A stretch of 64,000 nt of DNA from Stappia sp. TSB10P1A. GTDB lineage: Bacteria > Pseudomonadota > Alphaproteobacteria > Rhizobiales > Stappiaceae. The stretch is from positions 186,001-250,000 of the forward strand of contig NZ_FYAU01000036.1 in the NCBI RefSeq assembly GCF_900185725.1, in the 5' to 3' direction. Below the pieces are notes generated by a model. It had not been told where the DNA came from and ran no database searches. It worked only from the letters and a program-made list of their open reading frames with translations. Both the position numbers and the translations under genes were made by a program. Shown here one piece after another: positions 1 through 64,000 of the stretch (position 1 is its first letter; every line of letters begins with the position of its first letter).

Positions 1-2
1 TC

Positions 3-281
3 GAAGGCGAAGCCTCGGGCCTGACCGACAGCCGGTCCAGCATTGTCGACGATCTGCGTCTTGGCGGAACCGGTCCGCTGTGCAGCGGTCCGCTGGCTGC
101 CCGCCTGTTCCCGCATTGCTGGCTCTGTCTCGCCGACAGCCGGGTCGAGGTTCCCGCAGGAGTTGCCGAACTGGTGGAGCAGCCGGCCCCCGTCTCGCTC
201 GACCAGGCCCGCAAGGCCATGCTTTGCGTCGCCGAACGGCTGGACGGGTGCCGCTACACCCGCGCTGCGATGCTGGTTTGA
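3..281 (+). CDS. C-terminal fragment of an unknown protein
   Basis: An open frame enters from the left edge and ends at a TGA at 279-281, giving about 92 residues of a C terminus. Codon use fits a GC-rich coding frame, and it contains Cys- and Trp-bearing segments (HCWLCLADSR). I do not recognise the family and the N terminus lies outside the window. It reads toward the BLUF gene with a gap of about 130 bases. The alternative long frame starting at 43 in another phase looks like a shadow that only becomes real at the BLUF domain. Confidence 0.5.
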   Translation, partial: EGEASGLTDSRSSIVDDLRLGGTGPLCSGPLAARLFPHCWLCLADSRVEVPAGVAELVEQPAPVSLDQARKAMLCVAERLDGCRYTRAAMLV

Positions 282-414
282 CGGGACCTTCCCCCGCAAG
301 CCGCTTGCTTGCCGGCAAGTTAATGATCACACGCAACAATTCGGAATTCCGCTTACCGAACGCGAAGGGGTTGTCACTAGACTGTCTGGCATGAACGACG
401 CATCGAGGCAGTCC

Positions 415-873
415 ATGACCATCACCCGGCTGAGCTACCGGAGCAGGATCAACTTCAGCGAGATGACACTGTCGCTCGACGAAGAAGTCGACCGCCTGCT
501 CGCGGTCGCCCGCCGCAACAATGCCCGCGACGGAGTGACAGGAGCATTGCTGCTGGCCGGCAACACGTTCTTCCAGATCCTGGAGGGCGACGGCGACGCG
601 GTGGAGAGTACCTATTCACGGATCGTCGACGACGCGCGCCACGGCGGTTGCCTGGTGCTCGACAGGCGCAGAGATACTTCGCGCCTGCTGCCCGACCTGC
701 CGCTGTTCTTCGCAGATGCTCTCGATTCGCATGAGGGCGTTCTGTCGAGCCTCTACATTCCGATCTGCCAGGCGCCGGACCTTGCGAGCTACGACGATCT
801 CGTCTCGGCGATCATCTTCAGCGCGGCCCGGCAAGTGCGCCAAGACAGGCAGCCGCGCGCGCTGTCCGCCTGA
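415..873 (+). CDS. BLUF-domain blue-light sensor protein
   Basis: A 152-residue protein that is almost entirely one BLUF domain, a flavin (FAD)-binding blue-light sensor fold. Key positions seen: Tyr8 in LSYRS, Asn36 in RRNNARDGVTG and Gln54 in FFQILEG, the Tyr/Gln/Asn set that contacts the flavin. The conserved Trp and Met of the last strand are missing (the region reads RLLPDLPLFF), and the loop between Tyr8 and Asn36 is about four residues longer than in AppA. There is no output domain, so it probably signals by protein-protein contact. The ATG at 415 is chosen because a GAGG lies seven bases upstream and family members begin just before the Tyr motif; an in-frame ATG at 391 is possible. 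Confidence 0.85.
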   Translation: MTITRLSYRSRINFSEMTLSLDEEVDRLLAVARRNNARDGVTGALLLAGNTFFQILEGDGDAVESTYSRIVDDARHGGCLVLDRRRDTSRLLPDLPLFFADALDSHEGVLSSLYIPICQAPDLASYDDLVSAIIFSAARQVRQDRQPRALSA

Positions 874-990
874 TCGCATCGGCGCCCTTGCCAGCCTTGC
901 CTCTCCTTCCCTAACCTGTGCGGCAACGCAGCCGCGCCGCAGCAGCGCCCCGCCCGGGCGGTGTTCGGCAGGCGTGGCAGGGAGGATGCC

Positions 991-1935
991 TTGCAAGACC
1001 CCCGGAAAGACCCCGAGTCAGATCGCTCGAAAGCCCCCCTTTCGGCGAGGCTCCCCGACTTTGTCGTCCGCCCCGATCCGCAGGACGCGCGCCTGTCCTC
1101 GCCCGTCACGGGCGTGGACCAGAACGGCCGCGAGGTCGAGATTCGCGTCGTTAGCGAGCGCGCGTTGACGCTCTATCTCAACGCGCAGGAGATCGTCACG
1201 ATGATGACGATCGGCGACCGGCCGGATCTGCTGGCGGTCGGCTATCTGCTGAATCAGAACATGCTGCGGCCGGACGACCGCATCACCGGCATCGATCATG
1301 ACGAGGATCTCGACGTCGTGGTCGTGCGCACCGAGCGCGCGACCGACTACGAGGAGAAGATGAAGAAGAAGGTGCGCACCTCCGGCTGCGCGCAAGGCAC
1401 CGTCTTCGGCGATGTGATGGAGCGTTTCGACGAGATCTCGCTCGATCCGGCCGCCCGCCTTCGCACCTCCTGGCTCCACGCCCTCACCCGCAAGATCAAT
1501 ACCCAGCCCTCGCTCTACCTGGAAGCCGGGGCGATCCACGGCTGCGTGCTGTGCCAGGAAGACCGGGCGGTCGCCTATATGGAAGACGTCGGACGGCACA
1601 ATGCCGTCGACAAGATCGCCGGCTGGATGTGGCTCAACCATGTCCCCCCGCAGGACAAGATCTTCTACACGACCGGCCGGCTGACCTCAGAGATGGTCAT
1701 CAAGACCGCGATGATGGGCATTCCCATCCTCGTCTCCCGCTCCGGCTTCACCGCCTGGGGCGTCGAGCTTGCCCGACGGGTCGGGCTGACGCTGGTCGGC
1801 CGGGCGCGCGGCCAGCGCTTCGTCGTGCTGTCGGGGCCTGAGCGGCTCGAGTACGACGCGCTGCCGGAGGCCGGTGACCGCGAGGACCCGCGCCATGCCC
1901 GCAAGGGCTCGCGCCGCGAGGACGACGCCGCATGA
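991..1935 (+). CDS. fdhD: FdhD, sulfurtransferase for formate dehydrogenase
   Basis: FdhD carries sulfur from a cysteine desulfurase to the molybdenum cofactor of formate dehydrogenase. About 314 residues. Conserved family stretches are visible: YMEDVGRHNAVDKIAGW, the TTGRLTSEMVIKTA block and ILVSRSGFT. The usual CxxC loop is replaced by SGCAQGT, leaving a single Cys, with a second pair in HGCVLC. The TTG at 991 is favoured because GGAGG sits five bases upstream; a GTG at 961 is in frame. It is the first gene of a cofactor operon and its end overlaps mobA (ATGA). No formate dehydrogenase subunit is in the window, so the target enzyme is encoded elsewhere. Confidence 0.9.
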   Translation: MQDPRKDPESDRSKAPLSARLPDFVVRPDPQDARLSSPVTGVDQNGREVEIRVVSERALTLYLNAQEIVTMMTIGDRPDLLAVGYLLNQNMLRPDDRITGIDHDEDLDVVVVRTERATDYEEKMKKKVRTSGCAQGTVFGDVMERFDEISLDPAARLRTSWLHALTRKINTQPSLYLEAGAIHGCVLCQEDRAVAYMEDVGRHNAVDKIAGWMWLNHVPPQDKIFYTTGRLTSEMVIKTAMMGIPILVSRSGFTAWGVELARRVGLTLVGRARGQRFVVLSGPERLEYDALPEAGDREDPRHARKGSRREDDAA

Positions 1936-2558
1936 GCACTGCAGGTCTCGCTGGATGCGTTCTTGCCGGCGGCCTTGCCCGCCGCATGGGTGGCGGCGAC
2001 AAGCCGCTGCTGCCGCTTGCCGGCGAGACGATGCTCGCCCGCGTCATCGCGCGGCTTCGGCCGCAGGTCGGCCCTCTCGTGCTCAACGCCAATGGTGAGG
2101 CCGGGCGCTTCGCCGGCTTCGGCCTTCCGGTCGTCCCGGATCCGGTCGAAGGGTTCGCCGGGCCGCTGGCGGGAGTTCTCGCCGGCCTTCGCTGGGCGCA
2201 GGCGCATGCGCCAGAGGCCGAGGGGATCGTCTCCGTTGCAGGCGACACGCCGTTCTTTCCCGAGGACCTTGCCGCCCGGCTCCTCGCCGCGCGCGGGGTG
2301 GAGCCGGGCCGCATCGTGCTCGCCCGGTCCGATGGCCACACGCACCCGGTCTTCGGCTACTGGCCGATCTGCGCCGCCGACTCGCTCGAAACCTTCCTGC
2401 GCGAAGGAACAACGCGAAAAGTGCTCGCCTTCGTCGACATGCATCCCAATGCCAGCGCCGACTTCACACCGCCGCCAGGCGCGCCCGACCCCTTCTTCAA
2501 CGTCAACACGCCCGAGGACCTCAAGGCAGCGGAAGACCTTGTGAAGGCGGGCGCATGA
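1932..2558 (+). CDS. mobA: MobA, molybdenum cofactor guanylyltransferase
   Basis: Transfers GMP from GTP to molybdopterin to make the guanine dinucleotide form of the molybdenum cofactor. 208 residues, the usual family length. The nucleotide-binding signature LAGGLARRMGGGDKP spans residues 11-25, and the metal-binding Asp lies in SVAGDTPFF (about residue 105). The ATG overlaps the fdhD stop and the 3' end overlaps mobB by four bases, so translation is probably coupled through fdhD-mobA-mobB-moeA. The bis-MGD cofactor it makes is the form used by formate dehydrogenases, which fits fdhD next door. Confidence 0.93.
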   Translation: MSTAGLAGCVLAGGLARRMGGGDKPLLPLAGETMLARVIARLRPQVGPLVLNANGEAGRFAGFGLPVVPDPVEGFAGPLAGVLAGLRWAQAHAPEAEGIVSVAGDTPFFPEDLAARLLAARGVEPGRIVLARSDGHTHPVFGYWPICAADSLETFLREGTTRKVLAFVDMHPNASADFTPPPGAPDPFFNVNTPEDLKAAEDLVKAGA

Positions 2559-3106
2559 GAGACATGCACAAGCCCCCCGTCTTCGGCATCGCCGGATGGA
2601 AGAACAGCGGCAAGACGACGATGACCGAAAGGCTGGTTGCCGCGATCACGGCGCGGGGCTTTCGCGTCGCCACCGTCAAGCACGCGCATCATGCCGTCGA
2701 CATCGACCAGGAGGGCACCGACAGCCATCGCCACCGCGCGGCCGGTGCCGTCGAGACAGCGCTGGTGTCGGGGCGTCGCTGGGCCCTGATGCACGAGTTG
2801 CGCGGCGAGGCCGAGCCGTCTCTGGACCAGATCCTTGCGCGCTTGTCGCCCTGCGATCTTGTGCTGGTCGAGGGCTACAAGCGCGCGGCCCTGCCGAAGC
2901 TGGAACTGCGCCGCGCTGCCGCTACGCGCGGCGAACCGTTGTCGCCTGGCGATCCGCATGTGGTCGCCATCGCCTCGGACGGCACCGTGGCGGAGACGGC
3001 CCTGCCGGTCTACCATCTGGACGATATCGACGGCATCGCCGGCTTCATCCTGAGCATATGCGGTCTTTCCGGGACGCGACATGGCTTCGATCAGACCACT
3101 GCTTGA
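2555..3106 (+). CDS. mobB: MobB, molybdopterin-guanine dinucleotide biosynthesis adaptor
   Basis: A 183-residue P-loop protein with Walker A GWKNSGKTT at residues 14-22 and the TVKHAHH segment typical of MobB. MobB binds GTP and assists MobA in forming the guanine dinucleotide cofactor. It overlaps mobA by four bases and moeA by 26 bases. The longer second overlap suggests moeA translation initiates inside the mobB 3' end. Confidence 0.92.
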   Translation: MRDMHKPPVFGIAGWKNSGKTTMTERLVAAITARGFRVATVKHAHHAVDIDQEGTDSHRHRAAGAVETALVSGRRWALMHELRGEAEPSLDQILARLSPCDLVLVEGYKRAALPKLELRRAAATRGEPLSPGDPHVVAIASDGTVAETALPVYHLDDIDGIAGFILSICGLSGTRHGFDQTTA

Positions 3107-4370
3107 CGACTGCTTCCTGCACGACCGCGACCGGCTGCGCCACGGCGAGGCGCTGGCGATCCTGCGCGAGCGGGTCGCGCCCGTCGCCGAGCGCGAGAAC
3201 GTTGCGCTCGGCGACGCCCATGCCCGCATCCTGGCACAGTCCGTCTCGGCCCCTCAGAACGTGCCGCTTTTCGACAATTCCGCCGTCGACGGCTATGCCT
3301 TCCGTCACGCGGACCATGCGGCCGCCACCGATGGACTTCTGCCTCTCTCCGCCCGCATCGCGGCCGGCCACGCACCGGACGCGCCGCTTGCCCCCGGCAG
3401 CGTGGCACGCATCTTCACTGGCGCAGTGATGCCGGACGGCGCCGATACGGTCGCCATGCAGGAGGATTGCGAGGCAACGGAACGCGGCGGCCGAACCTTC
3501 GTTCGCATTCCCCCCGGCCTCAAGCCGGGCGCCAACCGGCGCAGGGCCGGCGAAGACCTCGCCGCTGGCGATGTCCTGGTGCGATCCGGCGCCCGACTGC
3601 GGCCGCAAGACATCGCCGCGATCGCCTCCACCGGCACCGATCGCGTCGAGGTGTTCCGCCGGCTTCGCGTGGCACTGGTCTCCAGCGGCGACGAGTTGCG
3701 CCGTCCCGGCGAGCCGCTCCCCATCGGCGGTGTCTACGACAGCAACCATTTTCTCCTCTCCGGACTGGTTGCCGCGAGCGGTGTCGAGATCACCGACCTC
3801 GGCATCCTGCCGGACCGCGCCGATGCCGTGCGCGACGCCCTGACGGCGGCCGCCACCGATCACGACGTCATCGTCACCACCGGCGGCGCGTCCCGCGGCG
3901 AAGAGGACCATCTGGTCGGCGCCATCGACGCTCTCGGCAGCCGGCACATGTGGCAACTCGCGATCAAGCCGGGGCGACCGATGAATTTCGGCCGCATCGG
4001 CACCTGCGTCACCCTCGGCCTGCCGGGCAATCCCGTCGCCGCGATGGTCTGCGGGCTTCTCTACGTCCTGCCCGTCCTGTCGGCGCTTGGCGGCGGCACC
4101 TTCTTCGAGCCGGTGCGCTACCAGATCCCGGCTGCGTTCAGCGTGCCGAAGAAGAAACCCGACCGCCGCGAGTTCTATCGCGGCAGTCTCGACCGCGATG
4201 CGAGCGGGCGCACGGTTGTGCGCAAGTTCGCCCGCGACGGCTCCGGCCTCATCACCTCCCTGCGCGAGGCCGACGGCCTGATCGAGATCCCCGAGGAGGT
4301 CACAGCGGTGACCGAAGGGCAGCCTGTCGATTTCATCAGTTTCGGCGACTATGGCCTCGCTGCACGGTGA
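3081..4370 (+). CDS. moeA: MoeA, molybdopterin molybdenumtransferase
   Basis: Inserts molybdate into adenylylated molybdopterin. 429 residues. Family landmarks: the N-terminal PLFDNSAVDGYAF segment, the MPDGADTVAMQED loop (domain II), and the MoCF-fold block with IVTTGGASRGEEDH and LGLPGNPVAAMV in domain III. It is the last gene of the fdhD-mobAB-moeA operon. The start is inside mobB; there is no better start downstream because the conserved N-terminal helix begins just after residue 1. Confidence 0.93.
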   Translation: MASIRPLLDDCFLHDRDRLRHGEALAILRERVAPVAERENVALGDAHARILAQSVSAPQNVPLFDNSAVDGYAFRHADHAAATDGLLPLSARIAAGHAPDAPLAPGSVARIFTGAVMPDGADTVAMQEDCEATERGGRTFVRIPPGLKPGANRRRAGEDLAAGDVLVRSGARLRPQDIAAIASTGTDRVEVFRRLRVALVSSGDELRRPGEPLPIGGVYDSNHFLLSGLVAASGVEITDLGILPDRADAVRDALTAAATDHDVIVTTGGASRGEEDHLVGAIDALGSRHMWQLAIKPGRPMNFGRIGTCVTLGLPGNPVAAMVCGLLYVLPVLSALGGGTFFEPVRYQIPAAFSVPKKKPDRREFYRGSLDRDASGRTVVRKFARDGSGLITSLREADGLIEIPEEVTAVTEGQPVDFISFGDYGLAAR

Positions 4371-4572
4371 AGCCCCCGACAGTCCTTGCCCATTCCCTTA
4401 CGACACCCTTCCAATACTGGTGACGGTTGCGGGACAATGTTCCTATTCCGCATGACCGATGGGGACAACGCAGCGTAAAGCGGTTGAACTCCGGACAATT
4501 TTGGTGGGAGTATGAAATCTGATCCCGCGCCGACAACAAGGACGCGGGCAAAAACAGTACCGCAGGGGATAC

Positions 4573-5352
4573 ATGATGCGTTTCATGAAGATCGCGGCTG
4601 CCGCCGCTCTCGCGATTGTTACCGTCGGCGCCGCCGAGGCCAAGGACTGGAGCAAGGTGCTGATCGGCACCGAAGGCGCCTATCCTCCCTTCAACAATCT
4701 GACCTCCGACGGCCAGCTCGTCGGCTTCGACATCGACATCGCCAAGGCGCTCTGCGCCGAGATGAAGGTGGAATGCGAGTTCGTCGTTCAGGACTGGGAC
4801 GGGATGATTCCGGCCCTGCAGGCCGGCAAGTTCGACGCTGTGATCGCCTCCATGTCGATCACCGAGGAGCGCCTGCAGAGCGTCGACTTCACCAACAAGT
4901 ACTACAACACGCCGCCGGCGATTGCCGTCCCGAAGGACAGCGACATCTCGGAAGCCACCAAGGAAGCGCTTGCCGGCAAGCTGCTCGGAGCGCAGTCGTC
5001 CACCACCCACTCCAACTATGCCGAGGCCAAGCTCGGCGATGCGCAACTGAAGCTCTATCCGACCCCGGACGAGTACAAGCTCGACATCGCCTCGGGCCGC
5101 ATCGACGCGGTGATCGACGACGTGGTGGTCCTGTCCGAATGGCTCGGCACCGACGACGGCGCCTGCTGCAAGCTGCTCGGCACCCTGACTCCGGATCCGG
5201 TCATTAATGGCGAAGGCGCCGGTATCGCCATTCGCAAGAACGAGCCGGAGCTGAAGGAACTTTTCAACAAGGCCATCGAGGCGATCCGCGCCAATGGCAC
5301 CTATGAAGAGATCCAGTCGAAGTATTTCGACTTCGATGTCTATGGCGGCTGA
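4573..5352 (+). CDS. Periplasmic basic amino acid/opine-binding protein of an ABC transporter
   Basis: 259 residues with a signal peptide (about residues 1-24, cleavage near AEA-KDW) followed by a family 3 solute-binding fold. The segments VLIGTEGAYPPFN, GFDIDIAKALC, DWDGMIPALQAGKFDAV and MSITEERLQSVDF match the HisJ/ArgT/octopine-binding group, so arginine, ornithine, lysine or an opine is the likely ligand. Four cysteines remain in the mature protein (CAEMKVEC and GACCK) and may form disulfides. AGGGGAT about four bases before the ATG serves as ribosome site. It heads an operon with two permeases but no ATPase gene. Confidence 0.88.
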   Translation: MMRFMKIAAAAALAIVTVGAAEAKDWSKVLIGTEGAYPPFNNLTSDGQLVGFDIDIAKALCAEMKVECEFVVQDWDGMIPALQAGKFDAVIASMSITEERLQSVDFTNKYYNTPPAIAVPKDSDISEATKEALAGKLLGAQSSTTHSNYAEAKLGDAQLKLYPTPDEYKLDIASGRIDAVIDDVVVLSEWLGTDDGACCKLLGTLTPDPVINGEGAGIAIRKNEPELKELFNKAIEAIRANGTYEEIQSKYFDFDVYGG

Positions 5353-5369
5353 CGACCGTTGACATACGC

Positions 5370-5393
5370 GGGGCGGCAGTCTGCTGCCCCCCC
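5370..5393 (+). promoter_or_regulatory. Intercistronic GC stem-loop after the binding-protein gene
   Basis: GGGGCGGCAG and CTGCCCCCC pair with one mismatch around a four-base loop, between the binding-protein stop and the first permease. No T-tract follows, so it is unlikely to stop transcription fully. Hairpins here are commonly used in ABC operons to raise the level of the binding-protein mRNA over that of the permeases; that role is inferred. Confidence 0.4.
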
Positions 5394-5416
5394 GCCAAGA
5401 CCAGCGGTTCCGGCGC

Positions 5417-6130
5417 ATGACCGACATCCTCACTCTGATATCGTTCGGCCCGGACGGCTGGGGCGATGAGATCGCGCGTGGCGTGCTCGTCACCGTCGCT
5501 CTGGCCCTGTCATCGTTGCCGTTCGGCCTCGTTCTCGGTTTCCTGGTCGCGCTTGCCAAGAATTCCGGCGAGCCTTCGCTACGATCCGCCGCCAATATCT
5601 ACACCACGATCTTCCGTGGCCTGCCCGAACTGCTGACGCTGTTCCTCGTCTATTACGGCGTGCAGATGCTGCTGAACGAGGTCGCGCGGCTCTTCGTTCC
5701 CGGCGCCACGGTCAACGTCAACTCCTTCGTCGCCGGAATGGTGGCGCTGTCGCTGGTCTTCTCCTCCTATGCCTCGGAGGCCTTCCTCTCCGCCTTTCGC
5801 GGCATCAAGCAGGGGCAATACGAGGGAGGCTATGCACTTGGCCTCAGCCGTCCCCAGACGATGCGCCTCGTCATCCTGCCCCAATTGATCCGCCTCGCCC
5901 TGCCCGCGCTCGGCAATCTCTGGCTGATCCTCCTGAAGGAAACCGCGCTCGTCTCGGCCATCGGCCTTGATGACCTGCTGCGATGGGCCGGCATTGCCGC
6001 GCGGGTGACCAAGGAGCCGTTCCTGTTCTTCGGCGGGGCCTGCCTCATCTATCTCATGCTGGCGATGATCTCCTCCATCGGCCTGTCGCGGATCGAGACC
6101 TGGACCCGCCGCGGGGAGGCATCGCGATGA
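5417..6130 (+). CDS. Amino acid ABC transporter permease, HisQ-like
   Basis: 237 residues with about five membrane helices. The EAA loop that docks on the ATPase is clear (SAFRGIKQGQYEGGYALGLS...VILPQ, around residues 125-155), and FRGLPELLTLFLVYYG is typical of the His/Glu/Gln/Arg permease family. It pairs with the next permease, with which it shares an ATGA overlap. No signature of an ATP-binding protein follows, so this transporter must use an ATPase encoded elsewhere. Confidence 0.9.
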   Translation: MTDILTLISFGPDGWGDEIARGVLVTVALALSSLPFGLVLGFLVALAKNSGEPSLRSAANIYTTIFRGLPELLTLFLVYYGVQMLLNEVARLFVPGATVNVNSFVAGMVALSLVFSSYASEAFLSAFRGIKQGQYEGGYALGLSRPQTMRLVILPQLIRLALPALGNLWLILLKETALVSAIGLDDLLRWAGIAARVTKEPFLFFGGACLIYLMLAMISSIGLSRIETWTRRGEASR

Positions 6131-6963
6131 GCTGGATCAGCCGCGAGACCATCCCGGCCCGCCCGGCCCCGCCGGTTCCTTCACGAGGCTGGAGCGGTAC
6201 CCGCGTCGCCGGCCACCTGCTCATGGCGCTATGGATCGTCGCCGGCGCCAGCCTGCTCTACTACCTTGCCGAAAACGTGATGTCGGACTTTGTCCGCAAC
6301 TACTGGGAGAAATATCTCGACGGCATCGTGGTGACCCTGCAACTGGTCGGCCTGTCGATGGTTGCGGGAGCCGCCCTGTCGCTGCTCGTGGCGCTGGCCC
6401 GCGCTTCGCGGAACCCGTTTGTCTCGGGCATCGCCTATGCCTATGTCTACTTCTTCCGCGGTACGCCGCTGCTCGCGCAGACCTTCCTGATCTATTACGG
6501 CGCCGGCAGCTTCCGCCCCTTCCTCAGCGATGTCGGCCTGTGGTGGTTCTTCCGCGATGCCTGGTATTGCGCGGTCTTCGCCTTCACGCTCAACACCGCC
6601 GCCTACCAGGCGGAGATCCTGCGCGGGGCGGTGAGGAACGTCGACAAGGGGCAATGGGAGGCGGCGGCCGCGCTGGGCCTGCGCAAGGGTATCACCTTCT
6701 GGAAGGTGATCCTGCCGCAGGCGCTGATCGTGGCGCTGCGCCCCTACGGCAACGAACTGATCCTGATGATCAAGGGATCCGCCATCGTCTCGCTGGTGAC
6801 GATCTTTGACCTGATGGGCGAGACACGCCGCGCCTATTCCCGGACCTTCGACTTCCAGGCCTATATCTGGGCCGCCGTGCTCTACCTGATCGTGGTGGAG
6901 ACCTTGCGGCGGATCTGGGACGAGATCGAACTGCGCCTGACCCGCCATCTGCGGCGCAGTTGA
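6127..6963 (+). CDS. Amino acid ABC transporter permease, HisM-like
   Basis: 278 residues. After a proline-rich cytoplasmic start come about five membrane segments, the FFRGTPLLAQTFLIYYG motif, and an EAA loop (AEILRGAVRNVDKGQWEAA...ALGL) around residue 160. It starts in the stop codon of the first permease. The two permeases plus the upstream binding protein form the membrane part of a basic amino acid or opine importer. The next gene on the strand, 92 bases away, is a PLP enzyme of sulfur amino acid metabolism. Confidence 0.9.
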   Translation: MSWISRETIPARPAPPVPSRGWSGTRVAGHLLMALWIVAGASLLYYLAENVMSDFVRNYWEKYLDGIVVTLQLVGLSMVAGAALSLLVALARASRNPFVSGIAYAYVYFFRGTPLLAQTFLIYYGAGSFRPFLSDVGLWWFFRDAWYCAVFAFTLNTAAYQAEILRGAVRNVDKGQWEAAAALGLRKGITFWKVILPQALIVALRPYGNELILMIKGSAIVSLVTIFDLMGETRRAYSRTFDFQAYIWAAVLYLIVVETLRRIWDEIELRLTRHLRRS

Positions 6964-7055
6964 GCCCTTCTCATCGGCTGGTGCAACCTGCCCCATTGCG
7001 GGAAAGGCGTTGCGCGTTTACCCCTGCCGGACACCTTTCCCACCGGAGTCTTTCC

Positions 7056-8219
7056 ATGGCCGACATGTCCGACCGCCGCCTTTCTCCCGACTCGCTCCTC
7101 GCCCATGGCGGCGGCGGCGTCGATCCGGCAACCGGCGCGGTGGTTCCGCCGATCCACACGGCGACGACCTTCGCCCGCGACGCGGACTACCGGCTGACCA
7201 GTGCCGCGCATCTTTATTCGCGGGATGACAGCGACCTGCCGCGCCAGATCGAAAGCCTGATGACGCGCCTGGAGAATGGCGCGGACAGCCGCGTCTTCGC
7301 CTCCGGCATGGCGGCGGTCGCCGCAGTGCTGCGCAGCGTACGGCCGGGCGGCACCATCGTCGTGCAGGCCGGCATCTACTGGGGCACCACGTCCTGGCTG
7401 CGCAAGCACTGCGCCCATGCCGGCATCGCCCTGATCGAGGCGGACGCGAGCGACACCGCCCGGTTCTGCGAAACGCTGCGCGAAACCGGCCCGAATCTCG
7501 TCCTGCTCGAAGTGCCGTCGAACCCCTGGCTGACGGTCGCCGACATTGCCCCGATCGCCGAGACGGCGCATGCCCTGAAGGCGGTTCTCGTCGTCGATGC
7601 CACCGCCGCAACGCCCCTGCTCATGCGACCGCTCGATCTTGGCGCCGACCTCGTCCTGCATTCGGCGACCAAGGCGCTGAACGGCCATTCCGACGTGCTG
7701 GCCGGCATCGTCACCTGCCGCGACGCCGACAGCGACGTCTGGCGCTTCATCCGCGAGGAGCGGCACGATTCCGGTGCGGTGCTCGGCCCCTTCGAGGCCT
7801 ATCTGCTGCTGCGGGGTTTGCGCACCCTGTCCCTGCGCATGGAGCGGATGTGCGCCAATGCACAGGCCGTCGCCGAGATGCTCGCCGCGCATCCCGCCAT
7901 CGAAGCCGTGTTCTATCCCGGGCTTGCGGGCCATGCGAGCCATGAGGCCGCGCGCCGGCAGATGACCAAGGGCGGCTATCTGATGTCCTGCCTCGTCAAG
8001 GGCGGCGCCGCGGAAGCTCTGGCCGTCGCCGGGCGGCTGACACTGATCAAGCGGGCGACGTCGCTCGGCGGCGTCGAGAGCCTTGTCGAGCATCGCCACA
8101 CGATCGAAGGGGACGCCACCGGCATCCCGGTCAACCTGCTGCGCCTGTCCATCGGCATCGAGGATGCGGAGGACCTGATCGCGGATCTTTCCTCCGCCCT
8201 TGCGCCGCTTGCCCGTTAA
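7056..8219 (+). CDS. metC: Cystathionine beta-lyase-type PLP enzyme
   Basis: 387-residue member of the Cys/Met metabolism PLP family (fold type I). The PLP lysine is Lys206 in HSATKALNGHSD, with Asp181 in VVDATAATP contacting the cofactor and the SRDDSDLPRQIESLMTRLE segment binding phosphate. Sequence style fits cystathionine beta-lyase, which cleaves cystathionine to homocysteine, pyruvate and ammonia; gamma-synthase or another C-S lyase cannot be excluded by reading alone. The ATG at 7056 has GGAG eight bases upstream. It converges with the LysR gene, the two stops overlapping in a TTAA. Confidence 0.8.
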   Translation: MADMSDRRLSPDSLLAHGGGGVDPATGAVVPPIHTATTFARDADYRLTSAAHLYSRDDSDLPRQIESLMTRLENGADSRVFASGMAAVAAVLRSVRPGGTIVVQAGIYWGTTSWLRKHCAHAGIALIEADASDTARFCETLRETGPNLVLLEVPSNPWLTVADIAPIAETAHALKAVLVVDATAATPLLMRPLDLGADLVLHSATKALNGHSDVLAGIVTCRDADSDVWRFIREERHDSGAVLGPFEAYLLLRGLRTLSLRMERMCANAQAVAEMLAAHPAIEAVFYPGLAGHASHEAARRQMTKGGYLMSCLVKGGAAEALAVAGRLTLIKRATSLGGVESLVEHRHTIEGDATGIPVNLLRLSIGIEDAEDLIADLSSALAPLAR

Positions 8220-9106
8220 TCCGACGCGTCCCCCTGCCGATCGCGGTGGCTCCGCAGCCAGGCGATGAAGGCCTTGAGCGGCAGCCGCTGCACCCCGGGC
8301 CGCGTGACCAGGTGATAGCCGTTGCCGCGCTCCTGGTCCTCGAACAGGATCCGCAACTGGCCCGAGCGGATCTCCGACTCGATAAAGGCGCGCGCGACCG
8401 CGGTCACCCCGTCGCCGCGCCGCAGGCTCTCCAGCATCATGTAGCCCGGCAGATGCAGTTTGATGCCCTTTGCCGGGGCGATGCCCTGCCGCTGCCACCA
8501 GTTGGCGCTCTCGTTGGTGCCGAGTTCCTGCAGCCAGGGGTAGTCCCGCAGCCGCGTCAGGTCCGAGAAATCCGTGTCGCCGACGAGCGAGCGTGCCGCC
8601 ACCACCACGAAACCGGTCAGCAGCAGCGGCTCCGATACGAACCCCCGCCACCGACCATTGCCGAAACGGATGGCGAGATCGACACCGCCCGGTTCCAGAT
8701 CCACGACCTGAGCGGTTGGGTTCAACATCAACTCGATGTCCGGATGCCGATGGCGGAATTCCGAGATGCGTGGCATCAGCCAGCTCACCGCGAAGGCCGG
8801 CGTCATGGTCACCTGCAGCGGGCGGGTGCGGTCCGCGTCGGTCAGTTCCGCGACCGCGCGGTGCATCCGCGAGAAGGCGTCCTCGAGATGCCCGGCGAGA
8901 GCGCGTCCTTCCTGTGTCAGGACGATTCCCCGCCCCTGCCGGACCACCAGTTCGGCGCCGAGAAATGCCTCCAGCGCCCGCACCTGCTGGCTGATCGCCG
9001 CATGGCTGACATTCAGTGTCCGTCCCGCCCCGGCCAGCGTGCCGGCCTCGGCGACAGCGGCGAAGGCGCGCAGGCCGGCAAGCGAAGGCATTCGGCTCCA
9101 ATCCAT
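8216..9106 (-). CDS. LysR-family transcriptional regulator, GcvA-like
   Basis: 296 residues. An N-terminal winged helix-turn-helix covers about residues 7-66 (LAGLRAFAAVAEAGTLAGAGRTL, then SHAAISQQVRALE), followed by a periplasmic-binding-like effector domain. The PSLAGLRAFAAVAEAGT start is typical of the GcvA subgroup. Its stop overlaps that of the convergent lyase gene. A perfect six-base palindrome with a T-N11-A core sits directly upstream of its start codon, so autoregulation and control of the divergent small ORF at 9207 are the simplest expectations. Confidence 0.9.
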   Translation of the reverse strand: MDWSRMPSLAGLRAFAAVAEAGTLAGAGRTLNVSHAAISQQVRALEAFLGAELVVRQGRGIVLTQEGRALAGHLEDAFSRMHRAVAELTDADRTRPLQVTMTPAFAVSWLMPRISEFRHRHPDIELMLNPTAQVVDLEPGGVDLAIRFGNGRWRGFVSEPLLLTGFVVVAARSLVGDTDFSDLTRLRDYPWLQELGTNESANWWQRQGIAPAKGIKLHLPGYMMLESLRRGDGVTAVARAFIESEIRSGQLRILFEDQERGNGYHLVTRPGVQRLPLKAFIAWLRSHRDRQGDASD

Positions 9107-9107
9107 C

Positions 9108-9124
9108 TGTAAGCCTCACTTACA
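9108..9124. promoter_or_regulatory. LysR-type operator
   Basis: TGTAAG-CCTCA-CTTACA is a perfect 6-bp inverted repeat with a 5-bp spacer and contains the T-N11-A spacing of LysR boxes. It lies one base upstream of the LysR start codon, in the divergent region before the ORF at 9207. That position suits repression of its own gene. The function is inferred; the palindrome itself is seen. Confidence 0.55.
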
Positions 9125-9206
9125 TTCAGACGTTTTTCCTGAGTCGCATGAACGGCCGAAAACCGCAACTCTTTCGGCAACTGATGCCATTGATGGAGAG
9201 CGGAAC

Positions 9207-9350
9207 ATGATTGACCTGCTTGCACGAACCTACCTGATCGCCCTGCGCGCCGAGGACCGGATCTCGCCTCCCGTTGACGCGCCGCGCCGTATCCGTCGAC
9301 CCGCGCCCCGCCGCGCCCTGGCGCCGATCCTGTCGCCCGACGGCGAGTGA
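9207..9350 (+). CDS. Small basic protein of unknown function, 47 residues
   Basis: A short ORF starting MIDLLARTYLIALR with an amphipathic N-terminal helix and an Arg/Pro-rich tail. A GGAGAGCGG sits a suitable distance before the ATG. It is divergent from the LysR gene and shares its promoter region, a common arrangement for a regulator and its target. I do not recognise a family, and the small size in a GC-rich genome means it could be chance. Confidence 0.4.
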   Translation: MIDLLARTYLIALRAEDRISPPVDAPRRIRRPAPRRALAPILSPDGE

Positions 9351-9479
9351 CGGGCAGCCGCAGCGCCTGCGCCCCTCCCCCTGACTCTGACCTCGCGATG
9401 CGCTAAACAGGGTCCGACAGCATTTGCACACCGCCTCGTCCGGGGCGGTTCAGCCAGCAAATTCAAGCGGAGGGGCGCA

Positions 9480-10364
9480 ATGGCGAAGGTTGCATTCATC
9501 GGTCTCGGTGTCATGGGCTATCCGATGGCCGGATATCTCAGGTCGCGCGGCGGCCATGAGGTCACCGTCTACAACCGCACTGCGGCCAAGGCTGAGAAAT
9601 GGGCGGCGCAGCATGGCGGCACCCACGCCGCGACCCCTGCTGCGGCAGCGGAGGGGTGCGATTTCATCTTCTCCTGCGTCGGCAACGACGACGACCTGCG
9701 TTCGATCACGACCGGCCCTGACGGCGCTTTCCACGGCATGAAGAAGGGCGCGATCTTCGTCGACAACACCACCGCCTCGGCGGAGGTCGCCCGCGAACTC
9801 TACGAGGCGGCCAAGGCAAAGGGCTGCAGCTTCCTCGACGCGCCGGTGTCCGGCGGCCAGGCGGGCGCGGAAAACGGCGCGCTGACCGTGATGGTCGGCG
9901 GCGATGCCGACACCTACGAGACCGCCCGTCCCGTCATCGAGTGTTTCGCCAAGATGGTCGGGCACATGGGCCCGGCCGGAGCCGGTCAGCTCACCAAGAT
10001 GGTCAACCAGATCTGCATCGCCGGCCTGGTGCAGGGTCTGTCGGAGGCAATCCACTTCGCCAAGACGGCGGATCTCGACGTCGCCAAGGTGATCGAGGTC
10101 ATCTCCAAGGGCGCGGCCCAGTCCTGGCAGATGGAAAACCGCTGGCAGACCATGCGTGACGGCACGTTCGAGTTCGGCTTCGCCGTCGACTGGATGCGCA
10201 AGGACCTCGGCATCTGCCTGAAGACGGCCAACGAAACGGGCGCCCGCCTGCCGGTCACCGCACTGGTCGATCAGTTCTATGCGGAAGTCCAGGCGATGGG
10301 TGGCAACCGCTGGGACACGTCCAGCCTGATCGCCCGCCTCGAAAACGCCGGCAAGGGCAAGTAG
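9480..10364 (+). CDS. NAD(P)-dependent beta-hydroxyacid dehydrogenase (3-hydroxyisobutyrate dehydrogenase family)
   Basis: 294 residues. Rossmann motif GLGVMG at residues 8-13, the substrate-binding segment FLDAPVSGGQAGAENGALTVMVGG, and the catalytic Lys173 in GAGQLTKMVNQI. The family oxidises 3-hydroxyisobutyrate and related beta-hydroxyacids such as tartronate semialdehyde or glyoxylate reduction products; the exact substrate cannot be read from sequence. A valine-degradation role would fit the branched-chain operon at 56.7 kb, but the two loci are far apart. AGGGG lies five bases before the ATG. Confidence 0.88.
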   Translation: MAKVAFIGLGVMGYPMAGYLRSRGGHEVTVYNRTAAKAEKWAAQHGGTHAATPAAAAEGCDFIFSCVGNDDDLRSITTGPDGAFHGMKKGAIFVDNTTASAEVARELYEAAKAKGCSFLDAPVSGGQAGAENGALTVMVGGDADTYETARPVIECFAKMVGHMGPAGAGQLTKMVNQICIAGLVQGLSEAIHFAKTADLDVAKVIEVISKGAAQSWQMENRWQTMRDGTFEFGFAVDWMRKDLGICLKTANETGARLPVTALVDQFYAEVQAMGGNRWDTSSLIARLENAGKGK

Positions 10365-10493
10365 CCTTTACGCCCTCTCCGCTCCGTTGGCCGCCAGGCT
10401 GCCGGAGCGGGCGGGGTGCACACGTCCCCGCTCTCGTCACCTTGTCACTCTGACGGGAAGGCGGCGCGTAGCGAGAACGGGAGCGCCTGCGGC

Positions 10494-11420
10494 ATGAGCG
10501 AGCGAAACAAGAGGCGTGAGTTCGCGGGCCCGGCACAGACGGATGGTCCCGATCCGCATACCCCTGGCATGACAGCCCCCGTCGATTGCGGCGTCGTCTT
10601 CATGCGCCGGCAAGCGCCGCTGCATCTGCGCGCCTTCTACACGGACATTGCCGCCTATGAGGAGACGGCCGGTCGCGCCGTTCGGCAGATCGAAACCGCC
10701 TCGCTCGCCGTGCCGCTGATCGTCAGCTTCGGCGACCCGTTCCGCATCGGCCTCGGCCGAGCACCTCGCCTAGATGACGAGCGACCGAGCTTTATCGCCG
10801 GTCTTGATACGGCTCGCGTCTTCATCGCCTCCAACGGTCGGTCCGCATGCCTTCAGATCAACCTGACGCCGGTCGGGGCGCAGCGCCTGCTGGGCGTTCC
10901 GGCTGCCGAGTTTGCGGGGCGCATGGTGCCCCTGTCCGACCTTGCCCATCGCGAGGTCGGCGAACTCCTCCGCAGACTGGAGGATCTTGACGACTGGTGC
11001 GCCCGGCTCGACTGCGCACAGGCCTTCCTTGCCGCCCGCCTTGGGGGAGCCGCCGGAGAGGCGACGGTTCCGCTGGTGGAGGCCGCCTACGGCCTGCTCG
11101 CCGCGGGTGCGGTACACCGCGTCGCCGACCTCGCCGCCAGGATCGGCTGGAGCCGCAAGCATCTGTCGCAGCGCTTCTCCCGTGAAATCGGCCTTTCGCC
11201 GAAGACCGTTGCCCGCATCGCCCGCTTCAATCGCGTCCAGGCGCTCGCGCGTGCGACGCAACGGCCCGACTGGGCCGATATCGCCTTCTCCGGCGGCTAT
11301 GCCGATCAGGCCCACATGATCCGCGAGTTCGAGGATTTCGCGGGGCTTACGCCGCGCGCCTGGTGGCGGAGCCTTGACGAGTTCGGCGCCGCAACCTGGG
11401 AGGACCTGCCGGTCAGGTGA
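10494..11420 (+). CDS. AraC-family transcriptional regulator
   Basis: About 308 residues. A C-terminal double helix-turn-helix domain is clear from about residue 205 on: VADLAARIGWSRKHLSQRFSREIGLSPKTVARIARFNR and the second helix pair WADIAFSGGYADQAHMIREFEDFAGLTPRAW. The N-terminal part resembles the cupin-like domain found in regulators paired with VOC proteins. It stands 71 bases ahead of a VOC-family gene on the same strand, its likely target or operon partner. The start is uncertain: the ATG at 10494 has GGGAG about ten bases upstream; one at 10569 is also in frame. Confidence 0.85.
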   Translation: MSERNKRREFAGPAQTDGPDPHTPGMTAPVDCGVVFMRRQAPLHLRAFYTDIAAYEETAGRAVRQIETASLAVPLIVSFGDPFRIGLGRAPRLDDERPSFIAGLDTARVFIASNGRSACLQINLTPVGAQRLLGVPAAEFAGRMVPLSDLAHREVGELLRRLEDLDDWCARLDCAQAFLAARLGGAAGEATVPLVEAAYGLLAAGAVHRVADLAARIGWSRKHLSQRFSREIGLSPKTVARIARFNRVQALARATQRPDWADIAFSGGYADQAHMIREFEDFAGLTPRAWWRSLDEFGAATWEDLPVR

Positions 11421-11491
11421 CATTTGTTCAATCGCCGGCGGGGCAGAGCCGCTATCGCTGTCCCGCTCTGCAACGAGGACAAAGGTGATCC

Positions 11492-11911
11492 ATGACAACG
11501 CGCCCTGCCCCCTGCATCTTCCCTGCCCTTCGCTTCGGCAACGCCCGCCAGATGGTCGAGTGGCTGCAGGCGGCTTTCGGCTTTACCGTCCACGCCTGTC
11601 ACGAGGCACCGGACGGCACGATCGCCCATGCCGAGCTCGCGCTCGGCAGTTCCATCCTGATGCTGGGGCAGGCCCGCGACGACGATTTCGCGCAGATCGT
11701 CGGCCAGCCGGACGGACCGGCCGGAAAGACCCTCTACATCGCGGTCGAGGACATCGATGCGGCCTTCGCCCGCGCCGAGAAAGCCGGAGCCACAATCGTC
11801 GAACCCATCGTCACCCGCGATTACGGCAGCCGCGAGTTCATCTGCCGCGACCCGGAGGACAATGTCTGGTGCTTCGGCACCTATTGGCCGAAGGTCGGCG
11901 AGAGCACCTGA
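11492..11911 (+). CDS. VOC (glyoxalase/bleomycin resistance) family protein
   Basis: 139 residues with the paired beta-alpha-beta-beta-beta modules of the vicinal-oxygen-chelate fold: FPALRFGNARQMVEWLQAAFGF, AHAELALGSSILMLG, and GKTLYIAVEDIDAAFARAEKAG with FICRDPEDNVWCFGTYWP at the end. The class includes glyoxalases, dioxygenases and drug-binding proteins, so no reaction is assigned. Metal ligands are not obvious from reading. It follows an AraC gene, a pairing seen often in proteobacteria. Confidence 0.82.
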   Translation: MTTRPAPCIFPALRFGNARQMVEWLQAAFGFTVHACHEAPDGTIAHAELALGSSILMLGQARDDDFAQIVGQPDGPAGKTLYIAVEDIDAAFARAEKAGATIVEPIVTRDYGSREFICRDPEDNVWCFGTYWPKVGEST

Positions 11912-11959
11912 GACAGGGCCAAACGAGGTGAGCCATGCTTGGCGCCCGCGCCAGACGGC

Positions 11960-12460
11960 TCACTCGCCGCTTGCTTCCTCGACGATGCCGGCGAGCAGCG
12001 CGTTCACCTCGGCGATGGCCGCCCGCGATGCCTCGCTACCCGCTTCAGGAAGCGGGCGATAACCGACGGAGACCGTGCCGGGCGCATCCGGCGTCTCATA
12101 GAGGAACACCGAATAGGGGCAGAAGGCGACGTTTTCCGGCGCCGCCTCCATCGCCGCGCGCGACAGGCGGGCGGAGCAGAACAGCATCGCTTCGGCACTC
12201 ACGAAGACCTCCGTCTGCGATCCCACGTCGGCGCCGGTGCGAGCGAGCATCTCGCCGACATTGGAGACATGGTCGATGACAAGGCCCCGATTGATGATCG
12301 CGTTCTCCAGGTCGAAGCGGACATCTTCGTATGCTCGCTCGACCTGACGGATCTGCGGCCCGTCGGCCGCCATCGCCGGTGCGGAGATGGCGCACGCCAT
12401 CAGGCCGGCAGCCAGCCGCCATCGCCATGCCGGCCCCTGTCCTTGCGATTGCGTTCCCAT
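11960..12460 (-). CDS. Exported DUF302 protein
   Basis: 166 residues with a signal peptide of about 31 residues (WRWRLAAGLMACAISAPAMAA) and a DUF302 domain: RAYEDVRFDLENAIINRGLVIDHVSNVGEML, then EVFVSAEAMLFCSARLSRAAM and CPYSVFLYE. The two conserved Cys (MLFC and FCPY) are present. The domain is of unknown function and often found in periplasmic proteins linked to redox or metal stress. It is downstream of an Lrp-family gene on the same strand, 24 bases away, and may be cotranscribed with it. Confidence 0.8.
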   Translation of the reverse strand: MGTQSQGQGPAWRWRLAAGLMACAISAPAMAADGPQIRQVERAYEDVRFDLENAIINRGLVIDHVSNVGEMLARTGADVGSQTEVFVSAEAMLFCSARLSRAAMEAAPENVAFCPYSVFLYETPDAPGTVSVGYRPLPEAGSEASRAAIAEVNALLAGIVEEASGE

Positions 12461-12484
12461 GCGTCGCCTCCCGTGCTGGCGCGC

Positions 12485-12982
12485 CTATTGCTCGTCCCGC
12501 TCGGCGCGCGGCTTCTCCGTCTGGACATAGCTGAGCGGAAGCTGGCTCGTCGACTTGATCTGCTCCATCGCGAAAGAAGTGGAGACATCGGAAATGTCGA
12601 TCTTGGCGATCAACCGCTTGTAGAAGGCATCGTAGGCCTCGATGTCGGGCACCGCCACCCGCAACAGGTAATCGACCTGTCCGGCCATCCGGTAGAACTC
12701 CACCACTTCGGGAAACTCGGAGATGACGTCGGCGAACTTGCGCAGCCAGTCGTCATTGTGCCGCGAGGTGGTGATCGCCACGAAGGCCGTGACCTTCACA
12801 TTGATCTTCTTCGGATCGAGGATCGCCACCCGGCGCTGGATGACCCCATCCTCCTCCAGTTTCTGGATGCGACGCCAGCACGGCGTCGTGGAGAGCCCGA
12901 CGCGGCGACCGATTTCGGCGACCGGGATGGTGCAATCCTCCTGGAGGATCGAAAGGATGCGTCTGTCGATACGGTCGATCAT
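12485..12982 (-). CDS. Lrp/AsnC-family transcriptional regulator
   Basis: 165 residues. The N-terminal helix-turn-helix (MIDRIDRRILSILQEDC, AEIGRRVGLSTTPCWRRIQKLEEDGVI) is followed by the RAM/AsnC effector domain, with VEFYRMAGQVDYLLRVAVPDIEAYDAFY. Members sense amino acids and control nearby transport or catabolic genes. Upstream, an AT-rich stretch carries an inverted pair of TCCAACAT sequences that may be its own operator. The target genes are not obvious here, and the downstream DUF302 gene could be one. Confidence 0.88.
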   Translation of the reverse strand: MIDRIDRRILSILQEDCTIPVAEIGRRVGLSTTPCWRRIQKLEEDGVIQRRVAILDPKKINVKVTAFVAITTSRHNDDWLRKFADVISEFPEVVEFYRMAGQVDYLLRVAVPDIEAYDAFYKRLIAKIDISDVSTSFAMEQIKSTSQLPLSYVQTEKPRAERDEQ

Positions 12983-13024
12983 GGCGGTCTGGCTCGTCGA
13001 CTTGAGGGTTATCTGGATTCATTT

Positions 13025-13088
13025 TCCAACATATCGCATCAGACGAATTGAAATTTCTTCAAACCGCATGATCCTGAGAAATGTTGGA
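13025..13088. promoter_or_regulatory. AT-rich promoter region with inverted TCCAACAT/ATGTTGGA
   Basis: In the 220-base gap upstream of the Lrp gene, TCCAACAT (13025-13032) and ATGTTGGA (13081-13088) form an exact 8-bp inverted pair 48 bases apart, flanking AT-rich DNA in an otherwise GC-rich sequence. Lrp-family proteins bind spaced, AT-rich inverted sites and often autoregulate. The pairing is seen; binding is inferred. Confidence 0.35.
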
Positions 13089-13202
13089 TTTTTCTTCCAA
13101 TTTTCATTCCCCCGTCGCTTGCCGCGTTTTCTCGTCAGTGTCAACTCCCACCTCGACGACGCGCCGCCTGCCGTCGCCAGGCCGGCCGGTGCGGGAGCCC
13201 TT

Positions 13203-13841
13203 TCAGCCCTCGAGAAACCGTGTCACCTCCGCCCTCAGCACCGGCAGGCACGCCTCTTCGAACCACGGATTGCGCTTCAGCCAGGCATTGTTGCGCCACG
13301 ACGGATGCGGCAGGGCCAGCGCCGCCACGCCCTCGGCCCGCGTTGCCTCCAGAATCTCCCGCCACGCGGCGACTGTCTCGCGCACCGAGCCGCGACGGTG
13401 TGGGCCAAGATGGTAGGCCTGCGCATAGCTGCCGATCACCAGCTTGAGCCGCAGTTGCGGCATCGCGGCAAACACCCGGTCGTGCCAGATCCGCCGGCAT
13501 TCGCGGCGCGGCGGCAGGTCGCCGCCCTTGTCGTCGAGGCCGGGAAAACAAAAGCCCATCGGCACGATGGCGATCTGCCGGGCGTCGTAGAAAATGTCCT
13601 CGCCAATGCCCATCCATTCGCGCAGCCGGTCCCCGCTCGGGTCGGTGAACGGGCGACCGCTTGCATGCACACGCGTGCCCGGCGCCTGGCCGCAGATGGC
13701 GATGCGTGCGGTCGACGACATCACGCAGACGGGCCTCGGCTCGTGCGGCAGCGGCCGTCCCACCGGCGCGCTGACGCAGGCCCGGCAGGCGGCGATTTCG
13801 CGCGCAAGCCCATCGAGCCATGGTCCGCTTCTCGCCGTCAT
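13203..13841 (-). CDS. Uracil-DNA glycosylase superfamily protein
   Basis: 212 residues. The glycosylase-fold motif 1 reads ICGQAPGTRVHASGRPFTD (residues 49-67), with SGDRLREWMGI after it, and the C-terminal motif LPHPSWRNNAW provides the DNA-intercalating loop. An N-terminal CRAC stretch resembles part of the iron-sulfur cysteine set of family 4 enzymes, but the four-Cys cluster is not complete on inspection. It may remove uracil or deaminated bases from DNA; which lesion is not clear. It is a single gene upstream of and parallel to the Lrp gene. Confidence 0.75.
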   Translation of the reverse strand: MTARSGPWLDGLAREIAACRACVSAPVGRPLPHEPRPVCVMSSTARIAICGQAPGTRVHASGRPFTDPSGDRLREWMGIGEDIFYDARQIAIVPMGFCFPGLDDKGGDLPPRRECRRIWHDRVFAAMPQLRLKLVIGSYAQAYHLGPHRRGSVRETVAAWREILEATRAEGVAALALPHPSWRNNAWLKRNPWFEEACLPVLRAEVTRFLEG

Positions 13842-14000
13842 CCGCTCTCCTTGCCCGCCCCGGCAGTTTCGACGCTGTCCATGTAGGGCCGTGACGTTTG
13901 GTTAACCACGTCCTTGAGGCGGATATTAAGGGTTGGTCACCACACTGGCCCTGTTTCGATCCAACCGGACAAGCTTCCGGCAACCAGGTCACAGAACCAC

Positions 14001-15569
<1,569 letters not shown>

Positions 15570-15609
15570 GGCGGCAGCCCGCGCCGCCACCTCGCCGAGC
15601 CCTTTCGTT

Positions 15610-16662
15610 CTATTTGGCGGCCGCCCCGGACAGTCCGAGAAAGTCCGCCACGATCCCGACGATCTCCTCATGCACCGTTGCCCGGTCGCTCCCGCGCGGA
15701 TCGTCGCAGATCGGATCGTCCTCCCACTTTCTCAGCAGTTCCGCCCCTTGCGGCTTGCACAGGCCGAGGAAGCTGAAGTGCCACGCCGGCGCTACCGCCA
15801 CATGGCGTGCACCCGCGACTCGCTCAGCAAGGCCGCTGCCCTGCGGACCGACATCCACCCCCGGCCAGCGCTCCTCCTCGCCGAGATTGACGAAGAGCAG
15901 CGGAACCCGCACGCCGGCAAGGCTCTCCTCAACCGCAGCATGGGTGAAACCGGGATCGACCGAGACAACAGCGGAAACGCGCAGGTCCCGCATGTCCGCC
16001 GAGAACGCTTCGGGCAACGCATCGAGCCGCACGCCGCCCTTCGCCAGGAAGTCGCAACCGGCCGCCTCGTCTCCGGCCTCGCGGCAATAGTCGGCGAAGG
16101 CTTCGGCGTCGAAGCGAATGCCGGCGAGACCCAGGACCGTGGTCCCGCCGAGCGAGAAGCCGAGGGCCGAAATGCGCTCCCGGTCGATATGCGGCGCGAA
16201 TTGCGGGTCGCCGAGCACGGCCTCCAGGGCGGCGCCCAGATCGGCGGCACGCGGCGCCAGTCGCATGGTCCGGCGCGGCGAGGAATCGCCCGATGTGGTG
16301 CCGGGGTGATTCACCGCCAGGACGATGGCACCTTGCGCGGCAAGGCGCGCCGACAGCCAGGCAAGCCCCTCCATCGCCCCGCCGGAGCCATGCGACAGCA
16401 ACACCAGCGGATACCGCCCTTCGGCCACCGCCGCGCCGACAAAGGCCGGCACCCCGGTAAAGAGAGCATTCTCGCCGATGACGGCCCGGTAAGTGGCGCG
16501 GCCGGCCGGATACCAGAGCGATGCGGCGATCGGCAGGGCACGGTGGCGGGCCGGAACGTCCATCCGGTCGAAGCCGGGAAGTTCAAGCACCGCCGATTCT
16601 GCCGCAACGGGAGGCGCCGGGACCAGAGCGGCAAGCAGGGCGGCGAGGACGAGGTGTTTCAT
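15610..16662 (-). CDS. Exported alpha/beta hydrolase (dienelactone hydrolase/PAF-acetylhydrolase-like)
   Basis: 350 residues with a signal peptide (MKHLVLAALLAALVPAPPVAA). The hydrolase fold shows the oxyanion region LVLLSHGSGG, the nucleophile elbow ALGFSLGG, an acidic residue probably in VVSVDPGFTH and a late His in PAWHFSFLG. The substrate is unknown; an ester or lipid in the periplasm is plausible. GGAG lies seven bases before the ATG at 16662. It is divergent from a membrane AraC gene that may control it. Confidence 0.8.
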   Translation of the reverse strand: MKHLVLAALLAALVPAPPVAAESAVLELPGFDRMDVPARHRALPIAASLWYPAGRATYRAVIGENALFTGVPAFVGAAVAEGRYPLVLLSHGSGGAMEGLAWLSARLAAQGAIVLAVNHPGTTSGDSSPRRTMRLAPRAADLGAALEAVLGDPQFAPHIDRERISALGFSLGGTTVLGLAGIRFDAEAFADYCREAGDEAAGCDFLAKGGVRLDALPEAFSADMRDLRVSAVVSVDPGFTHAAVEESLAGVRVPLLFVNLGEEERWPGVDVGPQGSGLAERVAGARHVAVAPAWHFSFLGLCKPQGAELLRKWEDDPICDDPRGSDRATVHEEIVGIVADFLGLSGAAAK

Positions 16663-16811
16663 TGCAGGATCTCCAAGGGGTTGGCAACGAGACCCGAATG
16701 CCGCGGGCGGCCCGCTCTTGCGTCCTCGAACCGGATCGAGGACGACTGGAACCGGATAGTGCACCACACACGCGCCTGTCCGTCGCCTGTTGCGGTTCCT
16801 CAAGGTCCTCC

Positions 16812-17861
16812 ATGCTCGTTCTGCCGATCCCGCTTGCCGTCGCCCTCGTGCTGGCCTTCCTGGCCTGCCGCTTCCTGCTGTTGAAGGACGGTCCCTCGCT
16901 GTTTCCCGCGCTGCTGGGAGCGGCCGCGCTTCAGGGAACCCTGATCTCGCTGGTTCAGCACTACGGCATCGGCGCGCTGCAACCGGTGCTGCCGGTCACC
17001 GCGTCCCTTGTTCCGCCGCTCGCCTATCTCGCCTTCCGCCAGGCGGCGATCCGCGCGCCGGCCGTGCCGCGCGATCTGCCGCATGTGTTGGCGCCGCTCG
17101 CCGCCGCCCTCTCGGTTCCGCTTGGTCACGGCGCGCTGCACTGGCTTCCCGATGCTGCGCTCGTCGCCCTCTATGCCGGCTACGGGGCGGCGATCCTGCT
17201 GCAGGCGCGCGGCCGCGAAGACCTGCCGCTGGCGCGGTTCGAGGCTGGCCCGCTTCCCCGCCGGATCTGGCAGGCGGTGGGCGCCTCGCTGCTGCTGTCG
17301 GCGGTCAGCGACACGGCGATCGCCGCCGCGCTGCTTTCGGGCGCAGACTGGGTACGGCCCGTTGTCGTCAGCCTGACCTCATCGGTGGCGCTGCTCGCCG
17401 TCGGGCTGCTGGCGCTTCTCGCCGCCCGCCCGGAGGCAGCGCCCGGAGACGACGAAGACCCAGGGGAAGACGCGGGGGAAGACGCGCCGCCGGAGCGCCC
17501 GATCCACCCGCTGCAGGAGTCCGAGGCCGACCGGGAGTTGATGGCTCGTCTCGACACGCTGCTTGACGACGGCGGCGCCTGTCTCGATCCGGATCTGACG
17601 CTCGCCCGCCTCGCCCGCCGCCTGCACGTGCCGATGAAACAGCTCTCCGCGGCGATCAACCGGACGCAAGGCGAGAACGTGTCGCGCCATGTCAACGGCT
17701 ATCGCATCCGCCACGCCTGTGCCCGGCTCGCGGCCGGCGACAGCGTCACCACCGCGATGCTGGCCAGCGGCTTCAACACCAAGTCCAACTTCAACCGCGA
17801 ATTCCTGCGCGTCACCGGCGAGACGCCGAGCGCCTATCGGGCGCGCGTCGCGCCCCTTTGA
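16812..17861 (+). CDS. AraC-family regulator with a membrane N-terminal domain
   Basis: 349 residues. The first 215 or so are hydrophobic with about six or seven predicted membrane helices, joined by an acidic linker (EAAPGDDEDPGEDAGEDAPPE) to a C-terminal AraC DNA-binding domain (LTLARLARRLHVPMKQLSAAINR, then VTTAMLASGFNTKSNFNREF). Membrane-bound AraC proteins sense signals at the inner membrane and act on DNA directly. It is divergent from the exported hydrolase gene, its most likely target. Confidence 0.85.
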   Translation: MLVLPIPLAVALVLAFLACRFLLLKDGPSLFPALLGAAALQGTLISLVQHYGIGALQPVLPVTASLVPPLAYLAFRQAAIRAPAVPRDLPHVLAPLAAALSVPLGHGALHWLPDAALVALYAGYGAAILLQARGREDLPLARFEAGPLPRRIWQAVGASLLLSAVSDTAIAAALLSGADWVRPVVVSLTSSVALLAVGLLALLAARPEAAPGDDEDPGEDAGEDAPPERPIHPLQESEADRELMARLDTLLDDGGACLDPDLTLARLARRLHVPMKQLSAAINRTQGENVSRHVNGYRIRHACARLAAGDSVTTAMLASGFNTKSNFNREFLRVTGETPSAYRARVAPL

Positions 17862-17874
17862 AGCCCGCTCGTGC

Positions 17875-18903
17875 TCACTCTTCGCTCTTGCCGGAGACGC
17901 CGGCATCGGCGAACGTCGCCATGCCGTCATGCACCTGCGCGGCGGCGCGGACGATGCCGGCGGCAAGCGCCGCGCCCGTTCCCTCGCCGAGCCGCATGCC
18001 GAGATCGAGCAGCGGCGCCTTACCGAGCTTTTCCAGCGCCATGCGATGCGCCGGTTCGGCGGAGACATGGGCGAACAGGCAATGATCGAGCGCGCGCGGA
18101 TCCATCGCATGCAGCACGGCGACGGCGGCGGTCGCGACGAAGCCGTCGACGATCACCGGCGTGCGCTGCAGGCGCGCGGCCAGCACGGCGCCGGCCATGG
18201 CGGCAAGCTCGCGCCCGCCGAGGCGGCGCAGCACCTCCAGCGGATCGCTGGTCCCGGCGATCCGGGCGACGGCCTGCTCGACGGCGGCGCGCTTGCGCGC
18301 CATCCCCTCGGCGTCGACACCGGTGCCCGGCCCCACCCAGTCGCCTGGCGCGCCGCCGAAGAGACCGGCCAGCACCGCCGCCGCGACCGTGGTGTTGGCG
18401 ATGCCCATCTCGCCGATGCACAGCAGATCCGTGCCGCCGGCGACCGCTTCCATGCCGAAGGCCATGGTCGCGGCGCAGTTCGCCTCGTCGAAGGCATCCT
18501 CCTCGGCGATGTCCGGGGTCGGCACGTCGAGCGCCAGGTCGAAGATCTTCAGGCCGAGATCGTGGGCGATGCAGATCTGGTTGATCGCGGCGCCACCGGC
18601 TGCGAAATTCTCCACCATCTGCCGGGTGACGCTGGCGGGAAACGCCGAAACGCCCCTGTTGGCAACGCCATGATTCGCCGCGAAGATCGCAACCACCGGC
18701 CGGCTCACCTTCGGCCGCCCCCGGCCGCTCCAGCCGGCGAGCCATTCGGCGAGTTCTTCCAGCTTGCCGAGCGAACCGGCGGGCTTGGTCAGTTGCGCGT
18801 CGCGCGCGCGCACTTCCGCGACAGCTTCCTCATCGGGTCCGGGCATCTGGCGCACCAGGTTGCGGATGTCGTCGAAGGGAAGCGCGGAGGGCGAAAGGGA
18901 CAT
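17875..18903 (-). CDS. cobT: CobT, nicotinate-nucleotide-dimethylbenzimidazole phosphoribosyltransferase
   Basis: 342 residues. Activates the lower base of cobalamin, making alpha-ribazole phosphate from dimethylbenzimidazole. Family stretches: LTKPAGSLGKLEELAEW, FAANHGVANRGVSAFP, CIGEMGIANTT, and the catalytic Glu near residue 307 in LGMRLGEGTGAA. It is called CobU in the aerobic-pathway nomenclature. It is divergent from cobS with a 107-base promoter gap; no riboswitch is visible there. Confidence 0.94.
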   Translation of the reverse strand: MSLSPSALPFDDIRNLVRQMPGPDEEAVAEVRARDAQLTKPAGSLGKLEELAEWLAGWSGRGRPKVSRPVVAIFAANHGVANRGVSAFPASVTRQMVENFAAGGAAINQICIAHDLGLKIFDLALDVPTPDIAEEDAFDEANCAATMAFGMEAVAGGTDLLCIGEMGIANTTVAAAVLAGLFGGAPGDWVGPGTGVDAEGMARKRAAVEQAVARIAGTSDPLEVLRRLGGRELAAMAGAVLAARLQRTPVIVDGFVATAAVAVLHAMDPRALDHCLFAHVSAEPAHRMALEKLGKAPLLDLGMRLGEGTGAALAAGIVRAAAQVHDGMATFADAGVSGKSEE

Positions 18904-19010
18904 GGGCTGGAAACTCCGGCTGGAATCGGGGCTCCGCGCGATCTTGGCGGCGGGCGGGGGCCGATCTATAAACCGGCACGCGCAGGGTCGCAAAGTCGGA
19001 TGAGGGAAAA

Positions 19011-19838
19011 ATGAAGCCTGAGGCCGATGTGCCGGACGACCGGATCGCCACCATGCTGCTGCAACCGCTCGCCGACCTTGCGGCCTGCCTGCGCTTCTTC
19101 TCCCGCGTGCCCGTGCCGACGGTCAATCGGCTGGACGATCCGTCGCAGCTTCCCGCCTTCTCCCGCGCCGCCTGGCTGGTGCCGATCGCCGGCGCCCTGC
19201 TCGCCCTGCCGCCCGCCGTGCTGCTGGTGCTGTGCAGCCTGACCGATCTCCCCGCGCTGGCCGCCGCCCTGCTGGCCGCCGCCTTCGCGATGCTGCTTAC
19301 CGGCGCGCTGCACGAAGACGGACTTGCCGATGTCGCGGACGGTTTCTTCGGCGCGCAGCAGCGCGAGCGGCGGCTGGAAATCATGAAGGACAGCCGCATC
19401 GGCGCCTTCGGCACGCTGGCGCTGATCGTCTCCATCAGCCTGCGCAGCGTTCTTCTCGCCGCACTGATGGAGCGGGTCGGTGCCGGTGCCGCAGCCCTGC
19501 TGCTGATCCTTGCCGAAGCCGTCTCGCGCTCAGCGATGGTCGGCGTGTGGACAGCGCTTGCCCCGGCCCGGCGCGACGGGCTCGCCGTTGCCAGCGGCCA
19601 GCCTTCCCGGCGCGCCGCCGTCGCCGCAGCCCTTGTCGGCCTTGCCGCGCTCCTTGTCGGACTGGCGGTGCGCCCCGCGCCGGCCCTGCTCGCCGCCCTG
19701 CTGCTTGCCCTCCTGTCGACCGCCGGCATGGCGTTGCTCGCCCGTTCCCGCATCGGCGGCCACACGGGAGATGTGCTCGGCGCGACACAGCAGGTCGCGC
19801 TCCTTGCCCTGCTGCTCGGCTTCTGCCTTGCGCGGTAA
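19011..19838 (+). CDS. cobS: CobS, adenosylcobinamide-GDP ribazoletransferase
   Basis: 275 residues, mostly membrane helices. It joins alpha-ribazole to adenosylcobinamide-GDP to finish cobalamin. Signature sequences: FFSRVPVP near residue 30, the conserved LLTGALHEDGLADVADGFFG with its acidic metal-binding residues, RRLEIMKDSRIGAFG, and the late GGHTGDVLGATQQ motif. It is called CobV in aerobic-pathway nomenclature. Paired divergently with cobT, it completes the nucleotide-loop step, and the B12-riboswitch transporter at 52.7 kb is functionally related. Confidence 0.94.
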   Translation: MKPEADVPDDRIATMLLQPLADLAACLRFFSRVPVPTVNRLDDPSQLPAFSRAAWLVPIAGALLALPPAVLLVLCSLTDLPALAAALLAAAFAMLLTGALHEDGLADVADGFFGAQQRERRLEIMKDSRIGAFGTLALIVSISLRSVLLAALMERVGAGAAALLLILAEAVSRSAMVGVWTALAPARRDGLAVASGQPSRRAAVAAALVGLAALLVGLAVRPAPALLAALLLALLSTAGMALLARSRIGGHTGDVLGATQQVALLALLLGFCLAR

Positions 19839-19965
19839 CTGCATCTCGCCGCATTAGCTGCTATGAAAGACCTCCCGGCCTGCGGCAGGTCCGCCCCCCG
19901 GTTGCAAGCGTGAGGTCTGCGGCGTGTCGAGTATTGCTTTTACCTGGGACGGAACGACCCCGGCG

Positions 19966-21117
19966 ATGCCCAAGCCTTCTTCTGTCGGCCGCCTCGTCCT
20001 CGTCCTGATCACCGCGCTCATGCTCGCCGCCTGTGCCGGTCGTCCCGGACCCGGCAGCCTGGTGGCCACCCACGCCACGGCGCCGGGCGCAAAGACGCAC
20101 GAGATCCTCGTCGCCACCACCCGTGCCCGTGACACGACCCCCGGCAGCCTGTTCAGCGGCGAGCGCGCGGACGCGCTGGACCACGCGATTGCCACGGTCT
20201 CGGTGCCGCCGGATCACAAGCCGGGATCGATCGAGTGGCCGACCACGCCGCCAGGGGATCCGGCCAAGGACTTCACCCTGCGCTCCGCCGGCTATATCGA
20301 CGACGCCGGCTTCCGTGCGGAACTGGAACGCCAACTGGCGAAGCGCCCCAAGGGCCAGCGCGAGGTCTTCCTGTTCGTGCATGGCTACAACACCCGCTTC
20401 CCCGAAGCGCTTTACCGGACGGTGCAACTGGCGCATGACAGCGGTATGCCGCATGTGCCGGTGCTCTTCACCTGGGCCTCCAGCGGCGATGTCACCGGCT
20501 ATCTCTACGATACCAACAGCGCCACGATCGCCCGCGACAGTCTCGAGAAGACCCTGAGGCTGCTGGCCTCCTCCAGCGCGGAAAAGATCAACGTGCTGGC
20601 CCATTCCATGGGCAACTGGGTGCTGATGGAGACCGGGCGGCAGATCCGCATTTCCGGCAAGCCGCTGCCGGCCCACAAGATCGGGCTGATGGCGATGGCG
20701 GCGCCGGATGTCGATGTCGACGTGTTCAAGGCGCAGTTGCGCCGCACCGGCAAGCCCGAGCGCCCCTATATCATCCTCGTCTCGCGCGACGACCGGGCGC
20801 TCGCCGCCTCCAGGCTGATCGCCGGCGGGCGGGAGCGGCTCGGCGCCTATGGCGACGAGGAGGAACTGGCGAGGCTCGGCGCAGTGGTCATCGACCTGAC
20901 CGATGTGAAAGGTGACGACCCGGTCAATCACGGCAAGTTCGCGCAACTCGCCCAGGTGGCGCCAGAGTTGCAGAAAGCCCTCGGCTCGCTCCAGTTGAAG
21001 CAGCAATCGGGACCGACCGAAACGCCCATCGACATTGTCGGCAACACCGCCAAGGCGGCCGTGACCTTCCCGCTGAAGATCCTGGCGATGCCGATCACGG
21101 TCTTGTCCGAGCGCTGA
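19966..21117 (+). CDS. Alpha/beta hydrolase lipoprotein, DUF900-type
   Basis: 383 residues. A lipoprotein signal with lipobox LMLAACAG anchors the mature protein at Cys about 24 of this start. The hydrolase shows EVFLFVHGYNTRFPEALYR (oxyanion/His-Gly region), the nucleophile in NVLAHSMGNWVL, and MAAPDVDVD. DUF900 proteins are esterase-like with unknown substrates. The ATG at 19966 is preferred because it places the signal peptide at the N terminus; an in-frame GTG at 19924 would add 14 residues. No clear partner is nearby. Confidence 0.82.
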   Translation: MPKPSSVGRLVLVLITALMLAACAGRPGPGSLVATHATAPGAKTHEILVATTRARDTTPGSLFSGERADALDHAIATVSVPPDHKPGSIEWPTTPPGDPAKDFTLRSAGYIDDAGFRAELERQLAKRPKGQREVFLFVHGYNTRFPEALYRTVQLAHDSGMPHVPVLFTWASSGDVTGYLYDTNSATIARDSLEKTLRLLASSSAEKINVLAHSMGNWVLMETGRQIRISGKPLPAHKIGLMAMAAPDVDVDVFKAQLRRTGKPERPYIILVSRDDRALAASRLIAGGRERLGAYGDEEELARLGAVVIDLTDVKGDDPVNHGKFAQLAQVAPELQKALGSLQLKQQSGPTETPIDIVGNTAKAAVTFPLKILAMPITVLSER

Positions 21118-21168
21118 AATCCCCCACATGGGACGAATGACACGGCAACGACAGGACCAGCGAGAGAC

Positions 21169-21351
21169 ATGACCGGCAGCGACAGCCCCTGCATCCGCGT
21201 CTGCCGGATCGACCCGGCAAGCGGCCTGTGCACCGGCTGCCTCAGAACTCTCGACGAGATCGCCGGCTGGGCGAGCTTCTCGGAGGCCGAGCGCCGGGCG
21301 ATCAATGCCGTGCTCGCCGACCGTGCACCGCGCCCTGTGGAGGTCAGTTGA
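21169..21351 (+). CDS. DUF1289 small Cys-rich protein
   Basis: 60 residues with the DUF1289 pattern CIRVCRIDPASGLCTGCLRTLDEIAGW: four Cys that could bind a metal or Fe-S cluster. The family is widespread in proteobacteria with no assigned function, often as a short open frame next to unrelated genes. Its stop codon overlaps the start of the next gene (TGATG), so the two are probably translated together. Confidence 0.85.
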   Translation: MTGSDSPCIRVCRIDPASGLCTGCLRTLDEIAGWASFSEAERRAINAVLADRAPRPVEVS

Positions 21352-22067
21352 TGTTTCGCGGAAAAACCGCCGGCCTCGTCGTCATCGGCCTGCTCGTCGC
21401 CGTGATGATCGCCGCCGTGATCGCCTATCTCGCCGGCTTCGAGATGCCGGGCGACAATGGCCGCCATTCGGATGCGGGGCCACGCATCGTGGCGCTGCTC
21501 GCCCTGCTCGTCGTCATCGGCGGCTCGATGCTCGCCTCGCCGCGCCAGGTGCCTGCGCTGCTGCGCAGCCTGCTGATCTGGGGCGCGCTCGCCGGCCTGC
21601 TGATCACCGGCTATGCCTGGCGCGACGAGCTTGAGGTGGTTGGACGGCGGGTCGTCGGCACGCTGGTTCCCGGCATGGCGATCACCGATCCGCAGTCGGG
21701 GGCCATCACCATCATCCGCGACCGGTCGAGCCACTATCGCATTGCCGCCAGGGTAAACGGCGCCCCTGTCGACTTCCTGTTCGACACCGGCGCCTCGGCG
21801 GTGACGCTGACCGACGCCGACGCGCGCGCCGCCGGCATCGACACGGGAGCGCTCTCCTACACGGTTCCGGTGTCGACGGCGAACGGCCGTACCGAGGTCG
21901 CCACCATCCGGCTCGAGCGGCTGGAGATCGCCGATTTCGCCTTGACGGACCTGCGCGCCTTCGTCGCCCGTCCTGGCTCGCTGGAGACGAGCCTGCTCGG
22001 CATGTCGGCAATGGACCGGCTGAGGAGCTGGCGCGTCGAGGGCGACCGGCTGATCCTGGAGCCGTAA
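21351..22067 (+). CDS. Membrane-anchored retropepsin-like aspartic protease (clan AA)
   Basis: 238 residues. Three hydrophobic helices (about 7-29, 44-62 and 68-90) precede a single-lobe aspartic protease domain with the active-site Asp145 in FLFDTGASAVTL and a second conserved stretch ETSLLGMSAMDRL. The family is TIGR02281-like, with a dimer needed for activity and an unknown physiological substrate. GGAGGT is a strong ribosome site about eight bases before the ATG. Coupled to DUF1289 upstream, and converging with the exporter gene. Confidence 0.88.
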   Translation: MFRGKTAGLVVIGLLVAVMIAAVIAYLAGFEMPGDNGRHSDAGPRIVALLALLVVIGGSMLASPRQVPALLRSLLIWGALAGLLITGYAWRDELEVVGRRVVGTLVPGMAITDPQSGAITIIRDRSSHYRIAARVNGAPVDFLFDTGASAVTLTDADARAAGIDTGALSYTVPVSTANGRTEVATIRLERLEIADFALTDLRAFVARPGSLETSLLGMSAMDRLRSWRVEGDRLILEP

Positions 22068-22071
22068 GGCG

Positions 22072-22902
22072 TCAGCCCCACAGGCTCCAGGCGAAGCGGG
22101 CGGCGACCGACAGCAGGAACAGGCCGAAGAAGATTTCCAGATAGCGGCGCGGCAGCGCGTGGGCGATCTTGACGCCGAAGGGCGCGGCGAAGGTGGTGAT
22201 CGGGATGATCAGCGCAACGCCGAGGATGTTGACATAGCCGAGCGAGAACGCCGGCAGGCCCGCCGCGCCCCAGCCGGCCCACATCATGCCGATGACGCCG
22301 GGAATCGAGATCAGCACGCCGGTGCCGGAGGAGGTCGCCACCGCCTGGTGGATCGGCCGGCCGAACAGGGTCATGAATGTGTTGTTCATGACGCCGCCGC
22401 CGATGCCCATCAGGGTCGAGAAGAAGCCGATCAACGCGCCGCAGATCGCCCGCACCGGGTTGCCGGGAATGTCGTTGCCGATCTTCCAGCTCTCGCGATT
22501 GAACAGCATGCGCAGGCCGACGATGACGGCGATGCCGGCGAAGATGCCCTTGAGCCCGTCGCCGGAGACATAGGCGGCGACAAGGCTGGCCACCACCGCG
22601 CCGGCCGGCACCGGAATCAGCCAGCTCTTCAGCAGGTCGAGATCCGCCGCGCCGCGCTGCTTGTGCGCCAGGAAGGAGCGGATCGAGGTCGGCACGATGA
22701 TGCCGAGCGAGGTCGCCACCGAAATGTGCATCCGCACCGCCTCGTCGACGCCCAGCCAGGTCAGGAACTGGTAGAGCACCGGAACCAGCACCGCGCCGCC
22801 GCCAATGCCGAACACGCCGGCGAGAATCCCCGCGACGGCGCCCGACGCGACAAGGGCGAACGCGAGGCCGATGACCTCGCCGTTGATCGACGACAAATCC
22901 AT
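22072..22902 (-). CDS. TauE/SafE-family sulfite/organosulfonate exporter
   Basis: 276 residues with about eight membrane helices and the internal repeat typical of the family: GILAGVFGIGGGAVLVPVL in the first half and FFSTLMGIGGGVMNNTFM in the second. The family exports sulfite, sulfoacetate or related anions, with many members unassigned. The ATG at 22902 has a GGGGG run five bases upstream. It converges on the protease gene and stands alone otherwise. Confidence 0.85.
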   Translation of the reverse strand: MDLSSINGEVIGLAFALVASGAVAGILAGVFGIGGGAVLVPVLYQFLTWLGVDEAVRMHISVATSLGIIVPTSIRSFLAHKQRGAADLDLLKSWLIPVPAGAVVASLVAAYVSGDGLKGIFAGIAVIVGLRMLFNRESWKIGNDIPGNPVRAICGALIGFFSTLMGIGGGVMNNTFMTLFGRPIHQAVATSSGTGVLISIPGVIGMMWAGWGAAGLPAFSLGYVNILGVALIIPITTFAAPFGVKIAHALPRRYLEIFFGLFLLSVAARFAWSLWG

Positions 22903-22969
22903 GAAAGCCCCCACTGGCTGCGGCGCGGGAAGGAATGAGGAACGGGCCAGGCTGGACTCAGCCGGTCGC

Positions 22970-24010
22970 CTACCCCGTGGTTTCTAACTGACCCACGTCG
23001 ACCGGTTTGTCCAGTCCGGCCCCGGCAATCTCGGCAAGGGCCGCGTCCAGCACTTCAATGCCGGCCCCCGGTTTCACCGCATCGACCGTCAGCCGTCGGC
23101 GCCAGGCGCGCGCGCCGGCAACGCCGTGATAGAGCCCCAGCATGTGCCGCAGGATCTGGTTGGGACGGCTGCCTTCGGCAAGCCGCGCCAGAATGAACGG
23201 CCGGAAGGCGGCGATCGCCTCCTCCCGGCTGGCGACGGGATTTGCCGCGCCATGCAGGCGCCGGTCGACATCGGCGAGCAGCCACGGGTCGTGATAGGCG
23301 GCGCGGCCGAGCATCACCCCGTCGACGCGCTCCAGATGCGCCTCGGCCTCGTCGAGATTGGCGATGCCGCCATTGATGCCGATGTAAAGGTCCGGCAGCC
23401 GCTGCTTCAGCCGGTAGACGCGGTCGTAGTCGAGCGGCGGAATATCGCGGTTTTCCTTAGGGGACAGGCCTTTCAGCCAAGCCTTGCGGGCATGCACCCA
23501 CAGCGCATCGACCCCGGCCGCGACCACGGCGTCGGCCACCCGGTCGAGCGCCTCTTCCGGGTCCTGGTCGTCGACGCCGATGCGGCACTTGACGGTCACG
23601 GGAATGGCGACCACCGCCTTCATCGCCGCAACGCTTTCGGCGACCAGCTCCGGCTCGCGCATCAGACAGGCGCCGAAGCGGCCCGACTGCACCCGGTCGG
23701 ACGGACAGCCGACATTGAGGTTCACCTCGTCATAGCCGAAACCCTCGACCACGCGGGCGGCCTCGGCCAGCTCACGCGGGTCGGACCCGCCGAGCTGGCA
23801 GGCGACGGGATGTTCCATGGCGTCGAAGCCAAGCAGTTTTTCCCGGTCGCCATGAATGACGGCGGCACTCGCCACCATCTCGGTATAGAGCAGCGCATGG
23901 GCGCTCAGGTGACGATGAAACGCCCGGCAGTTGCGGTCGGTCCATTCCATCATCGGCGCCACGGCCAGTCTGTTTGACTGATATCTCATTGCTTTACGTG
24001 TATCGAACAT
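22970..24010 (-). CDS. dusA: DusA, tRNA-dihydrouridine synthase A
   Basis: About 346 residues. Reduces uridine to dihydrouridine in the tRNA D-loop using FMN. Landmarks: the N-terminal VAPMMEWTDRNCRAFHR (FMN-binding), LNVGCPSDRVQSGRFGACLM with the catalytic Cys, VKCRIGVDD, HARKAWLKGLSPKENR and INGGI with MLGRAAYHDPW. Starts at 24010 and 23989 are both in frame; the latter gives the usual family length, and neither has a strong ribosome site. Confidence 0.92.
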   Translation of the reverse strand: MFDTRKAMRYQSNRLAVAPMMEWTDRNCRAFHRHLSAHALLYTEMVASAAVIHGDREKLLGFDAMEHPVACQLGGSDPRELAEAARVVEGFGYDEVNLNVGCPSDRVQSGRFGACLMREPELVAESVAAMKAVVAIPVTVKCRIGVDDQDPEEALDRVADAVVAAGVDALWVHARKAWLKGLSPKENRDIPPLDYDRVYRLKQRLPDLYIGINGGIANLDEAEAHLERVDGVMLGRAAYHDPWLLADVDRRLHGAANPVASREEAIAAFRPFILARLAEGSRPNQILRHMLGLYHGVAGARAWRRRLTVDAVKPGAGIEVLDAALAEIAGAGLDKPVDVGQLETTG

Positions 24011-24273
24011 CCTGGGAACGGAGTGTGTACTCGATTTTGCGATCGAATTCGCCAGCTTTCGACATCCCGTCGCACACCTCGCCCGCCTCAAGCACCGTCT
24101 CAAGCATGACTGCACGCGCGTCCAAGGGGCTGGCAACCGCTCCTCCCCGGTGCGAGGCGCGGCATGACAGCGCCTTGCACGCGAGCATGCCGCCCGAAAT
24201 CCGCCCCGCTGGGCGGCATCCCGCTTTGCAATCTTACGCTACGTATTACAACTATTGAGATAATGTTCGATAT

Positions 24274-24302
24274 TTACCAACTTTAGATAGAAAAACTATA
24301 AT
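24274..24302 (+). promoter_or_regulatory. Candidate sigma-70-type promoter of the tail-collar gene
   Basis: TTACCA (24274-24279) and TATAAT (24297-24302) are 17 bases apart in an AT-rich stretch from about 24235 to 24310, 65 bases ahead of the secreted tail-collar gene. The -10 is a perfect match and the -35 matches four of six. The rest of the 356-base gap 24011-24366 contains no gene that I can support. Confidence 0.45.
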
Positions 24303-24366
24303 CCGATGCGCAGCATAGCACCGTGCGGACACGATTCGGGCCGCGCGCAATCGGAAGGAGACTGGC

Positions 24367-25194
24367 ATGAAGGGCAAACTCCACCTGCATCGTACCGTTG
24401 CCCGGGGGCTCTCCGCCCTCAGCATCGCCGGAACGCTCGGCCTGGGCGGCGGCCTGCTCGTCGTCGGCACGGCGCCGGCACAGGCCTGCAACATGGAATC
24501 CTACATCGGCAGCGTCTGCGCCTTTGCGTTCAACTGGTGCCCACGAAACTGGCTGCCGGCCGACGGACGGCTGATCGCGATCAACGGCAATCAGGCCCTC
24601 TACAGCCTGATCGGCACCCAGTATGGCGGCTCCGTGCAGAGCGGCCAGTTCGGTCTCCCCGATCTGCGCGGCCGGGCGATACTCCACTACGGCACGGGCC
24701 CCGGTTTGCCCAATCAGGTCTTTGCCACGCAATCCGGCGTGCCCACCACCACCCTCAACGTCTCCAACCTGCCGCCGCACAACCACGCGGCAACGTTCAC
24801 CGGCACGGGCGGTGGACAGCAGACAGTCAATGTCCCGGCAGATGCCGGCACGCTGGGCGTTTCAGCCAAACTCAATGCGAAGGATGAGGTTGGCACCCCA
24901 ACGCTCTCCGCCAATTCCTATCTCGCCAAAGCGCCCACAACAGGCTTTCCGGCTGCAAGCATCTATGCGCCATCCACAAGCACTAGCGCAGACGTGGAAC
25001 TCAGCGGCCTCGACGTGCAACTGACCGGCACAGCCGGCCACGGCGCCATCAGCTTCACGTACCAGTCCGGCATCACCGGCGGTGCGGTCACGACTGGCAA
25101 TACCGGCAATGGCGTTGCCTTCTCCAACCAGTCGCCGTCGCTGGCGATGAGCTATTGCATCATGATCAACGGCCTCTACCCCGACAGGCCGTAG
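24367..25194 (+). CDS. Secreted phage-tail-collar-domain protein
   Basis: 275 residues. A signal peptide of about 41 residues (core GLSALSIAGTLGLGGGLLVVG, ending APAQA-C) leads into a tail-collar domain: GSVCAFAFNWCPRNWLPADGR, QALYSLIGTQYGG and FGLPDLRGR, then the conserved LPPHNHAATF segment and a Ser/Thr/Gly-rich C-terminal half ending SYCIMINGLYP. Collar-domain proteins of this kind occur in phage tails and also in free bacterial proteins (microcystin-dependent protein family), and the signal peptide argues against a phage origin here. Ribosome site AAGGAG. It lies upstream of the autotransporter and both may be surface proteins. Confidence 0.82.
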   Translation: MKGKLHLHRTVARGLSALSIAGTLGLGGGLLVVGTAPAQACNMESYIGSVCAFAFNWCPRNWLPADGRLIAINGNQALYSLIGTQYGGSVQSGQFGLPDLRGRAILHYGTGPGLPNQVFATQSGVPTTTLNVSNLPPHNHAATFTGTGGGQQTVNVPADAGTLGVSAKLNAKDEVGTPTLSANSYLAKAPTTGFPAASIYAPSTSTSADVELSGLDVQLTGTAGHGAISFTYQSGITGGAVTTGNTGNGVAFSNQSPSLAMSYCIMINGLYPDRP

Positions 25195-25443
25195 TGTCAC
25201 ACCCGCCGGAAAACCGCGCGGTCGGTGGTTGCAACCATTGACCGCGCCAACGAAACATCGCAAGAAATTGACTTAACGATAGGTTGTAGACGGATTTGCG
25301 ATTCACGACTCCCGGCCCGGCAGCGGATGCCGGTCCGGGAGCGGCATCGCACAAGGGATTTCGACGGGCACTGAGCGGCGCGGGTGTGCTCGATAGGCGG
25401 GGGGCGATCCAGGGACATCCCCTCAAAACGGCAGGGATAGGGC

Positions 25444-28431
25444 ATGCGGGGCACAGAAGCTGTGACGGTCACGGCAGGCAGGCGGAAGCCGGCGACATTC
25501 CGCGCATCCCTTACTACCGCGATGCCATCGGGCAGCCGTAGCGCGCAGGCCATTCATGCCGCCCTCGGGGCTGCGGGCCATCGGCTCGGCCAGTTCGCTT
25601 TCCTGGTCCTCACCCTGTGTTTCGCCCTTTGCGCCGGCACGACCGACGCCAACGCGCTCTCGGCCGACTGCGCGCGGATCAACAGCGAATGGAGTGCCGG
25701 AGTAACTTTCGACTCAGCCTCTCTCCCACCGGGCTACCATGATTTCTTCGATGAGTACAACCTGGCGGACGGCGAAACGCTGACCTGGTCGGTTACTGGC
25801 AGCGGCGTCCTAAACAGCCATACCTACGCCGCTTTCTTTGTCGGAAACGGAGGTGATTGGGTGCATTCCGAAAGTTCGGATCTCGTCGGCAGCTTCTCCG
25901 ACAGCGGCTCCCATACGTTTTCGCCCGGCAATACCTATGCTATCCTCCAGGCGCTCGTAAACAAGTCGTCCGACCCCGCTTATATAGATGATCCTGCCAC
26001 GGTGACGATGACGGCGAGCTGTTCGGAAGGTTCTCCGGTCACCATCACCCTGAACCCGGCCGCCGGCAGCCTCGCCAATGGCACGGTCGGCACCAGCTAC
26101 ACCGAGACCTTCACCGCCTCCGGCGGCGCTGCGCCCTACACCTATGCGGTCACCGCAGGCGCCCTGCCCGACGGCCTGACCCTCGCCTCCAACGGTGCCC
26201 TCACCGGAACCCCGACCACGGCGGAGACGGCGAACTTCACCGTCACCGCCACCGACGCCAACAGCGACACCGGCGATGCCGCCTATTCCATCCAGGTCGA
26301 TGCAGCCCCCGTCGTCATCGCGCTGAACCCGGCCGCCGGCAGCCTCGCCAATGGCACGGTCGGAACCAGCTACACCGAGACCTTCACCGCCTCCGGCGGC
26401 GCTGCGCCCTACACCTATGCGGTCACCGCAGGCGCCCTGCCCGACGGCCTGACCCTCGCCGCGAACGGTGCGCTCACCGGAACGCCGACCACGGCGGAGA
26501 CGGCGAACTTCACCGTCACCGCCACGGATGCCAACTCCGCCACCGGCGCGGCCGCCTATTCCATCCAGGTCGATGCAGCCCCCGTCGTCATCGCGCTGAA
26601 CCCGGCCGCCGGCAGCCTCGCCAATGGCACGGTCGGAACCAGCTACACCGAGACCTTCACCGCCTCCGGCGGCGCTGCGCCCTACACCTATGCGGTCACC
26701 GCAGGCGCCCTGCCCGACGGCCTGACCCTCGCCTCCAACGGCGCCCTCACCGGAACCCCGACCACGGCGGAGACGGCGAGCTTCACCGTCACCGCCACGG
26801 ACGCCAATTCCGACACGGGCGAGGCCGCCTATTCGCTGCAGATCGATGCCGCCCCGGTCACCATCACCCTGGACCCGGCGGCAGGCGCCCTGCCTCAGGC
26901 AATGGCCGGCGAAGACTACACCGCCGCGATCACAGCCAGCGGCGGCACCGGCCCCTATCTCTACAGCGTGATCGCGGGGTCCCTGCCCGGCGGCCTGGTG
27001 CTGAATGTCTCGACCGGCGAGTTGAACGGCCCCCTCGATGTCGACACCGAAGGCAACTACAGTTTCACGATCCAGGCGAGCGATGCCAACAACGTCACGG
27101 GTTCGGCGGCCTATACGCTGGCCGTGACCGAACAGACGGTCGTGGTCACCGACAAGGAGGTGACCGTGCCGGCGGGGTCGACGCCGCCGAACGTCAATCT
27201 GGCGAGCGGTGCGACGGGCGGACCGTTCGAGTCCGCCGCCATCGTCGCCGTCGAACCGCCGACGGCCGGCACGGCGCAGATCGTCCATGGCGAGTTCGCC
27301 CAGGTCGGCCCCGGCCCGATCGGCTTCTACCTGAAGTTCACGCCCAATCCGACCTATTCCGGCCAGGTGACGATCCGCTTCACGCTGACCAGTTCGCTCG
27401 GCACGTCCAACGTTGGGACCGTGCTCTACACGCTCGGCTACAGTCCCGTCGCCGTCGCCAAGGAAATCCACAGTCTGGTTTACGGCTTCGTGCAGACACG
27501 GCAGAACCTGATCAGCACCATGATCAGGATACCGGGCCTGCGCGAGCGGCGGCAGATGCGGACGGCGCGGGAAGTCATCAGCATGCGCATGAAGCCCTCG
27601 TCGCACGGCATGACCCTGGGCTTTGCCACCAGCCTGGCACAGATGTCCGCGGCGAGCGATGCGATCGAGCGCAGCCTCGGTGTCGACACCTCGGTGTTCA
27701 ACGTCTGGGTCGACGGCTCGTTCGCCGTGCACAATCGCAAGCAGAACGACAACCGCTGGGGCACGTTCGCGCTGTTCTCGGCCGGCGCGGACTATCTGGT
27801 GACGGAGAATGCGCTCATCGGCTTCTCCTTCCACTATGACCGGATGAGCGATCCGACCCGCGACAATTCGAGGCTGAGCGGCGACGGCTGGCTTGTCGGC
27901 CCCTATGCCTCGTTCGAGCTCGGCCGCGGCGTCTTCTGGGACACCAGCCTGCTGTATGGCGGATCCTCCAACGACATCGACACCACCTTCTGGGACGGCC
28001 GCTTCAACACCCGCCGCTGGATGTTCGACACCGCCCTCTCCGGCCAGTGGTATCTCGACGAGACGACCACGCTGTCCCCGAAGCTGCGCGCCGTCTATCT
28101 GTCCGAGAAGGTGGACGACTACCGCGTCACAAACGCTGCCGGCGATATCGTCGGCCTGGATGGCTTCACGGTCGAGCAGTTGCGGGTCAGCCTTGGAGCC
28201 GAACTCGCCCGCCAATACGTTCTCGACGATGCGCTGGTGCTGACCCCGAGCGTCGCCCTTACCGGCGGCTATTCCAGCCTTGGCGGCTCGGGTCCCTTCG
28301 GTTCGGTCGGAGCCGGACTGACGCTCAGCAATGGCGGCCACTGGAGCCTCGACGCGGCGCTGCGCTTCAACATCGAGGGCGACGGCCAGTCCTCGGCCGG
28401 CGGCAGGGTGGGTGTCGCCGTCCGCTTCTGA
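25444..28431 (+). CDS. Autotransporter with Ig-like repeats and an outer membrane beta-barrel
   Basis: 995 residues. A long hydrophobic segment (about residues 48-70, QFAFLVLTLCFALCAG) acts as an export signal after a basic N extension. An N-terminal Cys-containing globular part follows, then four putative-Ig (He_PIG) modules of 91 residues (200-290, 291-381, 382-472, 473-563), a beta-rich linker, and a C-terminal translocator barrel from about residue 725 to the terminal Phe (VWVDGSFAVHNRK, LIGFSFHYDRM, GGRVGVAVRF). Probable adhesin or surface structure. The start is uncertain; an ATG at 25522 would also precede the signal. Confidence 0.85.
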   Translation: MRGTEAVTVTAGRRKPATFRASLTTAMPSGSRSAQAIHAALGAAGHRLGQFAFLVLTLCFALCAGTTDANALSADCARINSEWSAGVTFDSASLPPGYHDFFDEYNLADGETLTWSVTGSGVLNSHTYAAFFVGNGGDWVHSESSDLVGSFSDSGSHTFSPGNTYAILQALVNKSSDPAYIDDPATVTMTASCSEGSPVTITLNPAAGSLANGTVGTSYTETFTASGGAAPYTYAVTAGALPDGLTLASNGALTGTPTTAETANFTVTATDANSDTGDAAYSIQVDAAPVVIALNPAAGSLANGTVGTSYTETFTASGGAAPYTYAVTAGALPDGLTLAANGALTGTPTTAETANFTVTATDANSATGAAAYSIQVDAAPVVIALNPAAGSLANGTVGTSYTETFTASGGAAPYTYAVTAGALPDGLTLASNGALTGTPTTAETASFTVTATDANSDTGEAAYSLQIDAAPVTITLDPAAGALPQAMAGEDYTAAITASGGTGPYLYSVIAGSLPGGLVLNVSTGELNGPLDVDTEGNYSFTIQASDANNVTGSAAYTLAVTEQTVVVTDKEVTVPAGSTPPNVNLASGATGGPFESAAIVAVEPPTAGTAQIVHGEFAQVGPGPIGFYLKFTPNPTYSGQVTIRFTLTSSLGTSNVGTVLYTLGYSPVAVAKEIHSLVYGFVQTRQNLISTMIRIPGLRERRQMRTAREVISMRMKPSSHGMTLGFATSLAQMSAASDAIERSLGVDTSVFNVWVDGSFAVHNRKQNDNRWGTFALFSAGADYLVTENALIGFSFHYDRMSDPTRDNSRLSGDGWLVGPYASFELGRGVFWDTSLLYGGSSNDIDTTFWDGRFNTRRWMFDTALSGQWYLDETTTLSPKLRAVYLSEKVDDYRVTNAAGDIVGLDGFTVEQLRVSLGAELARQYVLDDALVLTPSVALTGGYSSLGGSGPFGSVGAGLTLSNGGHWSLDAALRFNIEGDGQSSAGGRVGVAVRF
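26041..27132 (+). repeat. Tandem 273-bp coding repeats, four units
   Basis: Units begin at about 26041, 26314, 26587 and 26860 (spacing measured from the CTGAAC/CTGGAC motif: 26050, 26323, 26596, 26869). Each is 273 bp and encodes one 91-residue Ig-like module. The first three are nearly identical at the DNA level and differ by a few substitutions; the fourth is clearly diverged. This suggests recent expansion or recombination within the autotransporter gene. Confidence 0.92.
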
Positions 28432-28615
28432 GCGGGGCCCGTCGGCCGGTCCGCTCGCGGGCTTGTCCCCGAGCGGGCAGGCGCGTGCTAGACTCGTGAT
28501 CCCTGTTCCTCGCTTTCGCGATCTGTTATGCGATAGGTGACACTCTCCTTGCAGCCGGCGACGCGGCACTGCCGCGTCCTCTTGCCGGATCTCTTTCAGT
28601 CAGGTTGACGCGCCC

Positions 28616-29842
28616 ATGTCCGACGCCGTGGCGGCTCTCCCCGCCTCTCCCCGCTATTCGCCCCCGCTTTACGAGCATGGCCGCGCCAACGTCATCCGCC
28701 TTGCCCTCGCTCAGGCGCTGGCGGGCGCAAACTCCGTCGTCGTCTTCGCCACCGGCGCGATCGTCGGCCATATGCTGGCCCCGACGCCGGCGCTGGCGAC
28801 ACTGCCGATCACCATCTTCGTCGTCGGCATGGCTGCCTGCACGCTGCCGGCCGGAGCCATCGCACAGCGTCACGGGCGCCGAGCGACCTTCCTGCTGGGA
28901 ACCGTCTGCGGCGTGCTGGTCGGCCTGCTGGCGGCCCTCGCCGTGATCATCGGCTCGTTCTGGCTGTTCTGCGCGGCGACCTTCTTCGGCGGCGCCTATG
29001 GGGCCGTCGTGCTGTCCTTCCGCTTCGCTGCCGCCGACTGCGTGCCGGCCGACAAGCGGCCGCGCGCGCTGTCGCTGGTGATGGCCGGCGGCGTGTTCGC
29101 CGGCGTCATCGGGCCGCAACTGGTCACCCACACCATGTATCTGTGGATGCCCTACATGTTCGCCGCGACCTTCCTGGCGCAGGCGGCGGTGGCGGCGCTC
29201 TCGGCGGTTATCCTCGCCGGCATCCGCCTGCCGATGCCCACGGCCGAGGAGCGGAGCGGCGGCCGGCCGCTGGCGCTGATCGTTCGCCAGCCGCGCTTCC
29301 TGATCGCGGTGACCTGCGGCGTCGTCTCCTACCTCCTGATGAACTTCCTGATGACCGCCGCCCCGCTCGCCATGCAGCTTTGCGGCCTGTCGCAGGAATC
29401 GGCCAATCTCGGGCTGCAATGGCATGTGATCGCCATGTATGCCCCGAGCTTCTTCACCGGCAGCCTGATCGCCCGGTTCGGCGCCCCTGCCGTCGTCGCC
29501 GCCGGTCTCGCGCTGATCGGCGCCTCGGCCGCCGTCGGACTGACGGGCCTCGAGGTGACGCAGTTCTGGCTGGCGCTGATCCTGCTCGGGGTCGGCTGGA
29601 ACTTCGGCTTCGTCGGCGCCTCCGCGCTGGTGCTGGAGTGCCACCGGCCGGAGGAGAAGACGCGGGTGCAGTCGCTGAACGATTTCATCGTCTTCGGCAC
29701 CATGGCCTTCGGTTCGTTCCTGTCCGGCGGCCTGCTGACCGCCTATGGCTGGAACACCATCCTGTGGCTGTCCTTCGTGCCGCTGGTCTTCGCCTTCCTG
29801 GCCCTCGCCGGTTCGGGCAGGGTCCGCGCAGCGAAAGGCTGA
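28616..29842 (+). CDS. MFS transporter
   Basis: 408 residues with about 12 hydrophobic helices. The intracellular loop 2 signature is recognisable as AIAQRHGRRATFLLG. No substrate-specific motif is obvious, so it is annotated only as a major facilitator superfamily exporter or importer. The middle Arg/Pro-rich loop (MPTAEERSGGRPLALIVRQPR) separates the two halves. It converges on the iron-type ABC operon downstream. Confidence 0.88.
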   Translation: MSDAVAALPASPRYSPPLYEHGRANVIRLALAQALAGANSVVVFATGAIVGHMLAPTPALATLPITIFVVGMAACTLPAGAIAQRHGRRATFLLGTVCGVLVGLLAALAVIIGSFWLFCAATFFGGAYGAVVLSFRFAAADCVPADKRPRALSLVMAGGVFAGVIGPQLVTHTMYLWMPYMFAATFLAQAAVAALSAVILAGIRLPMPTAEERSGGRPLALIVRQPRFLIAVTCGVVSYLLMNFLMTAAPLAMQLCGLSQESANLGLQWHVIAMYAPSFFTGSLIARFGAPAVVAAGLALIGASAAVGLTGLEVTQFWLALILLGVGWNFGFVGASALVLECHRPEEKTRVQSLNDFIVFGTMAFGSFLSGGLLTAYGWNTILWLSFVPLVFAFLALAGSGRVRAAKG

Positions 29843-29893
29843 GTGCCCGGCGCAAAGCTCTCCCCGGCGTGAAGGACCGTTCTGGAGCTGCGG

Positions 29894-30652
29894 CTATTTC
29901 CTGAAAAGGATGTGCAGGGTCTGCTCGTCGGGGCGATGGAAATCGCATTCCACCCGGAAGACGCCGCTCAGAAGCTCGGGCGTCAGCACCTCTGCCGGCG
30001 TCCCGTCGGCAACCACCCTGCCCCGGTCCAGCACCAGCAGCCGGTCGCAGAACATCGCCGCGTGATTGAGATCGTGCAGCGCGACGATGCTGGTCAGGCC
30101 GAGCCGGGCGATCAGCCGCATCAGCTCGAGCTGATGCTGGATGTCGAGATGGTTGGTCGGTTCGTCGAGGAACAGTTCGTGCGGCTGCTGCGCGAGCGCC
30201 CGGGCGATATGGACACGCTGGCGCTCGCCGCCGGACAGGCTCTGCCAGCGCTCCCCGCGGAACTCCACCATGTCGACCTGCTGCAGCGCGGTCTCGACGG
30301 CCAGTGTGTCGGCCGGTGTCCAGGCCGCCAAGGGCCCGCGATGCGGGGTGCGGCCGAGCCGCACCACCTCCTCCACCGTCACGTTGACGTCGGTCGCGGC
30401 ATGCTGCTGGACCAGCGCCACGCGGCGCGCCAGGTGCCGGCGCCCCATGTGGGCGATGTCGGCGTCGTCCAGCGTCACCCGGCCGGAGGCGGGACGGCGC
30501 AGCCCCGACAGCAGCCGCAGCAGCGAGGATTTGCCCGAACCGTTCGGCCCGAGCAGGCCCAGCACGCTGCCCTGTTCGACGCGCAGGCTGACATTGTCGA
30601 CGATGGTCTTGCGCCCGACCCGCCAGACGAGGTTCTCGGCCCGTATGCTCAT
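29894..30652 (-). CDS. Iron/siderophore-type ABC transporter ATPase
   Basis: 252 residues, FecE/FepC-like. Walker A GPNGSGKSS, the ABC signature LSGGERQRVHIARAL, Walker B ELFLDEPTNHLD, and the switch His in VALHDLNHA. It is the last gene of the binding protein-permease-ATPase operon, overlapping the permease by four bases. The substrate is not determined by the ATPase; the family context suggests ferric siderophore, haem or cobalamin. Confidence 0.9.
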   Translation of the reverse strand: MSIRAENLVWRVGRKTIVDNVSLRVEQGSVLGLLGPNGSGKSSLLRLLSGLRRPASGRVTLDDADIAHMGRRHLARRVALVQQHAATDVNVTVEEVVRLGRTPHRGPLAAWTPADTLAVETALQQVDMVEFRGERWQSLSGGERQRVHIARALAQQPHELFLDEPTNHLDIQHQLELMRLIARLGLTSIVALHDLNHAAMFCDRLLVLDRGRVVADGTPAEVLTPELLSGVFRVECDFHRPDEQTLHILFRK

Positions 30653-31683
30653 GCCGCCGGCCTCGCCCGGTAGAGGATGAGGGAGAAGCACGGCACGCCG
30701 ACCAGCGCCGTGACGATGCCGATCGGCAGCGTCTGCTGCGCCATCACGCTGCGCGAGACGATATCGGCGAGAACCATGAACACGGCCCCGACCATCATGC
30801 AGGCGGGCAGCAGCCGCATATGACCGGGACCGATGAGGAAGCGCACGGCATGGGGCACCACGAGGCCGACGAAGCCGATGGAGCCGACCATGCTGACGAT
30901 GGTCGCGGTTATCACCGCCGTGACGGCGAAGAGGATGACCCTGACCCGCTCGACCGCGATGCCCAGCGAGGCGGCGGCATCGTCGCCGAAGGTGAAGGCA
31001 TCGAGGGCGCGCGCATGCCACACGCAGACCGCGAGGCCAAACACGAGAACCACGGCCAGAAGCTGGAACTCCGGCCAGCGGACGCCGCCGAAACTGCCAA
31101 GCAGCCAGAACATCACGTCCCGCGCCTGCTGGGCATTGCCGGAGGTCGTCACCACATAGGCGGTCAGCGCGTTGAAGAGCTGTGCCGCGGCGACCCCCGA
31201 CAGGATGGTGCGGTCGGCGCCGCCCCGCCCGCCGCCGGACAACACCGCGACGAAGACAAAGGCGGCCAGCGCACCGGCGAAGGCGCCCATGGACAGCGAC
31301 ACCGCCCCCGCGCCGACGCCGAGAATGATCACCGCCACGGCCCCGGTCGAGGCGCCGGCGGAGATGCCGAGGACATAGGGTTCGGCAAGGGCATTGCGCA
31401 GCAGCGACTGCAAGATGGCGCCGCACATGGCGAGCCCCGCCCCGCACAGGGCGGCGACCAGCGCGCGGCTGAGCCGCAGGTCCCAGATCACGCTGGCCTG
31501 GATCCGGCTGATGTCGGCCGAGGTCCAGCCGAACTGGTTGGTGACGGCAAGCGCGACGGTGCGCAGCGGGATCCGCATCTCGCCGATCCCCACCGCCGTG
31601 GCGACCGCCAGCACCAGAACGGCCAGCGACGCCAACAGCAGCAGTGCGAACCGCGCGGTGGCCCGCGAGAGGGCTATCCTCAC
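30649..31683 (-). CDS. FecCD-type ABC transporter permease
   Basis: 344 residues, about ten membrane helices. Typical BtuC/FecCD sequences: LRLSRALVAALCGAGLAMCGAILQSLLRNALAEPYVLGISAGAS near the start and SIGFVGLVVPHAVRFLIGP (the ATPase-contact region) near the end. The GTG start at 31683 overlaps the TGA of the binding-protein gene. The permease and ATPase form a homodimeric importer with the binding protein. Confidence 0.9.
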   Translation of the reverse strand: MRIALSRATARFALLLLASLAVLVLAVATAVGIGEMRIPLRTVALAVTNQFGWTSADISRIQASVIWDLRLSRALVAALCGAGLAMCGAILQSLLRNALAEPYVLGISAGASTGAVAVIILGVGAGAVSLSMGAFAGALAAFVFVAVLSGGGRGGADRTILSGVAAAQLFNALTAYVVTTSGNAQQARDVMFWLLGSFGGVRWPEFQLLAVVLVFGLAVCVWHARALDAFTFGDDAAASLGIAVERVRVILFAVTAVITATIVSMVGSIGFVGLVVPHAVRFLIGPGHMRLLPACMMVGAVFMVLADIVSRSVMAQQTLPIGIVTALVGVPCFSLILYRARPAA

Positions 31684-32696
31684 TTGATCAGTCCGAGAGC
31701 CTCGAGCTGCGCGGCCACTTCCTCCGCGCCGTAGATCGTGCGGATGGTCGGGTTCATCGCCGCGCCGTTCATCGTCACGATATAACCGCGGCGCACGGCC
31801 TCCATCTGGCTGACGGTCGGATCGCCCTTCAGGAAGGCGATCTTGTTCTCGGCCTTGTCGAGATCCCAGCGGTTGCGGTCGAGAGAGGCGGCGACGATCA
31901 CGGTCGGATCGGCGGCGATGATGCCTTCCCAGCCGACCGTCGGCCATTCGGCCTCGGTGGTGATGGCGTTGCGCCCGCCCAGCACGTCGGCGATGAAGCC
32001 GGAGGCGCCGTTCTTGCCCCCCAGATAGGCATCGTCCGCGACCGACGGGCTGGAGAACCAGAACAGGAAGCTGAGATCCGGGTTGCTGCCGAGGCGGGCG
32101 CGCAGGTCGGCCTCGCGCCGCTTGAAGTCGGCAATCAGTTGCGCCCCGCGATCCGCCACATCGAAGATGCGGGCGAGTTCGTCGATCTCCTGGAACAGGA
32201 GATCCATGTTCCAGAGCTGCTGGCGGCTGCCGTAAATATCCCCGGTGTCCCTGCGCGTGGTACAAATACCCGGAGACAAGTAGCTCGGAATTCCGAGTGC
32301 GGCGAAATCCTCACGCTTGGCCACCTTGCTGTCGGCACCGAGCAGCAGCGGAAGCTGCGCGACGACGAAATCGGGCTCCTCGGCCAGGATCGATTCCAGC
32401 GTCGGCTGCTCGACGGTGAGCAGCTTCACCTTCTCGTTCGCCTCGGCGAGTTCGGGCAGCACCTTGGTCGGCCAGAAGGCGGAGGCGGCAAGGCGATCCT
32501 CCAGCCCGAGCAGCAGCAGGATCTCGGCGCTGTTCTGGCCGAGCGCCACCGCGCGCTGGGGGGCGGCGGTGAAGGTGACCTCGACGCCGCAATTGTCGAG
32601 GGTCAGCGGGTAGCTGGTCGGCTCGGCTCGGGCCGGAGAAAGAGCGACGGTCGCCAGCGCAAGGGCGGCAACGGCAAGGGGGAACCTGGAAGACAT
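31680..32696 (-). CDS. Iron/siderophore-type ABC substrate-binding protein
   Basis: 338 residues. A signal peptide (FPLAVAALALATVALSPARA) is followed by a FecB/TroA-type cluster A-2 binding fold (NCGVEVTFTAAPQRAVALGQNSAEILLLLGLEDRL). Substrate is probably a ferric siderophore or similar chelate. The ATG at 32696 has AGG six to seven bases upstream; another at 32714 lacks a site. The gap upstream carries an imperfect RirA-type operator (32761-32775). It heads the operon. Confidence 0.85.
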   Translation of the reverse strand: MSSRFPLAVAALALATVALSPARAEPTSYPLTLDNCGVEVTFTAAPQRAVALGQNSAEILLLLGLEDRLAASAFWPTKVLPELAEANEKVKLLTVEQPTLESILAEEPDFVVAQLPLLLGADSKVAKREDFAALGIPSYLSPGICTTRRDTGDIYGSRQQLWNMDLLFQEIDELARIFDVADRGAQLIADFKRREADLRARLGSNPDLSFLFWFSSPSVADDAYLGGKNGASGFIADVLGGRNAITTEAEWPTVGWEGIIAADPTVIVAASLDRNRWDLDKAENKIAFLKGDPTVSQMEAVRRGYIVTMNGAAMNPTIRTIYGAEEVAAQLEALGLIK

Positions 32697-32760
32697 GGAA
32701 ACCTGTCCGCGCATCTGAGGGAGGATGCGCGAGAGCTACCCTGAAGGGGGCGCGAATTCA

Positions 32761-32775
32761 AGAGTATTTCACTCA
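32761..32775. promoter_or_regulatory. Imperfect iron-responsive operator before the iron ABC operon
   Basis: On the minus strand this reads TGAGTGAAATACTCT, one base off the TGA-N9-TCA pattern of the RirA operator. It lies 65 bases upstream of the binding-protein start in an AT-rich patch. With one mismatch it could also be a Fur/Irr-like or meaningless site. Confidence 0.3.
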
Positions 32776-32822
32776 TGTTTTTATCCTTCCACATCTCTCC
32801 CCCTCCCCCCGCCGGCACCGGT

Positions 32823-34703
32823 TCACACCAGATGGACATAGCTGCCCGGCGCTGGGCCAAGCGGCAGCAGGCCCTGCTCGGGGGCACCGATCCGCGGCGG
32901 CGGCGTGGTGCCGCCGCTGCGGGCCGCCAGCCAGGCCGCCCATTCCGGCCACCACGAGCCGGGCCGGGCCGGATGCCGCTCCGGCCAGCCGTCGGGACCG
33001 GAATAGTGGGCGCCGGCCGGGCGGTGCGACAGGCGGTAGTGGCGCCGGGGATGGCCGGGCTCGCTGACGATGCCGCCATTGTGGCCGCCCTTGGTCAGCA
33101 CGAAGGTCAGGTCGTTGTCGGTGAAAAGCTGGGTCTTGTAGACCGACTTCCACGGCGCGATATGGTCGGTCTCCGTGGCGACGACGAACATCGGCGCGGA
33201 AATATCCTTCAGCGCGATCACCCGCCCCTCGACGGCGAATCGGCCGGCAGTCAGGCGGTTCTCCAGGAACAGGCCGCGCAGGTATTGCGAATGCATGCGC
33301 GCCGGCATCCGGGTGGTGTCCCCGTTCCACACGCCGATATCGGTCGGCAGATCCTGCTGGCCGAGCATGTAGCGGCGCACGGCGCGGCTGTAGATCAGGT
33401 CCTCGGCGCGAATGGCGGCGAAGGTGCGCGCCATCTGCGGCCGGTCGAGATAGCCCTGGTCCCACATCATGTCTTCCAGGAACGCCACCTGGCTCTCGTC
33501 GAGGAACAGCAGCAATTCCCCCGCCTCGACGAAATCCACCTGCGCCGCCATCAGCGTGATCGAGGCCAGGCGGTCGTCATGATCGCGCGCCATCGTCGCC
33601 GCCGCGATCGCCAGCATGGTGCCGCCCAGGCAATAGCCCACCGCATGGATGCGCTCGTTCGGAACGATGGCCGACACCGCGTCCATGGCCGCCATCACGC
33701 CGCGCTTGCGGTAGTCCTCCAGCGACAGTCCGGCCTGCTCCGCCGTCGGGTTCACCCAGGAAATCATGAAGACGGTGAAGCCCTGGTCGACAAGATATTT
33801 CACCATCGACGTGTGCGGCGACAGATCGAGAATGTAGTATTTCATGATCCAGGCCGGAACGATCAGGATAGGCTCCGCCTGAACCTTGTCGGTTTGCGGT
33901 GTATATTGGATCAGCTCGAAGATGTCGTTGCGATAGACGACCGTTCCCGGCGTGCAGGCAAGATCCTTGCCGATCTCATAGCCCTTCGGCGCCGGATCGT
34001 GGCGCTGCGTCACGGTCTTGATGAAGTCCTCCGCGAAATGCGCGGCGCCCTCGATCAGGTTGCGCCCGCCCTGACGGGCGGTCTCTTCCAGGATCTCGGG
34101 ATTGCTCCAGGGGAAGTTCGACGGCGAGACAAGGTCGAGCGCCTGCCGCGCCATGAAGCGGGTGCGATCCGCGTCCTGCTGCTCCAGCCCGCGCAGCGGT
34201 TCGGTCGCGTAATCCCACCAGTCCTGCACCGCCAGAAAGCTCTGCTGCCAGATGCGATAGGGCGCCTTCTGCCAGCCGGGATGGCCGAACCGGTGATCGA
34301 AACTCTTCGGGGTAAACGGCGGCGGCGCCCGCTCGCCATCGCCGGTCAGGGTGTAGGCGGCGAGCTTCATCGCATTGTCGCGCGCCCGCTCGGCAAGATC
34401 GAGCTGGCGTCCGGGGGCGCGGGACAAATGCAGCATCCAGTCGCCCCAGGCGCCGAGAAAGGCGTGGGGGGAAACGCCTCCGGTCAGGCGCGCCGCCGCC
34501 GCGCGGACGCTGCGGTCCATGTTCTCGTGCAGGTGGCGGGCAGGCTCCGGCGGGCTCGGAACCCGGCTTTCGGCCGGGCTTGCCGGCGCCGGGACGCGCG
34601 CGGGCATGGGGACCGGCACGGGCAACGACGCGGATGCGGCCCTGGCGGGAATAGTGGCGGTGCCGGAACCCGGTCCGGCTTTGGTTTTCTGGCGCTTGGT
34701 CAC
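32823..34703 (-). CDS. phaC: Poly(3-hydroxyalkanoate) synthase, class I
   Basis: 626 residues. Polymerises 3-hydroxyacyl-CoA into storage polyester granules. After a proline/alanine-rich N extension (about 55 residues), the PhaC N domain (FPWSNPEILEETARQGGRNL) and the alpha/beta hydrolase core carry the catalytic triad Cys358 in GYCLGG, Asp513 in TETDHIAPW and His541 in KGGHNGGI. Class I is judged from length and single-gene context: no PhaE or PhaR, and no phasin or depolymerase gene is adjacent. It sits unexpectedly within the metal-uptake block, parallel to the iron ABC operon, with no sign of shared transcription. Confidence 0.93.
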   Translation of the reverse strand: MTKRQKTKAGPGSGTATIPARAASASLPVPVPMPARVPAPASPAESRVPSPPEPARHLHENMDRSVRAAAARLTGGVSPHAFLGAWGDWMLHLSRAPGRQLDLAERARDNAMKLAAYTLTGDGERAPPPFTPKSFDHRFGHPGWQKAPYRIWQQSFLAVQDWWDYATEPLRGLEQQDADRTRFMARQALDLVSPSNFPWSNPEILEETARQGGRNLIEGAAHFAEDFIKTVTQRHDPAPKGYEIGKDLACTPGTVVYRNDIFELIQYTPQTDKVQAEPILIVPAWIMKYYILDLSPHTSMVKYLVDQGFTVFMISWVNPTAEQAGLSLEDYRKRGVMAAMDAVSAIVPNERIHAVGYCLGGTMLAIAAATMARDHDDRLASITLMAAQVDFVEAGELLLFLDESQVAFLEDMMWDQGYLDRPQMARTFAAIRAEDLIYSRAVRRYMLGQQDLPTDIGVWNGDTTRMPARMHSQYLRGLFLENRLTAGRFAVEGRVIALKDISAPMFVVATETDHIAPWKSVYKTQLFTDNDLTFVLTKGGHNGGIVSEPGHPRRHYRLSHRPAGAHYSGPDGWPERHPARPGSWWPEWAAWLAARSGGTTPPPRIGAPEQGLLPLGPAPGSYVHLV

Positions 34704-34861
34704 GACGGCCTCGGCGTTCGGTTGGGGGGGGTTACGGACAGGTCGAGGAGACGGCCACGGGGACAGTATTCCGCAAGATGGTCGGACTTTCCTTGATCTG
34801 GGTCAGTCTTCCGACCCTTTCAGCCCTGCGGAACGGGAATAAAGGTGCCGAGGCCGGAGCA

Positions 34862-35650
34862 CTACTGGCACCAGGGCGCGCGGCGCGGCTTGGTATCGAG
34901 GTGCAAATGATCGTCGTGATGGGCATCCGATCCGGGCCCGAGAACGGTGGTAAATGGCCCGCAGGCGGCTGTCCGCAGCGATTTTTGCAGAAAATCGGCG
35001 GGCTCGTCGCCGGTCGGGCGCGGGGCGACGGCGAATTCCCGGCCGTCCTCCAGCACCAGCCCGCGGATATCTATCGCCCGGCCGAAGGAATGTTCGCTGA
35101 GCCTTGCGCCGGCCACCCGGTTCCGCCCGCGGCAATGATAGGAGGCCGCGACCCGGATTTCGGCCACATCCGCACCCAGGGTGGAGCGGGTAAGCGGATG
35201 GATCACCCCGGCGGCGAAGCGTGCCGCCACCAGCGCCGTGTCGCAGGACAGCACGGCCGGCGGCACCAGGGCCATGGCGCCCACCCGCGACAGCGACACC
35301 GGATCCTCGATGCCGCAGGCGCCGAGCGCCTCGATCTCCGGCAGCGGCTCGAACCGAGCGCCGAGGCTGGAAAGAGCCTGCGCGCAGGGGCTGGCCGCAG
35401 GCGCGATCCCCGCCGCCGCCGGCGCCTCCACCGGGGATAGCGGCGGCTTGGCCCGGGGCGTCGAAACCGGGTTGTCCCCGCCCTCCTGCGGCCGCGAGGC
35501 GATCTCGACCTCGGGTCGCGGTTGCGGCAGGGGCGGCGCCGCCACCGCCGTGCCGACGAGGACAAGACCGGTCAGGAGCGCAAGCGGCGGGCGGAGCCAC
35601 CCGGCAAACGCGATCCTGTCGAAAAGTGACGTGTGCAAGGGCCTGTCCAC
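34862..35650 (-). CDS. Extensin-like C-terminal domain protein, exported
   Basis: About 262 residues from a GTG at 35650. A hydrophobic N-terminal signal ([16 protein letters not shown]), a proline-rich segment, then an extensin-like C domain: [12 protein letters not shown]-like [34 protein letters not shown] and [11 protein letters not shown] with His/Asp residues resembling the metal sites of D-Ala-D-Ala carboxypeptidases of the VanY type. A cell-wall peptidase role is a guess; the family is uncharacterised. The start is uncertain because the frame stays open upstream and the ribosome site is weak. Confidence 0.7.
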
Positions 35651-35910
35651 GCTCCGCCTGCGGCGCGATCGGCCCGGCGTTCCCCGCAAGACTGGCCGCA
35701 AATCATGGCACCCGTTCGGCAATCTGTCGTCCGGCACAGGGTTTTCCCGCCGCCAACCGACCGCCAACCGGTGGGCTTTCCCCGCGCCGGGCAGACGCCG
35801 GCCGCGCAGCGGGCGCGATCCGGCGGCGCAACCGGCGGCCGGATCGCCGGATGGCGGGCCGACCATCGCGCGGGGATTTCCGGCCGGAAAATCGCGCGGG
35901 TACGCTTGCA

Positions 35911-35946
35911 AAAATTGAGAGGAATTTTGCAAAATTCCCTCTCAAA
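35911..35946 (-). terminator. Rho-independent terminator of the tonB operon
   Basis: A near-perfect inverted repeat with TTGAGAGG arms and an AATTTT/AAAATT core (35915-35945, one-base bulge) is followed on the minus strand by TTTTT. It starts 36 bases after the tonB stop. The 331-base gap 35651-35981 holds this structure and nothing else that I can support. The AT-rich palindrome could double as an operator for the extensin-like gene downstream. Confidence 0.6.
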
Positions 35947-35981
35947 TCGGCCCGAAATTGCGTTTCGCCGCGCAAACCCGC

Positions 35982-37100
35982 TCAAAAGGCGATCGGCACC
36001 GTGAAAGTCCAGGTGTTGCGCCGGGCCTGCGGCGGGATCGGGGGAAAAGGCTGCGCCCGCTGCACCGTGCTCACCGCCTCGCGGTCGATCGCCTCGTTGC
36101 CGGAACTGCGCGCCACCCGCACGCCGGCAAGGCTGCCATTGCTGGCGACGACGAAGGCGATCAGCGCCTCGCCGCGCTGCCGCCCGACGCTGCCGCGCCG
36201 CTTGGCCCGGTTCACCTTGCGATAGATCTGCCCCATGTAGTTCGAGGCCTCGGCATTGCCGAACTCGCTGGACGCGCCGGCCCGCTCGGAGCCGCCGGCC
36301 TTGGCGGTGGCGTTCGACTGGCCGCCAGCGCCGCTGGTGCTTGCCGCCTTCGCGGCGCGGGCCGGCTTCTCCGTCTGCCGCTTGACCGTGTCGGACTTGC
36401 GGGCCGGCGCCGGCTGGCGGGTCTCGGCGACCTCGAGGTCGGCCGGGCGGGCTTGGGGCACCGGCACGGCGACGGTCGCCTCCAGCCGCTCGGTCGAGGG
36501 CACGGGCTCGGCCTCCTGCGGCGCGACGCTGGCCTGCACGGGCGCGGTCTCTGGCGCGGTCTCCGGCGGCGTCTCGTCCGGCCGTTCGACGGCGGTCGGA
36601 ACGGCGGTCGCGGCAAGGCCGGGCGCCAGCGCCGCGATCTCCATCGGCACCGCCTCGGATGTCACCTCCTCGGATGTCACGGCTTCGGGCGTCAGGGCTT
36701 CGGCCGTGACCGGCTCGGTCGTCGCGGGTTCTGTCGGCGGCTCGACCGCCTCGACAAGCTCGTCCGGCGGCAGCGCCTCGCTGGTCGGCGCCTCGGGCGC
36801 CGCCTCCGCCTCGCTGACGCTCTCCACCAGCGCGGTCGCGTGCTCCACCGCCTTCACCCCTTCCGGGGCATCGACCGGCGTCACCACCTCGGTGGTCTCG
36901 CTGACGGCCTCGGTCACCTCGCCCTCGCTGCCGGCCTGCAAGGCGTCATAAAAGCCCTGGCCCAGTTCGGCCGAGAGAAAGGCGCTGCCGCCCTCCAGCT
37001 CCAGCCCCGGCTCGCCGCCCGCCAGCACGGCGATGGCGGCGGCATGAACCACGGTGGAAATCGCCAGGGCGACGACGACATGATGCGGTCGCAGCTTCAT
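35982..37100 (-). CDS. tonB: TonB, energy transducer for outer-membrane receptors
   Basis: 372 residues. One membrane helix near the N terminus (VVVALAISTVVHAAAIAVLAG, with the essential His near its end), a long Pro/Glu/Ala-rich periplasmic spacer (about residues 60-280), and a TonB C-terminal domain: YMGQIYRKVNRAKRR, ALIAFVVASNGSLAGVRVARSSGNEAIDREAV and PFPPIPP. It couples the ExbBD proton channel to the haem receptor encoded at the other end of the operon. Overlaps the second exbD by four bases. Confidence 0.92.
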   Translation of the reverse strand: MKLRPHHVVVALAISTVVHAAAIAVLAGGEPGLELEGGSAFLSAELGQGFYDALQAGSEGEVTEAVSETTEVVTPVDAPEGVKAVEHATALVESVSEAEAAPEAPTSEALPPDELVEAVEPPTEPATTEPVTAEALTPEAVTSEEVTSEAVPMEIAALAPGLAATAVPTAVERPDETPPETAPETAPVQASVAPQEAEPVPSTERLEATVAVPVPQARPADLEVAETRQPAPARKSDTVKRQTEKPARAAKAASTSGAGGQSNATAKAGGSERAGASSEFGNAEASNYMGQIYRKVNRAKRRGSVGRQRGEALIAFVVASNGSLAGVRVARSSGNEAIDREAVSTVQRAQPFPPIPPQARRNTWTFTVPIAF

Positions 37101-37528
37101 CGCTCCACCCCGCTGGTGACGAGCGACACGCTGCCGGCGCCGGCCCGGTAGAGGTCCTCGGCGATTTCCAGGACGCGGGCGGCGCCAAGGTCGCGGTCGA
37201 CGGCGAGCATGACGGGCGGGCCACTGGTGCCCCCCTCGCCCTCGCTCGCCTCGCCTGCCGGCACGCCCGGTGAAAGTGCCGCGAGATAGGCGGCAATGTC
37301 GGTCGGCTGGCCGCGATAGGTGAGCGCGCCGTCCTTGTCGACGAACAGCGCGTCGGGCGGCGCCAGCGGCGGGGCGTCGACGGTCTCGGCCAGCGTCACC
37401 GACGGCTCGACCGGCGGCGCGAGCTGGCCGGCGATCAGGAAGAAGATCAGCATCAGGAAGACGATGTTGATCAGGGAAATGGTACTTTCCGCCTGGCGCT
37501 TCGGCGGCCTCTGCCGGATCCGGATCAT
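37097..37528 (-). CDS. exbD: ExbD-type biopolymer transport protein (second of two)
   Basis: 143 residues with one membrane helix near the N terminus (STISLINIVFLMLIFFLIAGQL) and a periplasmic domain of ExbD/TolR type. The conserved membrane Asp of ExbD is not in this helix: the usual D position reads N (LINIVFLML), while the first ExbD in the operon has LIDVIFLLL. It overlaps tonB and the first exbD by four bases each. This paralogue may be a specialised or regulatory stator subunit. Confidence 0.85.
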   Translation of the reverse strand: MIRIRQRPPKRQAESTISLINIVFLMLIFFLIAGQLAPPVEPSVTLAETVDAPPLAPPDALFVDKDGALTYRGQPTDIAAYLAALSPGVPAGEASEGEGGTSGPPVMLAVDRDLGAARVLEIAEDLYRAGAGSVSLVTSGVER

Positions 37529-37914
37529 TTCGGCCTCGCCACGATCACCTTGAGCGCGTTGCCGCCGCGCAGCAGTTCCAGCGCGCTCACCAGATCCTGG
37601 GCGCGCGCGCCCTCGCGCGGCACCAGCAGCGCGGTCTTGGCGCCGGCCTCGATCAGCGCGGAAATGGCGGTGCCCGGCGCCCGCGGATCAATGAGGGTGC
37701 CGTTCACGGTGAGGCCGTCCGCATCGACGGTGGCGAAGATGTCCGGCCGCGCGGCCGCGCCGCCGGTGCCGCCGCCCGGCGCCGCCAGATCGACCTGCGC
37801 GAAGCGCGTGAAGGTCGACGACAGCATGAAGAACAGCAGCAGCAGGAAGATGACGTCGATCAGCGACGTCAGCGACAGGCGGCGGCGGCGCGGGCTGGCG
37901 AATTCAATGCGCAT
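37525..37914 (-). CDS. exbD: ExbD-type biopolymer transport protein (first of two)
   Basis: 129 residues. The membrane helix SLTSLIDVIFLLLLFFMLSSTF contains the conserved Asp that carries protons, followed by a short periplasmic ExbD/TolR domain. It overlaps exbB by 11 bases and the second exbD by four. Together with ExbB it forms the proton-driven motor for TonB. Confidence 0.88.
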   Translation of the reverse strand: MRIEFASPRRRRLSLTSLIDVIFLLLLFFMLSSTFTRFAQVDLAAPGGGTGGAAARPDIFATVDADGLTVNGTLIDPRAPGTAISALIEAGAKTALLVPREGARAQDLVSALELLRGGNALKVIVARPK

Positions 37915-38611
37915 TGGCGACCCGCTCGAAGCCCCCCGCCTCAGTGTCCGCGAGCGGGTCGGCGGCGCGCGCGCCCCGCGCCTGTTGGAGCAGCACGGCC
38001 GAGGCCAGCGTCTCGATGGCGACCTTCTCGTCCTCGATGCGGGATTCCAGGAAGGTGACGACGAGGGAGACCGGCATGGCGACGGCCAGACCGGCGGCGG
38101 TGGTCAGCAGCGCCACCCAGATGCCGCCGGCGAGCAGCGACGGATCGACGGCGTTGCCGGCCTCCTGCAGCTTCTGGAAGGCCTCGATCATGCCGAGCAC
38201 GGTGCCGAACAGGCCGAGCAGCGGCGCGATCTGGGCGATGGCGTCGAGCGCCTTCATGCCGCGGTTGAAGCCGTGCAGGCGGCGGGTCGCCGCCCGGGCG
38301 ATCTCCTCCTCGACCAGCGCCTTGTCGACAGTGCCGGCCTCGCCCGCCTGCAAGGCGATGGCGACCGCCTCCTCGGAAGCGCTGCGGATGTCGCCGAGCG
38401 CCTGCCAGGCCTCGCGGTGGCGGCCATGGCCCCACAGGCGCACGGCGGCCTCGGCCCGGCCCGGCCGGCCGACCCGCTCCAGCCAGAACTGGGCGAGCTT
38501 GAGGATCACCACTGCCAGCGCGACGACGGAGAGCACGGCGAGCAGGGCGACGACGGGGCCGCCAAGCTCCAGGAAGTCGGTGACGGGGCGCAGGATATCG
38601 GCAAAGGACAT
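37904..38611 (-). CDS. exbB: ExbB/TolQ-type proton channel protein
   Basis: 235 residues with three membrane segments (about 14-40 and two after residue 115) and the family motifs GFNRGMKALDAIAQIAPLLGLFGTVLGMIEAF and GIWVALLTTAAGLAVAMP. Forms the channel for the ExbD pair. It follows a small exported protein gene 18 bases upstream and overlaps the first exbD. Confidence 0.9.
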   Translation of the reverse strand: MSFADILRPVTDFLELGGPVVALLAVLSVVALAVVILKLAQFWLERVGRPGRAEAAVRLWGHGRHREAWQALGDIRSASEEAVAIALQAGEAGTVDKALVEEEIARAATRRLHGFNRGMKALDAIAQIAPLLGLFGTVLGMIEAFQKLQEAGNAVDPSLLAGGIWVALLTTAAGLAVAMPVSLVVTFLESRIEDEKVAIETLASAVLLQQARGARAADPLADTEAGGFERVANAH

Positions 38612-38629
38612 GGTCGGTTCCCAGCAGGG

Positions 38630-39085
38630 TTATCGGATCAGGGCTATCTCGGTGCGGCTCGACAGCGACAGCGCCGCCCGGCAATGCGCCGCCGCGCCCG
38701 CCTCGCCGCACTGGGCCGGCCCGTTGACGAGCAGGCGGCCGAGCCCCTCGCACGGGGCCCCGGCCAGGTCGAACTGGCGCACCGAGGTCTTGTCCTCCGG
38801 CAGCGCGCCGAAGTCGAACGTGGTCAGCCGGTCGACCAGCCCGTCGCTGTCGAACAGCACAAACTCGAATCGCGGCTGCGGCAGCTCGGCCCCGGTCGCA
38901 TTGCGCACCACGAAGGTGAGCCGGCAGCCGCCCGCGCCGTTGTCGACGGCGCGGTTCAGCTCGATGTGAAGTGCCGCCGGGGCCGCCCCGTCAGCCGGAG
39001 CGTCCCCGGCGGCCCGCGCCGGGCCGCCCCACAGGGCGACGGCGGTCAAGGCCGCCGCCGCCGCGATTTCCAGTCTCAGTCCCAT
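38630..39085 (-). CDS. Small exported protein of unknown function in the TonB operon
   Basis: 151 residues with a signal peptide (LEIAAAAALTAVALWGGPARA) and a single beta-rich domain with four Cys in the mature part (GGCRLTF, GAPCEG, AQCGE, HCRAAL), which could form two disulfides. No family name is recognised with certainty. Its place between the haem receptor and exbB, in the same operon, suggests a periplasmic role in receptor-linked uptake. Confidence 0.65.
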   Translation of the reverse strand: MGLRLEIAAAAALTAVALWGGPARAAGDAPADGAAPAALHIELNRAVDNGAGGCRLTFVVRNATGAELPQPRFEFVLFDSDGLVDRLTTFDFGALPEDKTSVRQFDLAGAPCEGLGRLLVNGPAQCGEAGAAAHCRAALSLSSRTEIALIR

Positions 39086-39103
39086 TCGCTACTCCCGATC
39101 AGC

Positions 39104-41221
39104 CTACCAGCCGAGGGTCTTGGCCAGCGTCAACTTGAACGTGCGCCCCTTGGCATCGTCGCCGGCGAGGTTGTTACGGTATTGCTTGTCGAACAAGTTC
39201 TCCACCGAGCCGCGCAGTTCGAACCCGGCCAACTGCCCCTCGCCCGGCTTCCAGTCGACGAAGAGACCGTGCACCGAATAGCCGCCATAGGCGCGGTTGG
39301 CGGTGGCACCGGTGCTCATCGACCCGGCGAACAGGCCGCGCCAGCCGAAGGACAGATCGTAGTCCGGCAGACGGCCGCCGAGCGTCACCGCCAGCGTGTC
39401 GGCCGGAATGGTGTTGAGCGTCGCGCCGGTCGCCTTGTTCGTGCCGTGGACATGGCTGAAGGCGAGGCTGCCGAAGACATATTCCGAATCATAGGCCGCC
39501 TCGACCTCGACGCCCATGATCTCCGCATGGGTGACGTTGGTATAGTAGGGGACCGGCGTCGGCAGGCCGCGCGCCGGGTTGGCGACGATCATGTCCTTGA
39601 GATCGTTGTAGAAGCCCGTGGTCTTGATCTGCAGGCTGTCGTTCTTCTCGAAAAGGTCGAAGGTCGACACGGCGAAGCCGACCTCGACGCTGTTCGAGCT
39701 CTCCTTGGTCAGCCCGAGGCTGACGGTGCGCCCGCCCGGATAATTGCCGTCCGCCGGATTGGTCGAATAGAGCTCGTCCAGCGTCGGGACGCGCTCGGTA
39801 TGGGCGAGCGAGCCGAACAGCGAGAACGTGTCGTTCAGCTTGTACATCACCGCGATCTTCGGCGAGAAGGCGGTCTCGTTCTGCTTCCTGCCGCCGATGA
39901 CGGCGGCCGCCGGATCGAGCTGGACGAAGTCGACGCGCACGCCGGGAATGAGGGTCAGCCGGTCGTTCCAGACGAATTCGTTCTGGGCGAAGAAGCCGAA
40001 CTTGGTGTCCGTGCCTTCCGGATGGAAGGAGACGTCGCCGAAGCGGGTGGTGGCGATGCGCTCCTGGTAGCTGACCTGGGTGCCGAAGGTGAAGTAGTTT
40101 CGGATGCTGTCGCCGACATAGTCGAAGGTGTTCTCTACCCGGCCCGACCAGGTGCGGTAGCCGTATTCGCTGTCGAAGAACAACGGCGAGGGAATCGGCG
40201 CCGAGGCGTTGCTCTGCTTCACCTGAGTGTCCGAGAAGCTGAGGTTCAGCTTGAGGTTCAGCCAGGGATTGTCGCTGGCCGGGTTTTCATAGATGAGGGC
40301 CACCGTCTGGTCGGTGATGTCGCGGTCGATGGTGCCGAAGCCGAGCGTGCCGGTCAGCGAATACTGGGCGTTGTCGTCCTCGCTCTGCCAACGCTCGTAG
40401 GACAGGCGCAGCGACTGCTCGTTGTTGTCGCCGAAGCGGTGGACGACCTTGGCAAGACCGGAGAAGGCCTCGAAATCGGAGCCGACGACCGGCCGGCCGA
40501 GGCCGTTCTCATATTCGCCCGAGCGACGGAAGTTGCCGTTCAGCAGCACCGAGGTCTGCTCGGAGAAGGCATAGGCGGCGGTGACCGAGGCCAGGGCGCC
40601 GTCCTTGTTGGAATCGTACATCGTCTTCAGACGCACGGCGCCGGTGTCGCCCGGCTTGATGAAGTCCTCCGGGTCCTTGGTGGTGAAATTGATCACGCCG
40701 CCGATGGCGCCCGACCCGTAAAGGGTGGACGAGGCCGGACCGCGCAGCACCTCGACCCGCTTGTAAAGCTCGGGATCGGAGAAGAACGAGCCCATGCGGT
40801 ACTGTTCGTAGAACTTCACCGCGCCGTCGACGGAGACGATGATCTTCGATTCGTCCGAGGAACCGAGATCGCCGATGCCGCGAATGTTGAAGGACTGGCC
40901 GCCGACGCGGTCGCTGCCGACCACCGTGATGCCCGGCACCTGGCGGAAGATGTCGCCGATGGTCATCGGCTGCTCGGCGTCGATGTCCTCCTGGTCGAGG
41001 ACGGTGACCGCCTGCGGCGTGTCGATCGCCACCTTCTCGACGCCGGCGCCGACGACGATGCGCTGCAGTGCCGTGCTGCGGGCCGGATCGCCCTCCGCCG
41101 GCACGTCCTGCGCAAGAGCGCCCGAAATTCCCGTCAGCGCGCAGAACGCGACGCCGCTCATCAAGACAGCGGCCCTGCCCGCCGCCGTCTTTTCAATCCT
41201 GTACGAGCCTGCCAGCCCCAT
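39104..41221 (-). CDS. TonB-dependent haem/haemoglobin receptor
   Basis: 705 residues. A signal peptide ends near ALAQ, a TonB box lies in ALQRIVVGAG, and the plug follows (ITVVGSDRVGGQSFNIRGIGD, KRVEVLRGPASSTLYGSGAIGGVINF). The barrel carries the haem-receptor region ERVPTLDELYSTNPADG near residue 500 and ends KLTLAKTLGW. The family takes up haem, haemoglobin or related iron sources. It is the first gene of the tonB operon and diverges from hmuSTUV across a promoter with two RirA-type operators. GGAG is seven bases before the ATG. Confidence 0.9.
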   Translation of the reverse strand: MGLAGSYRIEKTAAGRAAVLMSGVAFCALTGISGALAQDVPAEGDPARSTALQRIVVGAGVEKVAIDTPQAVTVLDQEDIDAEQPMTIGDIFRQVPGITVVGSDRVGGQSFNIRGIGDLGSSDESKIIVSVDGAVKFYEQYRMGSFFSDPELYKRVEVLRGPASSTLYGSGAIGGVINFTTKDPEDFIKPGDTGAVRLKTMYDSNKDGALASVTAAYAFSEQTSVLLNGNFRRSGEYENGLGRPVVGSDFEAFSGLAKVVHRFGDNNEQSLRLSYERWQSEDDNAQYSLTGTLGFGTIDRDITDQTVALIYENPASDNPWLNLKLNLSFSDTQVKQSNASAPIPSPLFFDSEYGYRTWSGRVENTFDYVGDSIRNYFTFGTQVSYQERIATTRFGDVSFHPEGTDTKFGFFAQNEFVWNDRLTLIPGVRVDFVQLDPAAAVIGGRKQNETAFSPKIAVMYKLNDTFSLFGSLAHTERVPTLDELYSTNPADGNYPGGRTVSLGLTKESSNSVEVGFAVSTFDLFEKNDSLQIKTTGFYNDLKDMIVANPARGLPTPVPYYTNVTHAEIMGVEVEAAYDSEYVFGSLAFSHVHGTNKATGATLNTIPADTLAVTLGGRLPDYDLSFGWRGLFAGSMSTGATANRAYGGYSVHGLFVDWKPGEGQLAGFELRGSVENLFDKQYRNNLAGDDAKGRTFKLTLAKTLGW

Positions 41222-41290
41222 TTGACAACTCCATCATGGTCGATCGCTCGCTGGCACGCGCTTGCTTGCTCGTCGTTTGGTGATAAAACT

Positions 41291-41305
41291 TGAGATAGTT
41301 ACTCA
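41291..41305. promoter_or_regulatory. Iron-responsive operator 1 (RirA type)
   Basis: TGA-GATAGTTAC-TCA fits TGA-N9-TCA, the RirA-binding pattern of rhizobial iron uptake genes. It is about 70 bases upstream of the haem receptor start, in the AT-rich part of the 306-base divergent promoter 41222-41527. RirA binding is inferred from pattern and context. Confidence 0.6.
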
Positions 41306-41328
41306 GGTATTGATGTCGTTACAAAACA

Positions 41329-41343
41329 TGAGTAATTGAGTCA
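41329..41343. promoter_or_regulatory. Iron-responsive operator 2 (RirA type)
   Basis: TGA-GTAATTGAG-TCA is a second exact TGA-N9-TCA match, 38 bases from the first. It may serve hmuSTUV while the other serves the receptor operon. Nothing else recognised lies between 41344 and 41527. Confidence 0.6.
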
Positions 41344-41527
41344 AGTATGTGATCGGCCTTCCGGTCGCAGGAAATCCGTCCGGCACCCAGCCAGCCCCCC
41401 TTTCGCCCGGGATCGCCCGGCGGCGAAGGGCGCAAGCAACGGTCCAAACCGACCGGCCGCAAGGATGCGAGACCGCCGCAAGGTGCGGTCCGCCCCGCCG
41501 TGGCCGCTGGCAACAAGGTGATCCCCC

Positions 41528-42589
41528 ATGACCCGTGAAACCACCGACTTCGAACATGTCCGCCGGATGCGGGCCGAGAACCCCAAGATGCGCGAGCGCG
41601 ACCTTGCCCGCATGCTCGGCCTCAGCGAGGCGGAGTTCGTCTCCGCCTTCTGCGGCCAGGGCGTCAGCCGCATCGACATCCGCTTCGACGAGATCTTCAC
41701 GGGGCTTCGCGGCGTCGGCGAAGTGATGGCGCTGACCCGCAACGAGAGCGCGGTGCACGAGAAGATCGGCGTCTACGAGCGCTTCGTGCCGGGCAAGCGG
41801 GCGGCGATGATGCTGGGCGCGGACATCGACACGCGCATGTTCCCGACCGCCTGGGCGCATGGTTTCGCCGTCGCCAAGACCGGCGAGGACGGGGTCGAGC
41901 GCCTCAGCCTGCAGTTCTTCGACGCGCATGGCGATGCGGTGCACAAGGTGCATACGCGCCCCGGCACCGACATGGCCGCCTGGACCGCGCTGGTGGAGAG
42001 CCTGCTCGCCGACGACCAGGAGCCGGGCCTGCTGAGCGAAGTGACCCCGGCGGAAGTGTCGGCGCGCCCGGCGCTGGAGCGCGACAAGCAGGACGCGCTG
42101 CGCGAGCGCTGGCAGGCGCTGACCGACACGCACCAGTTCCACGGCATGCTGCGCGATCTCGACCTGCACCGGCTGAACGCGCTCACCCTGGCCGGCGACG
42201 ACTATGCCTGGCCGCTGGCCGAGGGGGCGGTGCCGGCAATGATGCAGGCGGCGGCGGAAAGCGGCCAGCCGATCATGTGTTTCGTCGGCAATCGCGGCTG
42301 CATCCAGATCCATTCCGGGCCGATCGCCAAGATCGCGCCGATGGGGCCCTGGCTCAACGTGATGGATCCGGGCTTCCACCTGCATCTGCGCACCGACCAC
42401 ATCAAGGAGGCCTGGGCCGTGCGCAAGCCGACCAGCGACGGCAACGTCACCTCGGTCGAGGCCTATGACGCCGACGGCACGCTGGTCATCCAGTTCTTCG
42501 GCGTGCGCAAGGAAGGCCGCGCCGAGCGCGCCGACTGGCGCGGGCTGGTCGAGGGGCTGGCGCGCCCCGCGACCATCGCCGCCGAGTGA
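41528..42589 (+). CDS. hmuS: HmuS/HemS haem-handling protein
   Basis: 353 residues with the duplicated HemS/ChuX fold. Recognised stretches: RDLARMLGLSEAEFVSA, VYERFVPGKRAAMMLG, HQFHGMLRDLDLHRLNAL, and CFVGNRGCIQIHSGPI. HmuS binds haem in the cytoplasm and is described as a haem degrading or trafficking protein. It is the first gene of hmuSTUV; AAGGTG precedes the ATG. It overlaps hmuT slightly if a GTG at 42586 is used. Confidence 0.9.
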   Translation: MTRETTDFEHVRRMRAENPKMRERDLARMLGLSEAEFVSAFCGQGVSRIDIRFDEIFTGLRGVGEVMALTRNESAVHEKIGVYERFVPGKRAAMMLGADIDTRMFPTAWAHGFAVAKTGEDGVERLSLQFFDAHGDAVHKVHTRPGTDMAAWTALVESLLADDQEPGLLSEVTPAEVSARPALERDKQDALRERWQALTDTHQFHGMLRDLDLHRLNALTLAGDDYAWPLAEGAVPAMMQAAAESGQPIMCFVGNRGCIQIHSGPIAKIAPMGPWLNVMDPGFHLHLRTDHIKEAWAVRKPTSDGNVTSVEAYDADGTLVIQFFGVRKEGRAERADWRGLVEGLARPATIAAE

Positions 42590-42597
42590 CCCTCACC

Positions 42598-43509
42598 ATG
42601 TCTGGACGGATGATGACCCTTGTTTCCCTGCGGCCAAGCGGCCGCGCGCTTCGCCGCATCGCCCTTGCGGCCGCGCTCGCCCTGCCCGCCACCCCGGCCT
42701 TTGCCGAGGAGGCCGCGGACATTTCGGCCGCGCAGCGGATCGTCGCCATCGGCGGCTCGGTGACCGAGATCGTCTATGCGCTCGGCGAGGAGGCCCGGCT
42801 GGTGGCGCGCGATTCCACCAGCGGGTTCCCGCCGGCGGCGGCCGAACTCCCCGATGTCGGCTATATGCGCGCGCTCTCGCCCGAGGGCGTGCTGTCGGTG
42901 CGGCCCGACGCGATCCTGATGCTGGAGGGCAGCGGCCCGCCGGAAGCCCTCGCCGTGCTGCGCGAGGCGGGCGTGCCGTATGTCTCGGTGCCCGAGAGCT
43001 TCGACCGCGCCGGCATCCTCGGCAAGATCGACCGGATCGGCGCCGCGATCGGCGCGGGCGACAAGGCGGCACGGCTTGCCGAAGAGGTGGGCGCTGCCCT
43101 GGACGAGGCCGTCGCCGAGGCCGCCGCGCGCGGCCGCGAGGCGCGCATCCTGTTCATCCTGTCGATGAATGGCGGGCGGATCCTTGCCTCGGGCACGGGA
43201 ACGGCCGCCAACGGCATGATCGAGCTGGCCGGCGCGCAGAACGCCATGGGCGTGTTCGAGGGCTACAAGCAGATCAACGACGAGGCGGTGATCGCGGCCG
43301 CCCCCGACGTGATCCTGATGATCAGCCGCGGCGAGAACCACACCGCTTCCGCCGACGAGGTGTTCGCCAATGCGGCGCTGGCGCAGACCCCGGCCGGGCA
43401 GAACCGGCGGCTGATCCAGATGGACGGGCTCTATCTGATCGGCTTCGGCCCGCGCACCGGCGCTGCCGTGCGCGACCTGTCGGCGGCGCTCGCCGAGTTG
43501 GGTCTTTGA
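42598..43509 (+). CDS. hmuT: HmuT, haem-binding ABC protein
   Basis: 303 residues. Signal peptide (RALRRIALAAALALPATPAFA) and a TroA-like binding fold: QRIVAIGGSVTEIVYALGEE, a Tyr near VGYMRALSPEGVLSVRPD typical of HmuT haem binding, and MISRGENHTA. It delivers haem to HmuU. The ATG at 42598 is preferred over the overlapping GTG at 42586 because it sits just before the signal sequence. Confidence 0.9.
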   Translation: MSGRMMTLVSLRPSGRALRRIALAAALALPATPAFAEEAADISAAQRIVAIGGSVTEIVYALGEEARLVARDSTSGFPPAAAELPDVGYMRALSPEGVLSVRPDAILMLEGSGPPEALAVLREAGVPYVSVPESFDRAGILGKIDRIGAAIGAGDKAARLAEEVGAALDEAVAEAAARGREARILFILSMNGGRILASGTGTAANGMIELAGAQNAMGVFEGYKQINDEAVIAAAPDVILMISRGENHTASADEVFANAALAQTPAGQNRRLIQMDGLYLIGFGPRTGAAVRDLSAALAELGL

Positions 43510-43511
43510 CG

Positions 43512-44627
43512 ATGAGCCTTTCCGCCTCGTCCCTGTCCGAAAGGCTGCTGCCCGAGCGGGTCGTCGCGCAGGCCCGGCTCGGCGACCGCGAGCCGCTGGC
43601 GCGGCTGGTGATCGCCGGCCTCGCCATGCTGCTGGTCGCGGTGATGCTGTTCTCGCTGACCACCGGCGCGCTCGACATCCCCCTGTCGAGCGTCGTCAAG
43701 GCGCTGCTCGGCCAGGGCGAGGCGGCAAGCCCGGCGGAGCTGCGCGACCGCATCGTGCTGATGGATGTGCGGCTGCCGCGCGTCCTGCTCGGCGCGCTGG
43801 TCGGCGCCGCGCTCGCCGTCTCCGGCGCGGTGATGCAGGGCCTGTTCCGCAACCCGCTCGCCGATCCCGGCATTGTCGGCGTGTCGGCGGGCGCAGGGCT
43901 CGGCGCGGCCTCGATGATCGTGCTCGGCACCACGGCGCTGGCGCCGGTGGTGGCGGTGCTCGGCATCTATGCGCTGCCGCTCGCCGCCTTCTTCGGCGGG
44001 CTTCTCACCACCTTCACGCTCTACCGCATCGGCACGCGCGGCGGCATGACCTCCGTCGCGACGATGCTGCTGGCCGGTATCGCCCTGTCGGCGCTGGCGG
44101 GGGCGGCGACCGGCCTCCTCGTCTATATCGCCAGCGACCAGCAATTGCGCGACCTCAACTTCTGGGCGCTCGGCTCGCTGGCCGGCTCCAACTGGCAGAA
44201 GATCCTGGCGGCCGGGCCGATCATCGCCGTGGTGCTGGTCGGCGTGCCGTTCCTCGCCCACGGGCTCAACGGCCTGGTCCTGGGCGAGGCGGCGGCCGGG
44301 CATCTGGGCATCCGCGTGCAGCGGCTGAAGCGGGTCGCCATCGTCGCGGTGGCGGCGGCGACCGGCGCCTCGGTCGCGGTCAGCGGCGGCATCGGCTTCG
44401 TCGGCATCGTCGTGCCGCATCTGTTGCGGCTGACCATCGGCCCGGACCACCGGTTCCTGCTGCCGGCCTGCGCGCTCTTGGGCGGCAGCCTGCTGATCCT
44501 CGCCGACACGGTGAGCCGGACCATCGTCGCCCCGGCGGAGCTGCCGATCGGCATTCTCACCGCGCTGGCCGGCGCGCCGTTCTTCCTGTGGATCCTGCTG
44601 CGGCGGAAAGGGCTGATCTATTCATGA
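43512..44627 (+). CDS. hmuU: HmuU, haem ABC transporter permease
   Basis: 371 residues, FecCD-type, about ten membrane helices. Motifs: VRLPRVLLGALVGAALAVSGAVMQGLFRNPLADPGIVGVS and GGIGFVGIVVPHLLRLTIGPDHR. Start two bases after hmuT. The last codons overlap hmuV (ATGA). Together with HmuT and HmuV it imports haem from the periplasm. Confidence 0.92.
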   Translation: MSLSASSLSERLLPERVVAQARLGDREPLARLVIAGLAMLLVAVMLFSLTTGALDIPLSSVVKALLGQGEAASPAELRDRIVLMDVRLPRVLLGALVGAALAVSGAVMQGLFRNPLADPGIVGVSAGAGLGAASMIVLGTTALAPVVAVLGIYALPLAAFFGGLLTTFTLYRIGTRGGMTSVATMLLAGIALSALAGAATGLLVYIASDQQLRDLNFWALGSLAGSNWQKILAAGPIIAVVLVGVPFLAHGLNGLVLGEAAAGHLGIRVQRLKRVAIVAVAAATGASVAVSGGIGFVGIVVPHLLRLTIGPDHRFLLPACALLGGSLLILADTVSRTIVAPAELPIGILTALAGAPFFLWILLRRKGLIYS

Positions 44628-45445
44628 GCATGGCTGCGACCCCTACTTTGGAGATCGAGGCGCTGAACGTCAGCCTAAGCGGCACGCCGATCGTGCGCGA
44701 TGTCTCCTTCGCCGCGAAGGCCGGCGCCGTGACGGTGATCGTCGGGCCGAACGGCTCGGGCAAGAGCACGATGCTGAAGGCGGTGACCGGCGAATTGCGC
44801 CACACCGGCCGGGTGCGGCTCAACGGGACCAAGGTCGACGGCCTGCCGCCGGAGGCGCTGGCCGGCTTGCGCGCGGTGCTGCCGCAGCACACCAGCCTGA
44901 CCTTTCCGCTCACCGTCGCCGAAGTGGTGCGGCTCGGCATCCGCCGCGGCGCGCTGCCCTCCGCCTCCCCCCATCGGCGGATCTGCGAGGCGCTGGAGCG
45001 GGTCGATCTCGACGGCTTCGCGGCGCGCGCCTATCACTCGCTGTCGGGCGGCGAGCAGCAGCGGGTGCAGCTTGCCCGGGTGCTGTGCCAGGTCTGGGAC
45101 CCCTGCCCCGGCGGCGTGCCGCGCTGGCTGTTCCTCGACGAGCCGATCTCCAGCCTCGACATCCGCCACCAGATCCTGATCATGGATGTCGCCGCCGACT
45201 ATGCGCGCGCCGGCGGCGGCGTCGTCGCGGTGCTGCACGACCTCAACCTGACGGCGCTCTATGCCGACCATATCCTGGTGATGAAGACCGGCCGGCTGCT
45301 GTCGCAGGGCACGCCGAAAGAGGTCATTACCGACCGGCTGGTGTCGGAGGCGTTTGACCATCCGTTGCGGGTGTCGGCGGTGCCGGCGGGCGAGGTTCCC
45401 TTCATCCTGCCGCAGGCGGCGGGACCGGTCGCGGCGGTGCGCTGA
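44624..45445 (+). CDS. hmuV: HmuV, haem ABC transporter ATPase
   Basis: 273 residues. Walker A GPNGSGKST at 41-49, the signature LSGGEQQRVQLARVL, Walker B WLFLDEPISSLD, and VLHDLNLTA. The acidic insertion CQVWDPCPGGVPRW before Walker B is typical of HmuV. Its stop is 19 bases before a cluster of tandem stem-loops, and it converges on zur. Confidence 0.92.
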   Translation: MSMAATPTLEIEALNVSLSGTPIVRDVSFAAKAGAVTVIVGPNGSGKSTMLKAVTGELRHTGRVRLNGTKVDGLPPEALAGLRAVLPQHTSLTFPLTVAEVVRLGIRRGALPSASPHRRICEALERVDLDGFAARAYHSLSGGEQQRVQLARVLCQVWDPCPGGVPRWLFLDEPISSLDIRHQILIMDVAADYARAGGGVVAVLHDLNLTALYADHILVMKTGRLLSQGTPKEVITDRLVSEAFDHPLRVSAVPAGEVPFILPQAAGPVAAVR

Positions 45446-45464
45446 AAATTTGTCGCCCTTTCAG

Positions 45465-45613
45465 GCCTGCCTTAGGCAACAGCCTGGCAGTCTTAGCCTG
45501 CCTCAGGCAACAGCCTGGCAGTCCTGCCTGCCTCAGGCAACAGCCTGACAGTCTTGCCTGCCTTAGGCAACAGCCTGGCATTCTTAGCCTGCCTTAGGCA
45601 ACAGCCTGGCAGG
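45465..45613. repeat. Five tandem 30-31-bp stem-loop repeats between hmuV and zur
   Basis: AGGCAACAGCCT cores (hairpins with AGGC/GCCT stems and a 4-base loop) occur at 45474, 45505, 45535, 45565 and 45596, spaced 31, 30, 30 and 31 bases. Flanking bases (GCCTGCC before, GGCAGTCT after) are also repeated. The copy nearest zur includes its last codons (CQAVA) and stop, so the array appears to have grown by duplicating the 3' end of zur. It lies between the convergent stops of hmuV and zur and may act as a bidirectional transcription end or mRNA protector. Confidence 0.85.
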
Positions 45614-46040
45614 TGGCACAGGTGCCGCGCAGTTCCACCGTCGACTTGCGCACAGCAAAGCCGACCTTGGCGGCAAGGTCGCGCAGATGGTGGGAGAACT
45701 CGCTGTCGTTGAGTTCGGTCACCTGGCCGCAGGTCTCGCAGATGGCGAAGGCGGCGGTCTCGTGGCCGTCGCAGTCGGGATGGCGGCAGGCGACGAAGGC
45801 GTTGAGGCTTTCCAGCCGGTGCACGGCGCCCATTTCCACCAGCTTGTCGAGCGCGCGATAGACCTGCGGCGGGGCGCGGAAGCCGTCGTCGCGCAACTGG
45901 TCGAGGATGGTATAGGCGCTGAGCGGCGCCTTGGCCCGCTCCAGCGCCGACAGGACCAGGCTCTGGTTGCGGGTGAGGCCGGCAGGGCCATGCCCATGCC
46001 CGTGAGTGTGGCCGTGGCCGGACGAGGTGTCTCCGCTCAT
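45594..46040 (-). CDS. zur: Zur, zinc-responsive Fur-family repressor
   Basis: 148 residues. A His-rich N terminus (SGHGHTHGHGHG) precedes a Fur winged helix (LVLSALERAKAPLSAYTILDQL, PPQVYRALDKLVEMGAVHRL), then the zinc-site sequences CRHPDCDGHETAAFAICETCGQVTEL and a final CATC. Two CxxC pairs are likely the structural zinc site. Assigned to Zur rather than Fur because it closes the znuCB operon and two Zur-type palindromes flank that operon's promoter. Its 3' end lies in the stem-loop array. Confidence 0.9.
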   Translation of the reverse strand: MSGDTSSGHGHTHGHGHGPAGLTRNQSLVLSALERAKAPLSAYTILDQLRDDGFRAPPQVYRALDKLVEMGAVHRLESLNAFVACRHPDCDGHETAAFAICETCGQVTELNDSEFSHHLRDLAAKVGFAVRKSTVELRGTCATCQAVA

Positions 46041-46882
46041 TGACTGCTACTCCCAGGGCGCGCGCGCCGTGCGCCGGCGCCGAACAGTTTCGGCAGCTTT
46101 TCCGCGAAAGGCGACAGGCTGGCGAGAAACAGCACCAGCGCCGCCACCACGATCGACGGTCCCGACGGCGTATCCCACTCCAGCGAGGCGAACAAGCCGC
46201 CGACGACGGCGACGGCGCCGACAAGCGCGGCGATCACCGCCATCTGCTCCGGGCCGGACGACAGGCGCCGGGCGGTCGCCGCCGGAATGATCAGCATGGC
46301 GGTGATCAGCAGCACCCCGACGATCTTCATCGAGATGGCGATGACGGTCGCCAGCAGGATCATGAAGATGAGGTTGGCCCGGTCGGGGCGCAAGCCCTCC
46401 GCCTCGGCAAGCTCGCGGCTGATCGTCGCCGCGAAGAGCGGCGTCCAGATCATGACCAGCACGGCGAGCACCGCCGCGCCGCCGACATAGACGGCGAGAA
46501 TGTCGAACCGCGACACGGCGAGGATGTCGCCGAACAGGAAGCCCATCAGGTCGATCCGCACCCAGCTCATGAAGGCGAGCGCGACGAGGCCAAGCGCCAG
46601 CGAGGAATGGGCGAGCAGGCCGAGCAGCGAGTCCGACGAGAGCGAGGCGCGGCGCTGCAAGAGCAGCAGCGCCAGCGACACCAGCACCGAAACAGTGAAG
46701 ACCGACAGCGTGATGTTGACCTGCATCAGGAAGGCGAGCGCGACGCCGAGGAGCGCGGCATGGGACAGCGTGTCGCCGAAATAGGCGAGCCGCCGCCAGA
46801 CGACGAAACAGCCGAGCGGCCCGGCGACCAGCGCCACCCCGACCCCGGCGACAAGGGCGCGGGTGAAGAAGTCGTCAAGCAT
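46037..46882 (-). CDS. znuB: ZnuB, zinc ABC transporter permease
   Basis: 281 residues with about eight membrane helices of the ABC-3 (ZnuB/TroCD) family: YFGDTLSHAALLGVALAFLM and the ALLLITAMLII-like segment VGVLLITAMLIIPAATARRLS. Works with ZnuA and ZnuC. Its stop overlaps the start of zur, and its start overlaps znuC by eight bases. Confidence 0.92.
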   Translation of the reverse strand: MLDDFFTRALVAGVGVALVAGPLGCFVVWRRLAYFGDTLSHAALLGVALAFLMQVNITLSVFTVSVLVSLALLLLQRRASLSSDSLLGLLAHSSLALGLVALAFMSWVRIDLMGFLFGDILAVSRFDILAVYVGGAAVLAVLVMIWTPLFAATISRELAEAEGLRPDRANLIFMILLATVIAISMKIVGVLLITAMLIIPAATARRLSSGPEQMAVIAALVGAVAVVGGLFASLEWDTPSGPSIVVAALVLFLASLSPFAEKLPKLFGAGARRARPGSSSQ

Positions 46883-47795
46883 GGCGTCCTCCGGTCGCGG
46901 GCGAGGCATCGCCCCCCGCCGCATGGTCATGGCCGTGATGGTCATGGCCGTGATCGGGGTGATCGTGGTCGTGGTGGTGGTGGCCGTCGTCCGGGTGGCA
47001 ATGTGTGGTGATGCTGCCGTCGGCATGCAGCACCCGCCCGTCCGCCAGATGGGTGTGGTCGTGATGGTGTTCGTAGACGGCGAGCGTCGCGTCGGCGCGG
47101 GCGCCGAAAAGCTGGCGATAGGCTTCGCTGGAGGCGACCGCCGTCGGCGCGCCCTGGCAGCAGACATGGCCGTTGAGACAGACGACATGGTCGGTCGCCG
47201 CCATCACCACATGCAGATCATGCGAGATCAAGAGGATGCCGCAGCCGATATCGTCGCGGATGCGGCGGATCAGGTCGTAGAGCGCGACCTCGCCGGAAAA
47301 GTCGACGCCCTGCACCGGCTCGTCGAGCACCAGGAGGTCGGGCTTGCGGGCCATGGCGCGGGACAGCAGCGCGCGCTGGAACTCGCCGCCGGAAAGATTG
47401 CGCATCTCGGCCTGGCGCAGATGCGCAATGCCGGTCGCCTCCAGCACGCGGTCGGTCTCGCGCGAGGAAATGCGGCCGGTGAGCGACAGGAAACGCTCGA
47501 CGGAAAGCGGCAGCGTCCAGTCGATGCTGAGCTTCTGCGGCACATAGCCGACGACGAGGCCGGGGCAGCGCTCGGCCCGCCCCTCGCTCGGGGCAACGAT
47601 GCCGAGCGCGGTCTTGGCGGTGGTCGACTTGCCCGAGCCGTTCGGCCCGATCAGGGTGACGATCTCGCCCCGGCGTACGGCAAGATCGACGCCGCGCACC
47701 AGCCATCGCCCGTCGCGAAACACGCCGGCGCCGGTCAGCCGCACGAGGTCCTCGCCGGTTCGGCGGCCGGCGGTTGCGGAAGGGGTCATCAACAT
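46875..47795 (-). CDS. znuC: ZnuC, zinc ABC transporter ATPase with His-rich tail
   Basis: 306 residues. Walker A GPNGSGKST, signature NLSGGEFQRALLSRAM, Walker B LLVLDEPVQGVD, and ILLISHDLHVVM. The last 70 or so residues are extremely His-rich (HHHDHTH, HHHHDHDHPDHGHDHHGHDH), as seen in some alphaproteobacterial ZnuC proteins, and probably sense or buffer zinc. The ATG at 47795 is one of two closely spaced starts (47789 also possible). Diverges from znuA across a 179-base promoter with two Zur boxes. Confidence 0.92.
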   Translation of the reverse strand: MLMTPSATAGRRTGEDLVRLTGAGVFRDGRWLVRGVDLAVRRGEIVTLIGPNGSGKSTTAKTALGIVAPSEGRAERCPGLVVGYVPQKLSIDWTLPLSVERFLSLTGRISSRETDRVLEATGIAHLRQAEMRNLSGGEFQRALLSRAMARKPDLLVLDEPVQGVDFSGEVALYDLIRRIRDDIGCGILLISHDLHVVMAATDHVVCLNGHVCCQGAPTAVASSEAYRQLFGARADATLAVYEHHHDHTHLADGRVLHADGSITTHCHPDDGHHHHDHDHPDHGHDHHGHDHAAGGDASPATGGRHA

Positions 47796-47914
47796 GAGGC
47801 GGGATCCTGGGTCACCCGGCCATCCTCCAACGGCGCCGCTGCGCCGGCAAGTCCCGCTCGCCTCGCGGCGCGGGACATTTTTCAACAGGGGGCTTGCGAG
47901 CCTGTATCCCACAC

Positions 47915-47948
47915 GTTATAGCATAACACAACCCCGTGATCTTATAAC
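47915..47948. promoter_or_regulatory. Two tandem Zur boxes in the znuCB-zur/znuA promoter
   Basis: Box one, 47915-47927, is GTTAT-AGC-ATAAC with perfect 5-bp arms. Box two, 47936-47948, is GTGAT-CTT-ATAAC with one mismatch. The two centres are 21 bp apart, two helical turns, so two Zur dimers could bind the same face. They lie 27 bases or more before znuA and 120 bases before znuC. Confidence 0.7.
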
Positions 47949-47974
47949 ATGCCAGCCTGAAACGGAGACTGTCC

Positions 47975-49087
47975 ATGACGCTTGCCCAACGACTGCTGCT
48001 GTCCGCCTCGCTGCTCGTCGCGACGACCGCCGCAGGGCATGCCGCTCCGAAGGTGGTGGCCTCGATCAAGCCCGTGCATTCGCTGGTGGCAGCGGTGATG
48101 CAGGGCGTGGGCGAGCCCGCCCTGATCGTCGAAGGCGCCGGCTCGCCGCATACCTACAGCCTGAAGCCGTCGCAGGCCAAGGCCCTGCAGGAGGCCGACC
48201 TGATCTTCTGGATCGGCCACGAGCTGGAGGCCTTCCTGGAAAAGCCGGTGGAGACCATCGGCGCCAATGCCAAGGCGGTCGAGCTGATCGACGCGCATGG
48301 GCTGATCAAGCTGCCGTTCCGCGAGGGCGGCCCGTTCGAGGCGCATGACCACGGCGAGGACGAGGGGCACGCCGACGCCGGACACGATCATGCCCACGAT
48401 CATGCCAAAGAGCACGCCAAGGACGATCACAAGCACGACCATGCCCACGATCACAAGCATGATCACAAGCATGACCACGCGCATACGCATGACCACGGCC
48501 ACAAGCACGAGACGGCGAAGGCCGCCGGTCATGACCATGCGCACGACCATGGTCATGCGCATGGCGCCTTCGACGCCCATGTCTGGCTCGACCCGGAAAA
48601 CGCCAAGGCCATGGTGAACGAGATCGCCGAGGCGCTGGCCGAGGCCGACCCGGACAATGCCGCGACCTACGAGGCCAATGCCGCCAGCACCATCGCGCGG
48701 CTGGAGGCGCTGCACGCCGACATCGACGCGCGGCTGGCGCCGGTGCGCGGCAAGGGCTTCATCGTGTTCCACGACGCCTACCAGTATTTCGAGAAGCGCT
48801 TCGACATCTCCGCCTCCGGCTCGATCACCGTCAGCCCGGAGGTGATGCCGGGGGCGGAGCGGATCACCGAGATCAAGGGCCGGATCGCCGAGCTCGGCGC
48901 GACCTGCGTGTTTTCCGAGCCGCAGTTCGAGCCGAAACTGATCCAGGTGGTGACCGAGGGCACGCCGGCCCGCGCAGGCGTGCTCGATCCGCTCGGCGCC
49001 GGCCTTGCCGATGGCCCGGACCTCTATTTCGGGCTGATCGACGGCCTCGCCACTTCGATTCAGGAGTGCCTCGGCGGCGCGAGCTGA
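47975..49087 (+). CDS. znuA: ZnuA, zinc-binding ABC protein with long His loop
   Basis: 370 residues. Signal peptide (QRLLLSASLLVATTAAGHAA) and a cluster A-I metal-binding fold with likely zinc ligands His59 (GSPHTYSL), His202 (AHVWLDP) and His267 (FIVFHDAYQYF). Between the first two, residues 124-196 form a charged loop with over 30 His (HDHAHDH, HKHDHKHDHAHTHDHGH), the ZnuA-type zinc-capturing loop. Divergent from znuCB-zur and under the tandem Zur boxes. Confidence 0.94.
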   Translation: MTLAQRLLLSASLLVATTAAGHAAPKVVASIKPVHSLVAAVMQGVGEPALIVEGAGSPHTYSLKPSQAKALQEADLIFWIGHELEAFLEKPVETIGANAKAVELIDAHGLIKLPFREGGPFEAHDHGEDEGHADAGHDHAHDHAKEHAKDDHKHDHAHDHKHDHKHDHAHTHDHGHKHETAKAAGHDHAHDHGHAHGAFDAHVWLDPENAKAMVNEIAEALAEADPDNAATYEANAASTIARLEALHADIDARLAPVRGKGFIVFHDAYQYFEKRFDISASGSITVSPEVMPGAERITEIKGRIAELGATCVFSEPQFEPKLIQVVTEGTPARAGVLDPLGAGLADGPDLYFGLIDGLATSIQECLGGAS

Positions 49088-49104
49088 GGCTTTCCCCTCC
49101 CCCC

Positions 49105-50299
49105 GAGGGGATGGGAGGCCGTGCCACTCTCTCGGGGCGTCGTCCCGGTCAAGCGGCAGCGCAGAGCCGGGAGCCATTGGCAGCCTCGGCGGGTGTGAGG
49201 CGGAGAGCGTTGGCGGAATTGCTCCTGCGCTTCAGCCCCTCCCGTGTCATCCCGGACGAGGCCGAAGGCCGATGATCCGGGATCGGGGAGGCAGAAGCGG
49301 GTGTGGCGTCGTTCGGGAGCGTGGCCGAAAGGCCCTCGGCTCTCCGATCCCGCATCTCCGCTTCGCTGCGTGCGGGATGACGAAGGGAGGGGCTTGCGTG
49401 CGGGGGACCAGAGGACGGGGCGGTGCAAGGGACGCGACCGCTCTGGCAACCAATAGGCCCCGGGTCGCGCTCCGCTTGCCCGGGGTGACGGCCGAGGGGA
49501 TGGGAGGTCGTGCCGCTCTCTCGGACGTCATCCCGGCCGCAGGCGAAGCCGAAGAGCCGGGAGCCATTGGCACCCTCGGCGGGTGTGAGGCGGAGAGCGT
49601 TGGCGGAATTGCTCCTGCGCTTCAGCCCCTCCCGCGTCATCCCGGACGAGGCCGAAGGCCGACGATCCGGGATCGGGGAGGCAGAAGCGGGTGTGGCGCC
49701 GTTCGGGAGTGCCTTCGTGAGGCCCTCGGCTCTCCGATCCCGCATCTCCGCTTCGCTGCGTGCGGGATGACGAAGGGAGGGGCTTGCGTGCGGGGGACCA
49801 GAGGAGAGCGCGGCGTCCGGAGGACGCGGGAGAGGTTCCGGTGTCCTCGCCGCCGCTCTGGGAGCCAATAGTCCCCGGGTCGCGGCTGCGCCTTGCCCGG
49901 TGTGACGGCCGAGAGGAGGCAAGGTCGTGCCTCCCACTCGGACGTCATCCCGGCCGCAGGCGAAGCCGAAGAGCCGGGAGCCATTGGCACCCTCGGCGGG
50001 TGTGAGGCGGAGAGCGTTGGCGGAATTGCTCCTGCGCTTCAGCCCCTCCCGCGTCATCCCGGACGAGGCCGAAGGCCGACGATCCGGGATCGGGGAGGCA
50101 GGCGGGTGTGGCGCCGTTCGGGAGTGCCTTCGTGAGGCCCTCGGCTCTCCGATCCCGCATCTCCGCTTCGCTGCGTGCGGGATGACGAAGGGAGGGGCTT
50201 GCGTGCGGGGGACCAGAGGACGGGGCGGTGCAAGGGACGCGACCGCTCTGGCAACCAATAGGCCCCGGGTCGCGCTTCGCTTCGTGCGGGGTGACGGCC
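49105..50299. repeat. Array of three tandem REP-like units (389, 417, 389 bp)
   Basis: Boundaries set by GAGGGGATGGGAGGTCGT-type sequence at 49105, 49494, 49911 and a last partial copy at 50300. Each unit holds several hairpins, such as the motif pairs GTCATCCCGG.../...CCGGGAT, GATCCCGCATC.../...GCGGGATGACG and CCCCGGGTCGCG.../...CGGGGTGACGG. Other repeated text includes GAGCCATTGG (49171, 49561, 49978). The middle unit has a diverged segment and 28 extra bases. It fills the gap between znuA and the Zur-box operon; 49088-50378 has no believable gene. Confidence 0.85.
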
Positions 50300-50351
50300 G
50301 AGAGGATGGGAGGTCGTTGCGGTTTAGGCCGCCTTTTTTTGGTACCACTAC

Positions 50352-50366
50352 TGTTATGTAATAACA
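50352..50366. promoter_or_regulatory. Zur box before the DUF4198-COG0523 operon
   Basis: TGTTAT-GTA-ATAACA is a perfect 6-bp palindrome with a 3-bp spacer, the same design as the znu boxes (GTTAT-N3-ATAAC). It lies 12 bases before the ATG at 50379, overlapping the probable ribosome site region (ACGAGG), which favours repression. It marks the two following genes as zinc-starvation genes. Confidence 0.75.
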
Positions 50367-50378
50367 TACGAGGACAAA

Positions 50379-51104
50379 ATGAAACGCACCCTTCTTGCAA
50401 CCGCCGCCCTGCTGCTGTTCGCCGGCAGCGCCGTCGACGCGGTGGCGCACGGCATCTGGATCGCCCAGCGTCACGGCGAGCTTGCCATCGTCTACGGTCA
50501 CGGCGCCTCCGACGAGGCCTACGACCCGGCCAAGATCACCGCCGTTGCCGCCCATGACGGCGAACAGGCGGTGCCGGTCACTCCGGTGAACCGGGAGACC
50601 CACGCCCTGGTGCCGATGCCCGAGCGGGCACCGGTCCTGATCGCGACGATGGACAACGGCTATTGGAGCCAGGGAGCGGACGGCAAATGGGTCAACAAGC
50701 CCAAGTCCGAGGTGCCCGGCGCCAAGCAGGCCTCGCGCTCGCTGAAGCACACGGTGGCGATCCTGCGCCACACCCATGACGCCGCCCTGCCCAAGGGGCT
50801 GAGGCTGGAGATCGTACCGGCCAAGGATCCGACGGAGCTGCATGCCGGCGATCCGCTGGAGGTGCTGGTGCTGCTGAACGGCGAACCGCTCGCCAATGCG
50901 CCGGTGACGGCGGAATACACCACCGACTCCGAGGCCGAGCCGGTGCGCACGGGCGCCGACGGCAAGGCCACCATCGTGGTGCGCAACAACGGGCTGAACG
51001 TCGTCGCCGTGTCCGCCATCGAGGCGCCCGACGAGCCGGAGAAGGCCGACAGGATCAGCCACTTCTCCACGCTCTCGTTCAACCTCGGCCACCACGAGCA
51101 CTGA
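50379..51104 (+). CDS. Exported DUF4198 protein, probable metal-binding periplasmic component
   Basis: 241 residues. Signal peptide ([19 protein letters not shown]) with cleavage likely before His, so the mature chain would begin [19 protein letters not shown], with several His and an N-terminal His suited to metal binding. A beta-sandwich DUF4198 domain follows, and a His-rich end (GHHEH). DUF4198 proteins accompany nickel/cobalt/zinc transporters. It sits between a Zur box and a COG0523 GTPase gene, so a zinc role is inferred. The exact function is not known. Confidence 0.75.
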
Positions 51105-51178
51105 CCGGGCCCGACCGACACGCCATTGCGGGCCGGCGCCCCCTGCCGGCCCGCGACCAGCCAGGAGCTTCTTTCACG

Positions 51179-52384
51179 ATGGACAATCGCCTCCCCGTTA
51201 CCGTGCTGTCCGGCTTTCTGGGCGCCGGCAAGACCACCCTGCTCAACCACATTCTCAACAACCGTGAGGGATTGCGGGTCGCCGTCATCGTCAACGACAT
51301 GAGTGAGGTGAATATCGACGCCAGCCTGGTGCGCGAGGGCGGCGGCAACGTCTCGCGCACCCAGGAGCGGCTGGTCGAGATGACCAATGGCTGCATCTGC
51401 TGCACGCTGCGCGAGGACCTGTTGCGCGAGGTCAAGACGCTGGCCGGCGAAGGCCGCTTCGACCATCTGGTGATCGAATCCACCGGCATTGCCGAGCCGC
51501 TGCCGGTCGCCTCGACCTTCGAGTTCCGCGACGAGCATGGCGAGAGCCTGAGCGACGTGGCGCGGCTCGATTCGATGGTGACGGTGGTGGATGCGGCGAG
51601 CCTGCTGAAGGACTACGGCTCCACCGACTTCCTCACCGATCGCGGCGAATCGCTCGGCGAGGACGACGAGCGCACCCTGGTCGACCTGCTCGTCGACCAG
51701 ATCGAGTTCGCCGACACGATCATCCTCAACAAGGTGAGCGATGCCCGCCCGCAGGACCTTGCCGCCGCGCGCCAGATCGTGCGCGGGCTGAACCCGGACG
51801 CGGTGGTGATGGAGACCGACCGCTCCGCCGTTCCCTTGCGCGACGTGCTCGGCACCGGCCGTTTCGACTTCGACAAGGCGCATGAGCATCCGCTGTGGTT
51901 CAAGGAGCTGAACGGCTTCGCCGACCATGTGCCGGAAACGGAGGAATACGGCATCCGCTCCTTCGTCTACCGGGCGCGCCAGCCCTTCGCCCCGCGCGCG
52001 CTGAACCGCTTCGTGCAGAAGAGCTGGCCGGGGGTGATCCGCGCCAAGGGGTTCTTCTGGCTGGCGACCCGGCCGCATTTCGTCGGCGAGATCAGCCAGG
52101 CGGGCGCCTTCGTCACCACCGAAAAGCGCGGGCTGTGGTGGTCGGCGGTGCCGCGCAAGCACTGGCCGGAGTCGCCGGACTGGCGGCGGGCGATGGAGCC
52201 CTACATGCATCCGGTGTGGGGCGACCGGCGGCAGGAAATCGTCTTCATCGGCACGAGCGGCATGGATGAAGCGGCGATCCGCACGGAACTCGACGCGGCG
52301 CTGGTCGGGGCGGACGGCTTCCACCCGGAAGAGTGGACCGGGCTCGACGACCCCTTCCCCGCCTGGGGCAGCGCGGCGGCCTGA
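51179..52384 (+). CDS. COG0523 (CobW/ZigA-like) metal-chaperone GTPase
   Basis: 401 residues. Walker [10 protein letters not shown] at 12-20, the metal-binding GCICC (Cys72, Cys74, Cys75) in [11 protein letters not shown], Walker B-like [13 protein letters not shown], and [10 protein letters not shown]; a CobW C-terminal domain follows ([18 protein letters not shown]). The family delivers zinc, cobalt or other metals to proteins. Its position in a Zur-box operon supports a zinc chaperone similar to ZigA/YeiR. It is 75 bases after the DUF4198 gene and 82 bases before the cobalamin riboswitch. Confidence 0.88.
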
Positions 52385-52465
52385 ACCGGTACTGACCTAA
52401 ACCGGCGGCGACGGCCTTCGGCGATTGGCCTTGATGCGGTGCCCGTCATCTGCCAGTTTGGCGGC

Positions 52466-52683
52466 GATGGTTGCCGAAGGCCGAAGCGCCGGAGGCATGA
52501 AAAGGGAACACGGTGCGGCGTACCCATCAGGGGCCAAGACCGTGGCTGCCCCCGCAACTGTAAGCGGCCGGGGCCGACGTCCTTCAACGGGACGAATGGC
52601 CCAGGCCCTGCCGCACGATGCCACTGCCCGAAGCCGGGCGGGAAGGCGCGGCCGGGCCGGACCCGCGAGCCAGGAGACCTGCC
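52466..52683 (+). promoter_or_regulatory. Cobalamin (B12) riboswitch
   Basis: Conserved elements in order: AAAGGGAACACGGTGCGG (52500-52518), GCTGCCCCCGCAACTGTAAG (52545-52564), GCCACTGCCC (52619-52628), GGGAAGGCG, and the B12 box AGCCAGGAGACCTGCC (52668-52683). These match the class of adenosylcobalamin-binding leaders. It stands 46 bases before the DUF1636 ATG, and normally lowers expression when B12 is plentiful. Control may be at the level of transcription or translation; a terminator is not obvious. Confidence 0.92.
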
Positions 52684-52728
52684 ATCTCCCGCAACGACAA
52701 CCGGACGGGGTGTTCCGGGAAGGTAGCC

Positions 52729-53178
52729 ATGACACGCAACGAATCCCTCTTCGGCCCATCGGCGGCCCTTACCCGCAGCCCGCCGCGCCGGCACCGCATC
52801 ACCGTGTGCACCACCTGCCGCGACCCGGAAACGCGGAAGCAGCCGGGCCTTCACCTGATCGAGACCTTGAGCGCCGCGCTCGCCGGGGACGGCGCCGCGC
52901 CGTTCGAGGTGGCGGGCGCCGCCTGCATGGCCGGCTGCTCGCACCCCTGCACGGTCGCCTATCAGGCCGAGGGCAAGGCGAGCTATCTCTTCGGCGACAT
53001 CGAGCCGGCGCGCGACGTGGCAACGCTCCTCGCCTTCGCCCGGCAATATGCCGAGCTCGACGACGGCTGGTGCTCGTCGCTGCAGCGGCCCGAGGGGCTG
53101 AAGGGCAAGACACTGGCGCGGATGCCCGCCCTGCCCGCTCCCACCCTCGGGGCAGCGGACCGGAGGGACGGCGCATGA
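52729..53178 (+). CDS. DUF1636 Cys-rich protein under the B12 riboswitch
   Basis: 149 residues. Cys pattern: ITVCTTCRD near the start, ACMAGCSHPC in the middle and GWCSSLQ later, consistent with an Fe-S or thioredoxin-like ferredoxin-type domain that could bind a metal. Function is not assigned. Its place at the front of a riboswitch-controlled ABC transporter operon suggests a role in cobalt/cobinamide or B12 handling. It overlaps the ATPase by four bases. Confidence 0.78.
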   Translation: MTRNESLFGPSAALTRSPPRRHRITVCTTCRDPETRKQPGLHLIETLSAALAGDGAAPFEVAGAACMAGCSHPCTVAYQAEGKASYLFGDIEPARDVATLLAFARQYAELDDGWCSSLQRPEGLKGKTLARMPALPAPTLGAADRRDGA

Positions 53179-54056
53179 GCCATCGCAGCGGAACCCCGGT
53201 GGTGCTGGAGCTGCGAAAGGTCGGCTACCGGCCGCGCGGCGCGGATGCGCTCCTTTCCGACCTCTCGCTGCATGTGCATGACGGCGAGATCCTCGTCCTT
53301 GCCGGGCCGAACGGTGCCGGCAAGTCGACCTTGATCCGGCTGATCGCCGGGCTGAGCGAGCCGACCGGCGGCGAGATGCGGCTCGGCGGCCGGCCGTATC
53401 GCGACGTGCCGATCACCGAGCGCGCCCGCGTCATCGCCTATGTCGGCCAGAGCGAGGAAAGCTGCGACCGGCTGACCGTCTCGCAATATGTCTCGCTCGG
53501 CCACCTGCCGCATCACCGCGCCGGCGGCCGCGAGGCCGGTGCCCGCGCGACCGACGAGGCGCTGGCGCTCGCCGACCTGACGCGGCTTTCCGGCCGGCGG
53601 ATGGGCGAGATTTCCGGCGGCGAACGCCAGCGGGCGAAGATCGCCCGCGCCGTCTGCCAGCGACCGCGCCTGCTGGTGCTGGACGAGCCGACCAACCATC
53701 TCGATCCGCTGGCGCGCGGCGAATTGCTCAGCCTCGTCTCCGGCCTCGGCATCGCGGTGGTGGCGGCGCTGCACGACCTGACGCTGATCGAGGCCTTCGC
53801 CAGCCATGTGGCGCTGATCCAGGGCGGGCAGCTCGTCGCGCATGGCCATCCGGTCGAGGTGCTGTCGAGCGAACGGGTGCGCGCGGTGTTCAGCGTCGAC
53901 CTCTACCGGATGCCGCATCCGGTGGAGGCGCGCCAGATCAGCGTGCTGGACATCCCCATCGAGGGGCGGTTCGGCGCGGCCACCTTGCCGGGCGACACAG
54001 CCGGTCCGGCCGCATCCAGCGCTCCGCATCTGCGGGCGGTGGCAACGCGCGGCTGA
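53175..54056 (+). CDS. B12/iron-type ABC transporter ATPase
   Basis: 293 residues, BtuD/FecE-like. Walker A GPNGAGKST, signature ISGGERQRAKIARAV, Walker B LLVLDEPTNHLD, and VAALHDLTLI. The last 60 residues are a low-complexity tail. The B12 riboswitch ahead of the operon makes cobalamin or a precursor the likely substrate, rather than a ferric siderophore. The start codon is inside the DUF1636 stop. Confidence 0.88.
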   Translation: MSHRSGTPVVLELRKVGYRPRGADALLSDLSLHVHDGEILVLAGPNGAGKSTLIRLIAGLSEPTGGEMRLGGRPYRDVPITERARVIAYVGQSEESCDRLTVSQYVSLGHLPHHRAGGREAGARATDEALALADLTRLSGRRMGEISGGERQRAKIARAVCQRPRLLVLDEPTNHLDPLARGELLSLVSGLGIAVVAALHDLTLIEAFASHVALIQGGQLVAHGHPVEVLSSERVRAVFSVDLYRMPHPVEARQISVLDIPIEGRFGAATLPGDTAGPAASSAPHLRAVATRG

Positions 54057-54120
54057 GCCGCGCCCTCCCCTTTTCTCTGACGTTTCACGGTTTTTCATCC
54101 TCACGAGGAGTCTGTCCCCC

Positions 54121-55083
54121 ATGAAGACCCATGCTCTCAAGCGCCTGACCCTGTTCGCCGCCGCGATGGCCTTCGCCGCACCGGCGCTCGCCTTTCCCGT
54201 CACCGTCGACAATTGCGGCACGCCGCTGACCTTCGAGGCCGCGCCCGAGCGCATGGTGGTGCAGGACATCAACATGAGCGAGATGGCCTTCGCGCTCGGC
54301 CTGCAGGACCGCATGGTCGGCGTCAGCGGCATCAGCGGCTGGTACAAGACCAGCGAGGAGTTCGACCGCAAGCGCGGCGACATCCCCGAGATCGCGCCGA
54401 AATATCCGACGCTGGAAAACCTCGTCGCCGCCAGCCCGGACCTGTTCTTCGCCGGCTGGTATTACGGCATGAAGCCGGGCGGCGACGTCACCCCCGACAC
54501 GCTGGCGCCGCACGGCATCAAGACGCTGATCCTCACCGAAAGCTGCATCCATCTCGACAAGGCGCGGCCCGCCGCCTCGCTCGACCTGCTCTATGACGAC
54601 ATGCTGCGGCTCGGCACGATCTTCGGCAAGGAGGCGGAGGCGCAGGCGCTGGTCGATGGCTGGAAGGCGCGGATGGGGGAACTGGCCGAGCGCATCGGCG
54701 ACAACCGCGACATGAAGGTGTTCCTCTACGATTCCGGCGAGGACAAGCCGTTCACCGCCGGCCGCTATGCCATGCCGACGGCGATGATCGAGGCGGCCGG
54801 CGGGCGCAACGTCACCGCCGACATGGAGACGAGCTGGGGCACCACCTCGTGGGAGGCGGTGGCGGCGGCCGATCCGCAGTTCATCATCCTGCTCGACTAT
54901 CAGGACGGCGGCGGGGCGGACAAGCTGCGCGCCTTCCTGGAAGCCCATCCGGTGATGAGCCAGACCGAGGCTGTGAAGAACGCCCGCTATCTGCCTCTGC
55001 GCTATGAGGAACTGACGCCGGGGCCGGCGAATGTCGACGGCATCGAGCAGCTCGCCCGGGCGATGCATCCGCAGGCGTTCTGA
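54121..55083 (+). CDS. B12/cobinamide-type ABC substrate-binding protein
   Basis: 320 residues. Signal peptide (KRLTLFAAAMAFAAPALA) and a TroA-like binding fold: VDNCGTPLTFEAAPERMVVQDINMSEMAFALGLQDRMVGVSG, AASPDLFFAGWYYG. Aromatic residues (GWYYG, SGWYKTS) could stack on a corrin ring. It resembles the binding protein at 31680 in the DNCG start. Substrate inferred from the riboswitch. Confidence 0.85.
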   Translation: MKTHALKRLTLFAAAMAFAAPALAFPVTVDNCGTPLTFEAAPERMVVQDINMSEMAFALGLQDRMVGVSGISGWYKTSEEFDRKRGDIPEIAPKYPTLENLVAASPDLFFAGWYYGMKPGGDVTPDTLAPHGIKTLILTESCIHLDKARPAASLDLLYDDMLRLGTIFGKEAEAQALVDGWKARMGELAERIGDNRDMKVFLYDSGEDKPFTAGRYAMPTAMIEAAGGRNVTADMETSWGTTSWEAVAAADPQFIILLDYQDGGGADKLRAFLEAHPVMSQTEAVKNARYLPLRYEELTPGPANVDGIEQLARAMHPQAF

Positions 55084-55086
55084 GCC

Positions 55087-56064
55087 ATGCGGCTGGCGCT
55101 GGTCCTGACGGGAGGCCTGCTGGCGGTCATCGTGCTGCTGGTGGCCGCCATTGCCATCGGCTCGACGCCGCTGCCGATGCGCGCGGTGATCGAGGCGCTG
55201 GCCGGCGGCGACGGGCCGACGGCCCGCATCGTCATGGACCTGCGCCTGCCGCGCGCGCTGCTGGCGCTGCTGGTCGGGGCCGGGCTCGGCACGGTCGGCT
55301 GCCTGCTGCAGACGACGACGCGCAACGACCTCGCCGATCCGTTCCTGTTCGGCCTGTCCTCGGGCGCGGCGGCCGGGGCGGTGCTGGTGATCACCGTCAC
55401 CGGCGACCTGCTCGGCCTGTGGACGCTGCCGCTCGCCGCCTTTGCCGGCGGCATGGCGGCATCAAGCATCGTGCTGGTCTTGATCTCAAGGCTCGGCGAC
55501 CGGGGGCCGGCGCGGCTGGTGCTGGCGGGGCTCGCGGTCTCGTTCCTGTTCATGGCGCTGACCAATTACCTGGTCTTTGCCGGCGACCAGCGCGCCGCCC
55601 ATTCGGTGCTGTTCTGGACGCTGGGCGGGCTCGGCCTTGCCCGCTGGGACCTGCTGCCGGTCGCAGCGATCGGCCTTGCCGCGATCCTCGGCTTCGCCTT
55701 CGCCCGCCACCGCAAGTTCGATGCGCTGCTGGCCGGCGAGGACACCGCGCGCACGCTCGGCGTCGATGTGGTGGCGCTGCGGCGGACGACGTTTCTGGTC
55801 TGCGCCTTTGCGACGGCCGCCTTCGTGTCGATCAGCGGCGTCATCGGCTTTGTCGGGCTGATGGTGCCGCATATCGCACGCGCCCTCGCCGGGCCGATGC
55901 ATGGCCGCTTCGTGCCGGTGGCAGCAATCACCGGCGCGGCGCTGCTTCTCGTCAGCGACATTGCCGCGCGCACCCTGCTGGCGCCGCAGGAACTGCCGAT
56001 CGGCATCGTCACCACCTCGCTCGGCGCCGTCTTCGTGCTCGCCCTGCTGACCCGCGAGCCGTGA
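55087..56064 (+). CDS. B12/cobinamide-type ABC transporter permease
   Basis: 325 residues, FecCD/BtuC family with about nine or ten helices: LRLPRALLALLVGAGLGTVGCLLQTTTRNDLADPFLFGLSSG and SGVIGFVGLMVPHIARALAGP. The stop of the binding-protein gene is three bases before it. This operon (DUF1636-ATPase-binding protein-permease) is a full importer. It converges on the Lrp gene. Confidence 0.88.
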   Translation: MRLALVLTGGLLAVIVLLVAAIAIGSTPLPMRAVIEALAGGDGPTARIVMDLRLPRALLALLVGAGLGTVGCLLQTTTRNDLADPFLFGLSSGAAAGAVLVITVTGDLLGLWTLPLAAFAGGMAASSIVLVLISRLGDRGPARLVLAGLAVSFLFMALTNYLVFAGDQRAAHSVLFWTLGGLGLARWDLLPVAAIGLAAILGFAFARHRKFDALLAGEDTARTLGVDVVALRRTTFLVCAFATAAFVSISGVIGFVGLMVPHIARALAGPMHGRFVPVAAITGAALLLVSDIAARTLLAPQELPIGIVTTSLGAVFVLALLTREP

Positions 56065-56073
56065 GCGCCCGCC

Positions 56074-56559
56074 TCAACCGGGCACGCAGGAGGTCACCTT
56101 CTTCAGGCAGCGCAGCGAGAAGCTGGACTTGGAATGGCGCAGGCCCGGGATCGGAAACAGCCGCTCGCGCAGGAATTCCTCCACCCCCTTGGTGCCGCTC
56201 GCCGCGACCTTGACGAAATAATCGCAGTCGCCGGCCATCAGATAGACCTCCAGCACCTCCGGGATTTCCGCCATCGCCTTGCCGAAGCCCTCCAGCGCTT
56301 CCGGATCGTGCCGCTCCAGCGAGACCTCGATCATCACCGTCTCGCCGACGCCGAGCGCCTCGTGGTCGAGCACCGCCGTGTAGCCGGAAATCACCCCCTC
56401 CTCCTCCAGCCGCCGCACCCGCTGCCAGCACGGGCTCGGCGACAGGCCGACCTCGCGCGCCAGTTCGGTGTTGGACAGGCGGCCGTTGGCGACCAGCGCC
56501 TTGAGGATACGGCGGTCGATGTCATCAAGCTGTCGCGGCACAACAGTTTCCTCCTGCAT
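56074..56559 (-). CDS. Lrp-family regulator beside the branched-chain operon
   Basis: 161 residues. Helix-turn-helix LDDIDRRILKALVANGRLSNTELAREVGLSPSPCWQRVRRLEEEGVI and an AsnC-type effector domain (VLEVYLMAGDCDYFVKVA). It is divergent from the acyl-CoA dehydrogenase-BCKDH operon, the usual arrangement of BkdR-type Lrp activators that respond to branched-chain amino acids. Control of that operon is therefore likely. Confidence 0.9.
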   Translation of the reverse strand: MQEETVVPRQLDDIDRRILKALVANGRLSNTELAREVGLSPSPCWQRVRRLEEEGVISGYTAVLDHEALGVGETVMIEVSLERHDPEALEGFGKAMAEIPEVLEVYLMAGDCDYFVKVAASGTKGVEEFLRERLFPIPGLRHSKSSFSLRCLKKVTSCVPG

Positions 56560-56580
56560 ATCGGCTCAGAGCAGAAGGAT

Positions 56581-56622
56581 ATTTCACTCCTCGGTCAAAT
56601 CGAAGCAAATTCAGCATGAAAT
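56581..56622. promoter_or_regulatory. Candidate Lrp-binding region in the divergent promoter
   Basis: ATTTCA (56581-56586) and TGAAAT (56617-56622) form an inverted pair in the AT-rich part of the 168-base gap, flanking a CAAATCGAAGCAAATT stretch. Lrp-type regulators bind such spaced AT-rich sites. Short, so low confidence. Confidence 0.3.
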
Positions 56623-56727
56623 TTCGCCCATGGCGGGCAATACTATCGGAATACCCGGCAGTCGAACGCGCCCCGCCACGAGGGCAGCGAGACGCCGGTG
56701 AGCATTGCAGGCGGGGAGGCGCCACCC

Positions 56728-59173
<2,446 letters not shown>

Positions 59174-59174
59174 C

Positions 59175-60188
59175 ATGGCACGGATGACCATGATCGAGGC
59201 GATCCGCAACGCCCACGATCTCGCGATGGAGCGGGACAAGCGGGTCGTCGTGTTCGGCGAGGATGTCGGCTATTTCGGCGGCGTGTTCCGCTGCACCGCC
59301 GGCCTGCAGAAGAAATACGGCAGCAACCGCTGCTTCGACGCGCCGATCAGCGAGAACGGCATCGTCGGCGCCGCCGTCGGCATGTGCGCCTATGGCCTGA
59401 AGCCGGTCGTCGAGATCCAGTTCGCCGACTACATGTACCCGGCCTATGACCAGATCGTCAGCGAGGCGGCGCGCATGCGCCACCGCTCCGCCGGGCAGTT
59501 CACCTGCCCGATGGTGATCCGCATGCCGACGGGCGGCGGCATCTTCGGCGGCCAGACCCACAGCCAGAGCCCGGAGGCGCTGTTCACCCATGTCGCCGGC
59601 CTCAAGGTGGTGGTGCCGTCCAACCCGCGCGACGCCAAGGGCCTGCTGCTCGCCGCCATCGAGGATCCGGATCCGGTGATCTTCCTGGAGCCGAAGCGGC
59701 TCTATAACGGCCCCTTCGACGGCCATCACGACCGGCCGGTCGTCTCGTGGAAGAACCACGAGCTCGGCGATGTCAGCGAGGATTATTTCACCGTGCCGCT
59801 GGGCAAGGCGAAGATCCGCCGGGAAGGCTCGGCGCTGACCGTGCTGGCCTATGGCACCATGGTCTTCGTCGCGCAGGCGGCGGCGGAGGAAGCGGGCGTC
59901 GACGCGGAAATCATCGACCTGCGCACGCTGCTGCCGCTGGATCTGGAGACCATCGAGGCCTCGGTAAAGAAGACCGGGCGCTGCGTCATCATCCACGAGG
60001 CGACCAAGACCTCCGGCTTCGGCGCCGAACTGAGCGCGGTGGTGCAGGAGAGCTGTTTCTATCATCTGGAGGCGCCGATCGTCCGCGTGACGGGCTGGGA
60101 CACGCCCTATCCGCATGCGCAGGAGTGGACCTATTTCCCGGGTCCCGAGCGGATCAAGCGCGCCTTCGCGCAGGTTCTGGAGGGCTGA
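59175..60188 (+). CDS. bkdA2: Branched-chain 2-oxoacid dehydrogenase E1 beta
   Basis: 337 residues. Typical stretches: VVFGEDVGYFGGVFRCTAGL, FDAPISENGIVGAAVGMC, EIQFADYMYPAYDQIVSEAARMRHRS and PEALFTHVAGLKVVVPS. Forms the heterotetramer with E1 alpha. Continues the operon. Confidence 0.94.
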   Translation: MARMTMIEAIRNAHDLAMERDKRVVVFGEDVGYFGGVFRCTAGLQKKYGSNRCFDAPISENGIVGAAVGMCAYGLKPVVEIQFADYMYPAYDQIVSEAARMRHRSAGQFTCPMVIRMPTGGGIFGGQTHSQSPEALFTHVAGLKVVVPSNPRDAKGLLLAAIEDPDPVIFLEPKRLYNGPFDGHHDRPVVSWKNHELGDVSEDYFTVPLGKAKIRREGSALTVLAYGTMVFVAQAAAEEAGVDAEIIDLRTLLPLDLETIEASVKKTGRCVIIHEATKTSGFGAELSAVVQESCFYHLEAPIVRVTGWDTPYPHAQEWTYFPGPERIKRAFAQVLEG

Positions 60189-60192
60189 GTCC

Positions 60193-61491
60193 ATGGGTAT
60201 CTTCACCATCACCCTTCCCGATATCGGCGAAGGCATCGCCGAGGCGGAACTGACCGAGTGGAACGTCGCCATCGGCGACGAGGTGCAGGACGAGGACGTG
60301 CTCGGCACCGTGATGACCGACAAGGCGGCGGTCGAGATCCCCTCCACCGTCGCCGGCAAGGTCGTGTGGCTGTGCGGCGAACCGGGCGACGTGATCGCCA
60401 TCGGCGCCAAGTTCATCCAGATCGAGGTCGAGGGCGAGGGCAACGACGCCGCCGCGACCGAGGCGCCCAAGGCGGCGGAGGCGAAGACCGAGGACAAGGC
60501 GCCCGCCCCGGAAAAGCCTGCGCCGGCCAAGGAAAAATCCGAAGCCAAGGCCCAGCCCCAATCGCAGTCCCAGTCTCAGGCGGGCCGGCCGGCGGCCGCG
60601 CATCGTCCGCTTGCCGCCGGCGAGAAGCCGCTCGCCTCGCCGGCCGTGCGCCGGCGCGCCCAGGACGCCGGCATCGACCTGCGCATGGTCGGCGGATCGG
60701 GCCCGGCGGGCCGCATCCTGCACGAAGATCTCGACGCCTATATCGAGCACGGGCCACCGACCGCGCGCCAGAGCGGGCGCATGCCGGCGCTCGGCACCCG
60801 CGATATCAAGGTGGTCGGCATGCGCCGGCGCATCGCCGAGAAGATGGCGCTGTCGAAGTCGCGCATCCCGCATATCACCATCGTCGAGGAAGTCGACGTC
60901 ACCGCCGTGGAGGAGCTGCGCGGCCAGCTCAACGCCGTGCATGCGGCGGGCCGCGGCAAGCTGACCCTCTTGCCCTTCGTCATGCGCGCCATCGTCATGG
61001 CGGTGCGCGAGCAGCCGGAGATGAACGCGCTCTATGACGACGAGGCCGGCGTGGTGCGCCAGTACGACGCCGTGCATATCGGCATCGCGACGCAGACCCC
61101 GGCGGGGCTGACCGTGCCGGTCGCCCGCCACACGGAGGCGCGCTCGGTCTGGGACTGCGCCGCCGAAGTGGTGCGCCTTGCCGAGGCCGCGCGCGAGGGC
61201 AAGGCGAGCCGGGAGGAGCTGTCCGGCTCGACCATCACCATCACCTCGCTCGGGCCGCTCGGCGCCATCGCCACGACGCCGATCATCAACCACCCGGAGG
61301 TGGCGATCGTCGGCATCAACAAGATGGCGGTGCGCCCGTTGTGGGACGGCAAGGAGTTCCAGCCGCGCAAGGTGATGAACATCTCCTGCTCCTTCGATCA
61401 CCGCGTGATCGACGGCTGGGACGCCGCCGTCTTCGTCCAGAAGCTGAAGTCGCTGCTGGAAACCCCTGCCCTGATGTTCGTCGAGGACTGA
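60193..61491 (+). CDS. bkdB: BCKDH E2, dihydrolipoyl acyltransferase
   Basis: 432 residues. N-terminal lipoyl domain with lipoyl-Lys44 in VMTDKAAVEIPS, a long Ala/Pro/Lys/Gln-rich linker (QPQSQSQSQ), a peripheral subunit-binding domain (ASPAVRRRAQDAGIDLRMVGGSG, about residues 148-185), and a catalytic core ending SCSFDHRVIDGWDAAVF with the active His. One lipoyl domain. Transfers the acyl group to CoA. Confidence 0.94.
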   Translation: MGIFTITLPDIGEGIAEAELTEWNVAIGDEVQDEDVLGTVMTDKAAVEIPSTVAGKVVWLCGEPGDVIAIGAKFIQIEVEGEGNDAAATEAPKAAEAKTEDKAPAPEKPAPAKEKSEAKAQPQSQSQSQAGRPAAAHRPLAAGEKPLASPAVRRRAQDAGIDLRMVGGSGPAGRILHEDLDAYIEHGPPTARQSGRMPALGTRDIKVVGMRRRIAEKMALSKSRIPHITIVEEVDVTAVEELRGQLNAVHAAGRGKLTLLPFVMRAIVMAVREQPEMNALYDDEAGVVRQYDAVHIGIATQTPAGLTVPVARHTEARSVWDCAAEVVRLAEAAREGKASREELSGSTITITSLGPLGAIATTPIINHPEVAIVGINKMAVRPLWDGKEFQPRKVMNISCSFDHRVIDGWDAAVFVQKLKSLLETPALMFVED

Positions 61492-61495
61492 GCCC

Positions 61496-62884
61496 ATGAG
61501 CGACATGACCTGCAAGCTGCTGATCATCGGCGCCGGTCCCGGCGGCTATGTCTGCGGCATCCGCGCCGGCCAGCTCGGCATCGACACCGTCATCGTCGAC
61601 GAGCAGAAGCCCGGCGGCACCTGCCTCAATGTCGGCTGCATCCCCTCCAAGGCCTTGATCCATGCGGCCGAGGAGTTCCACAAGCTGTCGCAGTTCGGCG
61701 GCAGCTCGCCGCTCGGCATCACGGTGGCTTCGCCGCAGATCGACCTGTCCGCCACCATCGACTGGAAGAACGGCATCGTCGCCCGGCTGAATGCCGGCGT
61801 CGCCGGCCTCTTGAAAAAGTCCGGCGTGCGGCTCTTCGCCGGCAAGGCGACCTTCCAGGACGGCAAGACCGTCAAGGTGACGACCGGCGACACTTCCGTG
61901 CAGATCCGCGCCGAACAGGTGGTGATCGCCACCGGCTCGGCGCCGGTGGAACTGCCGTTCCTGCCGTTCGGCGGCAAGGTGATAGGCTCCAGCGAGGCGC
62001 TGTCGCTGCGCGCTGTGCCGGAGAGGCTCTGCGTCGTCGGCGGCGGCTATATCGGCCTGGAGATCGGCACGGCCTTCGCCAAGCTCGGCGCCAAGGTCAC
62101 CGTGGTGGAGGCGGCCGAGCGGATCCTGCCGCAATACGACAGCGCCCTCACCCGCCCCGTCCTCAAGTCGCTGCAGGCGCTCGGCATCGAGGTGATGCTG
62201 GCGACCAAGGCGAAGGGGCTCGGCGACAAGGGGCTGCTGGTTGAGACCGCCGAGGGCAGTGAGCGCGAGATCGCCGCCGACAAGGTGCTGGTCACCGTCG
62301 GCCGCCGTCCGCGCTCCGACAGCGCCAACATCGCCAGCCTGGGGCTGGCCACCGACGGGCCGTTCCTGCGCGTCGACGACCGCTGCCGCACCTCGATGCA
62401 GGGCGTCTTCGCCGTCGGCGACGTCACCGGCGAGCCGATGCTCGCGCATCGCGCCATGGCGCAGGGCGAGATGGTGGCCGAGATCATCGCCGGCCACACG
62501 CGCAGCTGGGACAAGCGCTGCATCCCGGCGGTGTGCTTCACCGATCCGGAGATCGTCACCTGCGGCCTGTCGCCAGACGAGGCGAAGGCACAGGGTGGGG
62601 CGGTGACGACGGGGCAGTTCCCCTTCGCCGCCAATGGCCGCGCCATGACGATGGAGGCCGAGGACGGCTTCGTGCGCGTCGTCGCGCGCAAGGAGGACGG
62701 GCTGATCCTCGGGTTGCAGGCGGTCGGCCGCGGCGTTTCGGAACTCTCTGCGGCGTTCTCCATCGCCATCGAGATGGGCGCGCGGATCGACGATATCGGC
62801 GCGGTGATCCACGCCCACCCGACCCAGAGCGAGGGCCTGCAGGAAGCCTGCCTCGCCGCGCTCGGCCACGCGCTGCACATCTGA
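61496..62884 (+). CDS. lpdV: BCKDH E3, dihydrolipoyl dehydrogenase
   Basis: 462 residues. FAD motif IIGAGPGGYVCGIRAGQLG, redox disulfide Cys43-Cys48 in GGTCLNVGCIPSK, NAD motif VVGGGYIGLEIGTAFAKLG, second FAD site FAVGDVTGEPMLAHRA, and catalytic His in HAHPTQSEG. Reoxidises the E2 lipoyl group. Last gene of the operon, followed by a strong terminator 60 bases on. Confidence 0.94.
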   Translation: MSDMTCKLLIIGAGPGGYVCGIRAGQLGIDTVIVDEQKPGGTCLNVGCIPSKALIHAAEEFHKLSQFGGSSPLGITVASPQIDLSATIDWKNGIVARLNAGVAGLLKKSGVRLFAGKATFQDGKTVKVTTGDTSVQIRAEQVVIATGSAPVELPFLPFGGKVIGSSEALSLRAVPERLCVVGGGYIGLEIGTAFAKLGAKVTVVEAAERILPQYDSALTRPVLKSLQALGIEVMLATKAKGLGDKGLLVETAEGSEREIAADKVLVTVGRRPRSDSANIASLGLATDGPFLRVDDRCRTSMQGVFAVGDVTGEPMLAHRAMAQGEMVAEIIAGHTRSWDKRCIPAVCFTDPEIVTCGLSPDEAKAQGGAVTTGQFPFAANGRAMTMEAEDGFVRVVARKEDGLILGLQAVGRGVSELSAAFSIAIEMGARIDDIGAVIHAHPTQSEGLQEACLAALGHALHI

Positions 62885-62942
62885 CGAGGCGGCGGGCTGT
62901 CCGGTAGGACGCCCCTTCTCCGGCTTCGTCCTTGCGGATACG

Positions 62943-62979
62943 AAAATGGCCCGCGCCCCTCTCGGGACGCGGGCCTTTT
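62943..62979 (+). terminator. Rho-independent terminator of the BCKDH operon
   Basis: GGCCCGCG (62948-62955) pairs exactly with CGCGGGCC (62968-62975) across a 12-base loop and is followed by TTTT. The upstream AAAAT means it could also work in reverse for the SDR gene that ends at 63102. The rest of 62885-63101 holds no gene that I can support. Confidence 0.8.
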
Positions 62980-63101
62980 CTGCGGCGGGACGGACGGAGC
63001 GGCGGAACCTGCGGCGCGGTTCCGTGACGCCCCTCCCGGCTCGTCGCGATCCGCCGGCCCGCATCTTGCCGGTCCGGCGGGGGAGCTCGTGTGCCGGCGG
63101 T

Positions 63102-63881
63102 CTAAATACCGGCCGACAGAAACCCTCCATCGACCACCAGAATCTCGCCGGTGACGAAGCTGGCGGCCGGCGACAGCATGAAGCCGATGGCCTCGGCCAC
63201 CTCTTCCGGCGCGCCGTAGCGGCGCTGCGGGATGCGGCTGATCCAGGCGTTGCGGGCGGCATCGCTGTGCAGCCCGTCGAGCAGCGGCGTGCTGATCGGC
63301 CCCGGCGCGACCGCGTTGACGCGAATGCCGAGCGGGGCGAGCTCACCAGCCATCACCTTGGTCATCGTCACCACCGCGCCCTTGGAGGCGCCATAGGCGG
63401 TGCGCAGCGAATTGCCGATCAGGCCCGACACGGAGGCGATGTTGACGACGGCGGCATCCGGCTCGCGCTCGGCCGCCACGAAGGCACGCACGGCGAGGAA
63501 GGTCCCGACCACGTTGACGTCGAGCACGGTGCGCATCAGCTCCGCATCGGTCTCGCGGAAGGGCACCGCGCGGGCGATGCCGGCGGAATTGACCAGGCCG
63601 GCGAGCGGTCGGCCGAAGCGCTCCTGGATGCCCTCGAAGGCGAGTTGCAAACTGCCCTCGTCGCGGATATCGGCGCGGGCGCCGAACAGGCGGTCGGACG
63701 CGCCCGCGAACTCGGCGGAGAGGTCGGCGATCGCCTTGTCGAGCGCCTCGCGCGACATGTCGAGCAGCGCCACTTCCGCGCCGCGGGCCAGCAGCCAGCG
63801 GGCGGTCGCAAGGCCGATGCCGGACGCCCCGCCGGTGACGATATAGCAGCGGTCCTCCAGCGACCGGATTGCAAGTGTCAT
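63102..63881 (-). CDS. Short-chain dehydrogenase/reductase
   Basis: 259 residues. Cofactor motif TGGASGIG at 16-23, NAG-type NSAGIA near residue 98, catalytic Ser in IASVSG, and Tyr163/Lys167 in YGASK. C-terminal VTGEILVVDGGFLSAGI is typical of classical SDRs. Substrate unknown. It starts four bases after the stop of the upstream gene, so it is probably second in an operon. Confidence 0.88.
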   Translation of the reverse strand: MTLAIRSLEDRCYIVTGGASGIGLATARWLLARGAEVALLDMSREALDKAIADLSAEFAGASDRLFGARADIRDEGSLQLAFEGIQERFGRPLAGLVNSAGIARAVPFRETDAELMRTVLDVNVVGTFLAVRAFVAAEREPDAAVVNIASVSGLIGNSLRTAYGASKGAVVTMTKVMAGELAPLGIRVNAVAPGPISTPLLDGLHSDAARNAWISRIPQRRYGAPEEVAEAIGFMLSPAASFVTGEILVVDGGFLSAGI

Positions 63882-63885
63882 ACGC

Positions 63886-64000
63886 TCATGTCTCCCAGTT
63901 CCCCATGCGTTCGCCCCCCATACGTTCGGCCCCCATGCGGGCGGCCTGCGCCTCGCCGGCCGCCACCGTTCTCGCCAAGACTGTGTCCGCCAGTTCCGTT
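63886..64000 (-). CDS. C-terminal end of an unknown gene upstream of the SDR
   Basis: The minus-strand frame from the window edge gives about 37 residues with a repeated RMG motif (ARMGAERMGGERMGNWET) and a stop at 63886-63888. The family is not identifiable from so short an end. The four-base gap to the SDR suggests cotranscription. Confidence 0.5.
   Translation of the reverse strand, partial: TELADTVLARTVAAGEAQAARMGAERMGGERMGNWET

Follow-up and report, generated by a model that had tools for sequence, protein, structure and literature searches.

A tandem array of REP-type palindromes downstream of znuA in Stappia sp. TSB10P1A and the dispersed repeat family to which it belongs

The REPs of E. 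coli come in two classes and form tandem runs in the so-called BIMEs (bacterial interspersed mosaic elements), with a hairpin and a tag that differ from those of the Stappia repeats. Rhizobia contain the RIMEs (Rhizobium-specific intergenic mosaic elements), reportedly presented by Osteras and colleagues in 1995, which are said to be mosaic palindromic intergenic repeats. According to the accessible part of PMC2817692, the REPs in BIMEs are regularly spaced and alternate in orientation, and the available text of PMC5082802 places Br-REP1 and Br-REP2 of Bradyrhizobium in 3' UTRs, where they are seen in cDNA reads. The CGTC REPs were defined by Di Nocera, De Gregorio and Rocco (2013; PMC3733652). 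As far as the available part of that paper describes them, these repeats have an unpaired CGTC, TGTC or CCTC end tag, a stem of 8-9 bp, a loop of 4-5 nt (with other loops in some species) and a tail that is mostly CCA. According to the same text, they are without a dedicated transposase, most are found in alphaproteobacteria, clusters and tail-tail dimers are rare, and head-tail dimers are negligible. A search of the open-licence literature found no paper on the repeats of the present lineage, on Stappia extragenic palindromes or on REPs with a RAYT in alphaproteobacteria.

The window, that is, the whole 64-kb stretch of Stappia sp. TSB10P1A DNA that was analysed, contains a gap of 1,291 bp (70% GC) between the stop of znuA at 49087 and the start of a DUF4198 gene at 50379. 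Three tandem units with spacings of 389, 417 and 389 bp take up this gap, together with a short partial fourth unit (Table 1). The initial annotation had described three such units of REP-like palindromes between znuA and a Zur box, and all of this is borne out by the repeat alignment, the hairpin model and the pattern search. Each unit is made up of four REP-type hairpins in the order outer>, inner>, inner<, outer< (O> I> I< O<), which gives a total of 12. A covariance model of the REPs, for which 113 hairpins were aligned, five of them taken from the znuA array, has 12 strong matches in the window, all inside the array (E 5e-18 to 3e-11), while the best match elsewhere in the window has an E of 0.016. 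Identities are 91.0% between units 1 and 2 (353/388 aligned positions), 91.7% between units 1 and 3 (354/386) and 93.8% between units 2 and 3 (365/389); TRF describes the array as a 417-bp period in 1.9 copies with 95% matches. The 389 nt from 49520 to 49908 have a folding energy of -231 kcal/mol, with a z of -4.7 relative to 100 shuffles, and Rfam returned only four matches for 45000-52000, with E 0.17-0.72 and all far under the gathering scores. The Zur-like pattern TGTTATNNNATAACA is matched exactly past the array and also occurs ahead of znuA, at 47914 (1 mismatch) and 47935 (2 mismatches); at up to 3 mismatches it has 7 matches in the window, compared to 1.3 expected. A minus-strand open frame of 650 aa (49149-51101), without a Pfam match, crosses the array antisense to the DUF4198 gene.

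Table 1. Features of the znuA–DUF4198 region, in positions of the window
Feature	Position	Strand	Basis
znuA, periplasmic zinc-binding protein, upstream of array	47975..49087	+	Pfam ZnuA PF01297, E 4e-68
Unit 1, 389 bp	49103..49491	+	repeat alignment
Unit 2, 417 bp; right part is the long form known from other sites	49492..49908	+	repeat alignment
Unit 3, 389 bp; left part unit 2-like, right part unit 1-like	49909..50297	+	repeat alignment
REP outer, unit 1, head GTCGTCCCGG	49137..49179	+	model R1, E 1.3e-11
REP inner, unit 1	49244..49289	+	REP model
REP inner, unit 1	49341..49383	-	REP model
REP outer, unit 1	49451..49491	-	REP model
REP outer, unit 2	49525..49569	+	REP model
REP inner, unit 2	49634..49679	+	REP model
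REP inner, unit 2	49731..49773	-	REP model
REP outer, unit 2	49866..49908	-	REP model
REP outer, unit 3	49942..49986	+	REP model
REP inner, unit 3	50051..50096	+	REP model
REP inner, unit 3	50146..50188	-	REP model
REP outer, unit 3	50256..50297	-	REP model
Intrinsic-terminator-like hairpin and T run, just past array	50319..50340	+	consensus scan; -7.0 kcal/mol
Zur-like box TGTTATGTAATAACA	50352..50366	+	exact match to typed pattern
DUF4198 protein gene, downstream neighbour	50379..51104	+	Pfam PF10670, E 1.5e-24
CobW-type GTPase gene	51179..52384	+	Pfam PF02492, E 1.2e-53

The hairpins can be divided into two classes according to their tail. Outer hairpins end in CCA (50/77), CTA (26/77) or, once, CAA (1/77), while the inner tail is CGG in 36 of 36, this tail being also the criterion for class assignment. 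The unpaired tag is CGTC in 72 of the 113 hairpins and TGTC in 9 (together 81), and the 32 that have GGTC all belong to the outer class. Without a further inner stem, which was left out of the model, the stem measures 7 bp in 68, 8 bp in 8 and 6 bp in 1 of the 77 outer hairpins, and 8 bp in 20, 7 bp in 13 and 6 bp in 3 of the 36 inner ones. The stem arms are separated by 14-19 nt in all 113, part of which may pair. The alignment (A1) comprises 113 of the 132 hairpins collected, all of which measure 30-36 nt between the head and the end of the arm; since this range was the selection window throughout, hairpins with shorter loops could have been missed. Columns 8-12 and 35-39 were required to be complementary by the selecting expression and are therefore not independent evidence of pairing. 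Columns 7 and 40 form U-A in 72 and C-G in 41 hairpins without exception, columns 13 and 34 are paired in 109 of 113, with four pair types, and pairing at both positions is lost when the partners are slid by 1 to 3 columns. Covariation at these pairs outside the selection argues that the stems are conserved as stems.

The initial annotation expected the hairpin motifs to recur elsewhere, and this is indeed so: GTCATCCCGG has 108 copies in the genome, compared to 5 for the same pattern read backwards, and the repeats form at least 58 other clusters. The REP model gives 380 matches at E<=0.001, its own 113 sequences included, in 60 own-genome sources, these being the window and 59 stretches around listed matches. 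A profile scan of the same 60 sources, covering 45001-54000 of the window, gives 383 matches in 59 clusters and no REP in 11 of the sources. Two of the clusters, L180 and L191, are each situated at the end of a contig and resemble each other, and they may therefore represent a single cluster that was counted double. These clusters were picked by sequence match among the matches listed, and 0 of the 59 lie wholly within a called gene. Several contigs (C24, C27, C38, C39, C43, C57 and C63) have ends in or close to REP repeats; the assembly was thus probably broken by repeats, and the copy numbers given here could be underestimates.

The clusters follow a grammar of which the znuA array is a regular product, and hardly a zinc-specific device. 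Complete O> I> I< O< units number 26, in 17 of the 59 clusters among the matches listed (shuffled mean 0.8, maximum 6); the other 42 clusters among these matches consist of partial or irregular runs. At least two complete units are joined in 5 of the 59 clusters among the matches listed, and at least three in 2 of 59, the znuA array and L160; no cluster among the matches listed is more regular than these two. Among the 324 neighbouring pairs of the matches listed, I<O< is the most frequent with 113, followed by I>I< with 74 and O<O> with 73; the median distances within these three pairs, among the same matches, are 109, 97 and 75 bp. With two I-O steps these medians sum to 390 bp, so that a period of about 390 bp is a rule of the family. 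The tidy 389-bp array had been regarded as unusual; this holds for the joining of units, which is restricted to the 5 clusters just mentioned, but not for the period, which is the family's usual spacing. In alternating and in being regularly spaced, the Stappia REPs are reminiscent of BIMEs, but the repeat cycle has four REPs, and RAYT transposases, searched for as Y1_Tnp (PF01797), which we take to be their Pfam family, are found in 0 of the 14 genomes of the genus.

The Stappia repeats also agree with the broad definition of REPs, being short palindromes (about 20-40 bp; the model has 43 positions), of high copy number and mostly intergenic. They are closest to the CGTC-tagged REPs, as a variant of which they are filed here, without being placed in any of CGTC-1 to CGTC-4, because the tag of most hairpins, the placement and the lack of a RAYT match, but loop length and clustering differ. 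Set against the description in the accessible part of PMC3733652, they share the CGTC or TGTC tag in 81 of the 113 hairpins, the short GC-rich stem, the high copy number, the location between unidirectional or convergent genes and the fact that no transposase of the RAYT kind (Y1_Tnp) was found. They differ in having 14-19 nt between the arms instead of 4-5, GGTC tags (32/113), an inner class with the tail CGG instead of CCA, and large clusters with 136 same-direction and 87 tail-tail neighbours among 324 pairs of the matches listed, a rough comparison since pairs were not counted by the dimer rule of PMC3733652. RIMEs are likewise mosaic palindromic intergenic repeats, a likeness by description only. 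The same applies to the Br-REPs as presented in the available text of PMC5082802, which are alphaproteobacterial 3'-UTR REPs, as those of the znuA array probably are.

At a threshold of E<=0.01, the model has matches in 28 of 31 genomes. All 14 genomes of the genus are among them, with between 11 and at least 150 matches per genome, scoring being capped at 150 candidates, and so are 5 of 5 further genomes of the family. When it was applied to 10 named genomes, 5 had matches, with 83 in a Roseibium MAG (znuA match 65%). Placement relative to genes, based on hexamer ORF scoring made in this analysis, could be scored for 50 clusters among the matches listed, 9 of the 59 being dropped at contig or stretch ends: 29 lie between unidirectional, 21 between convergent and 0 between divergent gene pairs. 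The 104 REP-free gene pairs of the same stretches comprise 62 unidirectional, 11 convergent and 31 divergent ones, and the difference in the divergent class (0/50 among the matches listed vs 31/104) has a Fisher p of 1.8e-6. For the 29 unidirectional clusters among the matches listed, the median distance between the upstream stop and the beginning of the cluster is 80 bp. According to the available part of PMC3733652, REPs of both tags show a placement like that of the Stappia clusters.

As to the origin of the array, identity between units of one cluster is 0.72-0.95 (13 pairs; clusters among the matches listed), compared to a median of 0.66 and a maximum of 0.79 between clusters among the matches listed (312 pairs); three of the 13 within-array pairs (0.715, 0.757 and 0.758) fall below this maximum. 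Units are thus mostly more alike within an array than elsewhere, which suggests that the unit has multiplied in place. The left side of unit 3 has 7 mismatches in 312 with unit 2 and its right side 4 in 76 with unit 1; being a mosaic of both, it indicates that units have exchanged sequence. What had been taken for a 28-base expansion of the middle unit is more readily explained if units 1 and 3 have a derived, shorter form, since the long segment of unit 2 has 23 matches in 14 of the 59 other own-genome stretches, among the matches listed, and the exact short form occurs in 0 of these 59. The long form is also present at the znuA loci of the congeners G002, G005 and G008. In G002, a single-contig assembly, a stretch (L206) has four > > < < cycles in a row, starting 426, 426, 776 and 422 bp apart, with 18 REP matches of which four are weak; these cycles were counted by orientation, without hairpin classes. 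Such arrays are therefore not only products of assembly.

A comparison of gap length in related strains, as had been proposed, shows a range from 122 to 1,291 bp, with 0 to 12 REPs, across six genomes. The gap 3' of znuA, as read from the sequences, measures 1,291 bp in TSB10P1A, 792 in G008, 597 in G002 and 421 in G005; the two shortest gaps are those of G003 (122) and G001 (about 200). It contains 12 REPs in TSB10P1A, 7 in G008, 3 in G002 and 1 in G005, and the gaps of G003 and G001 have 0 REP model matches, the sole match at the G003 locus (L114; 15.8 bits) falling inside znuA. The znuA loci of G007, G006 and G004 (L210, L215 and L216), where the downstream genes were not assigned, have no REP match; the search for znuA loci covered TSB10P1A and G001 to G008. 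The znuA stop is followed by REPs, a terminator-like hairpin, a Zur-like box (read by eye in the congeners) and the next gene, in this order, in TSB10P1A, G002, G005 and G008. The terminator scan of the gap in the window, with 1 site against 0.7 in shuffles, is alone no better than chance; the weight of the terminator-like hairpin comes from a similar hairpin at the corresponding place in the last three genomes. G003 has a hairpin, which folds at -17.4 kcal/mol, and a box without REPs, and the scan made no call in the G003 or G001 gap.

The gene past the box varies as well. CobW lies directly downstream of znuA in G002, G005 and G008 (L212, L208 and L209), and DUF4198 has no match in these three genomes. 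A DUF4198 gene is present in G003. Upstream of the DUF4198 gene of G004 (L116, 2434-2566) there is an oppositely oriented REP pair, with no znuA match there. The gaps of G005 and G002 contain another palindrome, read by eye, with a TGTC tag, an 8-bp stem ATACCTGC, the loop GAAG and the tail CCA; since this fits the description of CGTC-1 in the available part of PMC3733652, modules seem to be exchanged. With 12, 7, 3, 1, 0 and 0 hairpins at one locus, six genomes of the genus form a graded series that could be used to measure what REPs do to the tail of an mRNA and how a REP array grows where no RAYT is found.

Taken together, we consider the array, with a probability of roughly 0.8, to be a cluster in which dispersed palindromes of the REP type occupy the 3' flank of znuA, probably its 3' UTR, in which a four-hairpin unit of about 390 bp has multiplied in place, and which may shield the message but is not needed for zinc control. 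The unit would have multiplied through slippage or unequal recombination, and the exchange between units would have come afterwards. With less certainty, it could be imagined that the array is transcribed as the tail of the znuA mRNA, a chain of very stable hairpins, and that these slow 3'-to-5' exonucleases and so protect the message. A stabilization of znuA mRNA is thus possible, on the strength of the position of the hairpins and of E. coli work that, in the available text of PMC5082802, is cited for the slowing of 3'-to-5' decay by REP hairpins. Zinc regulation would not depend on the array, which may be nearly neutral.

That the array has a role specific to zinc is unlikely. The initial annotation considered that the array might insulate the two zinc transcription units and, indeed, it occupies nearly the whole of the gap from znuA to the Zur-like box. 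A dedicated insulator or regulator is nonetheless very improbable in view of such elements at no fewer than 58 other clusters, of REP-free znuA gaps in G003 and G001, and of the terminator-like hairpin that lies beyond the REPs in 4 of 4 genomes with REPs in this gap. Neutral selfish debris without any effect on mRNA is a reading that deserves to be taken seriously, though we do not favour it: the number of REPs in the znuA gap ranges from 12 to 0 among congeners and the same modules recur at many sites, but the stem pairs covary and divergent gaps are avoided. Both of the latter could also stem from the insertion process or from the purging of harmful insertions. That the assembler has repeated a single unit is hardly credible, since any two units have 24 to 35 differences at aligned positions, their lengths vary, and G002 has four cycles in a row, even if the assembly consists of 64 contigs, several of which stop in or near REP repeats. 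Least probable is a part of a protein-coding gene. Long open frames span the array, among them the minus-strand frame of 650 aa, but two frames tested are without a Pfam family, hexamer scoring gave no call, and, as the unit lengths of 389 and 417 differ by 28, the reading frame shifts between units; the lack of a Pfam match and the frame shift led to its rejection.

Y1_Tnp, the only transposase family searched, has no match in the 14 genus genomes, two of which are less than 90% complete; it was found in 14 of 87 family genomes and, in the same search, in 5 of 14 control genomes. Seven of nine fetched Y1_Tnp loci were scanned and contain no REP match. Not being found in TSB10P1A or the 13 congeners searched, Y1_Tnp was rejected as a driver. 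At a site on contig C39 (L178 2524-2785), TSB10P1A has a three-REP cluster in a gap of 516 bp, where the matching stretches of G002 and G008 (L223 and L224) have gaps of 174 and 172 bp and no REP match. At a second C39 site, G002 keeps 1 and G008 keeps 3 REP matches; by eye, the left hairpins differ between TSB10P1A and G002, and the right part is alike. Gains or losses of REPs have thus occurred among species that are about 91% identical in flanking genes. A miniature transposon, mobilized as an entire 390-bp unit by a transposase supplied in trans, would fit the dispersed copies, their nested inverted symmetry and the first C39 site, with its gap some 342-344 bp shorter in the relatives, and the restriction of the search to Y1_Tnp leaves room for another transposase. 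Such an element is doubtful, however, given that Y1_Tnp was found in none of the 14 genus genomes, the occurrence of a complete unit in just 17 of 59 clusters among the matches listed, and the within-array likeness that points to growth in place; nor was there a clear target duplication at the single filled/empty site aligned, the flanks of which are too diverged.

We would tentatively speculate that in this genus a lineage of CGTC-like REPs has built a four-hairpin composite, with interchangeable inner pairs, that spreads and multiplies without a RAYT, long hairpins being the substrate of a process driven by replication or recombination. If so, it would be a tractable system for the question, posed in the accessible part of PMC3733652, of how CGTC REPs propagate.

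Two further tandem repeats are present in the window. A 30-bp repeat in 4.8 copies (45465-45612) overlaps the last codons of a gene of the Fur family (45594-46040, minus strand), at its 3' end. A 273-bp repeat in 3.1 copies with 93% matches (26043-26886) lies within a protein of 995 aa that combines an autotransporter beta-domain with putative Ig domains (He_PIG).
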